Shown: piece after piece, positions 1-64,000 of the stretch
Layout: the number at the start of each line of letters is the position of its first letter
Numbering within the stretch: the stretch's first letter is position 1
Assembly: GCF_036013935.1 (NCBI RefSeq)
Contig: NZ_CP107902.1
Span: 3,629,001-3,693,000, forward strand
Source of the DNA: Streptomyces sp. NBC_00461
GTDB taxonomy: Bacteria; Actinomycetota; Actinomycetes; Streptomycetales; Streptomycetaceae
Reading direction: 5' to 3'
Length of the DNA: 64,000 nt
Made by a program: the position numbers and the translations under genes
The notes under the pieces: model-generated
Seen by the model: only the letters and a program-made list of their open reading frames with translations
The model's database searches: none
What the model was told of the DNA's origin: nothing

Positions 1-1
1 G

Positions 2-1288
2 CTGACGGCGGGTGTCCACATCCCGGAGGCGGCGGGCTCGGGCACCTACTTCGACGATTACGTGTCGAGGATCGTCGCGGCGGGCGGGGCCGCTCTCGGC
101 TTCGGCCTGGCTCCCGTGCACGACACGGTGCCGCGCGCTCTGGTGGCGGCGTGCGACGCGCATGGGCTGCCCCTGCTGGAGGTGCCGCCGCAGACCACGT
201 TCTCGGGGGTGGCCCGCGCGGTCTGGCAGCTGATGGCCCAGGCCCGCCTCGCGGAACTCCGCCGGGTCACCGACGCCCAGCAGAGCCTCGCCGCGGCGGC
301 GTCCCGCCCGGACCCGGTGCCGTCGGTGCTGCGGCAACTGGCCCAGCGGGTGGGGGGCCGGGCGGTGCTGTACGGGCCGGAAGGAGCGGAGATCGCGTCC
401 GCGGGGCGCACGGCGGGCACCGGGGCCGGGGAGGCGCTCGCCGAGCTCGCGCAGGTCGTCCGCCCGTCGGGTGCGGGGACGCCCACCTCCGCCACCGACA
501 ACAAGTCCGGCACCCATCTCGCCGCCTACGCCCTCGGTGCAGGTCAGGGCTTTGTCCTCGGGGTGGCCGCGCCGCGGCGGGATCCCGGTGACCACACCAT
601 CGCCTCCGTCGCCGCCGTCCTGCTGTCCCTGCTCACCGGCGAGCACCAGAGCGGCACGGGTGCGGCCCGGTCGTCGGCGCTGGTACGGCTGCTGCTGGGG
701 GCGCCGCCGGCCGACGTGGCCCCGCTCCTGGGGTCCGGCAGGTGGCTCGTGGTGCATGCCCGGCCGGACGCGCAGGCTCCCGACCCGGTCGCCGCCTCCG
801 CGCTGGGCGCGGCCCTCGGGTCGCCGCTGGTCGACCTCGCGCAGGACGTCGTACGCGTCCTCGTGCCGGCCGACCGCGAACCGGCCGCGCAGCCCGGCTG
901 GACGCTGGGCGTCAGCGCCGCCGCGGCCCCCTCGGCGTGGCCGTCCGCCGACACGCAGGCCGCCCGTGCGCTGGCCCGGGCCCGCGCCACCCGTACCGCC
1001 CTGGTCCGTCACGGCGAGCACGCGGGCCTCGCCGACCTGGTACCGGCCCGGGAGGCCGAGGCCCACGCCCGGATGCTCCTCGCCCCGGTCGCGGACCCGC
1101 CCGCGCTGGCCGAGACGCTGCGCACCTGGCTGTCCCTGCATGGCAGTTGGGACCGTACGGCGGTCGCCCTGTCCGTCCACCGCAACACGGTCCGCCAGCG
1201 CATCGCCCGCTGCGCCGCGCTCCTCGACACGGACCTGGACGACCCGGACGTACGCATGGAGCTGTGGTTCGCGCTGCGGCAGGGGTAG
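2..1288 (+). CDS. PucR-family transcriptional regulator (5' end outside window)
   Basis: The frame is open from base 2 without a start codon, so the gene begins upstream of the window. The visible N-terminal part (positions 2-220) has the glycine-rich pattern and the 'HGLPLLEVP' signature of the PucR N-terminal sensory domain. The last ~60 residues hold the PucR-type C-terminal helix-turn-helix, with 'SVHRNTVRQRIARC' as recognition helix. Family members regulate purine catabolism or amine/alcohol metabolism; the ligand here cannot be told. The stop is TAG at 1286-1288, about 115 bp before the next gene on the same strand. Confidence 0.85.
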   Translation: MTAGVHIPEAAGSGTYFDDYVSRIVAAGGAALGFGLAPVHDTVPRALVAACDAHGLPLLEVPPQTTFSGVARAVWQLMAQARLAELRRVTDAQQSLAAAASRPDPVPSVLRQLAQRVGGRAVLYGPEGAEIASAGRTAGTGAGEALAELAQVVRPSGAGTPTSATDNKSGTHLAAYALGAGQGFVLGVAAPRRDPGDHTIASVAAVLLSLLTGEHQSGTGAARSSALVRLLLGAPPADVAPLLGSGRWLVVHARPDAQAPDPVAASALGAALGSPLVDLAQDVVRVLVPADREPAAQPGWTLGVSAAAAPSAWPSADTQAARALARARATRTALVRHGEHAGLADLVPAREAEAHARMLLAPVADPPALAETLRTWLSLHGSWDRTAVALSVHRNTVRQRIARCAALLDTDLDDPDVRMELWFALRQG

Positions 1289-1403
1289 TGCGCGGCAGCG
1301 GGCGGCAATAGGTACCGCGGCTCATGAGAATGAGTACGTGACCCACGTCCCAGCGCTCGGGACGCCAGGGACTCGTACAGTCGCCTGCCTCACAATGGGA
1401 TCC

Positions 1404-2201
1404 ATGCCGATACCCGGGACACCCAGCCGCGCCGAGCTCGTCGACCACCTCGTACGGACCCGCATCGCGGGCGACGTCGCGACGCCCCGCGAGAACAACC
1501 TCAGCCACTACCGCAAGCTGGCGAACGGCGACCGCCACTACTGGCTCGGCCTGGAGCTCGGCGACCGCTGGAAGGACGAGCAGGACGTGCTCGCGGTGAT
1601 GGCGGAGCGGGTGGGCGTGAACGACGATCCCGAGTACCGGTACGGCCAGGACACCATCGACCCCGAGCTGACCGTCGACGGCCTGGAGCGGATGGCGGCC
1701 CGGCTGCGCAAGGCGGCCGACGGGCAGCAGCGGGTGCTGTTCGCGACCGGCCACCCGGGCGGTCTGCTCGACGTGCACCGCGCCACGGCCGCCGCGCTGC
1801 GTGCGGCGGGCTGCGAGATCGTCGTGATCCCGGACGGGCTGCAGACCGAGGAGGGCTACGTCTGGCAGCTCGCGGACGTCGCGGTCCTGGAGCACGGCGC
1901 CACCCTGTGGCACACCCACTCCGGTGAGCCGATGCGGGCCATCCTCACGGCACTTGAGCACAGGGAGCGTCCGCTGCCCGACCTGGTGGTGGCCGACCAC
2001 GGCTGGGCGGGCTACGCGGGCCGGCACGGCGTCGACTCCGTCGGCTACGCGGACTGCAACGACCCGGCGCTCTTCCTGGCGGAGGCGGAGGGCACCGTGC
2101 AGGTCGTGGTCCCGCTGGACGACCACGTCGTCAACCCGCGCTACTACGACCCGATGACGGCGTATCTGCTGGCGGAGGCGGGGCTGACCCAGGGGGCCTA
2201 G
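1404..2201 (+). CDS. Conserved actinobacterial phosphatase-like protein, function unknown
   Basis: A 265-aa soluble protein with no signal peptide or membrane segment. It carries conserved-looking blocks such as 'TPRENNLSHYRKLANGDRHY', 'LFATGHPGGLLDVHR', 'VVADHGWAG' and 'GYADCNDPALFLAE'. Close relatives in other streptomycetes are, as far as I recall, simply labelled 'phosphatase'; no classical phosphatase motif decides this. Two in-frame ATGs (1395 and 1404) are possible; neither has a good ribosome site, and 1404 gives the family-like N-terminus MPIPGTPSRAE. It converges with the MDMPI-like gene, and both stop codons lie in one long hairpin. Confidence 0.7.
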   Translation: MPIPGTPSRAELVDHLVRTRIAGDVATPRENNLSHYRKLANGDRHYWLGLELGDRWKDEQDVLAVMAERVGVNDDPEYRYGQDTIDPELTVDGLERMAARLRKAADGQQRVLFATGHPGGLLDVHRATAAALRAAGCEIVVIPDGLQTEEGYVWQLADVAVLEHGATLWHTHSGEPMRAILTALEHRERPLPDLVVADHGWAGYAGRHGVDSVGYADCNDPALFLAEAEGTVQVVVPLDDHVVNPRYYDPMTAYLLAEAGLTQGA

Positions 2202-2257
2202 TGCCGCGGCAGGGAACGTCTGCGCGACGGGGCGAACGTTGCCTGTTGCGGTACTAG
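2198..2257. terminator. Bidirectional terminator whose stem contains both stop codons
   Basis: A 22-bp stem (2198-2219 with 2236-2257) has one G-G mismatch and three G-T pairs around a 16-nt loop. It separates two convergent genes. The TAG of the upstream + gene (2199-2201) pairs with the CTA complement of the TAG of the - gene (2254-2256). Confidence 0.75.
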
Positions 2258-2931
2258 ATCCCGGCGATCGACGTGGGGGCACGCTCGGCGCGGGCGAGCC
2301 CCCGTACGACATCCACGACGCCGTGGCGACGGACCGCGAGGCGGGCGAGCAGCTCGACGACCGGTGCGGTCACGTGGTCCGGGAACCGCGGGGTCGGCAG
2401 GCCCACGCTGAACGCCAAGTCGTCGGCGTGGACGACGAGTTCCATGAGCCGGGTGAGCAGGAAGTCGTCGAGTTCGAGGGACCAGTCGCCCCAGGAGGGC
2501 ATGCGGATCGGCCGCTGTGCGGGTGCGGCCGTGAGATCCGGACGCAGCCGGCCGACCGTGTCCCGCACGCGCACGAGGAGCGCCTCGTGGCCCTCCGCGC
2601 CGGTGGCCTCACCGCCCTTGCGGATACGGATGTTGACGGCTCCGTCGACACCGGCGTCCAGCCAGGTCACCCGCTCCAGGTAGTACTCCCGCAGGGACAC
2701 CACCGGCTGTACGGGCACCGGCTCGGCGAGCAGCTCCGGCAGCGCGAGTTCCTGATGTGCGGTGTGCCCCGCGAGGCCGCCGACGCTGAAGTCCCGCAGG
2801 GCGCTGGGTTTTTCCCAGGCGGCGGCGACGGCGGGATCCGCGATCAGCTCGGCGACGATCCCGGAGGCGTCCAGGAACGCTTCCCGGATGCGGCCGCCGC
2901 GCCAGTTCCACGACTCTTCTGTCACAGTCAT
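2254..2931 (-). CDS. Maleylpyruvate isomerase-like, mycothiol-dependent (DinB/MDMPI superfamily) protein
   Basis: This 225-aa protein fits the actinobacterial TIGR03083/MDMPI group of the DinB-like four-helix superfamily. An N-terminal helical segment has a His in 'GLAGHTAHQELAL', and a central 'RLMELVVHADDLAFSVGLP' supplies the typical H-x3-D metal-site helix. Members use mycothiol as cofactor or are uncharacterised; the substrate is unknown. I start it at ATG 2931 (MTVTEESWNW), because upstream codons are low-complexity. It follows tesB by 31 bp on the same strand and is probably co-transcribed with tesB and the acyl-CoA dehydrogenase. Confidence 0.8.
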   Translation of the reverse strand: MTVTEESWNWRGGRIREAFLDASGIVAELIADPAVAAAWEKPSALRDFSVGGLAGHTAHQELALPELLAEPVPVQPVVSLREYYLERVTWLDAGVDGAVNIRIRKGGEATGAEGHEALLVRVRDTVGRLRPDLTAAPAQRPIRMPSWGDWSLELDDFLLTRLMELVVHADDLAFSVGLPTPRFPDHVTAPVVELLARLAVRRHGVVDVVRGLARAERAPTSIAGI

Positions 2932-2962
2932 GGGCCCATCCCAGCGCGGTGGCAGCGCCGTC

Positions 2963-3850
2963 TCAACCGAGTTTCCGCCGAGGGGCTCGGACCACGCCTT
3001 CCTGGATGACCGAGATGGCCAGTTGCCCGTCCTGCGTGTAGATCCGGGCCTGGCCGAGACCGCGGCCGCCATGTGCCGACGGCGACTCCTGGTCGTACAG
3101 GAGCCATTCGTCGGCGCGGAACGGGCGGTGGAACCACATCGCGTGGTCCAGCGAGGCCCCGACGACGTCCCCGACGGCCCAGCCGCCGCGGCCGTGCGCG
3201 AGGAGGATCGAGTCGAGCAGGGTCATGTCGGAGACGTAGGTGGCGAGGACGACGTGCAGCAGCGGTTCGTCGACGGCACCCTCGAGCTTGCCGTTGGTGC
3301 GGAACCACACCTGGGAGTGCGGCTCGCGCGACTCGCCGAACTTTCCGAACGGCGGTTCGTCGACGTAGCGCAGGTCGATCGACTCGCGCGCCTCCAGGAA
3401 CTTCTCCACCACCGCCGGGGCGAGGTGGTCGTAGCCGCGCAGCCGCTCCTCGGATGTGGGCAGCGTGGCCGGGTCGGGCGCGGACGGCATCGGCGCCTGG
3501 TGCTCGAAGCCCTCCTCGTACCGCTGGAAGGAGGCGGAGAGGGCGAAGATCGGCTGCCCGTGCTGGACCGCGATGACGCGGCGAGCGGTGAAGGAGCGGC
3601 CGTCGTTCATGCGCTCGACGGTGTAGACGATGGGCGCGCCAGGGTCGCCCGGGCGCAGGAAGTACGCGTGCAGGGAGTGGGCGTGCCGGTCAGCGGGGAC
3701 CGTACGCCCGGCGGCGACGAGCGCCTGGGCCGCGACCTGTCCGCCGAAGACGCGTGGGACGACGGCGGACCGGGACTGGCCGCGGAAGATGTTCTCCTCG
3801 ATCTGCTCCAGGTCGAGCAGATCGAGGAGATCCTGTAGTGCCTGGCTCAT
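2963..3850 (-). CDS. tesB: Acyl-CoA thioesterase II (TesB)
   Basis: A 295-aa double-hotdog thioesterase that would hydrolyse acyl-CoA to free acid and CoA in the cytosol. Family landmarks are 'RVFGGQVAAQAL', 'SLHAYFLRPGDP' and 'YTVERMNDGRSF' in the first hotdog and 'LDHAMWFHRPFRADEWLLY' in the second. By comparison with E. coli TesB, the Asp-Thr-Gln triad corresponds to D208 ('VSDMT'), S233 (Ser instead of Thr) and Q283 ('VIQEGVVR'). Length matches the family. It lies 46 bp downstream of the acyl-CoA dehydrogenase gene and 31 bp upstream of the MDMPI-like gene, suggesting a lipid or branched-acid catabolic operon. Confidence 0.93.
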   Translation of the reverse strand: MSQALQDLLDLLDLEQIEENIFRGQSRSAVVPRVFGGQVAAQALVAAGRTVPADRHAHSLHAYFLRPGDPGAPIVYTVERMNDGRSFTARRVIAVQHGQPIFALSASFQRYEEGFEHQAPMPSAPDPATLPTSEERLRGYDHLAPAVVEKFLEARESIDLRYVDEPPFGKFGESREPHSQVWFRTNGKLEGAVDEPLLHVVLATYVSDMTLLDSILLAHGRGGWAVGDVVGASLDHAMWFHRPFRADEWLLYDQESPSAHGGRGLGQARIYTQDGQLAISVIQEGVVRAPRRKLG

Positions 3851-3896
3851 GGCAGACAGTTGTACCCGCCAGTAATTTCTTGAGGTTTCGTGGCCC

Positions 3897-5063
3897 TTAC
3901 AGGCCCATGTCCTTGGCGATGATCGTCTTCATGATCTCGCTGGTGCCACCGTAGATGCGGTTGACGCGGTTGTCCGCGTACAGGCGGGCGATCGGGTACT
4001 CGTTCATGAAGCCGTAGCCGCCGTGCAGCTGGAGGCAGCGGTCGATGACGCGGTGCGCGACCTCGGTGCAGAACAGCTTGGCGCTGGCGGCCTCGGCAGG
4101 CGTCAGCTCACCGGCGTCGAGGGCTTCGAGCGCACGGTCGGCGACCGCTTCCGCCGCGTCGACCTCGGCCTGGCAGGCGGCCAGCTCGAACTTGGTGTTC
4201 TGGAAGGAGGCGACGGGCTTGCCGAAGACGGTGCGCTCCTGCACGTACTCCTTGGCGAACCGGACGGCGGCCTTGGCCTGCGCATAGGCGCCGAAGGCGA
4301 TGCCCCAGCGCTCGGAGGCGAGGTTGTGGCCGAGGTAGTAGAAGCCCTTGTTCTCCTCGCCGAGGAGGTCCTCGACGGGCACCTTGACGTCGACGAAGGC
4401 GAGTTCGGCGGTGTCGGAGGTCTTCAGGCCGAGCTTGTCGAGCTTGCGGCCGATGGAGTAGCCCTCGGACTTGGTGTCGACGGCGAAGAGGGAGATGCCG
4501 TGGCGGCGGTCCTCGGCGGTCGGCGCCGCGGTGCGGGCGCAGACGATCACACGGTCGGCGTGCACGCCGCCGGTGATGAAGGTCTTGGAGCCGTTGAGGA
4601 CGTAGTGCGTGCCGTCCTCGCTCAGCTTGGCGGTGGTCTTCATGCCCGCGAGGTCGGAGCCGGTGCCCGGCTCGGTCATCGCCAGGGCCCACATCTCCTC
4701 GGCGGAGACGAACTTCGGCAGGAAGCGCTTCTTCTGCTCGTCGGTGGCGAGCATCTTGATGTACGGCAGGCCGAGCAGCACGTGCACGCCGGAGCCGCCG
4801 AACTGGACGCCCGCGCGGGACGTCTCCTCGTACATCACGGCCTCGAACTTGTACGAGTCGATGCCGGCGCCGCCGAACTCCTCGTCGACGCGGATGCCGA
4901 AGACGCCGAGCTCGGCGAGCTTGTAGTAGAAGTCGCGCGGCGCCTGGCCAGCTGCGAACCACTCGTCGTAGACCGGAACGACCTCGGCCTCGATGAAGGC
5001 CCGCAGGGTCTCCCGGAACGCCTCGTGGTCCTCGTTGAACACCGTACGGCGCACCGCCGCCAC
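3897..5063 (-). CDS. Acyl-CoA dehydrogenase with displaced catalytic glutamate
   Basis: A 388-aa FAD-dependent acyl-CoA dehydrogenase. The N-terminal helical domain is followed by 'AMTEPGTGSD' (FAD/substrate loop, ~128-137), 'VLNGSKTFITGG' and the C-terminal 'QLHGGYGFMNEYPIARLYAD' block. The usual C-terminal base motif Y-E-G-T reads Y371-G-G-T here. A glutamate is instead present at E251 ('NLASERWGIAF'), the position used by isovaleryl-CoA and long-chain dehydrogenases, so the enzyme is expected to be active. It heads a minus-strand operon with tesB and an MDMPI-like gene. Upstream is a near-palindrome at 5153-5168 that could be its operator. Substrate not determined. Confidence 0.93.
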   Translation of the reverse strand: MAAVRRTVFNEDHEAFRETLRAFIEAEVVPVYDEWFAAGQAPRDFYYKLAELGVFGIRVDEEFGGAGIDSYKFEAVMYEETSRAGVQFGGSGVHVLLGLPYIKMLATDEQKKRFLPKFVSAEEMWALAMTEPGTGSDLAGMKTTAKLSEDGTHYVLNGSKTFITGGVHADRVIVCARTAAPTAEDRRHGISLFAVDTKSEGYSIGRKLDKLGLKTSDTAELAFVDVKVPVEDLLGEENKGFYYLGHNLASERWGIAFGAYAQAKAAVRFAKEYVQERTVFGKPVASFQNTKFELAACQAEVDAAEAVADRALEALDAGELTPAEAASAKLFCTEVAHRVIDRCLQLHGGYGFMNEYPIARLYADNRVNRIYGGTSEIMKTIIAKDMGL

Positions 5064-5152
5064 CGCCCTTCTCTGCGCCTGAACCGGCGCCGCTCTCGCG
5101 GATGTGGTTGCTCGCCGTCGGGGTTCCTCAATGGGTGGTTGCGGATCCGATG

Positions 5153-5168
5153 GCTAAGCGCTTGCTCA
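5153..5168. promoter_or_regulatory. Palindromic operator candidate upstream of acyl-CoA dehydrogenase
   Basis: Read on the minus strand the site is TGAGCAAGCGCTTAGC, a near-palindrome around AAGCGCTT. It resembles the A-n-CAAG-nn-CTTG-n-T pattern of KstR2-type TetR operators at most positions. It lies 90 bp upstream of the dehydrogenase start and downstream of the tetR gene. The regulator is unknown. Confidence 0.4.
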
Positions 5169-5226
5169 GAACATCACGGTACCGGCGGGTAGGTAGAGGC
5201 GTCCAGAGGTGATCCCGTAACGCTCG

Positions 5227-5823
5227 TCACTCCGTCCCGGCCGCCGCGAAGGCCCCCCTCGCCATCCGGTGCAGCAGCTCCGCCGTCGTCCCGCGGCCCG
5301 GCAGCGAACCGGGGCGGCCCAGGTGCGGGGTCGAGTTCAGGAGTCCGAAGACGGAGTGGACGGCCGAGCGGGCGGCGGGCTCGGACAGGCCGGGGTAGAC
5401 CTCGCGCAGGATCTCCACCCACAGCTCGACGTACTGCCGCTGCAGCTGCCGCACCAGCTTGCGGTCGCTGTCCCGCAGGCGGTCCAGCTCGCGGTCGTGC
5501 AGGGTGATCAGGGGGCGGTCGTCGAGCGCGAAGTCGATGTGCCCCTCGATGAGCGAGTCGAGGATCACCTCGGGCGCCGTCCCGTCGGCCTCCTTCAGGC
5601 GCCGCTTCGCGCCGGTCAGGAGCTGGCCGCTGATCCCCACGAGCAGTTCGGCGAGCATCGCGTCCTTGCCCGCGAAGTGGCGGTACAGGCCCGGCCCGCT
5701 GATGCCGACCGCGGCACCTATCTCGTCGACTCCGACCCCGTGGAAACCGCGCTCGGCGAACAGCCGCGCGGCCTCCTTGAGGATCTGCTCACGGCGGGCG
5801 GGGGCGTCGGTTCTGGTGGCCAT
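5227..5823 (-). CDS. TetR-family transcriptional repressor, divergent from acyl-CoA carboxylase operon
   Basis: A 198-aa TetR protein. The N-terminal HTH (about residues 10-57) contains 'AARLFAERGFHGVGVDEIG' and 'VGISGPGLYRHFAGKDAML'; the C-terminal ligand domain is helical. It is transcribed away from the carboxyltransferase gene, and the 95-bp gap contains two related 16-bp near-palindromes, the expected binding sites for autorepression and control of the catabolic operon. The inducer is probably an acyl-CoA from branched-chain degradation (inference from neighbours). S. coelicolor has the same arrangement at this locus as I recall it. Confidence 0.9.
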   Translation of the reverse strand: MATRTDAPARREQILKEAARLFAERGFHGVGVDEIGAAVGISGPGLYRHFAGKDAMLAELLVGISGQLLTGAKRRLKEADGTAPEVILDSLIEGHIDFALDDRPLITLHDRELDRLRDSDRKLVRQLQRQYVELWVEILREVYPGLSEPAARSAVHSVFGLLNSTPHLGRPGSLPGRGTTAELLHRMARGAFAAAGTE

Positions 5824-5845
5824 GGAAGCAATTCTAGACAGGGAG

Positions 5846-5889
5846 GTTAGCGGTCGTTAACCTGAAGGAAATGGTTAACGCTCATTAAC
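5846..5889. promoter_or_regulatory. Pair of 16-bp TetR operator candidates
   Basis: GTTAGCGGTCGTTAAC (5846-5861) and GTTAACGCTCATTAAC (5874-5889) are each imperfect palindromes with GTTA..TAAC ends. They are near-inverted copies of one another, with starts 28 bp apart. They lie between the divergent tetR (start 5823) and carboxyltransferase (start 5919) genes, where a repressor could block both promoters. Confidence 0.6.
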
Positions 5890-5918
5890 AGTCGACCACT
5901 GGGTGAGGGGACCGCAGG

Positions 5919-7550
5919 ATGCAAGAGGCACCGGAGCTGACGAGCGCGGCAGATCCCGCGTCGGAGGCCTGGCAAGCCAATGAGGCGGCGCACCGGGCGC
6001 TCGTCGAGGAGCTGCGCGGCAAGCTGGCCGCGGCCCGGCTCGGCGGCGGCGAGAAGGCGCGGGCCAGGCACACCGCGCGCGGCAAGCTGCTGCCGCGCGA
6101 CCGGGTGGACACGCTGCTCGACCCGGGCTCGCCGTTCCTGGAGCTGGCACCCCTCGCGGCCGACGGCATGTACGACGGGGCGGCCCCGGCGGCCGGTGTG
6201 ATCGCCGGGATCGGGCGGGTGAGCGGCCGCGAGTGCGTGATCGTCGCCAACGACGCCACGGTCAAGGGCGGCACGTACTACCCGATGACGGTGAAGAAGC
6301 ACCTGCGCGCCCAGGAGGTGGCCCTGGAGAACCGCCTCCCGTGCATCTACCTGGTCGACTCCGGGGGCGCCTTCCTGCCCATGCAGGACGAGGTCTTCCC
6401 GGACCGGGAGCACTTCGGGCGGATCTTCTACAACCAGGCGCGGATGTCCGGGGCCGGCATCCCGCAGATCGCCGCCGTCCTCGGCTCGTGCACGGCCGGC
6501 GGTGCGTATGTCCCGGCCATGAGCGACGAGGCCGTCATCGTCCGCAACCAGGGCACCATCTTCCTGGGCGGTCCTCCCCTGGTGAAGGCCGCCACCGGTG
6601 AGGTGGTGACCGCCGAGGAGCTGGGCGGCGGCGAGGTCCACTCCCGGGTCTCCGGCGTGACGGACCACCTCGCCGAGGACGACGCGCACGCACTGCGGAT
6701 CGTCCGGAACATCGCCGCGACACTCCCCGCGCGCGGGGCGCTGCCCTGGGAGGTGCGGCCCGGCGTCGAGCCGAAGGTGGATCCCTACGGTCTGTACGGC
6801 GCGGTCCCCGTCGACCCCCGCACCCCCTACGACGTACGCGAGGTCATCGCGCGCGTGGTCGACGGCTCCCGTTTCGCCGAGTTCAAGGCCGAGTTCGGGC
6901 AGACGCTGGTCACCGGGTTCGCCCGGATCCACGGCCACCCGGTCGGCATCGTCGCCAACAACGGCATCCTGTTCTCCGAGTCCGCCCAGAAGGGCGCCCA
7001 CTTCATCGAGCTGTGCGACCAGCGCGGCATCCCGCTGGTGTTCCTGCAGAACATCTCCGGGTTCATGGTCGGCAAGGACTACGAGGCGGGCGGCATCGCC
7101 AAGCACGGCGCCAAGATGGTCACGGCGGTGGCCTGCACCCGCGTGCCGAAGCTGACGGTCGTGGTCGGCGGTTCGTACGGCGCGGGCAACTACTCGATGT
7201 GCGGCCGGGCCTACTCCCCCCGCTTCCTGTGGATGTGGCCGGGCGCCAAGATCTCCGTCATGGGCGGCGAGCAGGCCGCCTCCGTCCTCGCGACCGTCAA
7301 GCGGGACCAGCTGGAGGCGCGCGGCGAATCCTGGCCCGCGGACGAGGAAGAGGCCTTCAAGGCGCCGATCCGGCAGCAGTACGAGCGCCAGGGCAGCGCC
7401 TATTACGCCACCGCCCGCCTCTGGGACGACGGCGTGATCGACCCGCTGGAGACCCGCCAGGTGCTGGGTCTCGCGCTGACCGCCTGCGCCAACGCGCCAC
7501 TTTCCCAAAGGGACTACACAGCGCCCCAGTTCGGCGTCTTCCGGATGTGA
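5919..7550 (+). CDS. Acyl-CoA carboxylase carboxyltransferase (beta) subunit, probably 3-methylcrotonyl-CoA carboxylase
   Basis: A 543-aa biotin-dependent carboxyltransferase that moves CO2 from carboxybiotin to an acyl-CoA. The N-terminal half has '[20 protein letters not shown]' and '[16 protein letters not shown]' (acyl-CoA side, oxyanion hole). The C-terminal half has '[20 protein letters not shown]' and '[15 protein letters not shown]' (biotin side). Length and motifs fit methylcrotonyl-CoA carboxylase beta (LiuB/AccD1 type) better than propionyl- or acetyl-CoA enzymes. The next genes encode the matching alpha subunit (10-bp gap), HMG-CoA lyase and AcdH, which together describe leucine degradation. 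The start ATG 5919 follows GGACCGCAGG. Confidence 0.92.
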
Positions 7551-7560
7551 GGAGGGACCC

Positions 7561-9591
7561 ATGTTCGACACAGTGCTCGTGGCCAACCGGGGCGAGATCG
7601 CCGTCCGCGTGATCCGTACGCTCCGTTCGCTGGGCGTGCGCTCGGTGGCCGTCTTCTCCGACGCCGACGCGGACTCACGGCACGTCCGGGAGGCCGACAC
7701 GGCGGTACGGATCGGTCCGGCGCCGGCCGCCGAGAGCTATCTGTCGGTGGAGCGGCTGCTGGAGGCCGCCGCCCGCACCGGCGCACAGGCCGTACACCCC
7801 GGATACGGCTTCCTCGCGGAGAACGCGGCCTTCGCGCGCGCGTGCACCGACGCCGGGCTGGTGTTCATCGGCCCGACGGCGGAGTCCATCGCGTTGATGG
7901 GCGACAAGATCCGGGCCAAGGAGACGGTGCAGGCGGCCGGGGTGCCGGTCGTTCCCGGATCGAGCGGCAGCGGCCTGTCCGACACCCACCTCGCCGACGC
8001 CGCCCGCGAGATCGGCATGCCGGTGCTGCTGAAACCGTCGGCCGGCGGGGGCGGCAAGGGCATGCGGCTGGTGCGGGACGCCGCCGTGCTGGGCGACGAG
8101 ATCGCCGCCGCCCGCCGCGAGGCTCGCGCCTCCTTCGGCGACGACACACTTCTGGTCGAGCGGTGGGTGGACCGGCCGCGGCACATCGAGATCCAGGTGC
8201 TGGCCGACGGCCACGGGAACGTGGTGCATCTGGGCGAGCGCGAGTGCTCACTGCAGCGGCGCCACCAGAAGCTCATCGAGGAGGCGCCGTCCGTCCTGCT
8301 GGACGAGGCCACGCGCGCGGCCATGGGCGAGGCCGCCGTCCAGGCGGCCCGCTCCTGCGCCTACCGGGGCGCGGGCACGGTGGAGTTCATCGTCCCCGGC
8401 GGCGACCCTTCGTCGTACTACTTCATGGAGATGAACACCCGGCTCCAGGTGGAGCACCCGGTGACCGAGCTGATCACGGGCCTGGACCTGGTGGAGTGGC
8501 AGCTGCGGGTGGCGGCGGGCGAGCGACTGCCGTACGGGCAGGGCGACATCCGGTTCACCGGGCACGCGATCGAGGCCCGGGTGTGTGCCGAGACCGTCTC
8601 CGTCAAGGAGGGGGCACGCGGGTTCCTGCCGTCCGGCGGCACGGTGCTACGGCTGCACGAGCCCCGGGGCGACGGCATCCGCACCGACTCCGGACTCAGC
8701 GAGGGCACCGAGGTCGGCTCGCTGTACGACCCGATGCTGTCCAAGGTGATCGCCTACGGACCCGACCGGGAGACCGCGCTCAGGAAGCTGCGCAAGGCCC
8801 TCGCCGAGACGGTGACGCTGGGTGTGCAGACCAATGCCGGGTTCCTTCGTCGGCTGCTGGCCCATCCGGCCGTGGTGGCGGGCGAGTTGGACACGGGGCT
8901 GGTCGAGCGGGAAGTGGACGCACTCGTGGTGGAGGACGTGCCCGAGGAGGTCTACGCGGCGGCGGCGCTGACACGCCGGGCCGCGCTCACGCCCGCCGAC
9001 GGACCGGGCTGGACCGACCCGTTCGCCGCTGCGGACGGCTGGCGCCTTGGCGGCGAGTGGGCATGGACGCCGTACCACCTGCGGGTCCCCGGCCACGAGC
9101 CGGTCGTCGTGCGCGTGCGCAGCACGCCGGCCGGCACGACGGAGCTGCTGCTGCCCGGGGCGGACAAGCCTCTTCGGGGGTCCGGGGGCGTGCCCCCTCG
9201 GCCTGGCGCCGAGCACCGGTTCGCCTTCCGGCTCGACGGCGTCTGCCACACCTTCGCCGCCCTGCCGGACGGCACCTGGCTGGGCCGCGACGGCGACGCC
9301 TGGCAGGTGCGCGACCACGACCCGGTCGCCGCGTCCCTCACGGGCGCGGGGCATGCGGGCGCCGACTCGCTCACCGCGCCCATGCCCGGGACGGTCACCG
9401 TCGTGAAGGTCGCCGTCGGGGACGAGGTGAGCGCCGGTCAGAGCCTGCTGGTCGTGGAGGCGATGAAGATGGAGCACGTCATCTCCGCCCCGCACGCCGG
9501 CACGGTCGCCGAACTGGACGTCACGCCGGGCACCACGGTCGCCATGGATCAGGTGCTGGCCGTCATCACCCCGGCCCAGGAGGAGAAATGA
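7561..9591 (+). CDS. Biotin carboxylase / biotin carboxyl carrier (alpha) subunit of acyl-CoA carboxylase
   Basis: A 676-aa fusion. Residues ~1-445 are biotin carboxylase, with N-terminal 'LVANRGEIAVRVIRTLRSLG', ATP-grasp loop 'GGGGKGMRLV' and 'EMNTRLQVEHPVTE'. A less conserved BT-like linker follows. The biotinyl domain ends the protein, with 'EAMKMEH' carrying biotin Lys636. It starts 10 bp after the carboxyltransferase gene, with GAGGAGGG as ribosome site, and its TGA overlaps the ATG of the HMG-CoA lyase gene (ATGA). In the linker (9168-9205) a GC-rich palindromic stretch of a type common between Streptomyces genes is read in frame as a Gly/Pro-rich loop. Confidence 0.93.
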   Translation: MFDTVLVANRGEIAVRVIRTLRSLGVRSVAVFSDADADSRHVREADTAVRIGPAPAAESYLSVERLLEAAARTGAQAVHPGYGFLAENAAFARACTDAGLVFIGPTAESIALMGDKIRAKETVQAAGVPVVPGSSGSGLSDTHLADAAREIGMPVLLKPSAGGGGKGMRLVRDAAVLGDEIAAARREARASFGDDTLLVERWVDRPRHIEIQVLADGHGNVVHLGERECSLQRRHQKLIEEAPSVLLDEATRAAMGEAAVQAARSCAYRGAGTVEFIVPGGDPSSYYFMEMNTRLQVEHPVTELITGLDLVEWQLRVAAGERLPYGQGDIRFTGHAIEARVCAETVSVKEGARGFLPSGGTVLRLHEPRGDGIRTDSGLSEGTEVGSLYDPMLSKVIAYGPDRETALRKLRKALAETVTLGVQTNAGFLRRLLAHPAVVAGELDTGLVEREVDALVVEDVPEEVYAAAALTRRAALTPADGPGWTDPFAAADGWRLGGEWAWTPYHLRVPGHEPVVVRVRSTPAGTTELLLPGADKPLRGSGGVPPRPGAEHRFAFRLDGVCHTFAALPDGTWLGRDGDAWQVRDHDPVAASLTGAGHAGADSLTAPMPGTVTVVKVAVGDEVSAGQSLLVVEAMKMEHVISAPHAGTVAELDVTPGTTVAMDQVLAVITPAQEEK

Positions 9592-10559
9592 CCGTCGAAG
9601 GTCTCCCCATGGTCGTCCCGGCTCCGGATCTGCCCCAGCGGGTCAGGATCCACGAGGTCGGCGCCCGTGACGGCCTGCAGAACGAGAAGTCGGCGGTGCC
9701 CACCGAGGTGAAGGCGGAGTTCGTCCGCCGCCTGGCCGACGCGGGGCTGACGACGATCGAGGCGACGAGCTTCGTACACCCGAAGTGGGTGCCCCAACTG
9801 GCCGACGCCGAGCAGCTGTTCCCGCTGGTGCGGGATCTCAAGGGCGTGCACCTGCCCGTCCTCGTCCCCAACCGGCGCGGCCTCGACCGCGCCCTCGCGT
9901 TCGGCGCGGACCGGGTCGCCGTCTTCGCCAGCGCCACCGAGTCCTTCGCGAAGGCCAACCTCAACCGCACGATGGACGAGTCGCTGGCCGTGTTCGAGCC
10001 CGTCGTCAAACACGCCAAGGACGAGGGCGCCCATGTCCGCGGCTATGTCTCCATGTGCTTCGGTGACCCCTGGGAGGGCGCGGTCTCGCTGCACCAGGTC
10101 GCGGGCGTCTGCAAGGCGCTGATGGACATGGGCTGCGACGAGCTGAGCCTGGGCGACACCATCGGCGTCGCGACACCGGGACACGTGCTCGAACTGCTCT
10201 CCCTGCTGGGCGAGGAGGGCGTGCCGGCCAACGTCATCGGCGTCCATTTCCACGACACCTACGGCCAGGCCCTCGCCAACACCCTGGCCGCCCTCCAGCA
10301 CGGCGTCACCACGGTCGACGCCTCCGCCGGCGGCCTCGGCGGCTGCCCGTACGCCAAGTCCGCCACCGGCAATCTCGCCACCGAAGACCTCGTGTGGATG
10401 CTTCAGGGTCTCGGCATCGACACCGGGGTCGACCTCGGCCGTCTCGTCGCCACCAGCGCGTGGATGGCCGGCCAACTGGGCCGACCCAGCCCGTCCCGCA
10501 CCGTCCGAGCCCTGTCCCACAAGGACACCGAGGCCGCCGAGGCCACTGAGGAGCAGTGA
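9588..10559 (+). CDS. Hydroxymethylglutaryl-CoA lyase
   Basis: A 323-aa TIM-barrel HMGL-like enzyme cleaving HMG-CoA into acetyl-CoA and acetoacetate, the last step of leucine degradation. Diagnostic segments are 'EVGARDGLQNEK' (metal and substrate site), 'VLVPNRRGLDRAL', 'VSMCFGDPWEG', 'HFHDTYGQALANTLAAL' (metal-binding HxH) and 'GGLGGCPYAKSATGNLATED', which holds the catalytic Cys in the GGCPYA loop. The ATG overlaps the upstream stop codon (ATGA at 9588) and is preceded by AGGAG, indicating translational coupling. The gene for methylglutaconyl-CoA hydratase is not in this cluster. Confidence 0.95.
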   Translation: MTVEGLPMVVPAPDLPQRVRIHEVGARDGLQNEKSAVPTEVKAEFVRRLADAGLTTIEATSFVHPKWVPQLADAEQLFPLVRDLKGVHLPVLVPNRRGLDRALAFGADRVAVFASATESFAKANLNRTMDESLAVFEPVVKHAKDEGAHVRGYVSMCFGDPWEGAVSLHQVAGVCKALMDMGCDELSLGDTIGVATPGHVLELLSLLGEEGVPANVIGVHFHDTYGQALANTLAALQHGVTTVDASAGGLGGCPYAKSATGNLATEDLVWMLQGLGIDTGVDLGRLVATSAWMAGQLGRPSPSRTVRALSHKDTEAAEATEEQ

Positions 10560-10564
10560 CCGTC

Positions 10565-11725
10565 ATGGACTTCCGTCTCTCCCCCGAGCTCGAAGAACTC
10601 CGCCGCACCGTCGAGGCGTTCGCGCACGACGTCGTGGCACCCAAGATCGGCGAGTTCTACGAGCACCACGAGTTCCCCTACGAGATCGTCCGCGAGATGG
10701 GCCGCATGGGCCTGTTCGGGCTGCCGTTCCCCGAGGAGTACGGCGGCATGGGCGGTGACTACCTGGCCCTGGGCGTGGCCCTGGAGGAACTGGCCCGTGT
10801 GGACTCGTCGGTGGCCATCACCCTCGAAGCCGGCGTCTCCCTCGGCGCCATGCCCCTGCACCTGTTCGGCACGGACGCCCAGAAGCGGGAGTGGCTGCCG
10901 CGCCTGTGCTCGGGCGAGATGCTCGGTGCCTTCGGCCTGACGGAGCCCGACGGCGGCTCGGACGCGGGCGCCACGCGCACGACGGCCCGGCTCGACGAGT
11001 CGACGAACGAGTGGGTGATCAACGGCACCAAGTGCTTCATCACCAACTCCGGCACGGACATCACGGGCCTGGTCACGGTCACGGCGGTCACCGGCCGCAA
11101 GCCGGACGGCAAGCCGCTGATCTCGTCGATCATCGTCCCGTCCGGTACGCCGGGCTTCACGGTCGCGGCACCGTACTCGAAGGTCGGCTGGAACGCCTCG
11201 GACACCCGTGAGCTGTCCTTCTCCGACGTCCGCGTCCCGGCCGCCAACCTGCTGGGCGAACTGGGCCGCGGATACGCCCAGTTCCTGCGGATCCTCGACG
11301 AGGGCCGGGTCGCCATCGCGGCTCTGGCGACCGGACTCGCCCAGGGCTGCGTGGACGAGTCGGTGAAGTACGCGAAGGAACGCCACGCCTTCGGCCGCCC
11401 CATCGGCGCCAACCAGGCCATCCAGTTCAAGATCGCCGACATGGAGATGAAGGCCCACACGGCCCGCCTGGCCTGGCGCGACGCGGCGGCCCGCCTGGTG
11501 ACCGGCGCCCCGTTCAAGAAGGAGGCCGCCCTCGCCAAGCTCCACTCCTCCACGGTCGCCGTGGACAACGCGCGCGACGCCACCCAGATCCACGGCGGCT
11601 ACGGCTTCATGAACGAGTACCCGGTGGCCCGTATGTGGCGCGACTCCAAGATCCTGGAGATCGGCGAGGGCACGAGCGAGGTGCAACGGATGCTGATCGC
11701 ACGGGAGTTGGGGCTGGTGGGCTGA
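10565..11725 (+). CDS. acdH: Branched-chain acyl-CoA dehydrogenase AcdH (isovaleryl/isobutyryl-CoA type)
   Basis: A 386-aa FAD enzyme. 'GAFGLTEPDGGSDAGAT' (FAD loop) and 'QIHGGYGFMNEYPVARMWRD' are typical, and the canonical C-terminal base is present in 'EIGEGTSEVQ'. Position as last gene of the carboxylase/HMG-CoA lyase operon matches Streptomyces AcdH, known to act on branched short-chain acyl-CoAs. Two starts are possible: GTG 10556, overlapping the previous TGA, or ATG 10565. I chose ATG because GAGGAG at 10548-10553 is too close to the GTG. A short hairpin (GCGGCA/TGCCGC, 11741-11760) follows and may end the operon. Confidence 0.9.
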   Translation: MDFRLSPELEELRRTVEAFAHDVVAPKIGEFYEHHEFPYEIVREMGRMGLFGLPFPEEYGGMGGDYLALGVALEELARVDSSVAITLEAGVSLGAMPLHLFGTDAQKREWLPRLCSGEMLGAFGLTEPDGGSDAGATRTTARLDESTNEWVINGTKCFITNSGTDITGLVTVTAVTGRKPDGKPLISSIIVPSGTPGFTVAAPYSKVGWNASDTRELSFSDVRVPAANLLGELGRGYAQFLRILDEGRVAIAALATGLAQGCVDESVKYAKERHAFGRPIGANQAIQFKIADMEMKAHTARLAWRDAAARLVTGAPFKKEAALAKLHSSTVAVDNARDATQIHGGYGFMNEYPVARMWRDSKILEIGEGTSEVQRMLIARELGLVG

Positions 11726-11799
11726 CCCGACCGGAGAGACGCGGCACACGGGGCTGCCGCAGGTTCGGGCTCGGGACGCCCGCACCCCTGGACATCTAG

Positions 11800-11818
11800 T
11801 GAGGTTAGGCTAACCTAC
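11800..11818. promoter_or_regulatory. DmdR1/IdeR-type iron box upstream of desE
   Basis: TGAGGTTAGGCTAACCTAC matches the 19-bp consensus TTAGGTTAGGCTAACCTAA at all but three outer positions. It is centred 60 bp before the desE start, so desE should be repressed by Fe-loaded DmdR1. Confidence 0.92.
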
Positions 11819-11868
11819 ATTCGACGTGTCCGGCGGGCGTTCCGCCCCGTTCGAAAGCAGCCATATCC

Positions 11869-12915
11869 ATGCCCCATGCCCGTGCCACGCACTTCACCCG
11901 CCGCGGCATCCTCGCCGCCGGCGGCGCCCTCGGTCTCGGGGCCGCGCTCGCGGCCTGCGGGGACGACGACGCGAAAAGCGGAGCCTCGGGCAAGGACACG
12001 GCCGCCGCCAGGTCCGGTTCGTGGTCCTTCAAGGACGACCGCGGCACGACCGTGAAGCTCGACAAGGTGCCGGCGAACATCGTCGCGTTCACCGGTGTCG
12101 GTGCCGCGCTCCACGACTACGGCATCAGCGTCAAGGGCGTCTTCGGCCCCACGAAGACCACGGACGGCAAGGCCGACGTCCAGGCCGGCGACATGGACAT
12201 CAGCAAGGTCACGATCCTCGGCAACACCTGGGACCAGTTCAACGTCGAGAAGTACGCGGCCCTCGCGCCCGACGTGCTCATCACCACGATGTTCGACGAC
12301 GCCGGCACCCTCTGGTACGTCCCCGAGGCCTCCAAGGACAAGATCGCCCAGCTGGCTCCCAGCGTCGGCATCTCCGTCTACGACCGCCAGTTGACCGAGC
12401 CGCTGCAGCGCATGTGGGCGCTGGCCGAGTCGCTCGGCGCGGACATGAAGGCGGCGAAGGTCACGGACGCCAAGAAGAAGTTCGAGCAGGCCGCCGCCCG
12501 GCTGCGCAAGGCGGCGAAGGCCAAGCCCGGCATCAAGGTGATGGCCGGTTCCGCGAGCGACGCGCTCTTCTACGTCTCCGGCACGGACCTCTCCGTCGAC
12601 CTGGAGTACTTCAAGGCGCTCGGCGTGAACCTCGTCGAGCCCCCGGCGAAGGCGAAGGCCAAGGGCGGCGGCTGGTACGAGTCGCTGAGCTGGGAGAACG
12701 TCGACAAGTACGCGGCGGACATCATCATGATGGACGACCGGTCCTCCGCGATCCAGCCGGCCGACATCACCAAGGCCACCTGGAAGAAGCTGCCCGCGGT
12801 CAAGGCCGGGCAGGTCATCTCCCGCTCACCCGAGCCGATCCTGTCCTACGACAAGTGCGTTCCGCTTCTCACGAGCCTCGCCGAGGCGCTGGAGAACGCG
12901 AAGAAGGTCAGCTGA
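11869..12915 (+). CDS. desE: Ferrioxamine-binding lipoprotein DesE (ABC substrate-binding protein)
   Basis: A 348-aa periplasmic-binding-protein-like siderophore receptor. The N-terminus has a twin-arginine-like 'TRRGILAAGG', a hydrophobic stretch and a lipobox 'LAAC' (Cys near residue 27), so it is a membrane-anchored lipoprotein, possibly Tat exported. Two class III PBP lobes follow, with 'VPANIVAFTGVGAALHDYGI' at the start of lobe one. Its place directly before the SIP gene and the desABCD operon, plus an iron box, identifies it as DesE rather than another Fe-siderophore binder. No permease genes are adjacent, so membrane transport must be supplied elsewhere. Confidence 0.92.
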   Translation: MPHARATHFTRRGILAAGGALGLGAALAACGDDDAKSGASGKDTAAARSGSWSFKDDRGTTVKLDKVPANIVAFTGVGAALHDYGISVKGVFGPTKTTDGKADVQAGDMDISKVTILGNTWDQFNVEKYAALAPDVLITTMFDDAGTLWYVPEASKDKIAQLAPSVGISVYDRQLTEPLQRMWALAESLGADMKAAKVTDAKKKFEQAAARLRKAAKAKPGIKVMAGSASDALFYVSGTDLSVDLEYFKALGVNLVEPPAKAKAKGGGWYESLSWENVDKYAADIIMMDDRSSAIQPADITKATWKKLPAVKAGQVISRSPEPILSYDKCVPLLTSLAEALENAKKVS

Positions 12916-12944
12916 ATCAGGGTGGCTCGGGTCGTGGGTGAGCT

Positions 12945-12990
12945 GCGGGCCCCGCTGTGGCTGGTCGCGCAGTTCCCCGCGCCCCTGAAA
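12945..12990. repeat. Dispersed Streptomyces intergenic repeat (CGCGCAGTTCCCCGCGCCCC type)
   Basis: The stretch CTGGTCGCGCAGTTCCCCGC and the following GCCCCTGAAAG belong to a GC-rich intergenic repeat family I recognise from many Streptomyces genomes. Its complement contains AGGGGCGCGGGG, which is also present in the repeat at 25594-25655. It lies between desE and desF. Confidence 0.55.
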
Positions 12991-13024
12991 GACGCTGCCC
13001 TCCCCGACGTTTCAGGGAGCCCGC

Positions 13025-13867
13025 ATGACTGCGGCCGTCGCCGCCCCCTTCCGGTTCTTCTCCCTCCGTGTCGTGCGGACGAGGCGGCTCGGACCGTCTC
13101 TGGTGCGCGTCACCTTCGGCGGGGACGATCTGCACGCGTTCCAATCCGACGGGTGCGACCAGTCCCTGTCCCTCTTCCTGCCGCACCCGGGGCAGCGTGA
13201 GCCCGCCGTGCCCTGCGAACTCGGCGAGAGCTGGTGGCAGGGCTGGCGTGAACTCCCGGACGGAGTACGGGCGGTGATGCGGTCGTACACCCTGCGCGCC
13301 CTGCGCCGTGAGCCCGACGAACCCGACGAGATCGACATCGATTTCGTGCTGCACACCCCGGCCGGCCCCGCCTCCGCGTGGGCCGCCCGGGCCGCCGCCG
13401 GTGACCGTGTCGTCCTGCTCGGCCCGGCGATCGCGGACAACCGGGCGATCCGCTTCCGGCCGCCCGAGGACACCGATCTGACGCTGATCTGGGGTGACGA
13501 GACCGCTCTGCCCGCCGTCTCGGCGATCCTGGAGTCGCTGCCGGCCGGTGCCCGCGCCCGGGTGTGGCTGGAGGTGCCCGACTCCGGGGACATCCAGGAC
13601 CTGCCGACGGGGGCGGACGCGGAGATCACCTGGCTGGTCCGGGACGCGAGCGGCGCCGAGGGGTCCCCCATGGCCCTCGGCGCCCTTCGCGGCGCCCAAC
13701 TGCCGCCCGCCGAGCACCCGTACGTCTGGATCGCCGGCGAGTCCGGGTGCGTGAAGGCACTGCGGCGGCACTTCGTCGGGGAGCGGGGGATCGATCGACG
13801 GCGGGTGACGTTCGTCGGTTACTGGCGGCGCGGAATGTCCGAGGAAGAACTGCGCGCCGCCGAATAG
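13025..13867 (+). CDS. desF: Siderophore-interacting protein (FAD-binding ferric-siderophore reductase) DesF
   Basis: A 280-aa SIP-family flavoprotein that reductively releases iron from imported ferrioxamine. The N-terminal barrel has the FAD motif 'RSYTLRAL' (about residues 87-94). The C-terminal NAD(P)H-type domain has 'WGDETALPAVSAILESLP' and ends 'VTFVGYWRRGMSEEELRAAE', a typical SIP terminus. It lies between desE and desA. No iron box lies directly upstream, and the 109-bp gap contains a dispersed repeat, so it may be transcribed with desE. Confidence 0.92.
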   Translation: MTAAVAAPFRFFSLRVVRTRRLGPSLVRVTFGGDDLHAFQSDGCDQSLSLFLPHPGQREPAVPCELGESWWQGWRELPDGVRAVMRSYTLRALRREPDEPDEIDIDFVLHTPAGPASAWAARAAAGDRVVLLGPAIADNRAIRFRPPEDTDLTLIWGDETALPAVSAILESLPAGARARVWLEVPDSGDIQDLPTGADAEITWLVRDASGAEGSPMALGALRGAQLPPAEHPYVWIAGESGCVKALRRHFVGERGIDRRRVTFVGYWRRGMSEEELRAAE

Positions 13868-13926
13868 TCACCACCGAGGCCGGAGTGATCACGGTCACGG
13901 TCGGTGCTGCCCAAACACAGCGTTAC

Positions 13927-13945
13927 TAAGGTTAGCCTTACCTAA
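13927..13945. promoter_or_regulatory. DmdR1/IdeR-type iron box upstream of desABCD
   Basis: TAAGGTTAGCCTTACCTAA is a 19-bp dyad agreeing with the iron-box consensus. It sits 41 bp before the desA start, and Fe-DmdR1 binding here would shut off the biosynthetic operon. Confidence 0.92.
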
Positions 13946-13985
13946 GTTGCCACCCTCACGTTGCAGCCCCAGGAGGACACCCCAC

Positions 13986-15428
13986 ATGCGCTCGCACCTG
14001 CTCAATGACACGACCGCGGAGCAGTACCGCCGCTCCGTGACGGACGGCGTCGAGCGGGTGGCGGCCAAACTCGCCGCCACCAAGCGCCCGTTCACCGGCG
14101 TCACGGTCGACGCCCTCGCTCCCCGTATCGAGCGGATCGACCTCGACGCCCCGCTCCACGACACCGCGGCGGTGCTCGACGAGTTGGAGGAGGTCTACCT
14201 CCGCGACGCGGTCTACTTCCACCACCCCCGCTACCTCGCCCACCTCAACTGCCCGGTCGTCATCCCGGCGGTGCTCGGCGAGGCCGTCCTGTCCGCCGTC
14301 AACTCCTCCCTCGACACCTGGGACCAGTCGGCCGGCGGCACCCTGATCGAGCGCAGGCTCATCGACTGGACGACGGCCCGCATCGGTCTGGGCCCGGCCG
14401 CCGACGGCGTGTTCACCTCGGGCGGCACCCAGTCCAACCTCCAGGCGCTGCTGCTGGCCCGCGAGGAGTCCAAGACCGACAGCCTCGCCGACCTGCGCAT
14501 CTTCGCCTCCGAGGTCAGCCACTTCAGCGTGAAGAAGTCCGCGAAACTGCTCGGGCTCGGCCCGGACGCCGTCGTCTCGGTCCCCGTCGACCGGGACAAG
14601 CGCATGCAGACCGTCGCGCTCGCCCGTGAGCTGGAGCGCTGCAGGAAGGACGGCCTGGTCCCCATGGCCGTCGTCGCCACCGCGGGCACCACCGACTTCG
14701 GGTCCATCGACCCGCTGCCCGGGATCGCCGAGCTGTGCGGCCAGTACGACACCTGGCTGCACGTCGACGCGGCCTACGGCTGCGGGCTGCTCGCCTCCCT
14801 CAGGTACCGGGACCGCATCGACGGCATCGAACGCGCCGACTCGGTCACCGTGGACTACCACAAGTCCTTCTTCCAGCCGGTGAGTTCGTCCGCCGTGCTG
14901 GTCCGGGACGCCTCGACGCTGCGCCACGCGACCTACCACGCGGAGTACCTCAACCCGCGCCGCATGGTCACCGAACGCATCCCCAACCAGGTCGACAAGT
15001 CCCTGCAGACCACTCGCCGCTTCGACGCCCTCAAACTGTGGATGACGCTGCGGGTGATGGGCGCCGACGGCATCGGCGAACTCTTCGACGAGGTCTGCGA
15101 GCTGGCCGCCGAGGGCTTCGGTCTGCTCGCCGCCGACCCACGCTTCGACGTCGTCGTGGAGCCCACGCTCTCCACCCTCGTCTTCCGCTACATCCCGGCC
15201 GCCGTCACCGACCCGGCCGAGATCGACCGCGCCAACCTGTACGCCCGGGGTGCCCTGTTCGCCTCCGGCGACGCGGTGGTCGCGGGCACCAAGGTGGGCG
15301 GCCGCCACTACCTCAAGTTCACCCTCCTCAACCCCGAGACCACGACGGCCGACATCACCGCCGTCCTCGACCTGATCGCCGGCCACGCCGAGCAGTACCT
15401 GGGAGAGTCCCTTGACCGCGCGTCCTGA
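13986..15428 (+). CDS. desA: Lysine decarboxylase DesA (PLP-dependent, desferrioxamine biosynthesis)
   Basis: A 480-aa group II PLP decarboxylase converting lysine to cadaverine, the first step of desferrioxamine synthesis. '[20 protein letters not shown]' binds PLP phosphate, '[12 protein letters not shown]' holds the Asp that contacts the pyridine nitrogen, and '[10 protein letters not shown]' carries the Schiff-base Lys293. Length fits siderophore-type Dcs and the DABA/aromatic decarboxylase fold. ATG 13986 is preceded by AGGAGGA. The end overlaps desB by 17 nt; the operon desABCD is translationally coupled throughout. Confidence 0.95.
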
Positions 15429-16689
15429 AAATCCGGCCACCACCCATGACTTCGTGGGGATCGGGCTCGGCCCGTTCAACCTCGGCCTGGCCTGTCTCAC
15501 CGAGCCGATCGACGAACTCGACGGCGTCTTCCTGGAGTCGAAGCCGGACTTCGAGTGGCACGCGGGCATGTTCCTGGACGGCGCCCACCTCCAGACCCCG
15601 TTCATGTCGGACCTGGTCACCCTCGCCGACCCGACCTCGCCGTACTCCTTCCTCAGCTACCTGAAGGAGCGGGGCCGGCTGTACTCGTTCTACATCCGCG
15701 AGAACTTCTACCCGTTGCGGGTCGAGTACGACGACTACTGCCGCTGGGCGGCGAACCGGCTGAGCAGCATCCGCTTCAGTACGACGGTCACCGAGGTGAC
15801 GTACGAGGACGGGCACTACCTCGTCCGCACCGACGCCGGTGACGTCCACCGCGCCCGCCATCTCGTCCTCGGCACGGGCACCCCGCCCCACATCCCTGAG
15901 GCCTGCCAGGGTCTGGACGGCGACTTCATCCACAACTCCCGCTATCTGCGGCACAAGCGGGAGCTGCAGAAGAAGGAGTCGATCACCCTGGTCGGCTCCG
16001 GCCAGTCCGCGGCCGAGATCTACTACGACCTGCTCAGCGAGATCGACGTCCACGGCTACCGGCTGAACTGGGTGACGCGCTCCCCCCGCTTCTTCCCGCT
16101 CGAATACACCAAGCTCACGCTGGAGATGACGAGCCCGGAGTACATCGACTACTACCGCGAACTCCCGGAAGCCACCCGCTACCGCCTCACCGCCGAGCAC
16201 AAGGGCCTGTTCAAGGGCATCGACGGCGACCTGATCAACGAAATCTTCGACCTGCTCTACCGCAAGAACCTCGGCGGCCCCGTCCCCACGCGCCTGCTGA
16301 CCAACTCCGCCCTCACCGGCGCGCGTCACGCGAACGGCACGTACACCCTCTCCTTCCGCCAGGAGGAGCAGGAGAAGGACTACGAGCTGGACTCCCAGGG
16401 CCTGATCCTGGCCACCGGCTACCGGTACACCGAGCCGGAGTTCCTGCGCCCGGTCAGGGACCGGCTGCGCTACGACTCCCGGGGCAACTTCGACGTCGCC
16501 CGCAACTACTCCATCGACAGCACGGGCCGGGGCGTCTTCCTGCAGAACGCCGGCGTGCACACCCACAGCATCACCAGCCCCGACCTGGGCATGGGCGCGT
16601 ACCGCAACAGCTGCATCATCCGTCAGCTGCTCGGCACCGAGTACTACCCGGTCGAGAAGACCGTCGCGTTCCAGGAGTTCGCCATATGA
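15412..16689 (+). CDS. desB: Cadaverine N-monooxygenase DesB
   Basis: A 425-aa FAD/NADPH-dependent N-hydroxylating monooxygenase of the IucD/SidA type, making N-hydroxycadaverine. '[14 protein letters not shown]' binds FAD, '[16 protein letters not shown]' binds NADPH and '[13 protein letters not shown]' is the C-terminal ATGY motif. The start is unusual: the FAD motif begins about 17 residues after TTG 15412, which has GGGAG upstream. No ATG or GTG precedes the motif in frame, so TTG is the likely start, inside the desA coding sequence. Its stop overlaps desC (ATGA). Confidence 0.93.
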
Positions 16690-17216
16690 CCTTCGCCTTC
16701 CGTCCCCTCGACCCCCTCCAGGACGCCGAGCTGCTGCACGGCTGGGTCACCCATCCCAAAGCGGTCTTCTGGATGATGCGGGACGCCACGCCGGTGGACG
16801 TCGAGCGCGCCTACACGGAGATCGCGGCCGATGAGCACCATCACGCGCTGCTCGGGCTCGACGCGGACGGCGTGCCCGCCTTCCTGATGGAGAAGTACGA
16901 CCCGGCCAACCGTGAACTGGTCGGCCTGTACGAGCCGTTGCCCGGCGACATCGGCATGCACTTCCTCACCCCGCCGGCCGAGAAGCCCGTCCACGGCTTC
17001 ACCCGGTCCGTCATCACCGCCGTGATGGCGCACCTCTTCGAGGACCCGGCGGTGGAGCGCGTCGTCGTCGAACCGGACGTCTCCAACCGGGCTGTGCACG
17101 CCCTGAACGAGGCCGTCGGGTTCGTGCCCGACCGGGAGATCCAGAAGCCGGAGAAGCGGGCGCTGCTGAGCTTCTGCACCCGCGGGCAGTTCGAGAAGGC
17201 GACGGTGTCCGCATGA
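16686..17216 (+). CDS. desC: N-hydroxycadaverine acyltransferase DesC
   Basis: A 176-aa GNAT-fold acyltransferase of the IucB/RhbD-like type that adds acetyl or succinyl groups to N-hydroxycadaverine. Recognisable parts are '[16 protein letters not shown]' at the N-terminus and '[20 protein letters not shown]' followed by '[17 protein letters not shown]' in the acetyl-CoA-binding half. It overlaps desB and desD by 4 nt at both ends (ATGA), as expected for a stoichiometric pathway operon. Confidence 0.94.
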
Positions 17217-18982
17217 CCCTCGCCGACGCCGTGGCCCACCTCTCCCCCGAACGCTGGGAGAAGGCCAACCGCCTCCTCATCCGCAAGGCTCTCGCCGAGT
17301 TCGCCCACGAGCGGCTGATCACGCCGGAGCGGGACGGTGACACGTACGTCGTCCGCAGCGACGACGGTCTGACCCGCTACCGCTTCACCACCACCCGCCA
17401 CGCCCTCGACCACTGGCAGGTGGACGCCGGGTCCGTCACGCGCCACCGTGACGGCACCGAACTCCCGCTCGCCGCCCTGGACTTCTTCATCGAGCTGAAG
17501 GGCGCCCTGGGTCTGAGCGAGGCGGTCCTGCCGGTCTATCTGGAGGAGATCTCCTCCACCCTCTCCGGCACCTGCTACAAGCTCGCCAAGCCGCAGATCC
17601 CGGTCGCCGAGCTGGCGCGCGGCGGCTTCCAGGCCATCGAGAGCGGTATGACCGAGGGCCACCCCTGCTTCGTCGCCAACAACGGACGGCTCGGCTTCGG
17701 CATCCACGAGTACCTGTCGTACGCCCCCGAGACCGCGAGCCCGGTCCGCCTGGTGTGGCTCGCCGCGCACCGCTCGCGGGCGGCGTTCACGGCGGGCGTC
17801 GGGATCGAGTACGAGTCCTTCGTACGGGACGAGTTGGGCGAGAAGACGGTCGAGCGATTCGACGGCGTCCTGCGCGAGAAGGACCTCGACCCCGCCGACT
17901 ACCTCCTCATCCCCGTCCACCCCTGGCAGTGGTGGAACAAGCTCACCGTCACCTTCGCCGCGGAGGTCGCGCGCGGCCGTCTCGTGTGCCTGGGCGAGGG
18001 CGACGACGAGTACCTGGCCCAGCAGTCCATCCGGACCTTCCTCAACCGGTCCCATCCCGAGAAGCACTATGTGAAGACGGCCCTGTCCGTCCTCAACATG
18101 GGCTTCATGCGCGGACTGTCGGCCGCCTACATGGAGGCCACCCCCGCCATCAACGACTGGCTGGCCCAACTCGTCGAGGGCGACCCGGTGTTGAAGGCCA
18201 CGGGTCTGTCGATCATCCGCGAGCGGGCCGCCGTCGGCTACCGGCACCTGGAGTACGAGAAGGCGACGGACCGCTACTCGCCGTACCGCAAGATGCTCGC
18301 GGCGCTGTGGCGCGAGAGCCCGGTCTCCGGTCTCCGGGACGGCGAGTCACTGGCCACGATGGCCTCGCTCGTCCACGTCGACCACGAAGGTGCGTCCTTC
18401 GCGGGCGCGCTGATCGAGCAGTCGGGGCTCGCGCCGACGGAGTGGCTGCGCCACTACCTGCGGGCGTACTTCACCCCGCTGCTGCACAGCTTCTACGCCT
18501 ACGACCTGGTCTACATGCCGCACGGCGAGAACGTGATCCTGGTCCTTGAGGACGGCGTGGTCCGGCGCGCGATCTACAAGGACATCGCCGAGGAGATCGC
18601 CGTCATGGACCCGGACGCGGTGCTGCCGCCGGCGGTCGAGCGGCTGCGCGTGGACGTACCGGAGGACATGAAGCTCCTCTCGGTCTTCACGGACGTCTTC
18701 GACTGCTTCTTCCGCTTCCTCGCCGCGAACCTCGCGGGTGAGGGGATCCTGGAGGAGGACGACTTCTGGCGCACGGTCGCGGAGGTCACCCGCGCCTACC
18801 AGGAGTCGGTGCCCGAACTCGCCGACAAGTTCGAGCAGTACGACATGTTCGTCCCCGAGTTCGCGCTGTCCTGCCTCAACCGGCTCCAGCTGCGCGACAA
18901 CGAGCAGATGGTCGACCTGGCGGATCCGTCGGGCGCCCTCCAGCTGGTCGGAACCCTCAAAAATCCCATCGCCGGGCTCTGA
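17213..18982 (+). CDS. desD: NIS siderophore synthetase DesD (desferrioxamine trimerisation/cyclisation)
   Basis: A 589-aa IucA/IucC-family synthetase that uses ATP to adenylate succinyl-hydroxycadaverine and join three units into desferrioxamine E or B. 'EGHPCFVANNGRLGFG' forms the substrate/ATP loop. 'LIPVHPWQWWNK', 'RTFLNRSHPEKHYVKTALSV' and 'YMPHGENVILVLEDGVVRRA' (C-terminal FhuF-like portion) are family blocks. ATG 17213 overlaps the desC stop. A strong hairpin at 18990-19030 ends the operon. Confidence 0.95.
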   Translation: MTLADAVAHLSPERWEKANRLLIRKALAEFAHERLITPERDGDTYVVRSDDGLTRYRFTTTRHALDHWQVDAGSVTRHRDGTELPLAALDFFIELKGALGLSEAVLPVYLEEISSTLSGTCYKLAKPQIPVAELARGGFQAIESGMTEGHPCFVANNGRLGFGIHEYLSYAPETASPVRLVWLAAHRSRAAFTAGVGIEYESFVRDELGEKTVERFDGVLREKDLDPADYLLIPVHPWQWWNKLTVTFAAEVARGRLVCLGEGDDEYLAQQSIRTFLNRSHPEKHYVKTALSVLNMGFMRGLSAAYMEATPAINDWLAQLVEGDPVLKATGLSIIRERAAVGYRHLEYEKATDRYSPYRKMLAALWRESPVSGLRDGESLATMASLVHVDHEGASFAGALIEQSGLAPTEWLRHYLRAYFTPLLHSFYAYDLVYMPHGENVILVLEDGVVRRAIYKDIAEEIAVMDPDAVLPPAVERLRVDVPEDMKLLSVFTDVFDCFFRFLAANLAGEGILEEDDFWRTVAEVTRAYQESVPELADKFEQYDMFVPEFALSCLNRLQLRDNEQMVDLADPSGALQLVGTLKNPIAGL

Positions 18983-18989
18983 TCACAGG

Positions 18990-19030
18990 GACGGGCACCC
19001 TCGGAGTACGGTCCTCCGGGGGTGCCCGTC
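18990..19030 (+). terminator. Terminator after desD
   Basis: Perfect 11-bp stem GACGGGCACCC / GGGTGCCCGTC with an additional inner CGGAG/CTCCG pairing, beginning 7 bp after the desD stop. It also faces the convergent hexosaminidase gene. Confidence 0.8.
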
Positions 19031-19048
19031 GGCGTCCGGCACCTCTAG

Positions 19049-19122
19049 CGCCCTCAGGGGCACGGGGCCGTATCGATGTGCGGCTCCGCCGCGTGGGCGC
19101 GATCAGCCCCCACCGGCGGTCA
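19049..19122. repeat. Dispersed intergenic repeat, copy 1
   Basis: About 60 bp are closely similar to 25594-25655, including a 27-nt identical block (19076-19102 = 25624-25650) that contains GGCTCCGCCGCGTGGGCGCG. Both copies lie at gene 3' ends. Likely a short mobile or REP-like Streptomyces element. Confidence 0.65.
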
Positions 19123-19128
19123 GACGAA

Positions 19129-20718
19129 TCACCAAGGCACCTGCGGCGATCGGTAGTAGCTGATCCCCAACGCCTCCCACCGCGGAGCCTGCGCAGCAAG
19201 ACGCACCTTGTAGGTGTCCCAGTCGTGCGTGGAAGCCGGCGACCAGCCGAGCTCGGCCACTCCGGGCAGCCTCGGGAAAGCCATGTAGTCGATGTCGGCG
19301 TTCGTCACGATCGTCTCGGTCCACAGCGGCGCCTCGACGCCCCTGACCGACGAACTCGGCGCTCCGGCAAGGTAGTTGCCCGGGTCCCAGTCGTAGGCGC
19401 GCCGCACCTCCACCAGGCCGGCCCAGTCCTGGCCGAGCGGGGTGTCCTCGGTGTACTTCATGTCGAGGTAGATCCGGTCGGCGGGCGAGAGGATCAGCCC
19501 CGTCCCGTTCTGCGCGGCCTTCGCGACCTGCGCCTTCTCCGCCGCGTCGGTGTCGTCCAGCCCCCAGTACTGGGCGATGGCGCCCTTGACCGGGTGTGCG
19601 CCGGTCAGCTGGTGCCAGCCGATCACCGTCTTGCCGTACTTGGCGACGACGGGCTGCACCCGGTCCATGAACTTCACGTAGTCCTCGTGGCTGGTGGAGT
19701 GCGCCTCGTCACCGCCGATGTGAAGATAGCGGCCCGGCGTGATGGCGGCCAGCTCGCGGATGACGTCGTCCACGAAGTCGTACGTGATGTCCTTGCCGAC
19801 GCACAGCGAGCTGAAGCCGACGTCGGTGCCGGTGTAGAGCGGGGGCGCCACGCCGTCGCAGTTCAGGGCGGCGTACGAGGCGAGGGCCGCGTTGGTGTGG
19901 CCGGGCATGTCGATCTCGGGGACGACCTCCAGATAGCGGGAGGCGGCGTACCGGACGATCTCCTTGTAGTCGGCCTTGGTGTAGTGGCCGCCCTCGCCGC
20001 CGCCGACCTGGGTCGAGCCGCCGTACGTCGCGAGGCGTGGCCAGGAGTCGATGGCGATGCGCCAGCCCTGGTCGTCACTCAGGTGCAGATGCAGCTTGTT
20101 GACCTTGTAGAGGGCCAACTCGTCGATGTAGCGCTTGACCTGGTCCACGGTGAAGAAGTGGCGGGAGACATCGAGCATCGCCCCGCGGTAGGCGTAGCGC
20201 GGGCTGTCCTTGATCGTGCCGCCCGCGACCAGCCAGGGTCCGCGCTGCACAGATTCCTTCTCGACGGCCGCCGGGAGCAGCTGGCGCAGGGTCTGGACGC
20301 CGCGGAAGAGGCCTGCGGGCTCGGCGGCGGTGATGGTGACGCCCTTGCCGCCGCTGTCCAGGCGGTAGCCCTCAGCGCCGAACCCGCCTTTCTCCAGGCG
20401 GAGTCGGATGCCGCCCCCGCCGTGCGCGGTGAGGGGCAGGCGGTAGCCGGTGGAGGGCCGCAGGATGCCCGCGAGGTACTCACCGACGCGGCGCGCCTCG
20501 CGCGAGTCGTCCACACGGATGTGCGTGTCCCGGGTGATGCGGTACGGGGATCCGCCCGGCGTGACCGACGCGGGAGCCGGAACCACCCGGTCCAGCGGGG
20601 CCGCCTTCACCTGCGGTGCGGGTGCCGCGCCCGCGGTGAAGGCGCCGGCCGCAGCGACGAGCAGCAGGGACCCGAGGACGCGGGCCATACGGGGAGTCGT
20701 TCTGTGGTGCCGTCTCAC
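19129..20718 (-). CDS. Secreted beta-N-acetylhexosaminidase (GH20)
   Basis: A 529-aa exported enzyme removing terminal N-acetylglucosamine from chitooligosaccharides. A signal peptide (about residues 1-31, hydrophobic core 'LLLVAAAGAFTAGAA') precedes a GH20b domain and then the catalytic TIM barrel. The signature 'HIGGDEAH' supplies the Asp-Glu pair that acts with the substrate acetamido group; 'HLHLSDDQGWRIAID' and 'EIDMPGHTNAAL' are other family blocks. A DasR-type operator at 20765-20780 lies 47 bp upstream, as expected for a chitin-utilisation gene. It converges with desD. Confidence 0.94.
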   Translation of the reverse strand: MRRHHRTTPRMARVLGSLLLVAAAGAFTAGAAPAPQVKAAPLDRVVPAPASVTPGGSPYRITRDTHIRVDDSREARRVGEYLAGILRPSTGYRLPLTAHGGGGIRLRLEKGGFGAEGYRLDSGGKGVTITAAEPAGLFRGVQTLRQLLPAAVEKESVQRGPWLVAGGTIKDSPRYAYRGAMLDVSRHFFTVDQVKRYIDELALYKVNKLHLHLSDDQGWRIAIDSWPRLATYGGSTQVGGGEGGHYTKADYKEIVRYAASRYLEVVPEIDMPGHTNAALASYAALNCDGVAPPLYTGTDVGFSSLCVGKDITYDFVDDVIRELAAITPGRYLHIGGDEAHSTSHEDYVKFMDRVQPVVAKYGKTVIGWHQLTGAHPVKGAIAQYWGLDDTDAAEKAQVAKAAQNGTGLILSPADRIYLDMKYTEDTPLGQDWAGLVEVRRAYDWDPGNYLAGAPSSSVRGVEAPLWTETIVTNADIDYMAFPRLPGVAELGWSPASTHDWDTYKVRLAAQAPRWEALGISYYRSPQVPW

Positions 20719-20764
20719 ATGCGCTCCCTTCGACAGTGATCATCGGTGATCACCACTGACCAGG

Positions 20765-20780
20765 ATTGGTAGAGACCACT
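20765..20780. promoter_or_regulatory. DasR responsive element (dre) candidate
   Basis: ATTGGTAGAGACCACT matches the dre consensus ACTGGTCTAGACCACT at 13 of 16 positions. It lies between the divergent GH20 gene (start 20718) and the DUF4429 gene (start 20811), so DasR could repress either until glucosamine-6-phosphate accumulates. Confidence 0.75.
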
Positions 20781-20810
20781 CTCCCGCAGATCCGGTGAAA
20801 CAATCCCCCC

Positions 20811-21704
20811 ATGGCGGAAATCATCCAGAAGGACGGCACGTGGGCCTTCGACGGCGATGCCGTGCGACTGACGCCCGGCCGGGACAGAAACGTCAGCCTG
20901 CTCCGCCGGACCCTGGGCGAACTCGTCGTCCCGCTGGGGGCGTTGGCGGGGATCTCGTTCGAGCAGGGCAGGAAGTCGGGACGGCTCAGGCTGCGGCTGC
21001 GCGACGGTGCCGACCCGCTGCTGCACGCCTCCGGCGGACGGCTCACCGAACCCAACGACCCCTACCAGCTGCTCGTCGAGGCCGACCGCTACGGCGTCGC
21101 CGAGTACTTCGTGGAAGAGGTGCGCAACGCCCTGCTGCTGGACGGCGTTCCGTCGGACCCGGTGACCGAGTACCTGCTGCCCGGCCCGTCCGTCCCGCTC
21201 TCCGTCGCCGCCGGGGACGGCGCCGCGACCTTCGACGGCGAGCACATCCGCCTGGAGTGGAACTGGAAGACGGAGGACGCCAAGGCGGCTGCCGGCGCCC
21301 GCACCCTGGCCGTCACGGACGTCGTCGCCGTGGAGTGGCAGCCGGCGGCCGGTCTGGAGAACGGGCATCTGCGCTTCAACGTGCGCCACGCGCCCACCAA
21401 GGCGCCGCCCAAGTACGACCCCAACTCCGTGGAACTGTGGGGCTTCAAGAAGGATCCGCTGATGGCCCTGATCGCGGCGGCCGTACAGGCACGGCTGCGG
21501 CATCCCTCGGCGGCCACGACGGCCACCACGGCCGACGTGCCTCCCCCCGAGTCCCCCGAGCGGCTCGTGTCCGCCGGCGGGCGCGAGGACGACCACGACG
21601 CGCTGCTGCGGCGGCTGCGCGAGCTCGGCGAGCTGCACCGCACGGGCGTGCTGACGGACGAGGAGTTCGCGCTGGCCAAACAGGCGGTCCTCAAGCGCAT
21701 GTAG
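20811..21704 (+). CDS. DUF4429 protein with C-terminal SHOCT domain
   Basis: A 297-aa cytosolic protein made of two DUF4429 repeats (about residues 1-105 and 130-240; both contain a 'W-F-G/D' start and an 'R.R' core resembling PH-like folds). A short SHOCT helix-turn-helix module follows at the end ('LRELGELHRTGVLTDEEFALAKQAVLKRM' region, ~270-297). The function of DUF4429 is unknown. The start ATG 20811 is only 30 bp from a DasR-type operator, which may tie it to amino-sugar control. The final codons form the left arm of a terminator hairpin. Confidence 0.8.
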   Translation: MAEIIQKDGTWAFDGDAVRLTPGRDRNVSLLRRTLGELVVPLGALAGISFEQGRKSGRLRLRLRDGADPLLHASGGRLTEPNDPYQLLVEADRYGVAEYFVEEVRNALLLDGVPSDPVTEYLLPGPSVPLSVAAGDGAATFDGEHIRLEWNWKTEDAKAAAGARTLAVTDVVAVEWQPAAGLENGHLRFNVRHAPTKAPPKYDPNSVELWGFKKDPLMALIAAAVQARLRHPSAATTATTADVPPPESPERLVSAGGREDDHDALLRRLRELGELHRTGVLTDEEFALAKQAVLKRM

Positions 21705-21722
21705 CGCATGCGAGGACCGCCT
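21682..21722 (+). terminator. Terminator whose left arm is coding sequence of the DUF4429 gene
   Basis: Perfect 11-bp stem AGGCGGTCCTC (21682-21692) / GAGGACCGCCT (21712-21722). The stop codon TAG (21702-21704) is in the loop region, so translation to the last codons would melt the left arm. Confidence 0.75.
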
Positions 21723-21735
21723 GTGTGACGCGGGT

Positions 21736-21759
21736 GTGCGCCCCGCCTCCCGGGCGCAC
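21736..21759. terminator. Second hairpin between convergent genes
   Basis: Perfect 8-bp stem GTGCGCCC / GGGCGCAC with an 8-nt loop, 6 bp beyond the phosphatase stop. It probably terminates the minus-strand phosphatase gene or acts with the preceding hairpin. Confidence 0.6.
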
Positions 21760-21764
21760 GGCTG

Positions 21765-23345
21765 TTACTTGGCCTTGCGCGCCACCGTGAAGTGGTCGAT
21801 GCGGTCACCGGTCTCGGCGATGCCCGACACCTTCAGCTTGGCGTAGTGACCCCGCGGCGCGGGCTCGACGTCCACGCGCAGGAAGGAGTAGTTGAGGTAG
21901 CGCACCCGCGACCAGGCGACGGTCTCGTTGACCTTGCCGTCCTTGGTGTTGATGAAGGAGGCGACGGAGTCGACCTCGTTCAGGTGCCCCTCGTAGGAGT
22001 CCGGCGCGGTGAACGCGTACAGGCTGCGGCCCGCGGCGCCCGCCGTCACGTAGACGACGCCCTCGGTCTCGGGGTACGCGGTCTCGCCGATGGGCAGCTT
22101 CTTGGTGACCTTGTCGCCCTTGATGACGTCGGTGCGCTCGTATTGGTGGTTGTGGCCGTTGATGACCAGGTCCACGGTGTACTTCTCGAACAGCGGCACC
22201 CACTCCTGTCGCACGCCCCCCTCCGAGGCGTGCGCGGTGGAGGTGCAGTACGCGCAGTGGTGGAAGAACACGACGATGAAGTCGATGTCCTTCGCGGCCC
22301 GGTACTTCTTCAGCTGGGCTTCGAACCACTTGGTCTGGGTGCCGCCGGAGATGCCGAGGTTGGCCGGGATCTCGAAGGAGACGTCGTTCGGGTCCAGCGA
22401 GATGATCGCCGTGTTGCCGTGGACGAAGGAGTACACGCCCGGCAGGTGCGCCTTGTCCGGCCCGTTGTCGGGGAGCGTGAAGCGCGCCTCCTCGCCGCCG
22501 TAGCCGTTGGGCGAGTACCAGGCCTCCATGTCGTGGTTGCCGTAACTGACCATCCACGGCACGGACTTGGCGACCGACTCGGTCTGGGCGAGGAACTGGT
22601 CCCACACCCGCGAGTCGAAGCCGGTGTCGGCGGTCTTGCCCGCGCCCGCCGGGTCGGCGTAGGCGATGTCGCCGGCGTGCAGGTGGAAGCTGGGGTTCTG
22701 GCCGAGGATCAGGCTGTCGTTGGCCAGGCCGTGGTAGCTGACGCCCTGGTCGCCGAAGGCCGTGAAGGTGAACGGCTCCTTGTGCGAGGGCGCGGTCCTG
22801 AAGGTGCCCAGGGTACCCAGCAGATGCGGCTCGGCGGGATCGAAGCCCTGGTGGCCGACGCCGTAGTAGTACGTCTTGCCGGGGCGCAGGTGGCTGAGCC
22901 TGGCGTGCACGTAGTACTGCGTGTGGTCGCCGCTCGCGCCGACGCCGGCCGGCGTGTAGAGCGTGCGGACCTCGGCCTCGATCTTGCGGGAGAGGTCCCA
23001 AGGGTGGGCGCCGATGCGGATGAAGGGCTTCTTCACCGCGACCGGGACCTGCCAGGAGACGGTCATCTCGGTGCTGGCGTCTTTGCCGTAGGCGAGGTGG
23101 CGGCCGAAGGGGGCGACGAGCGAGCCGTCGACGTGCTCGGTCGCGGGGGCGGAGCGCTGTGTAGGTACGGCCGCCTGGGCGACCGCACCCGGCACGAACG
23201 CGCCACCGGCGACGGCGCCGATCGTCACGGCGCCGCCTCTCATCAGGTTGCGCCGCGAGAATCTTGCGCGCAGGTACTCGTGCTGCTCGGCCATGCTCAT
23301 GCGCTCGGCGAGCTGCTCCGGTACTCCCATACGAGGAATGTCCAT
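21765..23345 (-). CDS. Tat-exported purple acid phosphatase-like metallophosphoesterase
   Basis: A 526-aa secreted metallophosphatase. The N-terminus carries a twin-arginine signal 'SRRNLMRGGAV' and an Ala-rich core ending near 'AVAQAA'. An N-terminal fibronectin-like domain precedes the catalytic domain with the dinuclear metal motifs 'FGDQG', 'HAGDIAYAD', 'SYGNHDME', 'FFHHCAYC' and 'NGHNHQYER'. Such enzymes release phosphate from organic esters outside the cell. The start is uncertain: ATG 23345 and ATG 23330 are both in frame and lack clear ribosome sites. No PHO box was identified by eye. Confidence 0.88.
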   Translation of the reverse strand: MDIPRMGVPEQLAERMSMAEQHEYLRARFSRRNLMRGGAVTIGAVAGGAFVPGAVAQAAVPTQRSAPATEHVDGSLVAPFGRHLAYGKDASTEMTVSWQVPVAVKKPFIRIGAHPWDLSRKIEAEVRTLYTPAGVGASGDHTQYYVHARLSHLRPGKTYYYGVGHQGFDPAEPHLLGTLGTFRTAPSHKEPFTFTAFGDQGVSYHGLANDSLILGQNPSFHLHAGDIAYADPAGAGKTADTGFDSRVWDQFLAQTESVAKSVPWMVSYGNHDMEAWYSPNGYGGEEARFTLPDNGPDKAHLPGVYSFVHGNTAIISLDPNDVSFEIPANLGISGGTQTKWFEAQLKKYRAAKDIDFIVVFFHHCAYCTSTAHASEGGVRQEWVPLFEKYTVDLVINGHNHQYERTDVIKGDKVTKKLPIGETAYPETEGVVYVTAGAAGRSLYAFTAPDSYEGHLNEVDSVASFINTKDGKVNETVAWSRVRYLNYSFLRVDVEPAPRGHYAKLKVSGIAETGDRIDHFTVARKAK

Positions 23346-23505
23346 GGCGTCTGAAACTCGTGCACATGAACGACGTCGCACAAGACTCAGGATGGACAGT
23401 CCGCAAACAGAGGTTCATAAGAACACCAAGGAACCCCCTCAGGCCCTTGCCCGATATCGGGCAGGATTCTTGCGAAACGCCTTTCGGTACCCCAGGATCT
23501 ACCGG

Positions 23506-23763
23506 GTGCACGACGAACTTGTTGATCACCTGACCCGTTCCACGCCCCTGAGCCGGGGCGAGGCGCTGCGGGTGATCCAGGACGTGCTCGCCTACTTCGA
23601 CGAGACGACCGAGGACTACGTCCGTCGCCGCCACCGCGAGCTGCAGGCCCAGGGCCTGGTGAACGCGACGATCTTCGAACGGATCGAGGCGGACCTGAAA
23701 TACCGCGCGGTCGCGCCGCCGGAGCTTACGCTCAGGCAGCTGCGCCGCATCGTCTACGGCTGA
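23506..23763 (+). CDS. Small conserved helical protein upstream of glmS, function unknown
   Basis: An 85-aa highly charged, largely helical protein ('DVLAYFDETTEDYVRRRHRE', then 'IFERIEADLKYRAVAPPELT') ending 13 bp before glmS, so the two are probably co-transcribed. I take GTG 23506 (with AGGAT upstream) as start. TTG 23470 or ATG 23392 are possible in-frame alternatives, but the DNA before 23470 is AT-richer and looks non-coding. Not recognised. GC-rich third positions and the close link to glmS argue that it is real. Confidence 0.6.
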   Translation: MHDELVDHLTRSTPLSRGEALRVIQDVLAYFDETTEDYVRRRHRELQAQGLVNATIFERIEADLKYRAVAPPELTLRQLRRIVYG

Positions 23764-23776
23764 GGGATTCATCTGC

Positions 23777-25594
23777 ATGTGCGGAATCGTCGGATACATC
23801 GGGAAGCGTGACGTGGCCCCGCTGCTGCTGGAGGGGCTGCAGCGGCTGGAGTACCGCGGCTACGACTCGGCGGGCATCGTCGTCACGTCCCCCAAGGCGG
23901 CGGGCCTGAAGATGGTCAAGGCCAAGGGGCGCGTGCGCGAGCTGGAGGCCAAGGTCCCGGCCCGCTTCAAGGGCACCACGGGCATCGCCCACACCCGCTG
24001 GGCCACCCACGGCGCCCCCTCCGACGTGAACGCCCACCCGCACCTGGACGCCGAGGGCAAGGTCGCCGTCGTCCACAACGGCATCATCGACAACGCCTCC
24101 GACCTGCGCCGCAAACTGGAGGCGGACGGCGTCGAGTTCCTCTCCGAGACGGACACCGAGGTGCTGGTCCACCTCATCGCCCGCGCCCAGGCCGAGACCC
24201 TGGAGGAGAAGGTCCGCGAGACCCTGCGGGTCATCGAGGGCACGTACGGCATCGCCGTCATGCACGCCGACTTCCCCGACCGCATCGTGGTGGCCCGAAA
24301 CGGCTCCCCGGTGGTCCTCGGCGTCGGCGAGAAGGAGATGTTCGTCGCCTCGGACATCGCCGCCCTGGTCGCCCACACGCGGCAGATAGTGACTCTGGAC
24401 GACGGCGAGATGGCCACCCTCAAGGCCGACGACTTCCGGACGTACACCACCGAGGGCACCCGCACGACGTCCGAGCCGACCACCGTGGAGTGGGAGGCGG
24501 CCTCCTACGACATGGGCGGCCACGACACCTACATGCACAAGGAGATCCACGAGCAGGCCGACGCCGTGGACCGCGTGCTGCGCGGCCGCATCGACGACCG
24601 CTTCTCCACCGTGCACCTCGGCGGCCTGAACCTGGACGCCCGCGAGGCGCGCCAGATCCGCCGGGTGAAGATCCTCGGCTGCGGCACCTCGTACCACGCG
24701 GGCATGATCGGCGCCCAGATGATCGAGGAGCTGGCCCGTATCCCCGCGGACGCCGAGCCGGCCTCCGAGTTCCGGTACCGCAACGCGGTCGTGGACCCCG
24801 AGACCCTCTACGTCGCCGTCTCGCAGTCCGGCGAGACCTACGACGTCCTCGCGGCCGTCCAGGAGCTGAAGCGCAAGGGCGCGAGGGTGTTCGGCGTCGT
24901 CAACGTGGTGGGCTCGGCGATCGCGCGCGAGGCGGACGCCGGCATCTACGTGCACGCGGGCCCCGAGGTCTGCGTGGTCTCCACCAAGTGCTTCACGAAC
25001 ACCACGGTGGCCTTCGCCCTTCTCGCGCTCCACCTGGGTCGCACCCGCGACCTGTCGGTCCGCGACGGCAAGCGGATCATCGAGGGCCTGCGGAAGCTGC
25101 CGGCGCAGATCACCGAGGTCCTGCAGCAGGAGGAGGAGATCAAGAAGCTGGCCGCGCAGTACGCCGACGCCCGCTCGATGCTCTTCATCGGCCGGGTCCG
25201 CGGCTACCCGGTGGCCCGCGAGGCCTCCCTGAAGCTGAAGGAGGTCTCGTACATCCACGCCGAGGCCTACCCCGCCTCCGAGCTCAAGCACGGCCCCCTG
25301 GCCCTGATCGAGCCCGCCCTCCCCACGGTCGCGATCGTCCCCGACGACGACCTCCTGGAGAAGAACCGCGCGGCCATGGAGGAGATCAAGGCCCGCAGCG
25401 GCCGCATCCTCGCGGTGGCGCACCAGGAGCAGGAGAAGGCCGACGCGACGATCGTGGTCCCGAAGAACGAGGACGAGCTGGACCCGATCCTGATGGGCAT
25501 CCCGCTCCAACTCCTCGCCTACCACACGGCCTTGGCCCTCGGGCGGGACATCGACAAGCCGAGGAACCTCGCGAAGTCGGTGACGGTCGAGTAG
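23777..25594 (+). CDS. glmS: Glutamine--fructose-6-phosphate aminotransferase (isomerising)
   Basis: A 605-aa enzyme making glucosamine-6-phosphate from fructose-6-phosphate and glutamine for peptidoglycan synthesis. Cys2 of 'MCGIVGYIG' is the N-terminal nucleophile of the glutaminase domain (~1-220), which also has 'HTRWATHGAPSDVNAHPHLD' and 'GVEFLSETDTEVLVH'. Two SIS isomerase domains follow, with 'GCGTSYHAG', 'SQSGETYDVLAA' and 'STKCFTN' in the first, 'GRVRGYPVAREASLKLKEVS' and 'AEAYPASELKHGPLALI' in the second. The C-terminus is 'DIDKPRNLAKSVTVE'. Length is normal. Its product is the DasR effector, and chitin-degradation genes lie on both sides within 17 kb. Confidence 0.97.
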   Translation: MCGIVGYIGKRDVAPLLLEGLQRLEYRGYDSAGIVVTSPKAAGLKMVKAKGRVRELEAKVPARFKGTTGIAHTRWATHGAPSDVNAHPHLDAEGKVAVVHNGIIDNASDLRRKLEADGVEFLSETDTEVLVHLIARAQAETLEEKVRETLRVIEGTYGIAVMHADFPDRIVVARNGSPVVLGVGEKEMFVASDIAALVAHTRQIVTLDDGEMATLKADDFRTYTTEGTRTTSEPTTVEWEAASYDMGGHDTYMHKEIHEQADAVDRVLRGRIDDRFSTVHLGGLNLDAREARQIRRVKILGCGTSYHAGMIGAQMIEELARIPADAEPASEFRYRNAVVDPETLYVAVSQSGETYDVLAAVQELKRKGARVFGVVNVVGSAIAREADAGIYVHAGPEVCVVSTKCFTNTTVAFALLALHLGRTRDLSVRDGKRIIEGLRKLPAQITEVLQQEEEIKKLAAQYADARSMLFIGRVRGYPVAREASLKLKEVSYIHAEAYPASELKHGPLALIEPALPTVAIVPDDDLLEKNRAAMEEIKARSGRILAVAHQEQEKADATIVVPKNEDELDPILMGIPLQLLAYHTALALGRDIDKPRNLAKSVTVE

Positions 25595-25655
25595 CGCCTC
25601 GTCAGGGGCGCGGGGCTGTGCCAATGTGCGGCTCCGCCGCGTGGGCGCGAGCAAC
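25594..25655. repeat. Dispersed intergenic repeat, copy 2
   Basis: Closely similar to 19049-19122 with 27 identical nucleotides at 25624-25650. Begins at the stop codon of glmS and contains CAGGGGCGCGGGGCTGTG, shared in part with the family member at 12945-12990. Confidence 0.65.
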
Positions 25656-25687
25656 CACAACGCTCCTGCAGAGGCCGAGCAAGGGAA

Positions 25688-25726
25688 CGGACCCCCACGT
25701 GTTGCCACCAACCACGTAGGGGTCCG
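25688..25726 (+). terminator. Terminator downstream of glmS
   Basis: CGGACCCC / GGGGTCCG 8-bp stem continued by ACGTG/CACGT after one C-A mismatch, loop of 11 nt. It lies about 95 bp after the glmS stop and before the convergent transporter gene. Confidence 0.7.
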
Positions 25727-25767
25727 CTCCATTCGCCGGGGGCCGCCCAAACCCCCGGCCTGCGCGG

Positions 25768-26355
25768 CTAGCCGGTGGCCGTCACGCCCCGGCCGGCGGC
25801 ACGTCGAGGAAGCACGGTCGGCCAGTGCGCGAGGGCCGCGGTCGCCGCGTACCAGGCCACCGCCCCCGCCGCGACGGAGAACCAGCCGCCGGCCTTCGCC
25901 ACTGAGTCGCTGGTCGCGAACTGCGCGATGGCGAGGAGCACGAGGGAGACGAAGAACAACCCGTAGGTGCCCTGGGTGAGTTGGTCCCCGCCCGCGAGGG
26001 TCAGGGTGAGCGCCACGAGGGCGAACAGCAGCAGGAAGAGTCCCGCCGCGTTGGCCGACATGGCGCTGCCGGCCGCGAGCGCCCAGGTGAACCAGAGGGC
26101 GCCGAGGGCGGCGTAGGCCGTACCTGTCGGCACGTCACGGTCGCGGAAGGCGAACAGTCCGGCGACGAACAGCGCAACGCCGCCTACGTAGTGGGCCAGT
26201 GATACGGCGTCAGCGGCCGACACCCCATTGATCACGTCGGTGTGTCCGAGTCCGAACGCCAACAGGGTGATACCCAGGGCGAGTCGGCCGACCACGGTAG
26301 TGGTTCCGCTTCCCGCGGAGACGTCGTTGTCCACGGCGGGGCTCCCTTCGTGCAT
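25768..26355 (-). CDS. GPR1/FUN34/YaaH-type (acetate/succinate transporter-like) membrane protein
   Basis: A 195-aa integral membrane protein with about six hydrophobic segments. They begin near 'LALGITLLAFGLGHTDV' and end with 'WFSVAAGAVAWYAATAALAHW', separated by short polar loops. Size and the repeated small-residue helices fit the GPR1/FUN34/YaaH family of acetate transporters, but the family's N-terminal NPAPLGL motif is not conserved, so substrate and even transport role are uncertain. I start at ATG 26355 (MHEGSPAVDN); upstream in-frame codons are promoter-like, with repeated TTTGTG motifs. It is downstream of the universal stress gene on the same strand, with a 130-bp gap. Confidence 0.65.
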   Translation of the reverse strand: MHEGSPAVDNDVSAGSGTTTVVGRLALGITLLAFGLGHTDVINGVSAADAVSLAHYVGGVALFVAGLFAFRDRDVPTGTAYAALGALWFTWALAAGSAMSANAAGLFLLLFALVALTLTLAGGDQLTQGTYGLFFVSLVLLAIAQFATSDSVAKAGGWFSVAAGAVAWYAATAALAHWPTVLPRRAAGRGVTATG

Positions 26356-26485
26356 GTGCAGTTGTGCGGTGACCGATGTATGCCCTTCACAAAGGCACAA
26401 ACACCTCTACGCGCGAGTAGGTTTGCACGCTGCACAAAGAAGGCCGCCTGTTCCCGGATCGCATCTCACCTGGGGGAACGAGACG

Positions 26486-27013
26486 TTACGGAATCACAAC
26501 GACGGGTCGCTTTGCCCGCTTGGCGAGCCGCCCGGCCACGGAGCCGAAGATACGTCCGACGATGCCGTGCGTGGAGCCGACGACGATCGCGTCCGCCTCG
26601 TACTCCTGACCCACCTCTTCGAGTTCGTGGCAGATGTCGCCGCCGCGCTCGACCAGGATCCAGGGCACCTCGGCCAGATAGTCCGCGCAGGCGAGTTCGA
26701 GCCCGAGCACCTCGGTGCGGTGGTCCGGCACGTCGACGAAGACCGGTGGCTCGCAGCCGGCCCACACCGTGGTGGGCAGCCGGTTGGCGACATGGACGAT
26801 GATCAGGCCCGATCCGGAGCGGTGGGCCATGCCGATCGCGTAGGCGAGGGCACGCTCACTGGAGGTGGAGCCGTCGAAACCGACGACGACACCGTGCTTG
26901 AAGGCTGGATCGCAGGAGTGGCGTGAGTCTTCCGCCGCCTGGGGCTCGGCCGCCGTGGGATCGGCGACGGGCCGCTTGCGGTCCGCGGGTTCGAAGAATT
27001 CGTGACCGGCCAT
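26486..27013 (-). CDS. Universal stress protein (UspA domain)
   Basis: A 175-aa protein with an N-terminal ~40-residue extension and one Usp domain: 'VVVGFDGSTSSERALAYAI' begins the alpha/beta fold, and 'ADAIVVGSTHGIVGRIFGSV' followed by 'RPVVVIP' is the ATP-binding G-2x-G-9x-G(S/T)-like end. Such proteins bind ATP and modulate dormancy or stress responses. Start ATG 27013 (MAGHEFFEP) is chosen over upstream codons because homology-like sequence begins there; no strong ribosome site is visible. It is divergent from a small membrane protein gene. Confidence 0.88.
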   Translation of the reverse strand: MAGHEFFEPADRKRPVADPTAAEPQAAEDSRHSCDPAFKHGVVVGFDGSTSSERALAYAIGMAHRSGSGLIIVHVANRLPTTVWAGCEPPVFVDVPDHRTEVLGLELACADYLAEVPWILVERGGDICHELEEVGQEYEADAIVVGSTHGIVGRIFGSVAGRLAKRAKRPVVVIP

Positions 27014-27321
27014 GGCTGTCTCGGGGATTTGATCCTTTTGGGAGGGACGACAGTGTGCGGCGGAGCTGTGTCCGGGAATCATCTTCCCAACCCCATACCC
27101 CCAAGGGTACGGCGGCACGCCTCCTTCGCCCAGATCCCGCACACGGCGCGTGGGGGTTCCAGGGAGCATGCACGAGGGGGCGCCCGTAACGCAATGGTTG
27201 CTGCGCTGTACAGGCGGTTCGCACAGGATTCACTTACCCGGCGGCCGGCAGGACGGGGGCGTACAGTGACCGACCGGTCGAACAGGCGTTGAACACCGTG
27301 ACCCAGCCCCAGGGAGCACGC
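27014..27321. other. Intergenic region between universal stress gene and small membrane protein gene
   Basis: This 308-bp gap between divergent genes must contain two promoters. A GACCGGTC palindrome occurs at about 27270. No convincing -35/-10 pair, RNA gene or small ORF was recognised. Confidence 0.4.
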
Positions 27322-27654
27322 ATGCCCGGACCGCACCCCACCCCCGAGACTCCCCGCACGACCGCCCCGCCCCAGGACACCGCGACCGACGTCGTCCGCT
27401 GGGCGGCCTTCAGCTGCGTCCTCGTCCCCGTGGTCCTCCTCTGGTACGGCACCTCTCTCGCCGGCGCGACGGGCACGGCACTCGGTCTCGCCGCCGTCAC
27501 CGGCGCCTGCCGCCTTCTGCTGCGCCAGTCCGAACGCTGCGCGGCGCGCCCGCCGGGCGGGGAACCCACGTCCCGCCGCGGCCGCCATCACAGAAGCGGC
27601 ACGGGTGCTCACAGAGGCGGGCGTCACACTGGGGGAAGTACACCGGTCGGCTGA
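27322..27654 (+). CDS. Small membrane protein upstream of adpA, function unknown
   Basis: A 110-aa protein with a Pro/Thr-rich N-terminus, a hydrophobic region 'AAFSCVLVPVVLLWYG' plus 'GATGTALGLAAVTGACRLLL' (one hairpin or two transmembrane helices), and a basic Arg/Gly-rich tail. ATG 27322 has AGGGAG at proper distance. It is not recognised; I recall similar short membrane proteins upstream of adpA in other streptomycetes. Its stop lies in the loop of a small ACCGGTC/GACCGGT hairpin (27642-27659) followed by TT, which may end transcription before adpA. Confidence 0.6.
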   Translation: MPGPHPTPETPRTTAPPQDTATDVVRWAAFSCVLVPVVLLWYGTSLAGATGTALGLAAVTGACRLLLRQSERCAARPPGGEPTSRRGRHHRSGTGAHRGGRHTGGSTPVG

Positions 27655-28032
27655 CCGGTTTCCGCGCACGCGTCCGACGCTTTTCAGCCAACTTCCGGAC
27701 ACCGTGCATTCCTTGCCCCAACCACCCCCCAACCCCCGTTCCACCTGCACGGACAGGGGTGCGAGGGGACCGCGTACCCTACGTGGATTGGCCACTGCGA
27801 CAAGGCGCACTTCCCTGCACGGCCCGTGAGTGCAACGCTTCGTGATCGAATGCTTCACGCCAAGTTGCCATGTCGACAATGTGCCGGTTGCCGAACCGGG
27901 TCACCCCGGCACCACGCGACACAGTAGATTCGATCTTGACGTCTTACGGCGGGGGACTCGTGCAGGACCGAGGGGAAACGTGCAGGAGCGACACAACCGA
28001 GGAGCCGCGACCACCGAGGGGGGCTTAGCAGT
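27655..28032. other. Long leader/promoter region of adpA
   Basis: 378 bp without a supported gene. A C-rich tract (CCCCAACCACCCCCCAACCC) lies near 27718-27737. On the minus strand, TGGCGTGAAG (27853-27862) matches the AdpA consensus TGGCSNGWWY at 9 of 10 positions, consistent with the autoregulation known for adpA. No confident A-factor-receptor (ArpA-type) site was recognised. Confidence 0.4.
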
Positions 28033-29268
28033 ATGAGCCACGACTCCACTGCCGCGCCGGAAGCCGCGGCCCGGAAGCTTTCCGGGCGACGCCGCAAGGA
28101 GATCGTCGCGGTGCTGCTGTTCAGCGGCGGCCCCATCTTCGAGAGTTCCATACCACTGTCGGTGTTCGGTATCGACCGCCAGGATGCCGGCGTACCGCGC
28201 TACCGACTGCTGGTGTGCGGGGGTGAGGAAGGCCCGCTGCGGACCACAGGGGGCCTGGAACTCACGACGCCACACGGCCTGGAGGCGATCTCACGCGCAG
28301 GCACGGTCGTCGTGCCGGCCTGGCGCTCGATCACGTCTCCGCCACCGGAGGATGCGCTCGACGCACTGCGTCGGGCGCACGAAGAGGGTGCCCGCATAGT
28401 CGGCCTGTGCACCGGCGCCTTCGTCCTGGCGGCGGCGGGCCTGCTGGACGGCCGTCCCGCGACCACACACTGGATGTACGCGCCGACGCTGGCCAAGCGC
28501 TATCCGTCGGTGCACGTCGATCCGAGAGAACTCTTCGTCGACGACGGCGACGTGCTGACGTCCGCCGGGACGGCGGCCGGAATCGATCTCTGTCTCCACA
28601 TCGTGCGGACGGACCACGGCAACGAGGCGGCGGGCGCGCTGGCCCGGCGTCTGGTCGTCCCGCCGCGCCGGTCGGGCGGTCAGGAGCGCTACCTCGATCG
28701 ATCTTTACCAGAGGAGATCGGCGCCGACCCGCTCGCCGAGGTCGTCGCCTGGGCGCTGGAGCATCTGCACGAGCAGTTCGACGTGGAGACGCTCGCCGCG
28801 CGTGCGTACATGAGCAGGCGCACCTTCGACCGCCGTTTCCGCTCGCTCACGGGAAGCGCTCCCCTGCAGTGGCTGATCACTCAGCGCGTACTGCAGGCGC
28901 AGCGTCTCCTGGAGACGTCGGACTACTCGGTGGACGAGGTCGCGGGTCGCTGCGGCTTCCGCTCGCCGGTGGCCCTGCGCGGACACTTCCGCCGTCAGCT
29001 GGGTTCGTCTCCGGCCGCCTACCGCGCCGCGTACCGCGCTCGCCGTCCGCAGGGCGACAGGCCGGTCGACGTGGAGGGAGCGTCCGGCCCACCCGGGCCT
29101 CCGCCCCTGCTGCATCCGGAGGGACCGGTGCCGCTGCAGAGCCGACGGGCTGCGGCGAGCGCGTTGGGAGCGGCGGCGCTGTCCGCGTCCGCCCCCCTGG
29201 AGAACGGCCGTGAGGCATACGTCACGAGCCGGGCGAGCGTGCCGGGGCAACGCAGCAGCGGTATGTGA
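28033..29268 (+). CDS. adpA: AdpA, AraC-family master regulator of development, with TTA codon
   Basis: A 411-aa regulator. The N-terminal DJ-1/PfpI-like domain (~20-190) contains 'VLLFSGGPIFESSIPLSVFG' and 'GLCTGAFVLAAAGLLDGRPA'. The C-terminal AraC/XylS DNA-binding domain (~235-335) has 'MSRRTFDRRFRSLTGSAPLQ' and 'YSVDEVAGRCGFRSPVALRG'. The codon for Leu225, in the linker between domains, is TTA (28705-28707). This is the conserved position that makes AdpA translation depend on the bldA tRNA. GAGGGGGG precedes ATG 28033. Next comes orn, the same order as in S. coelicolor. Confidence 0.97.
   Translation: MSHDSTAAPEAAARKLSGRRRKEIVAVLLFSGGPIFESSIPLSVFGIDRQDAGVPRYRLLVCGGEEGPLRTTGGLELTTPHGLEAISRAGTVVVPAWRSITSPPPEDALDALRRAHEEGARIVGLCTGAFVLAAAGLLDGRPATTHWMYAPTLAKRYPSVHVDPRELFVDDGDVLTSAGTAAGIDLCLHIVRTDHGNEAAGALARRLVVPPRRSGGQERYLDRSLPEEIGADPLAEVVAWALEHLHEQFDVETLAARAYMSRRTFDRRFRSLTGSAPLQWLITQRVLQAQRLLETSDYSVDEVAGRCGFRSPVALRGHFRRQLGSSPAAYRAAYRARRPQGDRPVDVEGASGPPGPPPLLHPEGPVPLQSRRAAASALGAAALSASAPLENGREAYVTSRASVPGQRSSGM
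28705..28707 (+). promoter_or_regulatory. TTA (bldA-dependent) codon in adpA
   Basis: The codon series CGA TCT TTA CCA at 28699-28710 encodes R-S-L-P. TTA is read only by the bldA leucyl-tRNA in Streptomyces, giving translational control of development. Confidence 0.93.
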
Positions 29269-29434
29269 GCACGTCCTCGGACACCGGTCGGGCATGCTGT
29301 CTTCTCAGCCCGTCCGGCGTCCGAGGATCAGGCGCCTTCAGGACCGAGCAGGGATCCGGGGGCCGGAGCCCGCGGCGAGGCCCGCTGCCACACCGGGCAC
29401 CCCAATAACCGGGCGCCAGCCTTAGGGTGGTCGC

Positions 29435-30037
29435 ATGAACGATCGCATGGTGTGGATCGACTGCGAGATGACCGGCCTCTCGCTGTCCGACGACGCGCTC
29501 ATCGAGGTGGCCGCCCTGGTCACCGACTCCGAGCTGAACATCCTCGGAGAAGGAGTCGACATCGTCGTCCGTCCGCCGGACCGGGCACTGGAGACGATGC
29601 CGGAGGTGGTGCGTCAGATGCACACCGCGTCCGGGCTGCTGGAGGAACTCGCCGGCGGCACGACGCTGACGGACGCCGAGGAGCAGGTCCTCTCCTACGT
29701 CCGCGAACACGTGAAGGAACCCGGCAAGGCCCCGCTGTGCGGCAACTCGGTCGGCACCGACCGCGGCTTCCTGCTCCGGGACATGCCGACGCTGGAGGAC
29801 TACCTCCACTACCGGATCGTCGATGTGTCGAGCATCAAGGAGCTCGCCCGGCGCTGGTACCCCCGGGCCTACTTCAACAGCCCGGAGAAGAACGGCAACC
29901 ACCGCGCCCTCGCCGACATCCGCGAGTCGATCGCGGAACTGCGCTACTACCGCGAGGCGATCTTCGTACCCCAGCCCGGCCCCGACTCCGACACGGCGAG
30001 GACGATCGCCGCGAAGCACGTCCTGCCTGCGCAGTAG
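29435..30037 (+). CDS. orn: Oligoribonuclease (DEDDh 3'-5' exonuclease)
   Basis: A 200-aa exonuclease that degrades 2-5 nt RNAs and pGpG, the product of c-di-GMP breakdown. Exo I '[11 protein letters not shown]' (Asp and Glu), Exo II '[17 protein letters not shown]', and Exo III '[19 protein letters not shown]' with the His and Asp complete the DEDDh set. Length is standard. The gene follows adpA by 166 bp and precedes tRNA-His by about 100 bp. Confidence 0.97.
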
Positions 30038-30140
30038 ACGCCCAAACGGGGCGCCGGAAAAGCCGTGCGCGAGCACCCCTTCGGACCCTGTACACTTTTT
30101 CTCGGCCGGTCGGAAAACCACGAAGTTAACCGCCGGTCGT

Positions 30141-30214
30141 GGTGGGTGTAGCTCAGATGGTAGAGCACCTGGTTGTGGTCCAGGATGTCGCGGGTTCGAG
30201 TCCCGTCACTCACC
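30141..30214 (+). tRNA. tRNA-His (anticodon GTG)
   Basis: Cloverleaf: acceptor GTGGGTG (30142-30148) with CACTCAC (30207-30213), one G-U pair. An encoded extra G at 30141 faces discriminator C at 30214, as in tRNA-His. Anticodon stem CCTGG/CCAGG encloses loop TTGTGGT with GTG at 30175-30177. The T arm holds GGTTCGAGTCC. CCA is not encoded. Confidence 0.97.
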
Positions 30215-30222
30215 CTGAAGGA

Positions 30223-30260
30223 TCAGCCGGTGATCCCGCGGAAGCGGGGTCACCGGCTGA
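30223..30260 (+). terminator. Terminator after tRNA-His
   Basis: TCAGCCGGTGA / TCACCGGCTGA, extended by one G-T pair and CCCGC/GCGGG, gives a 17-bp stem with GGAA loop and TT tail, starting 9 bp after the tRNA. Confidence 0.88.
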
Positions 30261-30340
30261 TTCGCGTTCAGCCACCGCACTGCCGGCCCTCAAGTCCCTC
30301 GCTGATCCGGTGACTTGGCGCTCGGCGTAGGCTGCCGCGG

Positions 30341-30838
30341 ATGACCGAGCCGTTCCGCACCGCCCGTCTGGACGTCGTCCCGCTGCGCGTCGGGCACGCC
30401 GCCGAGATGGCCGCCGTCCTGTCGGACCCGGCCCTGCACACGTTCATCGGCGGTGCCCCCGCCTCCCCCGAAGACCTCCGGCCCCGCTACGAGCGCCTGG
30501 TCGCGGGATCCTCCGACCCGTCCGTCACCTGGTGCAACTGGGTGCTCAGGCTGCGCGAGGACTCCCGGCTGGTGGGGACCCTCCAGGCCACGCTCGGACA
30601 GGCCGTCGCGGAGATCGCCTGGGTGGTCGGCACCCCGTGGCAGGGGCGGGGCCTGGCCTCCGAAGCCGCCCGCGGACTCGTCGCACTGCTGGGACAGACC
30701 CCCTCCGTGCTCACGGTGGTCGCACACATCCATCCCGAGCACCGGGCGTCGGAAGCGGTGGCGCGGGCTGCCGGACTGGAGCCTACGGACGAGGAGCAGG
30801 ACGGCGAGCGGACGTGGCGGCTCCCGCTACGCCCCTGA
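30341..30838 (+). CDS. GNAT-family N-acetyltransferase
   Basis: A 165-aa RimJ/RimL-like acetyltransferase. 'FRTARLDVVPLRVGHAAEM' starts the fold; 'IAWVVGTPWQGRGLASEAAR' is the beta4 plus Q/R-x-x-G-x-A acetyl-CoA loop; 'VAHIHPEHRASEAVARAAG' forms the last helix-strand. The substrate cannot be predicted. It is a single-gene unit between a terminator and a short tandem repeat. Confidence 0.85.
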   Translation: MTEPFRTARLDVVPLRVGHAAEMAAVLSDPALHTFIGGAPASPEDLRPRYERLVAGSSDPSVTWCNWVLRLREDSRLVGTLQATLGQAVAEIAWVVGTPWQGRGLASEAARGLVALLGQTPSVLTVVAHIHPEHRASEAVARAAGLEPTDEEQDGERTWRLPLRP

Positions 30839-30930
30839 CCACCCGCCGCCCACCGCGCAGACGGAGGCTCGACGGCGGCAGCCTCGCCAAGGGCCGGCAG
30901 TGGATGAGGAGTCATTCGCCCCGGCGATCG

Positions 30931-31010
30931 TCATCAGGAACAGGTGGGGCAAGGGGCGACGAGGCCGTGATCAGGAACCGGTGGGGTGACGAGGCCGTGA
31001 TCAGGACGAC
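30931..31010. repeat. 30-bp tandem repeat at the 3' end of cebR
   Basis: Unit 30961-30990 (GAGGCCGTGATCAGGAACCG, then GTGGGGTGAC) is followed by a partial copy from 30991 and preceded by a degenerate copy from about 30931 (TCATCAGGAACAGGTGGGG). The last unit overlaps the final codons of cebR. Confidence 0.75.
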
Positions 31011-32044
31011 GTCCGCGTCACCAGTTCCGTCGCCAGTACCACCTGTCGGCGTTCCAGATCGCGGGAGACGGCCGGGCGGCGGTCGGCGATCTCGCCGAGC
31101 AGGAGGTCGATCATGCGGCGGCCCATCTCCTCGATGGGCTGGCGGACGCTGGTGAGCGGCGGGTCCATGTGGCGGGCGATGGCCGAGTCGTCGTAGCCGA
31201 CGAGCGCCACGTCGTCGGGGATGCGGCGGCCCTTCTCGCGCAACACCTGGCGGGCGCCGGCCGCCATCACGTCCGAGCCCGCGAAGACCGCGTCCAGGTC
31301 GGGGCGGCGGGCGAGCAGCTTCGTCATCGCCCGGCGACCGCCCTCCTCGGTGAAGTCGCCCGGCTCGATGAGCTGTTCGTCGACCTCGTGGCCCGCGTCG
31401 CGCAGGGCGTCGCGGTAGCCGTCGACGCGGCGCTGGGCGCCGTAGACGTCGAGGCGGCCGGTGATGTGCGCGATGCTGCGGCGGCCCCGGCCGGCCAGGT
31501 GCTCCACCGCCGAGCGGCCGCCACCGTAGTTGTCCGAGTCCACCGACGTCAGCGTCTCCGCGGCCGACCTGGGACCGCTGATCACCGCCGGGATCTCCAG
31601 CTGGGCCAGCAGATCCGGGAGCGGGTCGTCCGCGTGCACCGAGACCAGCAGGACGCCGTCCACGCGGTGGGCGGCCAGGTACTGGGCCAGCCGGCGGCGC
31701 TCCTTGTCGCCGCCCGCGAAGATCAGCAGGAGCTGCATCTCGGTGTCCGACAGCTCGGCGCCGACACCTTTCAGCATGTCCGAGAAGTACGGCTCCGAGA
31801 AGAAGCGGGTCTCCGGCTCGGGGACGACCAGGGCGATCGCGTCCGTGCGGTTGGCCGCGAGGGCGCGGGCGGCCGTGTTGGGGACGTAGCCGAGCTCGGC
31901 CACCGCCGCCTCGACCGCGGCGCGGGTCGCGTCGCTGACCCTGGGCGAGCCGTTGATCACCCGGGAGACCGTGCCGCGGCCCACGCCGGCGCGGGCGGCC
32001 ACCTCTTCGAGCGTGGGCCGCCCTCCGCTTCGGCTCCGCGACAT
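31001..32044 (-). CDS. cebR: CebR, LacI-family cellobiose/cello-oligosaccharide repressor
   Basis: A 347-aa LacI/GalR regulator. The N-terminal HTH reads 'PTLEEVAARAGVGRGTVSRV' with hinge helix 'AARALAANRTDAIALV'; the rest is a two-lobe PBP-like effector domain. It is divergent from cebEFG-bglC, and the intergenic region carries a perfect CebR box TGGGAGCGCTCCCA. Cellobiose or cellotriose would release it. The stop lies within a 30-bp tandem repeat. Confidence 0.93.
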   Translation of the reverse strand: MSRSRSGGRPTLEEVAARAGVGRGTVSRVINGSPRVSDATRAAVEAAVAELGYVPNTAARALAANRTDAIALVVPEPETRFFSEPYFSDMLKGVGAELSDTEMQLLLIFAGGDKERRRLAQYLAAHRVDGVLLVSVHADDPLPDLLAQLEIPAVISGPRSAAETLTSVDSDNYGGGRSAVEHLAGRGRRSIAHITGRLDVYGAQRRVDGYRDALRDAGHEVDEQLIEPGDFTEEGGRRAMTKLLARRPDLDAVFAGSDVMAAGARQVLREKGRRIPDDVALVGYDDSAIARHMDPPLTSVRQPIEEMGRRMIDLLLGEIADRRPAVSRDLERRQVVLATELVTRTSS

Positions 32045-32287
32045 TGGCTCCGCCCTTCCGCCGTTGACCCCGTGTTGGCCTGGAATCTAACAGTCCCGTG
32101 GGACCGGTGAGCGCCCCTGGGGGCTGCCCCGGGTGGGACGGGTGCTTCGGCCCGAACAGCCTTGCCCCCACACGCCGAACGGCTTCGCCCTCGCACGCCG
32201 ACGGGCCGGAAGACGACACCCGGCACCGGAACCATCAAGTCCACTTAACGGCCCGATAACTGAACGCATCTCGCCCCGCGCACTCCC

Positions 32288-32345
32288 TTGACACCCCCGC
32301 CCGAACCGACGAACCTTCAACACATCACTTGTGGGAGCGCTCCCA
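32288..32345 (+). promoter_or_regulatory. cebE promoter candidate with perfect CebR box
   Basis: A TTGACA hexamer (32288-32293) is followed 17 bp later by a weak -10 (GAACCT, 32311-32316). The 14-bp palindrome TGGGAGCGCTCCCA (32332-32345) lies just downstream of the expected start point. It is the known CebR operator sequence. Confidence 0.85.
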
Positions 32346-32462
32346 CAGTACCTGACACATACACATCCCGCACGTTCCCCGCCCGAGCCGCAGCGAGTAA
32401 GAACGGGCCCAACCAGTGCAGTTGGCCGGGGGGTCGGCACGTCAGGCAACAGGAGGACGCAA

Positions 32463-33785
32463 ATGGGCACGAGTACCCGACGGTCCCGCAGGCTGATGGC
32501 TCTAGCGGCCGTCGCCGCGCTGGCGACGGGACTGCTGGCCGGCTGCTCCAAGGACTCGGACGACGGTTCGTCGAACGACAGCGGCGGCAACGCCAAGGGC
32601 AAGACCACGTTGACCATCGGCACCTTCGGTGTGTTCGGCTACAAGCAGGCCGGTCTCTACGACGAGTACATGAAGCTGCACCCGGACATCAGCATCAAGG
32701 AGAACGTCACCACCCGTACCGACGTGTACTGGCCGAAGGTCCTCACCCGGCTGCAGGCCGGATCCGGCACCGACGACGTCCAGGCGATCGAGGTCGGCAA
32801 CATCACGGAGGCCGTGCAGACGCAGGGCAGCAAGTTCGTCGACCTCGGCAAGGACGTCGACAAGTCCCAGTGGCTGGGCTGGAAGAACTCCCAGGCCACC
32901 ACCAAGGACGGCAAGCTGATCGGGCTCGGCACCGACGTCGGCCCGATGGCGATCTGTTACCGCAAGGACCTCTTCAAGAAGGCCGGCCTGGACACGGACC
33001 GCACCAAGCTCGCCGCGCAGTGGAAGGGCGACTGGTCGAAGTACGTGGACGTGGGCAAGGAGTACATGAAGAAGGCGCCCAAGGGCACGAAGTTCGTGGA
33101 CTCGGCCTCGTCCGTCTACAACGCGGCCCTCGGTGGCGCGAGCGAGCGCTACTACGACAAGGGCGGCAACGTCATCTGGGACAAGTCCAACGGCGTGAAG
33201 AGCGCCTGGGACGACGCGATGGCCGTGGCGACCAGCGACATGTCGGCGAAGCTGAAGCAGTTCGACAAGCCGTGGGACCAGGGCTTCGCCAACGGCACCT
33301 TCGCCACCGTGGCCTGCCCGGCGTGGATGATCGGCTACATCGAGCAGAAGTCCGGTGACTCCGGCAAGGGCAACTGGGACGTGGCGGCGGCCCCGACCGC
33401 GGCCAACTGGGGCGGCTCCTTCCTCGGCGTGCCGACGGCGGGCAAGCACCAGAAGGAGGCCATCGCCCTGACGAAGTGGCTGACCGCGCCCGAGCAGCAG
33501 GCGAAGGTCTTCGCCAAGCAGGCCAGCTTCCCGTCGACCCCGTCGGCGTACGCGGGCCTGAAGCCGGCCGCGGACACCACGGCCTACTTCTCGAACGCGC
33601 CGATCACACAGATCTTCGCGGACTCGGCGAAGACCATCCCGGTCCAGTACTTCGGCATCAAGGACCAGCCGATCAACACGGCGATCACCGACGTCGGCAT
33701 CCTCCAGGTCGAGCAGAAGGGCAAGAGCCCGACGCAGGGCTGGGACGCGGCCAAGAACGAGGTCAAGGACGTGCTCGGCCAGTGA
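32463..33785 (+). CDS. cebE: Cellobiose/cellotriose-binding lipoprotein CebE
   Basis: A 440-aa extracellular solute-binding protein (family 1). The N-terminus is basic (TRRSRRLM), followed by a hydrophobic stretch and lipobox 'LLAGC', so it is anchored to the membrane. Binding-protein blocks include 'VQAIEVGNITEAVQTQGSKF' and 'FANGTFATVACPAWMIGYI'. AGGAGG lies 7 bp before ATG 32463. It feeds the CebF/CebG permease; the ATPase is expected to be the shared MsiK encoded elsewhere, since no ABC ATPase gene is present here. Confidence 0.93.
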   Translation: MGTSTRRSRRLMALAAVAALATGLLAGCSKDSDDGSSNDSGGNAKGKTTLTIGTFGVFGYKQAGLYDEYMKLHPDISIKENVTTRTDVYWPKVLTRLQAGSGTDDVQAIEVGNITEAVQTQGSKFVDLGKDVDKSQWLGWKNSQATTKDGKLIGLGTDVGPMAICYRKDLFKKAGLDTDRTKLAAQWKGDWSKYVDVGKEYMKKAPKGTKFVDSASSVYNAALGGASERYYDKGGNVIWDKSNGVKSAWDDAMAVATSDMSAKLKQFDKPWDQGFANGTFATVACPAWMIGYIEQKSGDSGKGNWDVAAAPTAANWGGSFLGVPTAGKHQKEAIALTKWLTAPEQQAKVFAKQASFPSTPSAYAGLKPAADTTAYFSNAPITQIFADSAKTIPVQYFGIKDQPINTAITDVGILQVEQKGKSPTQGWDAAKNEVKDVLGQ

Positions 33786-34807
33786 CCAGCTCCAAGCAGG
33801 CTCTCGCGCATCCCGCGTCGAGCGCCGAGGCCGCGCCCGGCACCCCGCCGGGCGCGGCCCGGGGCGCTCACGGTCGCGGTACACCGCCGGGCCCCGATTC
33901 GTGGCGCAGCCGGCTGTACCGCTGGGACATGAAGGCGTCCCCGTACGCGTTCATCGCCCCCTTCTTCATCATCTTCGGGGCGTTCTCGCTGGTCCCGCTG
34001 CTGTACACGGCCTGGTACTCGCTGCACGACGTGCAGCTGTCCTCGCTGGACCAGCAGACGTGGGCGGGCCTGGACAACTACCAGAACCTGCTCACCTCGG
34101 ACTTCTTCTGGAACGCCCTCAAGAACACCTTCACCATCGGTGTGATCTCGACCGTCCCGCAGCTGATGGCGGCGATCGGCCTGGCGCACCTGCTCAACTA
34201 CCGGCTGCGCGGCTCGACCGTGTGGCGGGTCGTGATGCTCACCCCGTACGCCACCTCGGTGGCGGCGGCGACGCTGGTCTTCACGCTGCTGTATTCGTGG
34301 GACGGCGGCATGGTCAACTGGTTCCTGCACTTCGTGGGGATCGGTCCGGTCAACTGGCGTGAGTCCGACTGGGGTTCGCAGTTCGCGGTGTCCTCGATCG
34401 TGATCTGGCGGTGGACCGGGTACAACGCGCTGATCTACCTGGCGGCGATGCAGGCGATCCCGGTCGACCTGTACGAGTCGGCGTCGATCGACGGCGCCAA
34501 CCGCTGGCAGCAGTTCCTGCATGTGACGGTCCCGCAGCTGCGGCCCACGATCCTCTTCACGGTCGTGGTGTCCTCCATCGGCGCGACCCAGCTCTTCGGT
34601 GAGCCCCTGCTGTTCGGCGGGGTCAGCGGCTCCAAGGGCGGCTCCGAGCACCAGTACCAGACGCTCGGCCTGTACATGTACGACCAGGGCTGGATCATCG
34701 GCAACCTCGGCAAGGCGTCCGCGATCGCCTGGTCGATGTTCCTGATCCTGCTGATCGTCGCCGTGATCAATCTGCTGTTCACCCGACGCCTGAGGAAGTC
34801 CCTATGA
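33782..34807 (+). CDS. cebF: Cellobiose ABC transporter permease CebF
   Basis: A 341-aa MalF-type inner-membrane permease. A Pro/Ala-rich cytoplasmic N-terminus (~50 residues) precedes six transmembrane helices starting at 'SPYAFIAPFFIIFGAFSLVP'. The EAA loop that docks the ATPase reads 'YESASIDGANRWQQFLHVTV'. GTG 33782 overlaps the cebE TGA (GTGA), and the stop overlaps cebG (ATGA), so the three genes are translationally coupled. Confidence 0.93.
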   Translation: MTSSKQALAHPASSAEAAPGTPPGAARGAHGRGTPPGPDSWRSRLYRWDMKASPYAFIAPFFIIFGAFSLVPLLYTAWYSLHDVQLSSLDQQTWAGLDNYQNLLTSDFFWNALKNTFTIGVISTVPQLMAAIGLAHLLNYRLRGSTVWRVVMLTPYATSVAAATLVFTLLYSWDGGMVNWFLHFVGIGPVNWRESDWGSQFAVSSIVIWRWTGYNALIYLAAMQAIPVDLYESASIDGANRWQQFLHVTVPQLRPTILFTVVVSSIGATQLFGEPLLFGGVSGSKGGSEHQYQTLGLYMYDQGWIIGNLGKASAIAWSMFLILLIVAVINLLFTRRLRKSL

Positions 34808-35709
34808 CCACCAGCGAACTGACGTTGCCTCAGGCGCGGAAGAAGAAGGGCCGCGGGCCGACGGAACGCCGCCGGGTGATGGGCGCGGGCAAGCAGCTGC
34901 ACGCGGGCCCGGTGACGTACATCGTCCTGACGGTCTTCGCGCTGCTCTCGCTGGCACCCCTGGTGTGGACGGCGATCGCGGCCTCGCGCACCGACCGGCG
35001 GCTGGCCGAGACGCCACCGCCCCTGTGGTTCGGCGGGAACCTGTTCAAGAACCTGGAGAGCGCCTGGGACCAGGCCGGGCTCGGCACCGCGATGCTGAAC
35101 AGCACGGTCGTCGCGGGCACCATCACCATCAGTACGGTGCTCTTCTCCACGCTCGCCGGGTTCGCCTTCGCCAAATTGCGGTTCAGGTTCTCCAGCGTTC
35201 TGCTGCTGCTGACGATCGGCACGATGATGATCCCGCCGCAGCTGGCCGTCGTACCGCTGTATCTGTGGATGAGTGACCTGGGCTGGTCGAACCAGCTGCA
35301 GACGGTCATCCTGCCGACGCTGGTGACGGCCTTCGGGACGTTCTTCATGCGGCAGTACCTGGTGCAGGCGCTGCCGACCGAGCTGATCGAGGCGGCCCGG
35401 GTGGACGGTGCGAGCAGTCTGCGGGTGGTGTGGCACGTGGTGTTCCCGGCGGCGCGGCCGGCGATGGCCGTGCTGGGCCTGCTGACCTTCGTGTTCGCCT
35501 GGAACGACTTCCTGTGGCCGATCATCGCCCTCACCCAGCAGAACCCGACCGTGCAGGTCGCCCTGAACTCGCTCGGCACCGGTTATGTCCCCGACCAGGC
35601 CGTGATCATGGCGGGCGCGCTGCTGGGCACGCTGCCGCTGCTGATCGCGTTCATCCTGTTCGGCAAGCAGATCGTGGGCGGCATCATGCAGGGCGCGATC
35701 AAGGGCTGA
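34804..35709 (+). CDS. cebG: Cellobiose ABC transporter permease CebG
   Basis: A 301-aa MalG-type permease with six membrane helices. The EAA loop is 'LIEAARVDGASSLRVVWHVV' and the C-terminus 'FGKQIVGGIMQGAIKG' is typical of MalG-like proteins that contact the ATPase. ATG 34804 overlaps the cebF stop. The next gene, bglC, is 150 bp downstream, separated by a pyrimidine-rich tract and its own CebR box. Confidence 0.94.
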   Translation: MTTSELTLPQARKKKGRGPTERRRVMGAGKQLHAGPVTYIVLTVFALLSLAPLVWTAIAASRTDRRLAETPPPLWFGGNLFKNLESAWDQAGLGTAMLNSTVVAGTITISTVLFSTLAGFAFAKLRFRFSSVLLLLTIGTMMIPPQLAVVPLYLWMSDLGWSNQLQTVILPTLVTAFGTFFMRQYLVQALPTELIEAARVDGASSLRVVWHVVFPAARPAMAVLGLLTFVFAWNDFLWPIIALTQQNPTVQVALNSLGTGYVPDQAVIMAGALLGTLPLLIAFILFGKQIVGGIMQGAIKG

Positions 35710-35713
35710 CCGC

Positions 35714-35767
35714 GCTCCCTGCCCTCCCTCTCCCCCCTCGCCTTTCTGTCCTTTCTCTCCTTACCCC
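35714..35767 (+). other. Pyrimidine-rich, G-poor tract between cebG and bglC
   Basis: About 54 nt with only four purines. The RNA would be C-rich, G-poor and unstructured, like a Rho-utilisation site. Could attenuate bglC relative to cebEFG; alternatively chance composition. Confidence 0.4.
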
Positions 35768-35846
35768 GTACGACGTTCGGGGCCGGGTCACCGCCGCCTC
35801 GGCCCCCTTCTCCCCCCTCCGACTCTTCGGTCTGCACGACCAGTTA

Positions 35847-35860
35847 TGGGAGCGCTTCCA
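35847..35860 (+). promoter_or_regulatory. CebR box touching the bglC start codon
   Basis: TGGGAGCGCTTCCA differs from the perfect box by one base. Its last A is the first base of the bglC ATG (35860), and it also covers the expected ribosome-binding region, where GGGAG lies 7 bp from the start. Confidence 0.85.
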
Positions 35861-37299
35861 TGCTTGAAACCGCACAGCCGGCGACTCCGGTGACCTTTCC
35901 CCCCGCCTTCCTCTGGGGGGCGGCGACCTCCGCGTACCAGATCGAAGGGGCGGTGCGGGAGGGCGGCCGGACGCCCTCGATCTGGGACACCTTCAGCCAT
36001 ACGCCGGGCAGGACGGCCGGCGGTGAGCACGGTGACATCGCTGTCGACCACTACCACCGGTACCGCGAAGACGTGGCGCTCATGGCCGAGTTGGGCCTGT
36101 CCGCGTACCGCTTCTCGATCTCCTGGTCGCGGGTGCAGCCGACGGGGCGGGGTCCGGCCGTGCAGGTGGGCCTGGACTTCTACCGGCGGCTCGTGGACGA
36201 GCTGCTCGCCCACGGCATCAAGCCCGCCGTCACCCTCTACCACTGGGATCTGCCGCAGGAGCTGGAGGACGCGGGCGGCTGGCCCGAGCGGGACACGGCG
36301 CTGCGGTTCGCCGAGTACGCGCAGATCGTCGGGGAGGCGCTGGGCGACCGCGTGGAGCAGTGGATCACGCTCAACGAGCCGTGGTGCAGCGCGTTTCTCG
36401 GCTACGGCTCAGGGGTGCACGCGCCGGGCCGTACGGAGCCGGAGGCCACGCTCAGGGCCGCGCACCATCTCAACCTGGCACACGGACTGGGCACTTCGGC
36501 CCTGCGGTCGGTGATGCCGGCCCGCAACTCGGTCGCCATCAGTCTCAACTCGTCGGTGGTCAGGCCGCTTTCGCCGGGCGCCCCGGCGGATCTGGCGGCG
36601 GTGCGGAAGATCGACGACCTGGCCAACGGTGTCTTCCACGGCCCCATCCTGCACGGGGCGTACCCGGAGTCGCTGTTCGCGGCGACCGAGCCGATCACCG
36701 ACTGGTCGTACGTCCTCGACGGGGACCTGCGCGCGATCAACCAGCCGCTGGACGCGCTGGGCCTCAACTACTACACCCCGGCGCTGGTTTCGGCGGCGGA
36801 CGCCCGGATCACCGGCCCGCGCGCCGACGGCCACGGCGCCAGTGCCCACTCCCCCTGGCCGGGCGCGGACGACGTCGCCTTCCACCAGGCTCCGGGCGAG
36901 CGGACCGAGATGGGCTGGTCGATCGATCCGACGGGCCTGCACGAGCTGATCATGCGGTACTCGCGGGAGGCACCGGGCCTGCCCCTCTACATCACGGAGA
37001 ACGGCGCGGCCTACGACGACAAGCCCGACTCCGACGGCCGCGTCCACGACCCCGAGCGCATCGCCTATCTGCAGGGCCACCTCTCGGCCGTGCGCCGGGC
37101 GATCACCGACGGCGCGGACGTCCGCGGCTACTACCTGTGGTCCCTGATGGACAACTTCGAGTGGGCGTACGGCTATGAGAAGCGCTTCGGCGCGGTCTAC
37201 GTCGACTACGCGACCCTTGCCCGTACGCCGAAGTCGAGCGCCCGCTGGTACGGGCGGGCGGCCCGGACGGGGACGCTGCCTGCGGTGGCGGGCGACTAG
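35860..37299 (+). CDS. bglC: Beta-glucosidase BglC (GH1)
   Basis: A 479-aa cytosolic retaining beta-glucosidase that splits imported cellobiose into glucose. The barrel starts with '[20 protein letters not shown]'. The acid/base is Glu173 in 'TLNEPW', the nucleophile Glu380 in '[10 protein letters not shown]', and '[20 protein letters not shown]' is the C-terminal aglycone loop. It is last in the ceb cluster. A hairpin with perfect 8-bp stem (37302-37321) directly follows the stop. Confidence 0.96.
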
Positions 37300-37301
37300 C
37301 G

Positions 37302-37321
37302 GGGCCCCTGGGGAGGGGCCC
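37302..37321 (+). terminator. Terminator after bglC
   Basis: GGGCCCCT / AGGGGCCC perfect 8-bp stem with a GGGG loop, 3 bp after the bglC stop. Confidence 0.7.
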
Positions 37322-37413
37322 ACTGGCGGGGGGCGGGGCGGGCGGTCCGGGGGCGTCGCGCCCCGGCCGGGTGGGGGGTGGTCCGGCCGGGGCGCAGTTG
37401 CCCCCGTTCCGCG

Positions 37414-37479
37414 GTGGTCAGGTGTCCGCGGTGAGGCGTCCGTGGTCAGGTGTCCGTCTGGTGTGCGCCGTGGTCAGGT
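37414..37479. repeat. 28-bp-period tandem repeat next to tnpB
   Basis: GTGGTCAGGTGTCCG occurs at 37414 and 37442, and GTGGTCAGGT at 37470, exactly 28 bp apart with variable second halves. The array abuts the tnpB stop and may contain or flank the insertion boundary. Confidence 0.75.
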
Positions 37480-38723
37480 CAACTACCCGGCTCTGAAGGG
37501 CCAGGCTTGGAGGTAGAGCCCAACTGGCTGCTGGGTGGTCTCCTCCGTCCAGCACCCTGAGTGGGTGCAGGGGCGTGTGACTGCGCCCCGCTTCGCCACA
37601 ACTGCCACGCACGGGCGCGGATGTTGCGGGAGGCATTGCGGTCGGCGTGATCAACGAATCCGCACGACCGGCACGCGAACCGTCCCTGAGAGACACGGTT
37701 CAGCTTGTCTGTGTGTCCGCACTCCGCACACATGCGGGAGGTGTAGGCGGGGTCAACGAACAGCACCGGGACACCGGCCCTGCGGGCCTTGTACTCCACG
37801 AACTGTCCGAGCTGGGCGAAGGCCCAGGAATGCAACGCGACCCGTTGGGGCTTTCTCAGCCGTACCCGCTGGCGGATACCGGCAAGGTCTTCCATGCCGA
37901 TTCCGCGCCCGGTGCGTTCAGCCTCGGTCACAATGCGCTTTGAGATGATGTGGTTGGCCTCAGCCGCTTTGCGCTGCTCCCTGCGGCACTGCCGCTTGAG
38001 GACCCGCTTGGCTGACTGGGTGCCCTTCTTCTGGAGCTTCGCCCGCAGGGCAAGCTGACGCTTGCGGTAGCGGTTCAGCCCGCGTCCGGCGTGGATCTTC
38101 CCGTCCGAGGTGGTGGCGATGTTGACGATGCCCAGGTCCACGCCGAGGAAATCGGCCGGCTCGTACTGCTCGGCCTCGGGGACTTCGCACGTGGCGATGA
38201 GGAACCACATGCCGTCACGGTGGACAAGATCAGACTCGCCCTTGCGGCGATCGGCCAGCAGCTTGCGGGCCTGCTCGGAGCAGGCGAACCGTACGCCCCG
38301 GATACGTCCGGCGGTGGTCCAGATGCTGACGGTCTGCTCATCGACCTGCCAGCTGAGACACCGGTCGTCATACGGCTGTGCCGCGTCCGGCCGGAAGCCG
38401 ATCGGCTTTCCCTCTGCCCTGCGGCGACGCTTCGACCCCGGCTTGCCGAGGTTCCCGTTGCGGATGTTCGCCCGCAGGGTGGTGTAGGCATCGGCGACCT
38501 TCCGCAGCACGTGCAGCGCGGGTTGCGCCGACAGTCCCCGGTCTTTCAGGTCGCGGTAGGCGAAGCCCTGCAACGCCTTGCGGGAGCTCTCACCCCGCTC
38601 ATACGCCTGGCCCGACAGCCAGTTCGCCGCGTCGTTCGCCGTGCGCAGGGTGCACTCAAGTGCCGACGCCACCTCGGGTGTCGGCAGGAGACGAACCTGC
38701 ACGACGAGCTTCATGCGGATCAT
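37479..38723 (-). CDS. tnpB: TnpB, IS605-family RNA-guided endonuclease
   Basis: A 414-aa TnpB, ancestor-type of Cas12. The N-terminal wedge/REC region is followed by the RuvC nuclease with Asp196 ('FLGVDLGIVN'), Glu278 ('GIGMEDL') and Asp361 ('DHADRNASRNI'), all present. The zinc finger has Cys332, Cys335, Cys351 and Cys354 ('MCAECGH', 'CRSCG'). Intact motifs suggest an active nuclease that cuts the empty donor site to help element retention. Its guide RNA would come from the 3' end of this gene and the element end. Start ATG 38723 or 38714. It is divergent from tnpA with a 15-bp gap. Confidence 0.93.
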   Translation of the reverse strand: MIRMKLVVQVRLLPTPEVASALECTLRTANDAANWLSGQAYERGESSRKALQGFAYRDLKDRGLSAQPALHVLRKVADAYTTLRANIRNGNLGKPGSKRRRRAEGKPIGFRPDAAQPYDDRCLSWQVDEQTVSIWTTAGRIRGVRFACSEQARKLLADRRKGESDLVHRDGMWFLIATCEVPEAEQYEPADFLGVDLGIVNIATTSDGKIHAGRGLNRYRKRQLALRAKLQKKGTQSAKRVLKRQCRREQRKAAEANHIISKRIVTEAERTGRGIGMEDLAGIRQRVRLRKPQRVALHSWAFAQLGQFVEYKARRAGVPVLFVDPAYTSRMCAECGHTDKLNRVSQGRFACRSCGFVDHADRNASRNIRARAWQLWRSGAQSHAPAPTQGAGRRRPPSSQLGSTSKPGPSEPGS

Positions 38724-38738
38724 CGTAGCATCGTGTCT

Positions 38739-39167
38739 ATGTCACCTCGATGGGAACCAAACCCCGATATCCGTAGGGGCCGCAGCGTCGTCTACACCCT
38801 TCATGCACATCTGGTCTTCGTCCCAAAGTACCGGCGCGGAGTCTTCACCGACGAGATCCTGACGCGCTGCGAAGAGATCATGCGGGAGGTCTGCGAGAAG
38901 GCCAACGCCGAGCTGCGCGAGTTCAACGGCGAACGCGATCATGTCCATCTCCTCATCCACTACCCGCCGCAGGTCAAGCTGTCCACGCTGGTCGGATCAC
39001 TCAAGGGCGTGTCCGCCCACTACCTCCGCAAGGAGTACGCCGACCACATCCGCAAGTACCTGTGGGGCGCGCACTTCTGGTCACCCTCATACTTCGCGGC
39101 CTCCGCCGGAGGAGCACCGCTGTCCGTCATCAAGGAGTACATCGAGCAGCAAAAACGCCCGCTGTAA
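38739..39167 (+). CDS. tnpA: TnpA, IS200-type HUH (Y1) transposase
   Basis: A 142-aa single-strand transposase. The HUH motif is 'GERDHVHLLIHYPP', 'TLHAHLVFVPKYR' is the typical N-terminal strand, and the catalytic tyrosine sits in 'VIKEYIEQQ'. Full length for the family. ATG 38739 gives MSPRWEPNPD. The stop TAA is in the loop of an 8-bp hairpin (39155-39176). Confidence 0.93.
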   Translation: MSPRWEPNPDIRRGRSVVYTLHAHLVFVPKYRRGVFTDEILTRCEEIMREVCEKANAELREFNGERDHVHLLIHYPPQVKLSTLVGSLKGVSAHYLRKEYADHIRKYLWGAHFWSPSYFAASAGGAPLSVIKEYIEQQKRPL

Positions 39168-39176
39168 CGCGGGCGT
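39155..39176 (+). terminator. Hairpin spanning the tnpA stop codon
   Basis: ACGCCCGC / GCGGGCGT, perfect 8-bp stem around TGTAAC. It may terminate tnpA or block transcription entering from the chitinase side. Confidence 0.55.
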
Positions 39177-39231
39177 CAGAGCAGTCCAGACAAGCCATTC
39201 CTCCCGAGCCCCAAAGGGCCGGGATTCCTGG

Positions 39232-40704
39232 CTAGATCATGTTGAAGGCGCCGAACGCCTTCGAGAAGGCGAACTTGTCCTGGACGATCGAGCTGCAGGT
39301 GGCGTCGGCGGTGGGCTTGGCGCCGCCGTCGCACTGCTTGTCGCGGGTCGCCGACCACATCGACAGCCAGCCGAGGCCCTTGGACTTGGCGAAGGTCACC
39401 AGCTGCGCGGCGTCGTCGGCCTTGAAGACCTCCGACGAGACGTCGTTGACGCCGATCATCGGGGTGACGGCGACCGCCTTCCAGGCCGCGCTGTCGGACA
39501 GCCCGAGCACGCTCTTGACCTGGGCCTGCGTGGCGGTGGCGGCCTGCTCGGCGTAGGTGCCCATGTCGCCGCTGTACGAGGCGCCGTAGTCCATCGCCAT
39601 GATGTTGACGGCGCTGGTCCTCACACCGTTGGACTTGGCGTTGGAGAGCAGGTTCACGCCGTCCTGGGTGAGGCCCTCCGGCATGACCGGGAGGGTGAAG
39701 GAGACGTCCAGGTCGGGGTGGGCCGCCTGGAGCTTGGCTATCGCCTTCGCGCGGTTGGTGTTCGCCGTGGTGTTCGGCAGCGCGCCGCCCTCCACGTCGA
39801 AGTCGACCTTGGTCAGCTTGTACGCGTCCACGACCTTGCCGTACGCCGCCGCCAGCGCGTCCGCCGAGGAGCACGTCGTCGCCAGTTCGGAACCGGAGGC
39901 ACCGCCGAAGGAGACCCGGACGTCGCCGCCCTTGGCGCGCAGCGCGCCGATCTGTGAGGCCACCCCGTCGCTGCCGAGGTCGCTGACCCCGCCCCACTTC
40001 GGCGTGCAGCCGCCGCCGTCGGTGACGAAGGCGAGGTTGTAGTTCTTCACCCCGGTCGCCTCGGCGCTCGCGAGCAGGTCGAAGGCCGGGTAGAGGGAGG
40101 TGTCGACGTAGGGCGCGAAGCCGGCGCTCGCCGTGGTGCCGGTGCCGGAGCTCTGGGACGGGGTGGGGGTGGGCGTGGGGGTGGCCGACTTGGTGGGGGT
40201 CGGGGTCGGCATGGAGGTGGGTGTCGCGGTCGGGGTCGGGGACTCGGTGGGGCGGCCGCTGGGTTCGGGGGTCGCGCCGTCGTCCGCGGAGCAGTTGGCG
40301 CCGTCGATGAGACAGCTCTTCGGGTCGGCCGTTCCGTTGACGACGAAGCCGACGGTGACGGACTTGCCGGGCGCGAGGCCGTCGGTGTCCCACTTGGGCG
40401 GTGTCACGGTGACGTGCTGTCCGCTCACGCTGGACTCGGCGTTCCACAGCGAGCTGAGCCTGGCGCCGGTGGGCAGGTCGAACTCCAGCTTCCAGGCCTT
40501 CTCCGTCTGGCCGCTGTTGTTCGTGACGACGTACTGGGCGGTGTAACCGGTCGACCAGTCGCTGGTCTTGGTGTAGGCGGCGCCCACGCCGGCCGCCTGC
40601 GCGGTTCCGGTGAGCAGGATGGCGCCGCCACCGATCACGGCCGCCACGACAACGCCGCCGATCGCCTTGTTCCTGCCACTGACCTTGTGCCGGTGCGTGC
40701 TCAT
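39232..40704 (-). CDS. Secreted chitinase with N-terminal CBM2 and GH18 catalytic domain
   Basis: A 490-aa exported enzyme. Signal peptide ~1-38 ('VVVAAVIGGGAILLTGTAQA'), CBM2 carbohydrate-binding module ~40-135 with 'SDWSTGYTAQYVVTNNSG', a Cys pair near 131/138, a Pro/Thr/Ser repeat linker ~145-190, and a GH18 barrel ~195-490. The catalytic D-x-D-x-E is Asp301, Asp303, Glu305 ('VDFDVEGG'); 'GDVRVSFGGAS' is the preceding strand. A DasR-like motif lies 155 bp upstream and a two-component system is next on the same strand. The stop codon is within ~10 bp of an IS element end, so its native terminator may be lost. Confidence 0.93.
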   Translation of the reverse strand: MSTHRHKVSGRNKAIGGVVVAAVIGGGAILLTGTAQAAGVGAAYTKTSDWSTGYTAQYVVTNNSGQTEKAWKLEFDLPTGARLSSLWNAESSVSGQHVTVTPPKWDTDGLAPGKSVTVGFVVNGTADPKSCLIDGANCSADDGATPEPSGRPTESPTPTATPTSMPTPTPTKSATPTPTPTPSQSSGTGTTASAGFAPYVDTSLYPAFDLLASAEATGVKNYNLAFVTDGGGCTPKWGGVSDLGSDGVASQIGALRAKGGDVRVSFGGASGSELATTCSSADALAAAYGKVVDAYKLTKVDFDVEGGALPNTTANTNRAKAIAKLQAAHPDLDVSFTLPVMPEGLTQDGVNLLSNAKSNGVRTSAVNIMAMDYGASYSGDMGTYAEQAATATQAQVKSVLGLSDSAAWKAVAVTPMIGVNDVSSEVFKADDAAQLVTFAKSKGLGWLSMWSATRDKQCDGGAKPTADATCSSIVQDKFAFSKAFGAFNMI

Positions 40705-40858
40705 GCGCGTGCCTGCCTTCGCTGTTCACGGGGATCCACGGGGGCTTCCCGAGGTGGGGTGCGGCAGCACGCTAGCGATCCGGAATCGGGCAAAGCTCCT
40801 GATCCGGGCGGGGGTTGAGGATCTTAGGGTGCGCTTAAGGAAGGGATGGGGGCTGGTT

Positions 40859-40874
40859 AAAGGTAGAGACCAAT
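40859..40874 (-). promoter_or_regulatory. DasR-like/chitinase promoter motif
   Basis: On the minus strand ATTGGTCTCTACCTTT. It matches the chitinase-promoter element TGGTCTAGACCT at 10 of 12 and shares an 11-mer with the dre at 20765. It lies 155 bp upstream of the chitinase start, past the kinase gene stop. Moderate support only. Confidence 0.45.
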
Positions 40875-40909
40875 TCGGCCTGCACGGTCACCGGTTCCGA
40901 CGGCGGCCG

Positions 40910-42286
40910 TCACCTGGCGAAGGCCTTCCTGCGGCGCCGTACCGACCGGTGCCCGCGCCCGCCGGGCGTCCGCTCCCGCCCGTCCAGCTGGATCCAGATC
41001 CGCACCTCGGCGCCGCCGAGGACCGACGACCCGATGCGCACATCCCCGCCGGTCGACTCCGCGAGCCGGCGCACGATGTCCAGCCCGAGGCCGGTCGAGC
41101 CGTCGCTGCCGGAGCCCCGGCCGCGCGCCATCGCCCGCTCCGGGTCGGGGATGCCCGGGCCGGCGTCCGACACCAGCACGATCACCGCGTCCTCGCCGTT
41201 GTGCAGGTCGACCGCGAAGGCCGTGCCCTCGGCGGTGTGCCGGAACACGTTGCCGAGCAGGCCGTCCAGTGCGGCCACGAGGTCCGCCCTGGCCACCGGT
41301 ATGCGCACCGGCCGGTCGGCGCCCGCCACCCGCCACTTGCGGCCCTCGTCCTCCGCGAGTGCCGACCAGAACGCCATCCGCTCGCGGACCACCTCGGCCG
41401 CGTCGCATCCGGCACCGGGGCCGGCCGCCGCGGTCTGCGGTTTGGCGTCCCGGGCCGTGCGGATGATGGTGTCGACCTCGCGCTCCAGCTGGGCGACGGC
41501 GGCCCGGGTCTGGTCGGCGGCCGGCCCCTCGCCCAGCGAGGCCGCGTTCAGCCGCAGCACGGTCAGGGGCGTACGCAGCCGGTGGGACAGGTCGGCCGCC
41601 AACTCCCGTTCGTTCGCGAGGAGTTGTACGACCTGGTCGGCCATGGAGTTGAACGCGACGGCGGCCAGCCGCAGTTCGGCCGGCCCTTCCTCGGGCACTC
41701 TCGCGCCCAGCTTGCCCTCCCCCAGCTCGTGCGCACCCTCGACCAGCTTCTGCGCGGGCTGCACCATCCGTACGCCCAGCCGGTCGGCGACCGCGACCGA
41801 GCCGACGATCAGCGCGACGCCGACCCCGGCGAGCACCGCCCAGGCCGTGCCGACGCCGTTGCTGACCTCGGACTCGGGGACGTACACCTCGACGACGGCG
41901 ATCGAGCCGGAGCTGAGGGCGACCGGCTGCAGCAGGGTCGCGCCCCCGGCGACCTTGGTGGTGGAGGCGCGGCCCAGCTTGCGCACGGTCGCGATGTCCT
42001 CGTCGGCGGCGCGCCGCCGGCCGATGTCGACGGCCGTCTGTGTGCCGGCCGCCGGTATGTGCACCGCCATCCCGGAGTCCGAGCCCGCGGATGCCACGAC
42101 CCGTTCCAACTGGTCGCGTTCGGTGGTGATGGACAGTGCCGGGGCGACCGCGGCCGCCTCCCGCTCGGCGTTGGAGAACGCGCGGTCCCGGGCCATCTCC
42201 TTGATGACGAGCCCGAGCGGCACCGCGAAGGCGACCACGACCATGGCGGTGACCGCCAGACAGACCCTGACCAGTGCCCATCTCAT
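40910..42286 (-). CDS. Two-component sensor histidine kinase
   Basis: A 458-aa membrane kinase. TM1 (~5-27), extracellular sensor ~28-145, TM2 (~147-167), HAMP, then HisKA with phosphorylated His235 in 'AADLSHRLRTPLTVLRLN'. HATPase_c contains 'LLGNVFRHT' (N box), 'SDAGPGIPDPERAM' (G1) and 'STGLGLDIVRRLAE' (G2). ATG 42286 overlaps the response regulator stop (ATGA). It lies upstream of the chitinase gene on the same strand, but the gap of about 205 bp suggests separate promoters. Signal unknown. Confidence 0.93.
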   Translation of the reverse strand: MRWALVRVCLAVTAMVVVAFAVPLGLVIKEMARDRAFSNAEREAAAVAPALSITTERDQLERVVASAGSDSGMAVHIPAAGTQTAVDIGRRRAADEDIATVRKLGRASTTKVAGGATLLQPVALSSGSIAVVEVYVPESEVSNGVGTAWAVLAGVGVALIVGSVAVADRLGVRMVQPAQKLVEGAHELGEGKLGARVPEEGPAELRLAAVAFNSMADQVVQLLANERELAADLSHRLRTPLTVLRLNAASLGEGPAADQTRAAVAQLEREVDTIIRTARDAKPQTAAAGPGAGCDAAEVVRERMAFWSALAEDEGRKWRVAGADRPVRIPVARADLVAALDGLLGNVFRHTAEGTAFAVDLHNGEDAVIVLVSDAGPGIPDPERAMARGRGSGSDGSTGLGLDIVRRLAESTGGDVRIGSSVLGGAEVRIWIQLDGRERTPGGRGHRSVRRRRKAFAR

Positions 42287-42996
42287 CGCGGCGGCCCCGA
42301 TTCCTCGGAGGCGGGCGGCTCCAGCTTCACGCCGACGCCCCGCAGTGTGTGGAGATAGCGCGGCTGTGCCGCCGTCTCGCCCAGCTTCCGCCGCAGCCAG
42401 GACAGATGGACGTCGATGGTCTGGTCGTCGCCGTAGGACTGCTGCCACACCTCGGCGAGCAGTTCCTTGCGCGGGACGACGACGCCCGGCCGGCCTGCCA
42501 GGAAGGCGAGCAGGTCGAACTCGCGGCGGGTGAGGTCGAGCCGGACGCCGTCCAGTTCGGCCTGGCGGCGCAGTGGGTCGACGGTGAGGCCGCCGACGCG
42601 CAGGACGGTGGACGGCGGGGCGTCCGCGGGGGCGGACCGGGACCGTCGCAGGACCGCGGCCATCCGTGCGGAGAGGTGCTCGACGGAGAAGGGCTTGGTC
42701 AGGTAGTCGTCCGCGCCCGCGTTCAGCAGCCGGACGATCTCCGTCTCGTCGTCCCGCGCGGTCGCGATGATCACCGGCACGTCGGTGATGCCGCGCAGCA
42801 TCTTCAGGGCCTCGGACCCGTCCAGGTCGGGCAGTCCGAGGTCCAGGATGACCACGTCGAAGGTGAAATGGGCGACCTCGCGCAGCGCCTCCAGCGCCGT
42901 CCCGACACTGCGCACGATGTGCGCGGCGTCCGTCAGGTGCCGGATCAGCGCCGAGCGTACGAACTGGTCGTCCTCGACCACGAGCACACTTGCCAT
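42283..42996 (-). CDS. OmpR/PhoB-family response regulator
   Basis: A 237-aa regulator. The receiver domain has acidic pocket 'VLVVEDD', phospho-acceptor Asp52 in 'VILDLGLPDLDG', and Lys in 'YLTKPFSVEHL'. The winged-helix effector has 'LTRREFDLLAFLAGRPGVVV' and the recognition helix region 'QTIDVHLSWLRRKLGE', ending 'LHTLRGVGVKL'. Start ATG 42996 (MASVLVVEDD). Overlaps the kinase gene, forming a canonical pair. Confidence 0.94.
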   Translation of the reverse strand: MASVLVVEDDQFVRSALIRHLTDAAHIVRSVGTALEALREVAHFTFDVVILDLGLPDLDGSEALKMLRGITDVPVIIATARDDETEIVRLLNAGADDYLTKPFSVEHLSARMAAVLRRSRSAPADAPPSTVLRVGGLTVDPLRRQAELDGVRLDLTRREFDLLAFLAGRPGVVVPRKELLAEVWQQSYGDDQTIDVHLSWLRRKLGETAAQPRYLHTLRGVGVKLEPPASEESGPPR

Positions 42997-43107
42997 GCGC
43001 GGCACCGTACGCCATGCGCAGGAGCCGCATCGGGGCCTGTGGACAACTCCGCTCATGTGGACAACGGGCGGGACACCGGTGGGACGTGTGAGGCAGTATG
43101 GCCCGCG

Positions 43108-43623
43108 ATGCGCAGAGCCCTCGTACACGTACTGGCTTGGACGCTCGCCACGGGCGCGGCGGTCACGCTGTCGTGGTGGGGCGTCCACACGGTCATGGCG
43201 GGCACGGCCTACGACCCGCCGCGCGCCCTGCCGATCACGGCGGCGGACGCGACCACGCAGGAGTCGAAGCCGCTGGCGTCGTCGACGAAGCGGCCCTCCC
43301 CGTCAGCGTCGAGGAGCGCGTCGCACAGACCCCCACCGGCCCCGACCCGCACGCCGTCGACGACACCGACGGCCGGCGCCACCCCGACCCCCACCTCGTC
43401 CGGGCAGGTCAAGGCCTACGACACGGACGGCGGCCGTGCGGTGTTCGACCTGGGCAGGACGGACGCGACGCTGGTGTCGGCGACGCCGGGGGCGGGCTGG
43501 TCGATGCAGGTCTGGAAGACGGAGACATGGATCCGGGTGGAGTTCAGCTCGGGTGCGGACCGGGTGTCGGTGTTCTGCACCTGGCACGACGGGCCGCCGC
43601 ATGTGGAGATCGGGAACTACTGA
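43108..43623 (+). CDS. Small membrane-anchored secreted protein, function unknown
   Basis: A 171-aa protein with one N-terminal membrane segment or signal anchor ('ALVHVLAWTLATGAAVTLSW'). A Ser/Thr/Pro-rich extracellular stalk (~50-105) and a compact C-terminal beta domain follow, including 'GAGWSMQVWKTETWIRVEFS' and a Cys in 'VSVFCTWHDG'. It is divergent from the response regulator (111-bp gap), so it could be a target or accessory of that system. No named family recognised. Confidence 0.7.
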   Translation: MRRALVHVLAWTLATGAAVTLSWWGVHTVMAGTAYDPPRALPITAADATTQESKPLASSTKRPSPSASRSASHRPPPAPTRTPSTTPTAGATPTPTSSGQVKAYDTDGGRAVFDLGRTDATLVSATPGAGWSMQVWKTETWIRVEFSSGADRVSVFCTWHDGPPHVEIGNY

Positions 43624-43643
43624 CGGCCCGGGTCCGACAGGGC

Positions 43644-44513
43644 CTAGCGGAACACCGAGGGCGGCGGCGCCGGGGAGGCGACCGCAGCCGCGTCCGTGAC
43701 GGGCGCCGCTCCGCCGGTGAAGTCGACGAGCGCGCGCCCGTGTTCGACCCGGCCGGGGTGCGGGTCGGAGGCGGCGCCGCGGGTCAGTTCCGCGATCGGC
43801 AGCGGGGCGTCGGAGGCGACGAGGACCGCGTTGCCGAAGCGCTTGCCGCGCAGCACGGTCGGGTCGGCGAGCAGCGCGAGTTCGGGGAAGCGGGCGGCCG
43901 CCGTGGCGATCTGGCCGCGGAGATGCGCGAGCGGCGGCCCGTCGGCGATGTTGGCGGCGTACACGCCACCCGGTTTCAGGGCCCGGCGGACCTCGTCGAG
44001 GAACTCGGCCGAGGTGAGGTGGGCGGGGGTGCGGGCCCCGCTGAACACATCGGCGACGACGAGGTCGGCCCAGCCGTCGAGCACCTTGGCGAGCCCTTCG
44101 CGGGCGTCCACGGAACGCACCCGGATCCGGGCGTTCGGGTCCAACGGCAGCTCCCGGCGGACCAGTTGGACGAGCGCCGCGTCCCGCTCGACGACCTGCT
44201 GGGTGGAGCGGGGGCGGGTGGCGGCGACATAGCGGGCGAGGGTGAGGGCTCCCCCGCCGAGGTGCACGGCGTGCACGGGCTTCCCGGCCGGCGCGACGAG
44301 GTCGATGACGTGCCCGAGCCGGCGCTGGTACTCGAAGGAGAGGTGGGAGGGGTCGTCGAGGTCGACGTGCGACTGCGGCGCCCCGTCGATCAGCAGCGTC
44401 CAGGCCCGCGCCCGCTCCGGGTCGGGCATCAGCTGGGCGAGGCCGCCGTCGACGGCCTCGACGACTGCTTCGGCGCCGCCACCACCGCGCCGTGACTTCC
44501 TGGTCTTTCCCAC
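43644..44513 (-). CDS. Spermidine synthase-like (class I methyltransferase fold) protein
   Basis: A 289-aa Rossmann-fold protein resembling spermidine synthases. 'VHAVHLGGGALTLARYVAAT' is the glycine-rich S-adenosyl-binding loop, 'VVERDAALVQLVRRELPL' follows with the acidic residue after beta2, and 'ADLVVADVFSGARTPAHLTS' is the D-x-F/Y segment. Many such actinobacterial proteins are not true polyamine synthases. I take GTG 44513 (VGKTRKSRRGGGG); an upstream ATG at 44564 adds 17 low-complexity residues. It converges with the small secreted protein gene across about 20 bp. Confidence 0.8.
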   Translation of the reverse strand: MGKTRKSRRGGGGAEAVVEAVDGGLAQLMPDPERARAWTLLIDGAPQSHVDLDDPSHLSFEYQRRLGHVIDLVAPAGKPVHAVHLGGGALTLARYVAATRPRSTQQVVERDAALVQLVRRELPLDPNARIRVRSVDAREGLAKVLDGWADLVVADVFSGARTPAHLTSAEFLDEVRRALKPGGVYAANIADGPPLAHLRGQIATAAARFPELALLADPTVLRGKRFGNAVLVASDAPLPIAELTRGAASDPHPGRVEHGRALVDFTGGAAPVTDAAAVASPAPPPSVFR

Positions 44514-44573
44514 TGCGCCATTATCGGCAGCCCGGGACGGACCCGCCCGCGCAGGGGTCGGCACGGCCCCGGG

Positions 44574-45011
44574 TCAGCGGCAGCTGTCCGCGGCCTTGAT
44601 GATCCGTGCCGCCTCGCCGAGCGCGGCACGCAGGACCGCCGGATCGGTGGCGAGGTCGGCCTCGCCGGGCGGGAGCAGCCAGTCCGAGCCCTCCACGGGC
44701 GGCTCGGGGTTCAGGCGCAGACCGCGGCCGTCGGTCTCCGTACAGGTGCTGCCCGGGACGTCCCAGGCGGCGGCCGTGCCGGGCGGGACCAGGAAGCCCA
44801 GGGTGGTGCAGCCGTCGTCGTGCAGGACGGGACCGACCGCGTCGCCCGTCCCGCGCCGCAGGATGTCGACCGCCTCAAGGCCCTGCCGCGTGGGCACGGT
44901 GACGAGATCGCACGCGCCGCCGGTGAGGGGCGGCTCGCTGCGCTCCGGGGTCGGGGCATGCGCCACCGTCGTCGACGGCGTACGAGGAACGACGCTCTGG
45001 CTGGTCTCCAT
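44574..45011 (-). CDS. Conserved hypothetical protein divergent from HTH-TPR regulator
   Basis: A 145-aa soluble protein with Cys residues in 'GGACDLV', 'DDGCTTLGFL' and 'GSTCTETDGRG', and 'EGSDWLLPPGEADLATDPAVL' near the C-terminus. No family recognised. ATG 45011 is preceded at 5 bp by GGAGG; a GTG 15 bp upstream with AGGAGG is also possible. It is 60 bp upstream of the spermidine-synthase-like gene on the same strand and divergent from the regulator at 45301. Confidence 0.65.
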   Translation of the reverse strand: METSQSVVPRTPSTTVAHAPTPERSEPPLTGGACDLVTVPTRQGLEAVDILRRGTGDAVGPVLHDDGCTTLGFLVPPGTAAAWDVPGSTCTETDGRGLRLNPEPPVEGSDWLLPPGEADLATDPAVLRAALGEAARIIKAADSCR

Positions 45012-45300
45012 CGCGGCCTCCACTACGGAACCCCTCCTTGAACGAAGCGGGTCGGGAGTTCGGGCGGCTCCCGGTCCACCGGGTTCAACGCGTCGCCGCG
45101 TCAACGGCTACGGCGGAAGTCAGCCACAAAGGATGGCAGTTCATGGCAGATCCCGTATGAGATATCCGGTTTGTAGCCAAACCCTGCGTGGCGGGTCGTG
45201 CACAGCCGGTACGTTCTTGCTCCGCCGGAAGCAGGGCGCTACACGGACAACTCACCCCGAATCCGGCATGGTTCGACGGTTCGCACGAGAGGACCCGGCC

Positions 45301-46749
45301 ATGACGTCGTCCAAGCCGACCTCGTCTCAGCCCACGCCCACACGGCCACCGCGGCCGAACCTCGTCTTCCGGCAGTTGCGCGGACAGCGCTCGCCGGCCG
45401 AGTTCGCCGCGGCGGTCCGACGGGCCGCGCGCGAGATCGGGGAGCGGGTCAGCTGCGACGCGCGCTACGTCGGCCGGGTCGAGGCGGGCGAGATCCGCTG
45501 CCCCAACTACGCATACGAACGGGTGTTCCTGCATATGTTCCCCGGCCGCACGCTCACCGACCTGGGCTTCGCGTCCCGCGCGTCCGTACGCGGACGCCGG
45601 GCGCACGCCTCCGGTGAGACGCAGGGGGCGTACGAGCCGTATGAGACGCAGAACCGGCAGGAACCTCAGGACCCGTACGACCCGCATGAGCATCACGAGA
45701 GCCATGCGTTTCACGAGAACCACGAGGAGAGCGACGTGCTGCGTCGCGCATTCATGACCGGCGGGGGCGCCACGGTGGCCGCCGCCTCACTGAGCCCGAT
45801 CGGGCTCGCCTTCGACGCCGCGGCAGCGGGGCGTCCCCTCCGCCGCCCCGGTACGAACGACGCGTACGCGCTCGAAGAGGCCGTTCGCAGAATCCGGCTG
45901 CTCGACGACCGGCACGGCGCGGACGGGCTCTACCGGCGCGCGTCGGAGCCGTTGCGCGCCGCGTACGCGCTGCTGGACGCGGGCGCGACCCGTCAGGCGA
46001 CCGCCGAGCGTCTCCACTCCGGCGCCGGTGAACTCGCCATCTCCGTGGGCTGGCTGGCCCACGACTCGGGACGCTTCGACGACGCGCGCTCGCACTACGC
46101 GGAGGCGCTCGCGACCGCCCGGATGACCGGCGACGACGCCCTGGAGGCGCATGCCTTCTGCAACACGGCGTTCCTCGCGCGCGACGCCGGGCGCCCGCGC
46201 GAGGCGGTCCGAGCCGCGCAGGCCGCGCAACGCGTCGCGCACCCCCTCGGATCTCCCCGTCTGATGTCGCTGCTCGCGCTGCGCGAGGCGGGCGGCTGGG
46301 CGGGGCTCGCCGACCGCACCGGCTGCGCACAGGCCCTCGTCCGCGCCCAGACCTTCTATGAGCGGGGCCCCACGGAGGCGGATCCCGAGTGGATGAGCTT
46401 CTACGGAGAGGCCGAACTGGAGGGCCTGGAGGCGCAGTGCTGGTCGACGCTGGGCGACTGGCCGCGCGCCGCCCGCCACGCGCGCCGTGCGGCGCAGCTC
46501 CAGAACCCGCACTTCACCCGCAACATCGCCCTGTACACGGCCGAACTGGCCGACGACCTGGCGAGAGGCGGCCGCCCCGACGAGGCGGCGGCGGCCGGGA
46601 TGCGGGTGCTGGATCTGCTGGACCAGGTCCAGTCGTCACGGATCCAGACCATGCTGGCGGGGACGGCACGCGTACTGCTGCCGCACCGGCGCGCGTCCGG
46701 GGTGTCGGGGTTCCTGGAGCGGCACGCCTCCGTGCCGCGCACGGCGTGA
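45301..46749 (+). CDS. HTH-TPR regulatory protein (NsdA-like)
   Basis: A 482-aa protein. The N-terminal XRE-like DNA-binding region (~20-75) contains 'RQLRGQRSPAEFAAAVRRAA' and 'CDARYVGRVEAGEIRCPNYA'. A polar Glu/His/Tyr-rich linker (~100-145; repeats of 'YE', 'HE' pairs) follows, then a twin-arginine-free hydrophobic patch 'GGGATVAAASLSPIGLAF'. TPR-like helical repeats occupy ~190-470. The architecture matches NsdA/sporulation-associated regulators of Streptomyces, which repress differentiation; assignment is by architecture only. ATG 45301 has GAGAGGA upstream. Confidence 0.75.
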   Translation: MTSSKPTSSQPTPTRPPRPNLVFRQLRGQRSPAEFAAAVRRAAREIGERVSCDARYVGRVEAGEIRCPNYAYERVFLHMFPGRTLTDLGFASRASVRGRRAHASGETQGAYEPYETQNRQEPQDPYDPHEHHESHAFHENHEESDVLRRAFMTGGGATVAAASLSPIGLAFDAAAAGRPLRRPGTNDAYALEEAVRRIRLLDDRHGADGLYRRASEPLRAAYALLDAGATRQATAERLHSGAGELAISVGWLAHDSGRFDDARSHYAEALATARMTGDDALEAHAFCNTAFLARDAGRPREAVRAAQAAQRVAHPLGSPRLMSLLALREAGGWAGLADRTGCAQALVRAQTFYERGPTEADPEWMSFYGEAELEGLEAQCWSTLGDWPRAARHARRAAQLQNPHFTRNIALYTAELADDLARGGRPDEAAAAGMRVLDLLDQVQSSRIQTMLAGTARVLLPHRRASGVSGFLERHASVPRTA

Positions 46750-46768
46750 GCGGTCCGCGGCGGCGGGG

Positions 46769-47365
46769 TCAGCCCGCGAGGTGCCCCAGGTCGTTCCAGC
46801 TCTCGACGGCCGGCTCGCCGTAGGCCCATCCGAGCACCGACAGGGACGTCGGGTTGAGCCGGATCCGGGCCGCGAAGTCCAGCGGCAGACCCAGCCACCG
46901 TGCCCCGATGGACCGCAGGATGTGCCCGTGCGCGAACACGAGCACGTCGCGCTCCGCCTCGCGCGCCCACGCCACCACATCGTCGGCCCGGGCGCTCACC
47001 TCGGCGAGGGACTCGCCCTGAGGGACACCGTCCCGCCAGATCAGCCAGCCGGGCCTGACGGCCTGGATGTCCTCGGGCGTCATGCCCTCGTACGCCCCGT
47101 AGTCCCACTCCATCAGCGTGTCCCAGGCGGCGGCCCGCTCCCCGAACCCGGCCAGTTCGCACGTCTCACGCGCGCGTGCCAGCGGGCTGGTGCGCACCTC
47201 GACGTCCGGGAGCCCCTCGAAGGGCGCCCGGTGCAGCCGCTCGCCGAGCAGCTTGGCGCCGCGCCGGCCCTCCTCCAGCAACGGCACGTCGGTCCTGCCG
47301 GTGTGCTTTCCGGACAGCGACCACTCGGTCTGTCCGTGCCGGGCCAGCAGGATGCGCGGTGCCAT
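46769..47365 (-). CDS. Histidine phosphatase (phosphoglycerate mutase-like)
   Basis: A 198-aa RHG-family phosphatase. '[20 protein letters not shown]' has the catalytic His, '[17 protein letters not shown]' the second Arg, '[13 protein letters not shown]' the Glu proton donor and '[19 protein letters not shown]' the second His. It acts on small phosphomonoesters; the group includes acid phosphatases and cobalamin enzymes, and no cobalamin genes are near. Start ATG 47365 ([11 protein letters not shown]). Divergent from the PAP2 gene. Confidence 0.9.
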
Positions 47366-47558
47366 GGGAGAAGGAACCTTTCCGGAAGAGTTCGCAGGCG
47401 GAACCCTTCCATCATCGCGCACCCCGCGCGGGGGCAACCCGGCGGGCGATCTCAGCGTCTTTGAGAGCCGGGGCGCCCGAAACGGGCGCGCACGTACGCC
47501 GTAAAGTGACACGACCGGGCCTCCGGGCACCGCGCGAGAACGAAGGGGGAGCGATCGG

Positions 47559-48506
47559 ATGCCGAAGACCGAGACGGCACCGGGCATCGAGGCAGCAACC
47601 CCGCGGACCCGCCTGCGCTGGTGGACCGAGTTGCCACTGATACTCCTGGTGTACGCCTGCTACTCGGCCGGCCGGCTCCTCGCCCGCGGCGACACCGACG
47701 GCGCCGTCGACCACGGCCTGTCGATCCTGCGGATCGAGAAGGTCCTGCACATCAACGCCGAGCATCCGCTCAACCGGCTCTTCACGCACGAGGCGTGGCT
47801 CGGCGTCCCGGCCGACTTCTGGTACGCGTCACTGCACTACCTGGTCACGCCCGCCATCCTCATCTGGATGTTCCGGTCCCGCGCCGTGCACTACCGCGCC
47901 GCCCGCACCTGGCTGATGACGTCCACCTTCATCGGCCTGATCGGCTTCACCCTGCTGCCGACCTGCCCACCGCGCCTGCTCTCGGCGGGCCACGGATTCG
48001 TCGACACGATGGCCCAGTACAGCTCGTACGGCTGGTGGGGCGGCGAGGCCAGCGCCCCGCGCGGCCTCGGGGGCATGACGAACCAGTACGCGGCCATGCC
48101 GAGCCTGCACGTGGGCTGGGCGCTGTGGTGCGGGGTCATGCTGTGGCGGTACGGCAGGACGCCCGCGACGAAGGTCGCCGCCGTCGCCTACCCGCTGCTG
48201 ACCACGATCGTGGTCATGGGCACCGCGAACCACTACTTCCTCGACGCGGTCGCGGGTGCGGCCGTGATGGGGGTCGGGCTGGTCCTGACGCCGTACGTGA
48301 TACGCGGCGCGGACCGGGTCCGGGCGCGGATCTCGTTCGTCTCAGGGCGCTCCCAGGCCGCAGGTTCCTCCATTGTCAGTGCCGGATGCCAGACTTCCGC
48401 GGGTGAGCGAATTCCACGGCAGCGCGACTCCCGGACCGGATCCGGAGCCGAACCGGGTGCCTCTCCCACGGACGCGGGGGAAGGCGCTCCGGCAGCGGCT
48501 CGCTGA
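47559..48506 (+). CDS. PAP2-superfamily membrane phosphatase (inositolphosphotransferase-like)
   Basis: A 315-aa membrane protein with about six transmembrane segments. The lipid phosphatase motifs are '[13 protein letters not shown]' (His of C2) and '[18 protein letters not shown]' (C3 His and Asp). The family resembles Aur1/Ipt1-type phosphatidylinositol transferases. The last ~60 residues are polar and low complexity, and the terminal 104 nt overlap the next gene in another frame, so the true 3' border or the next start may need correction. Start ATG 47559 follows GGGGGAG. Confidence 0.85.
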
Positions 48507-49587
48507 GCTGCGCGGGCCCGACGTACCACCCAAGGCGCTGGACGCGCGCGCCCTCGCGGCGCTCGCCGCCAACCCGGGCTGCCAAAGGCGCGCGATCCTG
48601 GACGGCGCCGGGGTGAACAAGGCCGTGCTGGCGAGCGCGTTGGGCTCCCCGTCTGCCTTCGGGCAGTCGCAGTTCGCGTTCACGCGGGGCAACGCGTTCG
48701 AGGCGAAGGTCAAGGGGGACGGCGGCGCGGAACTGCTCAGGCTGGTGCACGAGAAGCTGGACCGGCACGCCGAGCCGCCCGCCGAGGCGCAGGTGCCCGA
48801 CCTCTTGGCCACCGGCCCCGAGGGCCGCGCGGCCCGTACGGCACTGGCGCTGCGCGAGGCCACCGCGGCCCCCGGCACCTGGACCCTGCTCGACCATCCG
48901 ATGCTCGCGCTCGACGTCGCCGGCTCCCCCGCGTTCCTGGAGCCGGACGCCGTGGTCGTGCACCCCGACGGCAGCTGGACGGTCGTCGAGATCAAGTCCT
49001 TCCCGATGCTGGACGGTGCCGCGGACCCGGCGAAGGTGGGCGCGGCCGCACGACAGGCCGCGGTGTACGTGCTGGCCCTTGAGGAGGTCGCCGCCCGCCT
49101 CGACCCGGCCCCCCGGGTGCGCCACCGGATCCTGCTCGTCTGCCCCAAGGACTTCTCCAACGTGCCCACCGCCTCGGCCGTCGACGTGCGCAAGCAGCGC
49201 GCGGTCACCGGCCGCCAGCTGGCCCGCCTCACCCGCATCGAGGACATCGCCGACACGCTCCCCGAGGGCACCTGTTTCTCTCCGGAGCTGCCCGCCGCCG
49301 AGCTGACGTCCGCCGTGGAGTCGGTCCCGGCGACGTACGCGCCCGAGTGCCTGTCCGCCTGCGAGCTGGCCTTCCACTGCCGTGACCGCTCCCGCGCGGC
49401 CGGCGCGGTGACCACCCTGGGCCGCTCGGTCCGCGCCGAACTCGGCGGCCTGTCGACGGTCGAGGACGTCCTCGCCGCGGCCCGCGGCGAGAGCGGCGAC
49501 CCCGAGGACCCGGCGGTGGCGGCGCTGCGCCGAGCGGCGCGACTCCGTGCGCAGGCCCTCGGCCAGGAGGTCACCCCATGTCGCTGA
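48403..49587 (+). CDS. RecB/Cas4/AddB-like PD-(D/E)xK nuclease with four candidate Fe-S cysteines
   Basis: A 394-aa protein. The nuclease core reads 'TRGNAFEAKV' (Glu100), 'LEPDAVVV' (Asp182), 'WTVVEIKSFPM' (Glu196-x-Lys198) and 'RQAAVYVLALEEV' (Gln218-x3-Tyr222). This is the complete motif series of RecB-type nucleases including QxxxY. Cys60 lies before the core, and Cys316-x3-Cys320-x5-Cys326 follows it, the layout of the Fe-S pinning cysteines in Cas4, AddB and Dna2. Start is unsure: GTG 48403, GTG 48457 or TTG 48373. It overlaps the next gene by 10 nt. Role is inferred: DNA-end processing together with the downstream helicase. Confidence 0.8.
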   Translation: MSEFHGSATPGPDPEPNRVPLPRTRGKALRQRLAELRGPDVPPKALDARALAALAANPGCQRRAILDGAGVNKAVLASALGSPSAFGQSQFAFTRGNAFEAKVKGDGGAELLRLVHEKLDRHAEPPAEAQVPDLLATGPEGRAARTALALREATAAPGTWTLLDHPMLALDVAGSPAFLEPDAVVVHPDGSWTVVEIKSFPMLDGAADPAKVGAAARQAAVYVLALEEVAARLDPAPRVRHRILLVCPKDFSNVPTASAVDVRKQRAVTGRQLARLTRIEDIADTLPEGTCFSPELPAAELTSAVESVPATYAPECLSACELAFHCRDRSRAAGAVTTLGRSVRAELGGLSTVEDVLAAARGESGDPEDPAVAALRRAARLRAQALGQEVTPCR

Positions 49588-51167
49588 TCTCCACCCTCGG
49601 CCGGCTGGAGGCCGTGCGCACCGGCCACGCCCAGCCCGCCGCCACCGTCCGGCACCGGCATCTGTCGGAGCGGCCCCTGGTCTTCGTGCCGCTCACCACC
49701 GCGGGCGAGGCCGGTGCCCCGCTCGGCGCGCTGGTGGGCACCGACCGGGACGCCCCGCGTCTGCTGGCCGTGTCCCAGCCGCGCGACCGCGACCTCAGGT
49801 TCGCGTTCCTGGCGGAGCTGGCCGACATCGTCCTGCCGTATCTCGACGCGTACACGGACGCCGTGGAGGCCGCCGAGCGCAACGAGACCGACCCGGAGAC
49901 CGGCAAGCGGGTCAAGGTCGAGGTCGAACTGTGCGCGGACGCCCCGCAGTTGATCGTCCCGAGCCGCGCGGGCGTCGACTTCGTACGATTGCTCGGCCGC
50001 TCCATGCGCTTCAGGCGTACGGCGGAACAGGACCCGGAGACCCCGTATCCCGCGCCCCCGCGCGTGCCCCTGCTGGGCCGCTGGCTGACGCACTTCGGGG
50101 AGCGCGCCCGCGTCCCGGGCTCCTCCCTCCTGCTGGCGATGACGGACGTCCTGGCCCGGCACTGGGCGACCGGCCAGTCCACGCTGGAGGACCAGCACCT
50201 GGGCGCACTGCTCGCCTGGATCGCCCCGCCGGAGGGATCGACGGGTGCCGACGCGGCGCTCGCCGCCGAACTCGCCCGCGACGCCCGGGGCCAGCTGCTC
50301 TGCCCGCCCGCCGGACCGGCCACCGACCCGGCGTTCGACAACAAGCTGCTCGCCCCCGCGATCGAGCGCCACGACCGTGCGCGTACCGCCCTCGCCGCCG
50401 CCGAGGACGGTCTGGAGGCGGACGACCGGCTCGGTGAACTCACCAACGCCGAGCGGGACATCCGCGCCCTGGTGCTCAGCCGCACCCTGCCGACCTGGGA
50501 GAAGGTCTGGCAGGGCCTCGACCTTCTGCGGGCGCTGCCGGACGGGGCGCATGTCGAGGAGCGGTGGACGCGCGACCGCTGGTCCTTCACCGGCCACCGC
50601 GACCGGATCGTCGCGGGCGAGCCCCCGCAGCCGCGCCGCGACGACGCGGTCACCGCGGCGGGCAAGCTGGCCGCCCGCGAGCGCGAGCAGGCGCGGCTGG
50701 AGGCCCAGGAGGCCCTCGACGACCCGTTGGTGATGGCGGGGCGGCGGCTGTCCGGGGAGGCGTTCGCCGGGGAGGTGACGGACGTCGTGATGGCGTACAG
50801 CGAGGGCAAGCGGCCCAGTCCGCGCCCGCTGGTCACCGTACGGACCGAGGACCTTCCGCACCTGGGCGAGCGGGCCAGGGTGTACCGCTCGCTGGGCGGC
50901 AAGCCGCAGTCGGCGGAGTTCGTCGGGCGGGAGGGGGACGATCTGCTCGTCCTGCGCATCGTCGACAAGATGGGCCGCGGCAAGGTGCCCGAGTCCGGCT
51001 CGGTGCCCGAGAAGGGCGACCTGCTCTGCTTCACGACCTTCGAGCACGAGCAGCGCGGCGGGCCGAAACTGCCCGACGCGGAGGAGACACCGTGGACCCA
51101 CGGCGGGCCGCCGGGCGAAGCCGTTCACGAGACCGCCGATCCCCCGACCGCCGAGGACGTCCTGTGA
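49578..51167 (+). CDS. Large conserved protein of unknown function between nuclease and helicase genes
   Basis: A 529-aa soluble protein, mostly helical, beginning 'MSLISTLGRLEAVRTGHAQP' and containing 'RFAFLAELADIVLPYLDAYT' and a Glu/Ala/Arg-rich helical stretch at ~370-395. A beta-rich C-terminal part has 'VYRSLGGKPQSAEFVGREGD'. No nuclease, ATPase or DNA-binding motif was recognised. Strong coupling (AGGAGG 7 bp before ATG 49578, 10-nt overlap upstream, GTGA overlap downstream) means it works in equal amounts with the Cas4-like nuclease and the SF1 helicase, perhaps as a scaffold or DNA-binding subunit (inference). Confidence 0.75.
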   Translation: MSLISTLGRLEAVRTGHAQPAATVRHRHLSERPLVFVPLTTAGEAGAPLGALVGTDRDAPRLLAVSQPRDRDLRFAFLAELADIVLPYLDAYTDAVEAAERNETDPETGKRVKVEVELCADAPQLIVPSRAGVDFVRLLGRSMRFRRTAEQDPETPYPAPPRVPLLGRWLTHFGERARVPGSSLLLAMTDVLARHWATGQSTLEDQHLGALLAWIAPPEGSTGADAALAAELARDARGQLLCPPAGPATDPAFDNKLLAPAIERHDRARTALAAAEDGLEADDRLGELTNAERDIRALVLSRTLPTWEKVWQGLDLLRALPDGAHVEERWTRDRWSFTGHRDRIVAGEPPQPRRDDAVTAAGKLAAREREQARLEAQEALDDPLVMAGRRLSGEAFAGEVTDVVMAYSEGKRPSPRPLVTVRTEDLPHLGERARVYRSLGGKPQSAEFVGREGDDLLVLRIVDKMGRGKVPESGSVPEKGDLLCFTTFEHEQRGGPKLPDAEETPWTHGGPPGEAVHETADPPTAEDVL

Positions 51168-52501
51168 CCGCCGCCTTCGATCCCGGTGCCCTGGCCGGCG
51201 AGGCCACCGACGCCATCCTCCGCGACACCCTGCACGGCACCCATCGCGGCGTGGTCGTGGACTCGCCGCCCGGCGCCGGCAAGTCCACGCTCGTCGTCCG
51301 CGCGGCCCTCGAACTGGCCGACGCGGGCCGCCCGTTGATGATCGTGGCCCAGACGAACGCACAGGTCGACGACCTCGTGCTGAGGCTCGCGGAGAAGAGC
51401 CCGCAGCTCCCCGTGGGCCGCCTGCACAGCAGCGAGGCCGACCCGTACGACAAGGCGCTCGACGACCTGCCGAACGTACGCAAGTCGGCGAAGGCGGCAG
51501 AGCTGAGCCGCCTCTCGGTCGTCGTCTCCACGTCCGCGAAGTGGGCGCATGTGAAGGTCGACGAGCCGTGGCGGCACGCGATCGTCGACGAGGCGTACCA
51601 GATGCGCTCGGACTCGCTGCTCGCCGTGGCGGGGCTGTTCGAGCGGGCACTGTTCGTCGGTGACCCGGGCCAGCTCGACCCCTTCTCCATCGTGGGCAGC
51701 GAGCAGTGGGCGGGCCTGTCGTACGACCCCTCCGCCTCCGCCGTGACCACCCTTCTGGCCCACAACCCCGAGCTGCCGCAGCACCGCCTCCCGGTGTCCT
51801 GGCGCCTCCCGGCCTCCGCCGCGCCCCTGGTCTCGGACGCCTTCTACCCGTACACCCCCTTCCGCAGCGGCACGGACCACGGCGACCGCCGCCTCTCCTT
51901 CGCCGTCCCGTCCGACGGCTCCGGTCCCGACCGGGTGATCGACGAGGCCGCGGAGTCCGGCTGGGGCCTGCTGGAACTGCCCGCACGGCACACCCCGCGG
52001 ACGGACCCGGAGGCGGTGCGGGCGGTGGCCCTGGTCGTACGACGGCTGCTGGACCGGGGCGGCGCGGCTACGTCGGAGCGCGCACCCGAGGAGCCCCTGC
52101 CGCTCACCCCCGACCGGATCGCCGTCGGCACGGCCCACCGCGACCAGGCGGCGGCCGTCCGCGCGGCACTCGCGGAGCTGGGCGTCACGGACGTCACCGT
52201 CGACACCGCGAACCGCCTCCAGGGCCGCGAGTACGACGTGACGGTCGTCCTGCACCCTCTCTCCGGCCGCCCCGACGCCACCGCCTTCCACCTGGAGACG
52301 GGCCGCCTCTGCGTCCTCGCCTCCCGCCACCGCCACGCGTGCATCGTGGTCTGCCGGGCGGGCGTGAGCGAGCTGCTGGACGACTACCCGTCGACGGAGC
52401 CCGTCCAGCTGGGAACGCTCGTGAAGTTCCCTGACGGATGGGAGGCGAACCACGCGGTGCTGGCGCGGCTCGGGGAACATCGCGTGGTGTGGACGCCTTG
52501 A
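51164..52501 (+). CDS. SF1 helicase/ATPase of UPF1/Dna2 type
   Basis: A 445-aa helicase. Motifs in order: I 'DSPPGAGKST' (33-42), Ia 'AQTNAQVDDLVLRL' (62-75), II 'VDEAYQM' (141-147), III 'FVGDPGQLDP' (164-173), IV 'RLPVSWRLP' (208-216), V 'VDTANRLQGREYD' (346-358), VI 'CVLASRHRHACIVV' (383-396). DEAYQ and QGREYD place it near UPF1/Dna2 rather than UvrD/RecB. It is short, with little room for extra domains; the motif VI arginines are R388/R390 rather than the usual LTRA. GTG 51164 overlaps the upstream stop. With the Cas4-like nuclease it resembles a Dna2 split into subunits. Confidence 0.88.
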   Translation: MTAAFDPGALAGEATDAILRDTLHGTHRGVVVDSPPGAGKSTLVVRAALELADAGRPLMIVAQTNAQVDDLVLRLAEKSPQLPVGRLHSSEADPYDKALDDLPNVRKSAKAAELSRLSVVVSTSAKWAHVKVDEPWRHAIVDEAYQMRSDSLLAVAGLFERALFVGDPGQLDPFSIVGSEQWAGLSYDPSASAVTTLLAHNPELPQHRLPVSWRLPASAAPLVSDAFYPYTPFRSGTDHGDRRLSFAVPSDGSGPDRVIDEAAESGWGLLELPARHTPRTDPEAVRAVALVVRRLLDRGGAATSERAPEEPLPLTPDRIAVGTAHRDQAAAVRAALAELGVTDVTVDTANRLQGREYDVTVVLHPLSGRPDATAFHLETGRLCVLASRHRHACIVVCRAGVSELLDDYPSTEPVQLGTLVKFPDGWEANHAVLARLGEHRVVWTP

Positions 52502-52613
52502 GCATGCGGAGGCCGAGGCCTTCGTGCTCCGCGGCCCACTTGCGCGGGCGCGGGACAATGGACGGTGGTCCGCTCTTGGACGGGCCGGACGCGACGTACG
52601 AGGAGGAGAAGAC

Positions 52614-52979
52614 ATGGCGGAGCCCACGCCGCGTCGGAACGAACCGCGGCTACGCCCCGCGCCCCTGCTGTTCGAGCCCGCGGAGGCGGCCTCCGACCCG
52701 GAGCACTTCTTCGACCTGGAGTCGATCGACGACCCACGGGCGCTGCTGGCCCGCGCGACGGAGCTGGCGCACGCGTTCCGCGCGGCGGCCGACCGTGCGG
52801 TGGAGTTCCAGGCGATGGCGGCCGCCCAGCTGGCGGACCCCAGGCACTTCGACCGGCTGACGCCGGCGGACATCGCGGAACGGGCCGAGTGGACCGAGGA
52901 CTATGCCAAGAAGATGGTCGAGTTCGGACGCGACCTGATGAGCGGGGCCGAAGGCCGGGGCTCCGCGGACCCGGTCTGA
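52614..52979 (+). CDS. Conserved hypothetical protein, helical
   Basis: A 121-aa soluble protein with a Pro/Arg-rich N-terminus, an acidic segment 'ASDPEHFFDLESIDDPRALL' and long helices 'ARATELAHAFRAAADRAVEF' and 'IAERAEWTEDYAKKMVEFGR'. Unrecognised, but the GC pattern and an excellent ribosome site (AGGAGGAG, 5 bp before ATG 52614) support it. It follows the helicase gene by 112 bp on the same strand. Confidence 0.7.
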   Translation: MAEPTPRRNEPRLRPAPLLFEPAEAASDPEHFFDLESIDDPRALLARATELAHAFRAAADRAVEFQAMAAAQLADPRHFDRLTPADIAERAEWTEDYAKKMVEFGRDLMSGAEGRGSADPV

Positions 52980-53100
52980 AAACGGGCCACTTCGCTGTGG
53001 CATATGCCAGGCGGGCAAGATACTCCCTCCCCCTCCCGCCTGTCCCGATTTCCGGCAACTCTCGGGAGCGGTGCGTTCACGGCCGGTAGATATAGATGTC

Positions 53101-53694
53101 ATGAGCAGCGAACGCATCGATCCGTTCTCCGACCGCTTCGACGTCTCGGGAGTCACCGCGGACGGAGCCGCCTGGCTCGCCTCGGCAGGAACGTATCCGC
53201 GAAGCACGCTCACCCTCTGGAGGGAGCGCCCGGACGCTCCGGTCGTGCTCCCCTGCGGCACCGCCTTCGACGTCGTCAGCACACCCGCGGTCTTCGGCCG
53301 CCGGATGGTCGACCGGCTGTGGGACGAGGGACCCGGTTCGGGGCCGGTGGCGACCTTCCGGGGACGCATGCTGCTGTTCGCCGCGCCCGGCGCGGCCCAG
53401 CGGCTGCCCTCCCTGCTGCGCTGGGAGGAGGTCGGCCGTACGGCGGCGATCCCGCCCCTGCTGTGCCACGGCAACGGCGACGCGGTGACCGTCCCGGCCC
53501 TTCTCTCCACCGACCGGCCGACCTCGTGCGACTCCCGCTGGCTCGTCGCCCCCGACACCCGTCACCCCTGGCTGCCGGGCGCCGAAATCCTCCTCTGGGC
53601 AGCCGTCCGGGCGGCCCGCGCCGCCGTGCGGATATCGATTTTTCCCCCGGCCGATCAGGATGCTAAGGTCTACGACGTCAGCAGGCGCCGCTAG
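53101..53694 (+). CDS. Prim-pol-like / bifunctional primase-polymerase N-terminal-type protein
   Basis: A 197-aa protein with 'AWLASAGTYPRSTLTLWRER', 'VVLPCGTAFDVVSTPAVFGR' and 'SRWLVAPDTRHPWLPGAEIL'. These segments resemble the short actinobacterial proteins related to the N-terminal domain of bifunctional DNA primase/polymerases. The catalytic acidic triad is not clear (only 'FDVVS' has an Asp in place), so activity is doubtful. ATG 53101 is chosen without a visible ribosome site; GTG/ATG options lie 30 bp upstream. The TAG stop (53692-53694) lies inside the first 10 nt of tRNA-Lys. Confidence 0.65.
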   Translation: MSSERIDPFSDRFDVSGVTADGAAWLASAGTYPRSTLTLWRERPDAPVVLPCGTAFDVVSTPAVFGRRMVDRLWDEGPGSGPVATFRGRMLLFAAPGAAQRLPSLLRWEEVGRTAAIPPLLCHGNGDAVTVPALLSTDRPTSCDSRWLVAPDTRHPWLPGAEILLWAAVRAARAAVRISIFPPADQDAKVYDVSRRR

Positions 53695-53758
53695 CTCAGT
53701 TGGTTAGAGCAGCTGACTCTTAATCAGCGGGTCCGGGGTTCGAGTCCCTGGCGGCGCA
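53685..53758 (+). tRNA. tRNA-Lys (anticodon CTT), integration target
   Basis: Acceptor GCGCCGC (53685-53691) pairs fully with GCGGCGC (53751-53757), discriminator A at 53758. Anticodon stem GCTGA/TCAGC encloses loop CTCTTAA with CTT at 53719-53721. T arm GGTTCGAGTCC. CCA is not encoded. The integrase gene reads into the 3' half on the opposite strand, so this tRNA is the att site of the element to the right. Confidence 0.97.
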
Positions 53759-55443
53759 CAGTCTGTGACCTGGGCATCCTTCTCTTCGGAAGGGTGCCCT
53801 TGGTCGTTTTCAAGGTCGGATGCTAGCGAGGGGCTAACGCCACCGTCGTCCGGCCGCGTGGTGGGCGGTTGGGGGACGAGCGCGGCCGCAGCTTCAGCTG
53901 CCTGGCGGGCGATCTCCGGCAGCACCGAGGCGTACGTGTCAGCCGTGATCTGGATCGTTGAGTGCCTGAGCATGGCGGAGACCACTTTCATTTCTGCTCC
54001 GGCAGCGAGCGCCAAGGTGGCGGCCAGGTGCCGTAGGTCGTGCAGACGGATTGGTGGCAGGTAGCCGGGGTGCGGGTACGGCCGGAGCGGGCGCTCGGGG
54101 AAGAGCTGGTACCAGACGTGGGGGTCGACGATGCCGTTGGCCTTGAGCCCGCGTACACGTTGGAAGCCGGTCACAGCCCGCCGCGTCAGCGGCCCGAAGC
54201 ACCCATCGATCGTCAGGCCGAGCGTCGCTTGGACATCCTCAACGGCGAGACCGGTGTCTCCCGTGCGCAGGGTGTTGGCCCGCTTGATCGTCCGGACGAA
54301 GTGGCGGCTGACGTAGTCGGGATGCAGCGGTTTGCCGGTCTCGGTGGTGAAGACGTAGTGGCTGTCGGTCCAGCCCGAACCCAGTAGCTTCCGCTCCTCC
54401 AGCTGGCGTTGGCGATGTGCTCGCAGAACCGTGACGGTCATGGAGTCCAGCGCGATGATGCCGTCGCTGTCGTCCTTGGGCCGGGTGACGGCCGTTTTCC
54501 AGCCCACCTGCACGATCTGCTGGACGATGGCCAGCGTGCCGGTGTCCAAGTTCACGTCCGGCCAGCGCAGTCCGATGCCTTCGCCTCGGCGCGGTCCTCG
54601 GAAGACCAAAAGGTGGTAGTAGGCGTAGAGCCGGTCGGCCGTAATGAGGCCGAGGAAGGCGCCGGTCTGCTCAGGTGTCCAGACAGCCACCTTCGGGCGT
54701 CGGCCAAAGGCCATCCAGTCGATGACTCGCGGCGCGGTCCAGACGACCGCCTTCGGTCGGGGTGCGCTCTCCACTTCGACCGCCAGTGCTGGGTTGTCGA
54801 TGATCTGGCGCTGCCGGACGGCGGCGTTGAGCGCCGCCCGGAGCGTGGCATGGATGCGTTGGAGGGTCGCCGGGCCGATCGGACGCGAGCTCGTGGCAGC
54901 GCTGGCCACGATGGCGTCATAGGCGGTCCGGATCTGCGCCGGCCGTAGCTTCTCCAGGGGGATGTCACCGATCTGGGGCTTGAGGTAGTTCTGGATGAAA
55001 CCCACATAGGAGCGGCGGGTGTTGTCCGCCAGCTTGCGCTTGCTACCCATCCACTCGTCCAGCCACTCGCCGGTGGTCTGCTGCACGGTGAGTGAGACGC
55101 CGGCGCTGAAACGGCGGCGTACGTCGGCGTGCTCCGGCAACTGCTGATAGCGGCGGTAGTGGTCACGGATGAGGTCGACGATCTCCAGCCGACCCGCGTC
55201 ATCGTCTGTGCCGGGTATCTCCAGGAGCTGGATGGCCCGCCGCAGCTCCGTGACCGCCATGGTCTGACTGGCGAAACCACCCCGGGTAATCTGCTGCCGC
55301 CCGTGCTCCCGTCGGCCCGCGTCGGACAGCGGTACGTCGACGACATATGACCAGGTGCCGTGCTTCTTCGAGCAGGCCAGGCGCCTACCGGCCGCGTTGT
55401 AGCGGGCCGGACACTTGCAGCGCTTATAGGTGGTGCCCTGCAT
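53704..55443 (-). CDS. int: Tyrosine integrase with inserted peptidoglycan-binding-like domain
   Basis: A 579-aa recombinase. A Cys-containing N-terminal region (C9, C11, C24) is followed by a SAM-like core-binding domain (~118-215, 'LADNTRRSYVGFIQNYLKPQ'). The catalytic domain has Arg285 ('RGPRRGEGIGLRW'), Lys323 ('RPKDDSDGIIALD'), His468-x-x-Arg471 ('RLHDLRHLAATLAL'), His494 and nucleophile Tyr504 ('ITADTYASVLPE'). Between Lys323 and His468, residues ~397-448 read as a PG_binding_1 domain ('VEDVQATLGLTIDGCFGP', 'TRRAVTGFQRVRGLKANGIV'), an unusual insertion. The last 17 codons are antisense to tRNA-Lys. It lies downstream of the XRE gene with a 10-bp gap. Confidence 0.93.
   Translation of the reverse strand: MQGTTYKRCKCPARYNAAGRRLACSKKHGTWSYVVDVPLSDAGRREHGRQQITRGGFASQTMAVTELRRAIQLLEIPGTDDDAGRLEIVDLIRDHYRRYQQLPEHADVRRRFSAGVSLTVQQTTGEWLDEWMGSKRKLADNTRRSYVGFIQNYLKPQIGDIPLEKLRPAQIRTAYDAIVASAATSSRPIGPATLQRIHATLRAALNAAVRQRQIIDNPALAVEVESAPRPKAVVWTAPRVIDWMAFGRRPKVAVWTPEQTGAFLGLITADRLYAYYHLLVFRGPRRGEGIGLRWPDVNLDTGTLAIVQQIVQVGWKTAVTRPKDDSDGIIALDSMTVTVLRAHRQRQLEERKLLGSGWTDSHYVFTTETGKPLHPDYVSRHFVRTIKRANTLRTGDTGLAVEDVQATLGLTIDGCFGPLTRRAVTGFQRVRGLKANGIVDPHVWYQLFPERPLRPYPHPGYLPPIRLHDLRHLAATLALAAGAEMKVVSAMLRHSTIQITADTYASVLPEIARQAAEAAAALVPQPPTTRPDDGGVSPSLASDLENDQGHPSEEKDAQVTDCAPPGTRTPDPLIKSQLL
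53715..53758. other. Presumed attL (3' part of tRNA-Lys)
   Basis: tRNA-targeting integrases normally use the anticodon-to-3'-end segment as attB. The int gene ends within it. No second copy of this segment was found to 64000, so attR is either beyond the window or lost. The exact core cannot be set from one copy. Confidence 0.5.
53772..53799 (+). terminator. Terminator after tRNA-Lys, inside the int coding sequence
   Basis: GGGCATCCTTC / GAAGGGTGCCC: 12-bp stem with two wobble pairs, CTTC loop and a T-rich tail (TTGGTCGTTTT). It begins 13 bp after the tRNA. On the other strand it encodes the C-terminal tail of the integrase. Confidence 0.8.
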
Positions 55444-55453
55444 GATGCATGCC

Positions 55454-56161
55454 TTACCTTGCCGTCTGCGCGTCGCCAGGATGGGCCGCGCGCAGGTCGT
55501 GTTCCAGTTCGGTCAGCAGCTCCCGGGTGATGTGGCCGCGCAAGGTGGCCAGTTGGCCCTGGGATGCCTTGGGCCGACGTTCCTGGAGACGCAGATCTCG
55601 CTCCTGCGACAAGGTCCGGTCCCACCGTTGCAGCGCCACCAGGTTGACCCACTCCGGCGACGTTCCGACCTTGCGGGCTACGTGCCGCTCGGCCTCACCG
55701 ACGCTGGCGACCGCCCGCTCCACCAAACCGGGGTCTGCCCGCCCAGATCGCTGCACCTCCGCCAGGAAGTCGGACGTCCGATTGGCCAGCGCCAACGACT
55801 CGGTGATCTCGACCGCCCGCTCGGGCAGCGCCTGCACGGCGGCCGTGTTGCCGGACAGCAACGCCTTGACCGCGCCAACGGTCAGCCGCGCCCCGGGCGA
55901 CAGCTCGACAAGGTCATCCGATGCTCCGGCCACGAAGTCGGCCGGCGATACCTCGAAGGCGAGCGCCAGCAGGAGCACTTCCTCCAGCGCTATGCGCCGA
56001 GCCCCGACCTCTGCCTGCGCGACGGTTCCGCGGATCCAGGTCGTCAGACCGTGCTGCTGAAGCAGTGCGGCAGCCTCTTCCTGCTTCAGGCCACGGGCTT
56101 TCCTGATCTCTCTCAGGCCAGCTCCGAGCACCTGTCGCAGCGTTTGTGGCGTCCGTTCCAT
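55454..56161 (-). CDS. XRE-family repressor of the integrative element
   Basis: A 235-aa protein with an N-terminal helix-turn-helix (~8-65: 'LGAGLREIRKARGLKQEEAA', 'TVAQAEVGARRIALEEVLLL') and a helical C-terminal domain. It is likely the element's control repressor: it is divergent from the excisionase-like gene, and the shared 137-bp region contains two related TGCTC-n8-GAGC sites. It precedes int by 10 bp on the same strand, so its promoter probably drives int as well. Start ATG 56161 (MERTPQ) has GAGG at 6 bp. Confidence 0.85.
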   Translation of the reverse strand: MERTPQTLRQVLGAGLREIRKARGLKQEEAAALLQQHGLTTWIRGTVAQAEVGARRIALEEVLLLALAFEVSPADFVAGASDDLVELSPGARLTVGAVKALLSGNTAAVQALPERAVEITESLALANRTSDFLAEVQRSGRADPGLVERAVASVGEAERHVARKVGTSPEWVNLVALQRWDRTLSQERDLRLQERRPKASQGQLATLRGHITRELLTELEHDLRAAHPGDAQTAR

Positions 56162-56206
56162 GAGGTCACCTCGGGGAGGAAAGTGTCTCAACGGTACGTC
56201 GTGATC

Positions 56207-56273
56207 TGCTCAGCAACAAGAGCGGTTGACTTGCAACAAACTAGGACGGATCATCTGCTCTTAGAACAGAGCA
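56207..56273. promoter_or_regulatory. Divergent promoter region with two repeated operator candidates
   Basis: TGCTCAGCAACAAGAGCG (56207-56224) and TGCTCTTAGAACAGAGCA (56256-56273) share the form TGCTC-n8-GAGC with centres 49 bp apart. Between them a TTGACT (56226-56231) with 17-bp-spaced GATCAT (56249-56254) could be the promoter of the excisionase-like gene. Typical of a lysogeny-style switch. Confidence 0.55.
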
Positions 56274-56298
56274 CGCCACCGCAGGTGAGGTGAGCCGC

Positions 56299-56508
56299 AT
56301 GGTCGGCATGAGCCGGGCCGAGTTGCTGGAGCTACCGGTCACCATCGACCTCGTAACCGCCGCCCGAGCCCTGGGCATCGGGCGCACGCGAGCCTTTGAA
56401 CTGGTTCGCCAAGGCGAGTTTCCGGTACCGGCAGTACGCGTCGGGACAACGTGGCGGGTGCCTACCGCTCCCCTCCTGCGCCTCTTGGGCCTATCTGGCG
56501 ATCAGTAG
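56299..56508 (+). CDS. Excisionase-like small HTH protein
   Basis: A 69-aa (72 if GTG 56290) winged-helix/MerR-like DNA-binding protein: 'TIDLVTAARALGIGRTRAFE' with 'LVRQGEFPVPAVRVGTTWRV' is the HTH_17/Xis pattern. Small basic proteins of this kind bend DNA to direct integrase toward excision. GAGG 8 bp before ATG 56299 supports that start. A perfect hairpin follows the stop by one base. Confidence 0.8.
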   Translation: MVGMSRAELLELPVTIDLVTAARALGIGRTRAFELVRQGEFPVPAVRVGTTWRVPTAPLLRLLGLSGDQ

Positions 56509-56509
56509 G

Positions 56510-56531
56510 CCCAACCTCCGGGGAGGTTGGG
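56510..56531 (+). terminator. Terminator after excisionase-like gene
   Basis: CCCAACCTCC / GGAGGTTGGG perfect 10-bp dyad with almost no loop (a 9-bp stem with a 4-nt loop in practice), immediately after the TAG stop. Confidence 0.75.
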
Positions 56532-57084
56532 GACGGCCCCCACCACCACGTCCCGGCACACAGGCAGCGTCGACGCGTGGCGCATGAGCCAGCGCACGCA
56601 CCCCCTGAAGCATCGAACGAACGGGCGCCGCCCCGGAGCCGCAGGCAACTCCAGACAGACCACGGGCCCTCGATGTAATCCGTTCGGGGGTACATTCGCG
56701 GGTCCTCGGCGTGTCGCGACCAAAGAGAACAGTGAGAGAGTCCGTTGATTTCCGTGCCCTCTTGTTGAAGTCCGGGTCGATGCGGGCGCAAGAAATGTCT
56801 GGATTCGCTTTATATGAGCTAGCGGAAGAACGATTCTGCTTTGGCCATAGATTTATGCGCCTGGTGCGAACCGTCACGACACTTCGACATGTCGACTTGG
56901 TGACGGCGTACACAGACACGCTAAGTCGACCCCAATGCACTAACCTTCGACTGGACTCAAGGCGGCCCGCTCCCCCGCGCCTCCGTGAGTCCTTTGCTCC
57001 AAACGCGCCAGTGGGAGCCTCCCACCGGCGCTCGCCACTCAAACCCGTAATACGGGCGATACGAGCGAAGGGTTCAACGGTTCA
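56532..57084. other. Gene-poor stretch in the integrative element
   Basis: About 550 bp with lower GC, especially 56740-56900. Open frames here lack ribosome sites and codon bias. It has an ATGTA/TACAT inverted repeat near 56674-56697 and a perfect GTGGGAG-C-CTCCCAC palindrome at 57011-57025, about 60 bp before the membrane-protein gene. May be a remnant of replaced genes. Confidence 0.45.
57011..57025. promoter_or_regulatory. 15-bp perfect palindrome upstream of membrane-protein gene
   Basis: GTGGGAGCCTCCCAC is 60 bp before ATG 57085. It resembles a LacI-type box with a one-base-shorter centre than the CebR box at 32332. Candidate operator; regulator unknown. Confidence 0.4.
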
Positions 57085-58161
57085 ATGGCGCGTGAAGTGC
57101 CGCGCGAGCTCTCCGGGCGGACGATCCGAAAGGATCAGCTGGAAGATCTCGTTGAGGTCGTGGAACGTGAGTTTCCTTCATCTTCGGAGCGCAAGTTCTC
57201 CATAGCAGGCGAGGATGGCGTCCACAAGGACATCTCCTTCGAGGCCGTCATGAAGGCGGCGGGTCGCCCTGCCGTAGTCGATAATCTGACGATCTCCGAC
57301 CGAGTTGGGGACAAGAGCTTCACTTTTGAGGCCAAACGTGGCTTGATCAAGATCAAAGCTGAAGGGGGAGAGCGACACTTCCCTGTTGGGTTTTGCGAGG
57401 AAGTCCAGGGGATTCTCAGGACCCGTACCTCCAGGCTGCGCCGGATCCTCCCGGCACGCATGCGGTTCATCGCCTACTGGTGCTTGGGGGCAGAAACAGT
57501 GATGGCCCTTATCGCCATCCTGATGACGTCGATTCTCGTGGGCTGGGTAGCGGCCATCAGCTCCATCTGCATCTCCGCGGCCACCCTCATGATCACCTGG
57601 ATCATCCGGCGTCACTTCACCACGTACATCTTGCTGAAAGACGACGCCCGGGAGCCCTGGAAGCGGACGGAGAAGCTGGCCGTCGTAGGTGTCGCGGTTC
57701 AGATCATCGTGGCCCTGATGGTCAACGGGCCGAAGTGGCTTCCGGACAACGGGACACCGGTGACGCCAAAGTCCGGTTCTACCGGGCAGTCGTCAAGCCA
57801 CGCTGGCGCCACGGCGTCGCGGGCCGCGGCCTCCGCCCTCTCGCGAGACACTCAGCGCTCACCGCTGGCCAAGATCATGGTGAAGCCAGCGGTCGGCTCG
57901 GCCGGCGAACCGTTCGTGCTGACCGGCACGGGCTTCGAGCCGGGCGCTGATGTCTGGGTGGAGCTGGTGGCGGGGCCGGGGACGACCTTGTCCAAAGACA
58001 AGGGTGAACGCCACCTCGTTCGCGTGAACGGCAAGGGTGAGATCGAGCCCGAGAAGATCACCGTCGGGCGGGGCGTCTGCTGTACTGACGGAACGCTCCG
58101 AGTCGTCGTCAACCCGGAGGGAAAGATAGCTGCGGTCGAGACGACGTACAAGCTGAAGTGA
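57085..58161 (+). CDS. Membrane protein with cytosolic N-domain and extracellular beta domain, function unknown
   Basis: A 358-aa protein in the tRNA-Lys element. Residues 1-120 are a soluble, charged domain ('VEVVEREFPSSSERKFSIAG'). Three hydrophobic segments follow: ~127-150 ('FIAYWCLGAETVMALIAILM'), ~151-175 and ~197-214. A Ser/Ala-rich linker (225-258) leads to a C-terminal ~100-residue domain containing 'GEPFVLTGTGFEPGADVWVE', like an IPT/TIG or similar immunoglobulin-like fold, with adjacent Cys332-Cys333. No known family. It may be a sensor or defence/exclusion protein of the element, but nothing shows which. Confidence 0.7.
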   Translation: MAREVPRELSGRTIRKDQLEDLVEVVEREFPSSSERKFSIAGEDGVHKDISFEAVMKAAGRPAVVDNLTISDRVGDKSFTFEAKRGLIKIKAEGGERHFPVGFCEEVQGILRTRTSRLRRILPARMRFIAYWCLGAETVMALIAILMTSILVGWVAAISSICISAATLMITWIIRRHFTTYILLKDDAREPWKRTEKLAVVGVAVQIIVALMVNGPKWLPDNGTPVTPKSGSTGQSSSHAGATASRAAASALSRDTQRSPLAKIMVKPAVGSAGEPFVLTGTGFEPGADVWVELVAGPGTTLSKDKGERHLVRVNGKGEIEPEKITVGRGVCCTDGTLRVVVNPEGKIAAVETTYKLK

Positions 58162-58234
58162 CTGCGGTGGCGGGCTTCTCGGGCCCGAGGGCCCCGGGTG
58201 GATGGGGCACACGCATACCGCTGCAGGATTTGAG

Positions 58235-58262
58235 GCCGTCCGTGTGCCCAGCCCCGGACGGC
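58235..58262 (+). terminator. Terminator after the membrane-protein gene
   Basis: GCCGTCCG / CGGACGGC perfect 8-bp stem followed by TTCGTCTTTCTC. A second possible pairing GGGCACACG/CGTGTGCCC (58205-58249) overlaps it. Confidence 0.75.
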
Positions 58263-58397
58263 TTCGTCTTTCTCTATCGCCCCAATACTGCTGGGTGACC
58301 TCGCCGCTCGAAAGAGCGACCATTGAGAGGACAAGGCAAGGGCAAGTGGTGCCCACCGAACCTCACTGAGCCAGCAGCCTGACAGAAGAGGCATGCT

Positions 58398-58842
58398 ATA
58401 AGAAGCATTCGGGCCGCTCGGGCGGCTGAAGCCGTAACTCTCATCGGCACGTTGGCAGTGGTCGGCTGCAGTGGCAGCACGACAGGCGCCGGGACAGCCA
58501 GCACGTCAGTACAGACGATCTCCTCCCCATCGCCCACCAGCAGGCTGCCTTCGACTGCACAATTGGAAGCCGCGCTACTGGAGGCGGGCGAGTTGGGACC
58601 AGATTTTGCCAAGGAATCGGCCAGCCCATCACCGTCCGAGTCCAACAGATCAGACGAGGGGTGACACGTTCAAGGGCTGTCGGCCCTTGGCGATGCTGTT
58701 GAACGCAGGAGCTGGTCGCTCAAACAATCCCCAAGCCAGTATCACGTTCAAGGCTCAGGAGGGGGCACACGGCCTGCTGCTCACTACTCCTGAACACCAG
58801 AATCGTCGCACCGGACACGCTCACCAGAGACGATTCACATGA
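58398..58842 (+). pseudogene. Frameshifted lipoprotein gene
   Basis: Frame one encodes a basic region, hydrophobic 'AVTLIGTLAVVGC' with lipobox Cys at 58467, a Ser/Thr linker and 'TAQLEAALLEAGELGPDF', then stops at 58662. The neighbouring frame continues with 'DTFKGCRPLAMLLNAGAGRS' and 'NNPQASITFKAQEGAHGLL'. Together they resemble the secreted lipoproteins of streptomycetes that begin 'aqL..ALL...dLg' and later have 'C.PLa.LLn'. Removing one G from the GGGG run at 58658-58661 joins both. No ATG, GTG or TTG precedes the signal peptide in frame (only ATA 58398 or ATT 58407), so the start also seems lost. Confidence 0.6.
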
Positions 58843-58906
58843 TCGTGTTACGAGCTCTTGGCGCCCTCGGGGCGGGGGACGATTCGCCCTGCCTGAGGCA
58901 TCGCTC

Positions 58907-59092
58907 TCACGGCGCGGCGGCCTCTTTGGAGATTGTCACGACGGCAGTGGAGCGCACGCTGAAGATCCTTTTTCCATCGACGGTGGTGAAATCCAAGAAA
59001 TCACCATGGATGGCGAAATCTTCCGCTTCAATTCTCCGTTCCCTGAGCGGCTCGTCTTTTGGAGTCGTGTACTCGACGGTGAAAATAGCCAT
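58907..59092 (-). CDS. Small conserved protein, function unknown
   Basis: A 61-aa soluble protein of beta-strand-rich character: 'MAIFTVEYTTPKDEPLRERR', then 'IHGDFLDFTTVDGKRIFSVR'. An AGGAGG site 7 bp before ATG 59092 is the best in this stretch. Not recognised. It lies alone between the lipoprotein remnant and the large + strand gene. Confidence 0.65.
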   Translation of the reverse strand: MAIFTVEYTTPKDEPLRERRIEAEDFAIHGDFLDFTTVDGKRIFSVRSTAVVTISKEAAAP

Positions 59093-59391
59093 GCGCGGAC
59101 CTCCTCGGCAGAATCGTCTCAAGTCTGGCGGGGCTCACCGCCACTGCGGGCCCGACACGCCGACGTCCGAGAGGCCCAGGGGGCTAAGATTCCCATCCCA
59201 ATCGGGAAGAGCCGCGCCGCAGCCGGATCCTGCCCGTCAGCTCCCACCGGCTCACCCGAACGGACGGGGAACCGAAAGCGTCTATGGTCCGTCCTGACGA
59301 GTTCCACAGGCAGTTCCCTGCTTCGATCACCGCCTCAGCGGCAACCTTTAACACAATCGTCCAATCGTAATCGCCCTGAAAGCGTGACTCG
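59093..59391. other. Intergenic region upstream of the 584-aa protein gene
   Basis: About 300 bp between divergent genes. An ATTCCCATCCCAATCGGGAA stretch (59199-59218) contains an imperfect dyad TTCCC/GGGAA. No promoter hexamers or RNA gene recognised; short ORFs here lack ribosome sites. Confidence 0.35.
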
Positions 59392-61146
59392 ATGAACCTC
59401 CGGCTCGAAGTCCACCTCACCGATGCTGTAGGCCAAACCCCCGAAGGGGGCGGATCATGGCGAGCCATTGTCAAGGATGGCAATACGCTGCGCCACGACA
59501 CGGGTGTGTTGCCTTATCAAGGCAACACATGGACGGCCGATTTGCCGATTTCAGCGACCTGGACTCATGCTTCCCTGCAACTGGACCCCGACCGCTACGC
59601 TGCCCAAGGCGTACAGGTAAACCCTTCCGCCGGGGGCGTATACCGCAACAACTCGGCCGCGCGGATCGTACTCGATGGCGGTAATACTCGGCTACGGCTT
59701 GATCTCCCCTTGCTCAGAATCCGCGAGGCTCCAGGCGTTCAGATCCCTTCGACCCCGAAGCCCGGAGACGACCCCAAGGCAGCCTGGCTGACCACCAGTA
59801 AGAGTCAGACCAGGGCTATCAGTCTCCGGTACCGCGAGGTGAACGTAAACGACTGGCCCAACGCCCGCAAGACGCGGATGGTGACACCCGGCCCCGCACC
59901 CTCCGCCGTACTGGATGACCCCGACCACCCCGACTGGGGCCGCCTCCATCACCAGGACAGGAGTTCAGATCCGTCGACTGCGGGTGCGCCACTGGTGCTC
60001 GAATACGGCGAAGTAGGCAGAACGAGCGCCACCGAGCCGAGATTTCTCGTCGGAATCTGGGCACCTGCGCCAGCCGGCTCCAGCGCCGTTCCCGCCTGGC
60101 GGGACATGGTCGCGTTCTATCACCCGAGCACTGCGAAGACATGGTTCCCCGCGGACACCTACCCCTTCAGGAATCATTATCCCTATCCCGTCAGCAGCAA
60201 CACACAGGTCGATCCGAGCCATCCTGATCGCCTGTTTCAGCCCTACGTCAATCTCGCCCTGAAGTACATGTTCGGCCACTGGAGCCACTTCGTGGACAAA
60301 GATCGGCAGCTCGTCCTGGTGACGCCGATCCTGCCTCACCCCCTCCCGGGACCCAACCCGGCGAAGCCCTCCCGAGACGAGAACGAGTACGGCCTGCCGT
60401 TCCGCGCCCAGTCCGGTCTGGCCCGGCTGCTAACGGAAGTAAACCTTTTCCTTCATCAGCGGAGGTATGGCTGGTCCGGTACGAACCTGGATGATTGGTG
60501 GGGGGCCAGAGCACCGATGGGGCAACCACGCTCGCCTGCGGAGGTCCCCACCTTCTTCCTGGACGAACGTGCGGCCCCTCAGGTACGGCGCGTGGCGGTC
60601 GCTGCTTTCAGTTCGTCTTCGCAGCTGCTGGAAGCTGCCCTGACAACGAAGGATTTGCCTTCCGCTGCCCGCTACACGGGACGCAACTGGGGAGTTCCAG
60701 ATGTGCGGAAGGCGCTCCTTGAGCCGTGGATGGAGACATGGTGCCTTGATCCATTGCTCGGGAAGACCACGGTTCAGGCTCCCGTTTTCGAGAAAAATTT
60801 GATGAAGTGGTGGAGTGAGTCGGAGAGCCGACGCTTCCTTCTGGCGAATTCCGGCACGACAGGAGGAAGTAATCCTGGCGCCCTCTATCCCGCGATTCGA
60901 ACCGCATCCAGTGCCTTGCGCAAACGCTCCAAGTCCGATCCGAACCGGAATGCCGAGGCTTGGTGGGGGCCGAATCAACGCTGGATCGGGATGTTCTGCT
61001 CCAATCCCTATCTTTCGGCTGTCGCAGACGTCCTGGTCCCGTGGCCGCCTTTCACCGCGCACCCATCATCCGATGACGCGCACGCGTTTATGCATGTGCT
61101 GGCTGTCGGGCTGGCCCTTGGCTGGTCGACACTGGGGCGGCCGTAG
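59392..61146 (+). CDS. 584-aa protein of unknown function (element cargo)
   Basis: A soluble protein without signal peptide or membrane segment. Residues 1-115 look like a beta-sandwich ('LRLEVHLTDAVGQTPEGGGS', 'GGNTRLRLDLPLLRI'). The rest is mixed, with Trp-rich segments such as 'RNHYPYPVSSNTQVDPSHPD', 'LALKYMFGHWSHFVDKDRQL' and 'SDDAHAFMHVLAVGLALGWS' near the end. No catalytic motif recognised. It starts at ATG 59392 without an obvious ribosome site and converges with the 916-aa gene, only 14 bp between stops. Third-position GC is lower than in the left part of the window, in line with transfer. Confidence 0.75.
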   Translation: MNLRLEVHLTDAVGQTPEGGGSWRAIVKDGNTLRHDTGVLPYQGNTWTADLPISATWTHASLQLDPDRYAAQGVQVNPSAGGVYRNNSAARIVLDGGNTRLRLDLPLLRIREAPGVQIPSTPKPGDDPKAAWLTTSKSQTRAISLRYREVNVNDWPNARKTRMVTPGPAPSAVLDDPDHPDWGRLHHQDRSSDPSTAGAPLVLEYGEVGRTSATEPRFLVGIWAPAPAGSSAVPAWRDMVAFYHPSTAKTWFPADTYPFRNHYPYPVSSNTQVDPSHPDRLFQPYVNLALKYMFGHWSHFVDKDRQLVLVTPILPHPLPGPNPAKPSRDENEYGLPFRAQSGLARLLTEVNLFLHQRRYGWSGTNLDDWWGARAPMGQPRSPAEVPTFFLDERAAPQVRRVAVAAFSSSSQLLEAALTTKDLPSAARYTGRNWGVPDVRKALLEPWMETWCLDPLLGKTTVQAPVFEKNLMKWWSESESRRFLLANSGTTGGSNPGALYPAIRTASSALRKRSKSDPNRNAEAWWGPNQRWIGMFCSNPYLSAVADVLVPWPPFTAHPSSDDAHAFMHVLAVGLALGWSTLGRP

Positions 61147-61160
61147 TCGAACACCATGTC

Positions 61161-63911
61161 TCACAACTGCTGGCCGGTCTTGGCGTCGTAGCGCACGGCC
61201 GTCGCGACTACCTGGTCGGTCGGCAGGACCTCGACCCACTGATCGAAGACCTGGTAGGGCTTGGCCGGCTGGAATCCTCCCGCCAAAGGATCGAACCCAT
61301 TCTCGAACACCTTCTCCGACGCCTGCGTGGTCGTGGGGTCGGCATTGGTTGTGCTCAGCTCCTTGGCCAGCAAGGTCAGGACCTCACCGACCTTCTTGCC
61401 CTGGTACGTGGAGGGATCGCCGTCGCTCGGGACGTAGCCGACGTCGAGGCCGGCTTCGCCCTCTACTTGAGTCAGCCAGTTCAACGCGGCCTGCTCCTGA
61501 CCCGGCCGGACTGGCAGGACGGCCTTCACCCACGCGGCGTTGAGGAATTCGTTGCGCCGTTCGTCCGAGTCGATCTGGATCAGCCACCCCAGGGAACTGC
61601 CCAGCGGAGCGGGCTGGGTCTGATCGGTGATGAGGTAGTCCACCCGCCATTCGTCCGGCGACGTCGCCTGCCCGTCGTTCGCCTTGTACTTCTCCGCCCG
61701 TGAATACCATCCGGCGACTGTCTGGCCCTGCAAGGGCAGGGGGGCGTCTCCGGTCGGCGAGGTCTCGTCCTCGGGAGGCAGCGGATACCGGCCCGTGCTG
61801 CTGGTGGTGGTCGGAGGTGCGGGTAGCAGACCGGGGCGCCAGTAGTCGGGGGCGACGAAGTACAGCATCTCCTCCACGTCGAAAAGGTGCTGAATTCCCT
61901 CTGCCTCCGGAAACGGTTGGAAACTCGGGTCCTTGGGGTACTGCTTAGCCTGCTCTAGCCGGCGAATGAGGTTCCTGAACACCACACGGCGCTCCTCACT
62001 GCGCAGATCTTCCGGGGTGCGGCTGCGCATGGTGCTGACCAGTTGCAGCCGCTCGCGCACGGCCTTCCCGTACGCGTCGTGCTGCAGACGCGCGACCTGC
62101 TTCTGGTAGGCGTCCTGCGCATCCTGATTGGCTTTCTCGATCGCCTGCGTGGTTTCTGCCTTCGGCGAGTACACGATAGTGGCGCTGAAGGGAAGAGACT
62201 TGTTCCCCTGGAAGTTGGCATACGTCAACCGCAGCCCGAGGGACTTCTTGTCCCGATCTGGGTTGTCAGTCATCCCCAGGTCATGAGGATTGACGGTGTA
62301 TTGCACTTGGGCGCCGTGGAAATCGACTTCCGGAGGCACACCCTTCTTGATTTCGTATCCATCGGGCGGCTCTGGCAGGGAAAAGTCGAACCGGAACTGG
62401 ATGAGATCGTTCGCACCCACATCCGGCTTGAAGATGCCGACATTGGGGTCGGTGTCCGGTGTGTAGGTGTCCTGCGCATCGTGATCGGCGCCGTGGGTCA
62501 GAACGAAGGGCAGCGACAACTGGTGTGTAAGCTTCTGGTCCTGCGGAAGCGGCTTCATCTCCGGCTTCTGGACCGCTGTCAGATCGGGCGCCTCGGCCAC
62601 ATGGACCATGTCACCTAGTCCGAGCTCCCGGCCCGGATCGCCGATGAACACCTGCCAGCAGAGCCGGGTTCCGACGTGCTGAAGTTGCACGCCGACCTTG
62701 CGCATCTTGCGTCGCAGCTCGTAATTGACCAGATCGCTGCCGGTGGGGTTCGTCAGAACATAGCGGCGGCTGGAGGTATCCGTCGTCTCGGTCACCGTCT
62801 TGAAGCTGGTCTTGAAGTTACGCGTGATCTCGCTCGTGGCTTTCGCAGACTGGGTACGCGTGTGCTTGTGTGTTTCCTCGGACCCACGTTTGACGGTGTT
62901 CTCCGTGCCGAAGCTGGCACTCACATCGGCATGGTAGATTTTCGCGTTCACCCCGCCGGTGGCACTGACTCCAAGTTTCGTGTCAGTCGAGTTTTCTTCC
63001 TTCACCGCGTCGGCGACGTCGTCCTGATCGGTCAGACTCTCCTCGGACTTCTGAGAGGCCGACTCCGACACCTCGCTCACTTTCTCGACCAGCGTGCGCC
63101 TGGTGCTGGTCTCGACCACTTCCACGGTGCCTCCCGGGCTGACCCAGATGTGGCCGACGGGAGAACCAAGGAAAGTGTCGAACTCGAAGAAATACTCCCG
63201 GAACAGGTTCACCAGCCCCACTGGGGACAGACCGCCGATAGCGCCCGCGTCGTAGTACCCGGCCAGCGCTGCAAGTGGTTGATCGACCATCGTGCGGGCG
63301 TTCGCGCCCTTGAACTGGCCGAGGGTAGTGAGCCCGGCGAACGCCGACTCGGGATGCGCCGTGGCGGCGGCCATGGAGGAAGAAGCGCCAAACCATCCCG
63401 TCAGCGGATGATAGATCCCGAACAGTTCACTGGCGTAGGGCGGTGCACCGGTGAAGTCGGCCAGCGGTCGCCCGGCATAGGCAGGTGCTCCCCGCCCCGG
63501 CATGGTGATCTTCTGTGCATGGCTGGTGGGACCGTTCGTCGTGACAGCGAAGGGTACCGACACGAGGGGATTGCCAGGTGTGGTCTTCATCAGAAGGATC
63601 TCTCCAGTGGCCGCTCGGACCGGAGCGACAAAGGAGATCGTCTGTGGACCGGCCGTGGCAGTCAGACGGCCCACATACTGGCGAGGATCAGCCGGGTCCT
63701 TCTGGAGGAATGTGCCCTGCAGGGCCGTCACCCCGGGCAAGGTTGCGGGATCCAGTACGTTGATATCACTGGACAGGGCGAGAGCGAGGCGCTGTCCCTG
63801 CGGGATCTCCTGATTACTGCCATCGATCTTGTAGGTCCAGAGGTTGTACGCGACTCCGACCGCACCGCCGAGTACGGGCGACGTGCCGACGAGTGTGAGC
63901 ACCAGCGTCAT
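61161..63911 (-). CDS. 916-aa protein with Ser/Thr-rich amphipathic region, function unknown (element cargo)
   Basis: A large protein without signal peptide. Residues 1-125 look beta-rich. At ~255-277 'WVSPGGTVEVVETSTRRTLV' leads into a polar Ser/Thr/Glu region (268-380) with alternating residues ('GVSATGGVNAKIYHADVSAS') and then 'LVNYELRRKMRKVGVQLQHV'. A coiled-coil-like helix lies at 588-660, 'FDVEEMLYFVAPDYW' at 677-691, and 'AVLPVRPGQEQAALNWL' near 800. I recall similar blocks in large uncharacterised bacterial proteins but cannot name a family. Start ATG 63911 (MTLVLTLVG) has AAGGG upstream; ATG 63959 is an alternative. Possible structural, adhesive or pore-forming role is speculative. 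Confidence 0.75.
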   Translation of the reverse strand: MTLVLTLVGTSPVLGGAVGVAYNLWTYKIDGSNQEIPQGQRLALALSSDINVLDPATLPGVTALQGTFLQKDPADPRQYVGRLTATAGPQTISFVAPVRAATGEILLMKTTPGNPLVSVPFAVTTNGPTSHAQKITMPGRGAPAYAGRPLADFTGAPPYASELFGIYHPLTGWFGASSSMAAATAHPESAFAGLTTLGQFKGANARTMVDQPLAALAGYYDAGAIGGLSPVGLVNLFREYFFEFDTFLGSPVGHIWVSPGGTVEVVETSTRRTLVEKVSEVSESASQKSEESLTDQDDVADAVKEENSTDTKLGVSATGGVNAKIYHADVSASFGTENTVKRGSEETHKHTRTQSAKATSEITRNFKTSFKTVTETTDTSSRRYVLTNPTGSDLVNYELRRKMRKVGVQLQHVGTRLCWQVFIGDPGRELGLGDMVHVAEAPDLTAVQKPEMKPLPQDQKLTHQLSLPFVLTHGADHDAQDTYTPDTDPNVGIFKPDVGANDLIQFRFDFSLPEPPDGYEIKKGVPPEVDFHGAQVQYTVNPHDLGMTDNPDRDKKSLGLRLTYANFQGNKSLPFSATIVYSPKAETTQAIEKANQDAQDAYQKQVARLQHDAYGKAVRERLQLVSTMRSRTPEDLRSEERRVVFRNLIRRLEQAKQYPKDPSFQPFPEAEGIQHLFDVEEMLYFVAPDYWRPGLLPAPPTTTSSTGRYPLPPEDETSPTGDAPLPLQGQTVAGWYSRAEKYKANDGQATSPDEWRVDYLITDQTQPAPLGSSLGWLIQIDSDERRNEFLNAAWVKAVLPVRPGQEQAALNWLTQVEGEAGLDVGYVPSDGDPSTYQGKKVGEVLTLLAKELSTTNADPTTTQASEKVFENGFDPLAGGFQPAKPYQVFDQWVEVLPTDQVVATAVRYDAKTGQQL

Positions 63912-64000
63912 GGGAGGGCCCTTCGGTTCGTCATCTCCCTTTCTGTGCTCCCATGACATGCAGCAGTCATCACCGTGCCAGGCCCGAAATCACTCGACTG

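Follow-up and report, generated by a model that had tools for sequence, protein, structure and literature searches.

Why would a DNA recombinase carry a cell-wall domain inside its catalytic domain? In a 64,000-nucleotide stretch of the genome of Streptomyces sp. NBC_00461 (contig NZ_CP107902.1, positions 3,629,001 to 3,693,000; hereafter, the window), a tyrosine integrase holds, next to its active-site motif, an entire independent domain of a type known otherwise from enzymes of the cell wall.

An integrase with a complete catalytic set

The integrase is encoded on the minus strand (53704..55443) and has 579 amino acids. It scores 43.9 bits against Phage_integrase (PF00589; cut-off 27.1) over the whole protein, in two pieces split by the insert, of which the best stretch covers residues 464-507. 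Phage_int_SAM_3 (PF14659) is over its cut-off at residues 125-176. The predicted model has four strands, and its top structure match is the integrase of Tn1549, Int. From PF14659 and VIA matches to solved core-binding domains, we place the core-binding domain at residues 121-230, approximately (54754..55083, minus strand). The catalytic domain before the insert (residues 252-389; 54277..54690, minus strand) is delimited by invariant columns and the structure match and contains R285 and K323. The catalytic domain after the insert (residues 462-526; 53866..54060, minus strand) contains the best PF00589 stretch and H468, R471, H494, and Y504. The full catalytic set is thus present, as the initial annotation had reported. 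A recombinase core of this family should cut and join att DNA as usual.

We found no strongly hydrophobic segment in the integrase (the highest 19-residue mean is 1.42, at residue 473). Since the N-terminal half is DNA-binding as well, the integrase is a predicted cytoplasmic protein.

Arm-DNA-bind_4 scores 11.6 bits on this integrase, below its cut-off of 22.3, and it matches 8 of 42 relatives at E ≤ 1e-2 (0.01). Within residues 1-28 (55360-55443), C9, C11, C24, and H28 occur in every row that has a residue there in our larger alignment (117 rows, with four fragments left out), including the insert-less relatives. Their occupancies are 103/117, 103/117, 106/117, and 106/117, and the remainder are gaps. 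These four residues could possibly form a zinc site in the arm-binding region.

A peptidoglycan-binding-type domain within the catalytic domain

PG_binding_1 (PF01471) matches residues 411-447 with 35.2 bits (E = 1.4e-8; the gathering score is 23), between the catalytic Lys323 and H468xxR471. The initial annotation had read a peptidoglycan-binding domain (PGBD) at 54100-54255, which it equated with residues 397-448. The presence and position of the domain are borne out by the profile score, the alignments, the tree, and the structure prediction, but the borders were drawn too narrowly: the gap in insert-less relatives spans residues 390-461, so the whole insert is about 72 residues long (54061..54276, minus strand). 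It comprises a domain with the PGBD fold (residues 392-447; 54103..54270, minus strand), as delimited by PF01471, matches to sequences in the PDB, the helices of the model, and fold matches, and a linker (residues 450-461, ERPLRPYPHPGY; 54061..54096, minus strand) that rejoins the HxxR segment. Across 25 aligned inserts, the linker is nearly invariant (PLRxYPHPGY), and five of its positions are strictly so: P452, R454, Y456, P459, and G460.

The alignments separate two kinds of protein. In the larger alignment, 89 of the 117 rows have one residue between positions 389 and 462, and 26 rows, including the window's integrase, have 72-74. The remaining two, P0025 (whose frame is broken there) and P0024 (which is truncated), have 30 and 54 residues. 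Insert-less proteins pass straight into LPPIRLHDLRH, while the carriers read AN-[PGBD]-PLRPYPHPGY-LPPIRLHDLRH.

Is the similarity to PGBDs real? In a smaller alignment of 42 proteins (the window's integrase, 10 insert-less relatives, and the homologs P0001-P0031, two of which, P0027 and P0029, stop short of the insert), PF01471 has a match at E ≤ 0.01 in 29 proteins. Among the sequences in the PDB, the peptidoglycan-binding proteins 5tv7 and 5nm7 are matched by residues 384-447 and 390-449 (E = 1.2e-4 and 2.8e-4, respectively), and a profile built from the 25 inserts alone finds peptidoglycan-binding proteins in the PDB with a best E value of 1.3e-8. Given these matches and a score above the curated cut-off, the similarity is not due to chance.

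AlphaFold2 predicts helices at residues 399-407, 418-430, and 441-447, in a block with a pLDDT of 98 over residues 391-450, and the insert folded alone matches solved PGBDs. The initial annotation had named a sub-threshold PF01471 score together with an ordinary recombinase loop or helix as the result that would count against it. Instead, the score is well above threshold and the predicted fold is the three-helix fold of PGBDs. In the model, a loop joins the helix at 375-389 of the catalytic domain to the helix bearing H468xxR471, and the insert lies in this loop; about 20 residues separate the end of the PGBD domain from the active-site HxxR. By counting helices, we infer that the domain sits between the helices that correspond by position to I and J of Tn1549 Int.

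The insert is confined to one group of integrases

We found 683 homologs of the integrase at E ≤ 1e-20, of which the best 120 were listed. By BLASTP, P0001-P0031 share 56-90% identity with the query, and a precomputed match to PF01471 exists for 23 of the 31. From P0032 onward, identity falls to 36-49%, and none of the matches listed (120 of 683) has PF01471. Protein searches with the insert region alone returned 11 and 21 proteins, all of them within the insert group of the first search.

In a tree built without the insert columns, a single branch separates the 28 carriers from all other rows (SH-aLRT of 100; this tree is from a quick method with no bootstrap). Because one change explains the trait, the distribution fits a single gain of the insert, which was then kept. 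R285 and K323 do not vary across 27 carrier rows; H468 and R471 are kept in 26 rows and fall in a gap in one; Y504 is kept in 25 and falls in a gap in two; and position 494 is His in 23, Tyr in two, and a gap in two. The two proteins with Tyr in place of the catalytic His494 are P0016 and P0017, near-identical members of the clade from metagenomes.

Surveying actinobacterial integrases for the same insertion, we found it at the same place on genome contigs from at least four named organisms: Streptomyces xylophagus (locus L006), Streptomyces sp. ISL-43 (L007), Kitasatospora paracochleata (L008), and Streptosporangiaceae bacterium NEAU-GS5 (L009). It also occurs in integrase proteins from metagenomes. 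Members with the insert thus include integrases from Streptomyces and from a Streptosporangiaceae bacterium, with broken copies in Kitasatospora. An assembly error or a chance similarity is therefore extremely improbable, since independent assemblies agree on the insert and its position and since PF01471 is over its cut-off; we rejected this explanation.

We also searched sets of genomes, whose draws at the genus, family, class, and phylum levels overlap. At E ≤ 1e-8, the insert profile matches 102 of 396 genomes from the phylum and 65 of 394 from the family, and these matches are mostly to other PGBD proteins. Judging by score and matched range (a few of the others were inspected), the only matches that resemble insert-bearing integrases are in the window's own genome, in G752 (the Kitasatospora of L008), and in G794, whose integrase matches in several frames and hence is broken. 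At E ≤ 1e-15, 3 of 394 genomes from the class match: the window's own and two with proteins that end in a PGBD and, by eye, appear secreted. The full-length integrase matches 2 of 295 genomes from the genus at E ≤ 1e-60 (with four candidates scored per genome). No second, independent PGBD insertion was seen in the insert-profile searches of the phylum, family, and class genomes, which is weak evidence that there is none. We also considered and rejected a phage or plasmid origin: the viral contigs that we scanned contained no confirmed relative, and of 48 plasmid records with a match, none cover 80% of the query.

The inserted domain is under constraint

We computed dN/dS with the Nei-Gojobori method for four pairs of genes: window-L006 (the closest pair), window-L007, window-L009 (for which synonymous sites are near saturation), and L006-L007. 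In that order, dN/dS of the PGBD is 0.13 (from 8 nonsynonymous and 17 synonymous changes), 0.44, 0.18, and 0.27. The catalytic part has values of 0.11, 0.34, 0.23, and 0.36 on the N-terminal side of the insert and of 0.07, 0.16, 0.09, and 0.17 on the C-terminal side. In the C-terminal tail, dN/dS is 1.2 (with only three synonymous changes), 0.84, 1.6, and 0.82. The PGBD is thus under selective constraint, although this is weaker than in the segment after it.

This bears on whether the PGBD is a tolerated passenger that arrived by accidental recombination with a cell-wall gene, folds by itself, does no harm, and has no job. PGBDs are small, fold independently, and are common in these genomes, and in the window-L007 pair the PGBD evolves faster than both flanks. 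But no insert-less row falls inside the group of 28 carriers (which are defined by having the PGBD), the closest pair has a far lower dN/dS in the PGBD than in the tail (with its three synonymous changes), and the linker is invariant. We consider a passenger fairly unlikely.

Residues that distinguish the insert from ordinary PGBDs

We set the 25 inserts against 77 PGBD domains at 35 loci. Because the insert profile was used to collect these loci, they are biased toward similar domains; some columns are also sparsely filled. The inserts agree with ordinary PGBDs at the core positions G395, G398, V401, Q405, L408, G414, A423, V424, Q428, G437, and W444. Elsewhere they differ. Among ordinary domains, 94% have D at position 413, where 76% of the inserts have S/T and 20% have D; position 436 is D in 93% of ordinary domains and N in 84% of inserts; and position 440 is G in 92% of ordinary domains and D in 88% of inserts. 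The window's protein retains D413 and has N436 and D440. D403, R421, and Y445 are found in 96, 88, and 88% of inserts and in at most about a quarter of the domains elsewhere. The newly fixed positions would fit a new contact; they do not pin it down. Integrases are not alone in having the T-G variant at 413-414, since the two best-scoring non-integrase proteins, which are from another family, are ordinary PGBD proteins (secreted, by eye) and also have TG there.

The insert might instead be a ligand gate that binds a muropeptide in the cytoplasm and couples the mobility of the element to stress or to turnover of the wall. The fold and the core residues are those of peptidoglycan-binding domains. 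On the other hand, the integrase is apparently cytoplasmic, and the Asp that 93-94% of ordinary domains keep has become S/T (413) or N (436) in most inserts, although the window's protein has kept D413. Binding of a cell-wall ligand by the insert is unlikely, and we think a ligand gate very improbable.

Or, the PGBD might touch DNA beside the core or arm site and widen site recognition. It appears to lie between the helices matching I and J, two DNA-interacting helices of Tn1549 Int according to the accessible part of PMC5871717, and the same source describes a beta-hairpin insertion in Tn1549 Int that shapes DNA. But the PGBD part is near neutral: its mean charge is -0.3 in the 25 inserts (range -7.5 to 5.5) versus 0.2 in the 77 ordinary domains. 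Also, no DNA-binding role of the PGBD fold turned up in the literature and database results that we obtained. By analogy with Tn1549 Int, a DNA contact is conceivable, and we rate it as unlikely.

The host element and the neighbors of the integrase

The end of the integrase gene falls inside a tRNA-Lys (CTT) gene (53685..53759, plus strand; identified by ARAGORN). The 3' part of this tRNA gene forms the attL core (53712-53759). The 48-bp core has an exact second copy at 122322-122369 in equivalent window coordinates, where the 5' half of a tRNA is lacking. The repeats delimit an element of ~68.6 kb, which lies mostly outside the window, with the integrase beside one repeat. A Pfam scan of ten proteins from a crude ORF list of the element identified a relaxase (Replic_Relax, 100.8 bits; cut-off 25.3) and a coupling ATPase (TrwB_AAD_bind, 30.9 bits; cut-off 20.5). 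From these genes, this is probably a conjugative actinobacterial element that targets tRNA-Lys. Two of its open reading frames, at 59392-61146 (584 amino acids) and 61161-63959 (932 amino acids), have no match in Pfam at E ≤ 0.01 and no PADLOC model. PADLOC also had no match for the integrase and one weak match, to a control protein, for the XRE-type protein described below.

The tRNA-Lys sequence itself supplies the final codons of the integrase (53704-53759), so the att core encodes the end of its C-terminal tail. L006 and L007 share this ending. The tRNA-Lys core is present at all four loci. At L008 (7073-12251), two 41-bp copies of it, ~5.1 kb apart, enclose the broken insert-bearing integrase. 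The window's own genome (G000, contig 1) has two more complete tRNA-Lys (CTT) genes containing this core, near 3765564 and 3771568, downstream of the right end of the element.

Adjoining the integrase gene is an XRE-type regulator of 245 amino acids (55454..56191, minus strand; HTH_3, 28.4 bits, cut-off 23). A 72-residue HTH_17-like protein (56290..56508, plus strand) scores 22.5 bits against HTH_17, below the cut-off of 27; it also matches phrog_32619 (unknown function; 47.7 bits) and, weakly, the excisionase family phrog_66 (16.6 bits). Its position and these weak matches make it a candidate excisionase. The three genes are found together at L006, L007, and L009, and at L008 neither neighbor was found within the stretch around the broken integrase.

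The XRE protein is found in 3 of 295 genomes from the genus (with nine candidates scored per genome). In the window's own genome and in G208, it is beside an insert-bearing integrase; in G263, about the last 40 residues of the integrase are all that remain. Because so few genomes have it, the pairing rests on few cases, and its distribution neither proves nor excludes that the XRE protein is the integrase's partner. In G263 (locus L059, about 6386-7900), the XRE and HTH_17-like genes are beside only the last part of the integrase, and a DnaJ-like frame that by eye resembles the one at this element's right end follows directly. There, the two ends of the element seem to be joined, with most of the integrase gene missing.

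What might the inserted domain do?

A role in wall anchoring is hard to reconcile with this protein, whose N-terminal half matches DNA-binding domains of integrases and which has no strongly hydrophobic segment. There is also a precedent for another use of the fold: the C-terminal dimerization motif of CtpB resembles the PGBD of gp144 and the propeptide of pro-MMP-2 and has a distinct function, according to the accessible part of PMC3808539. The motif of CtpB is not an insertion in a recombinase. For these two reasons, we favor a module for protein contacts. The initial annotation had offered protein contacts, allostery, or a link to another ligand; all are reasonable, and we rank protein contacts first.

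Specifically, we give an even chance to the proposal that the PGBD fold has been re-used as a protein-contact surface in the recombination complex, for assembly or for the choice between integration and excision. The folded domain would present this surface, rather than a cell-wall anchor, on the outer, DNA-facing side of the catalytic domain, and the invariant linker would fix its orientation against the recombinase. It could dock on a second Int subunit, on the HTH_17-like candidate excisionase, or on the adjoining XRE protein, and assembly or the integration-versus-excision choice would depend on that contact. Several observations count against this proposal: the fast evolution of the PGBD in the window-L007 pair, the similarity of the insert's net charge and core residues to those of ordinary PGBDs, the TG variant shared with ordinary PGBD proteins, and the rarity of the XRE protein, including one genome with just the integrase's end. 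A related idea is a natural allosteric domain-insertion switch, in which the inserted PGBD binds a protein partner or a cell-wall-derived ligand and thereby switches recombination; we regard this as possible, on the doubtful side.

If the PGBD is a control or assembly module, then it shows an integrase gaining new regulation by domain insertion, offers a model from nature for recombinases that can be switched, and adds a DNA-acting protein to those with the PGBD fold. Since close relatives either clearly have or clearly lack the insert, the question can be tested directly.

Comparison with known systems

In the literature that we could cover, which is incomplete and lacks most subscription journals, we found no description of an integrase with an inserted PGBD. 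Databases flag PF01471 on these integrases automatically; as far as we found, the combination has not been discussed. A survey of recombinases (PMC8138268) has no word beginning with "peptidoglycan" in its main text. It does mention catalytic-domain insertions in integron-like, Arch2, IntTn916, IntBPP-1, and lambda-type recombinases. Our integrase thus resembles integron integrases and other recombinases in having a clade-specific insertion within the catalytic fold, and the insertion of integron integrases is essential for function (PMC8138268). But as given there, these insertions are beta-stranded or short or their fold is not stated, and none is called a complete separate domain. For IntTn916-type integrases (Tn1549 Int and the pSAM2 cluster of actinomycetes), the accessible parts of PMC8138268 and PMC5871717 do not describe a PGBD insertion; the insertion known from them is a beta-hairpin and lies between different strands.

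The PG_binding_1 domains of SleB, SleC, the Zn DD-peptidase (1lbu), and phage endolysins share the profile, the core residues, and the fold with the insert. Several positions that are fixed in the wall enzymes are changed in the insert. In those enzymes the PGBD is a terminal module of a protein that acts on the wall, whereas here it lies inside the catalytic domain of a DNA recombinase.
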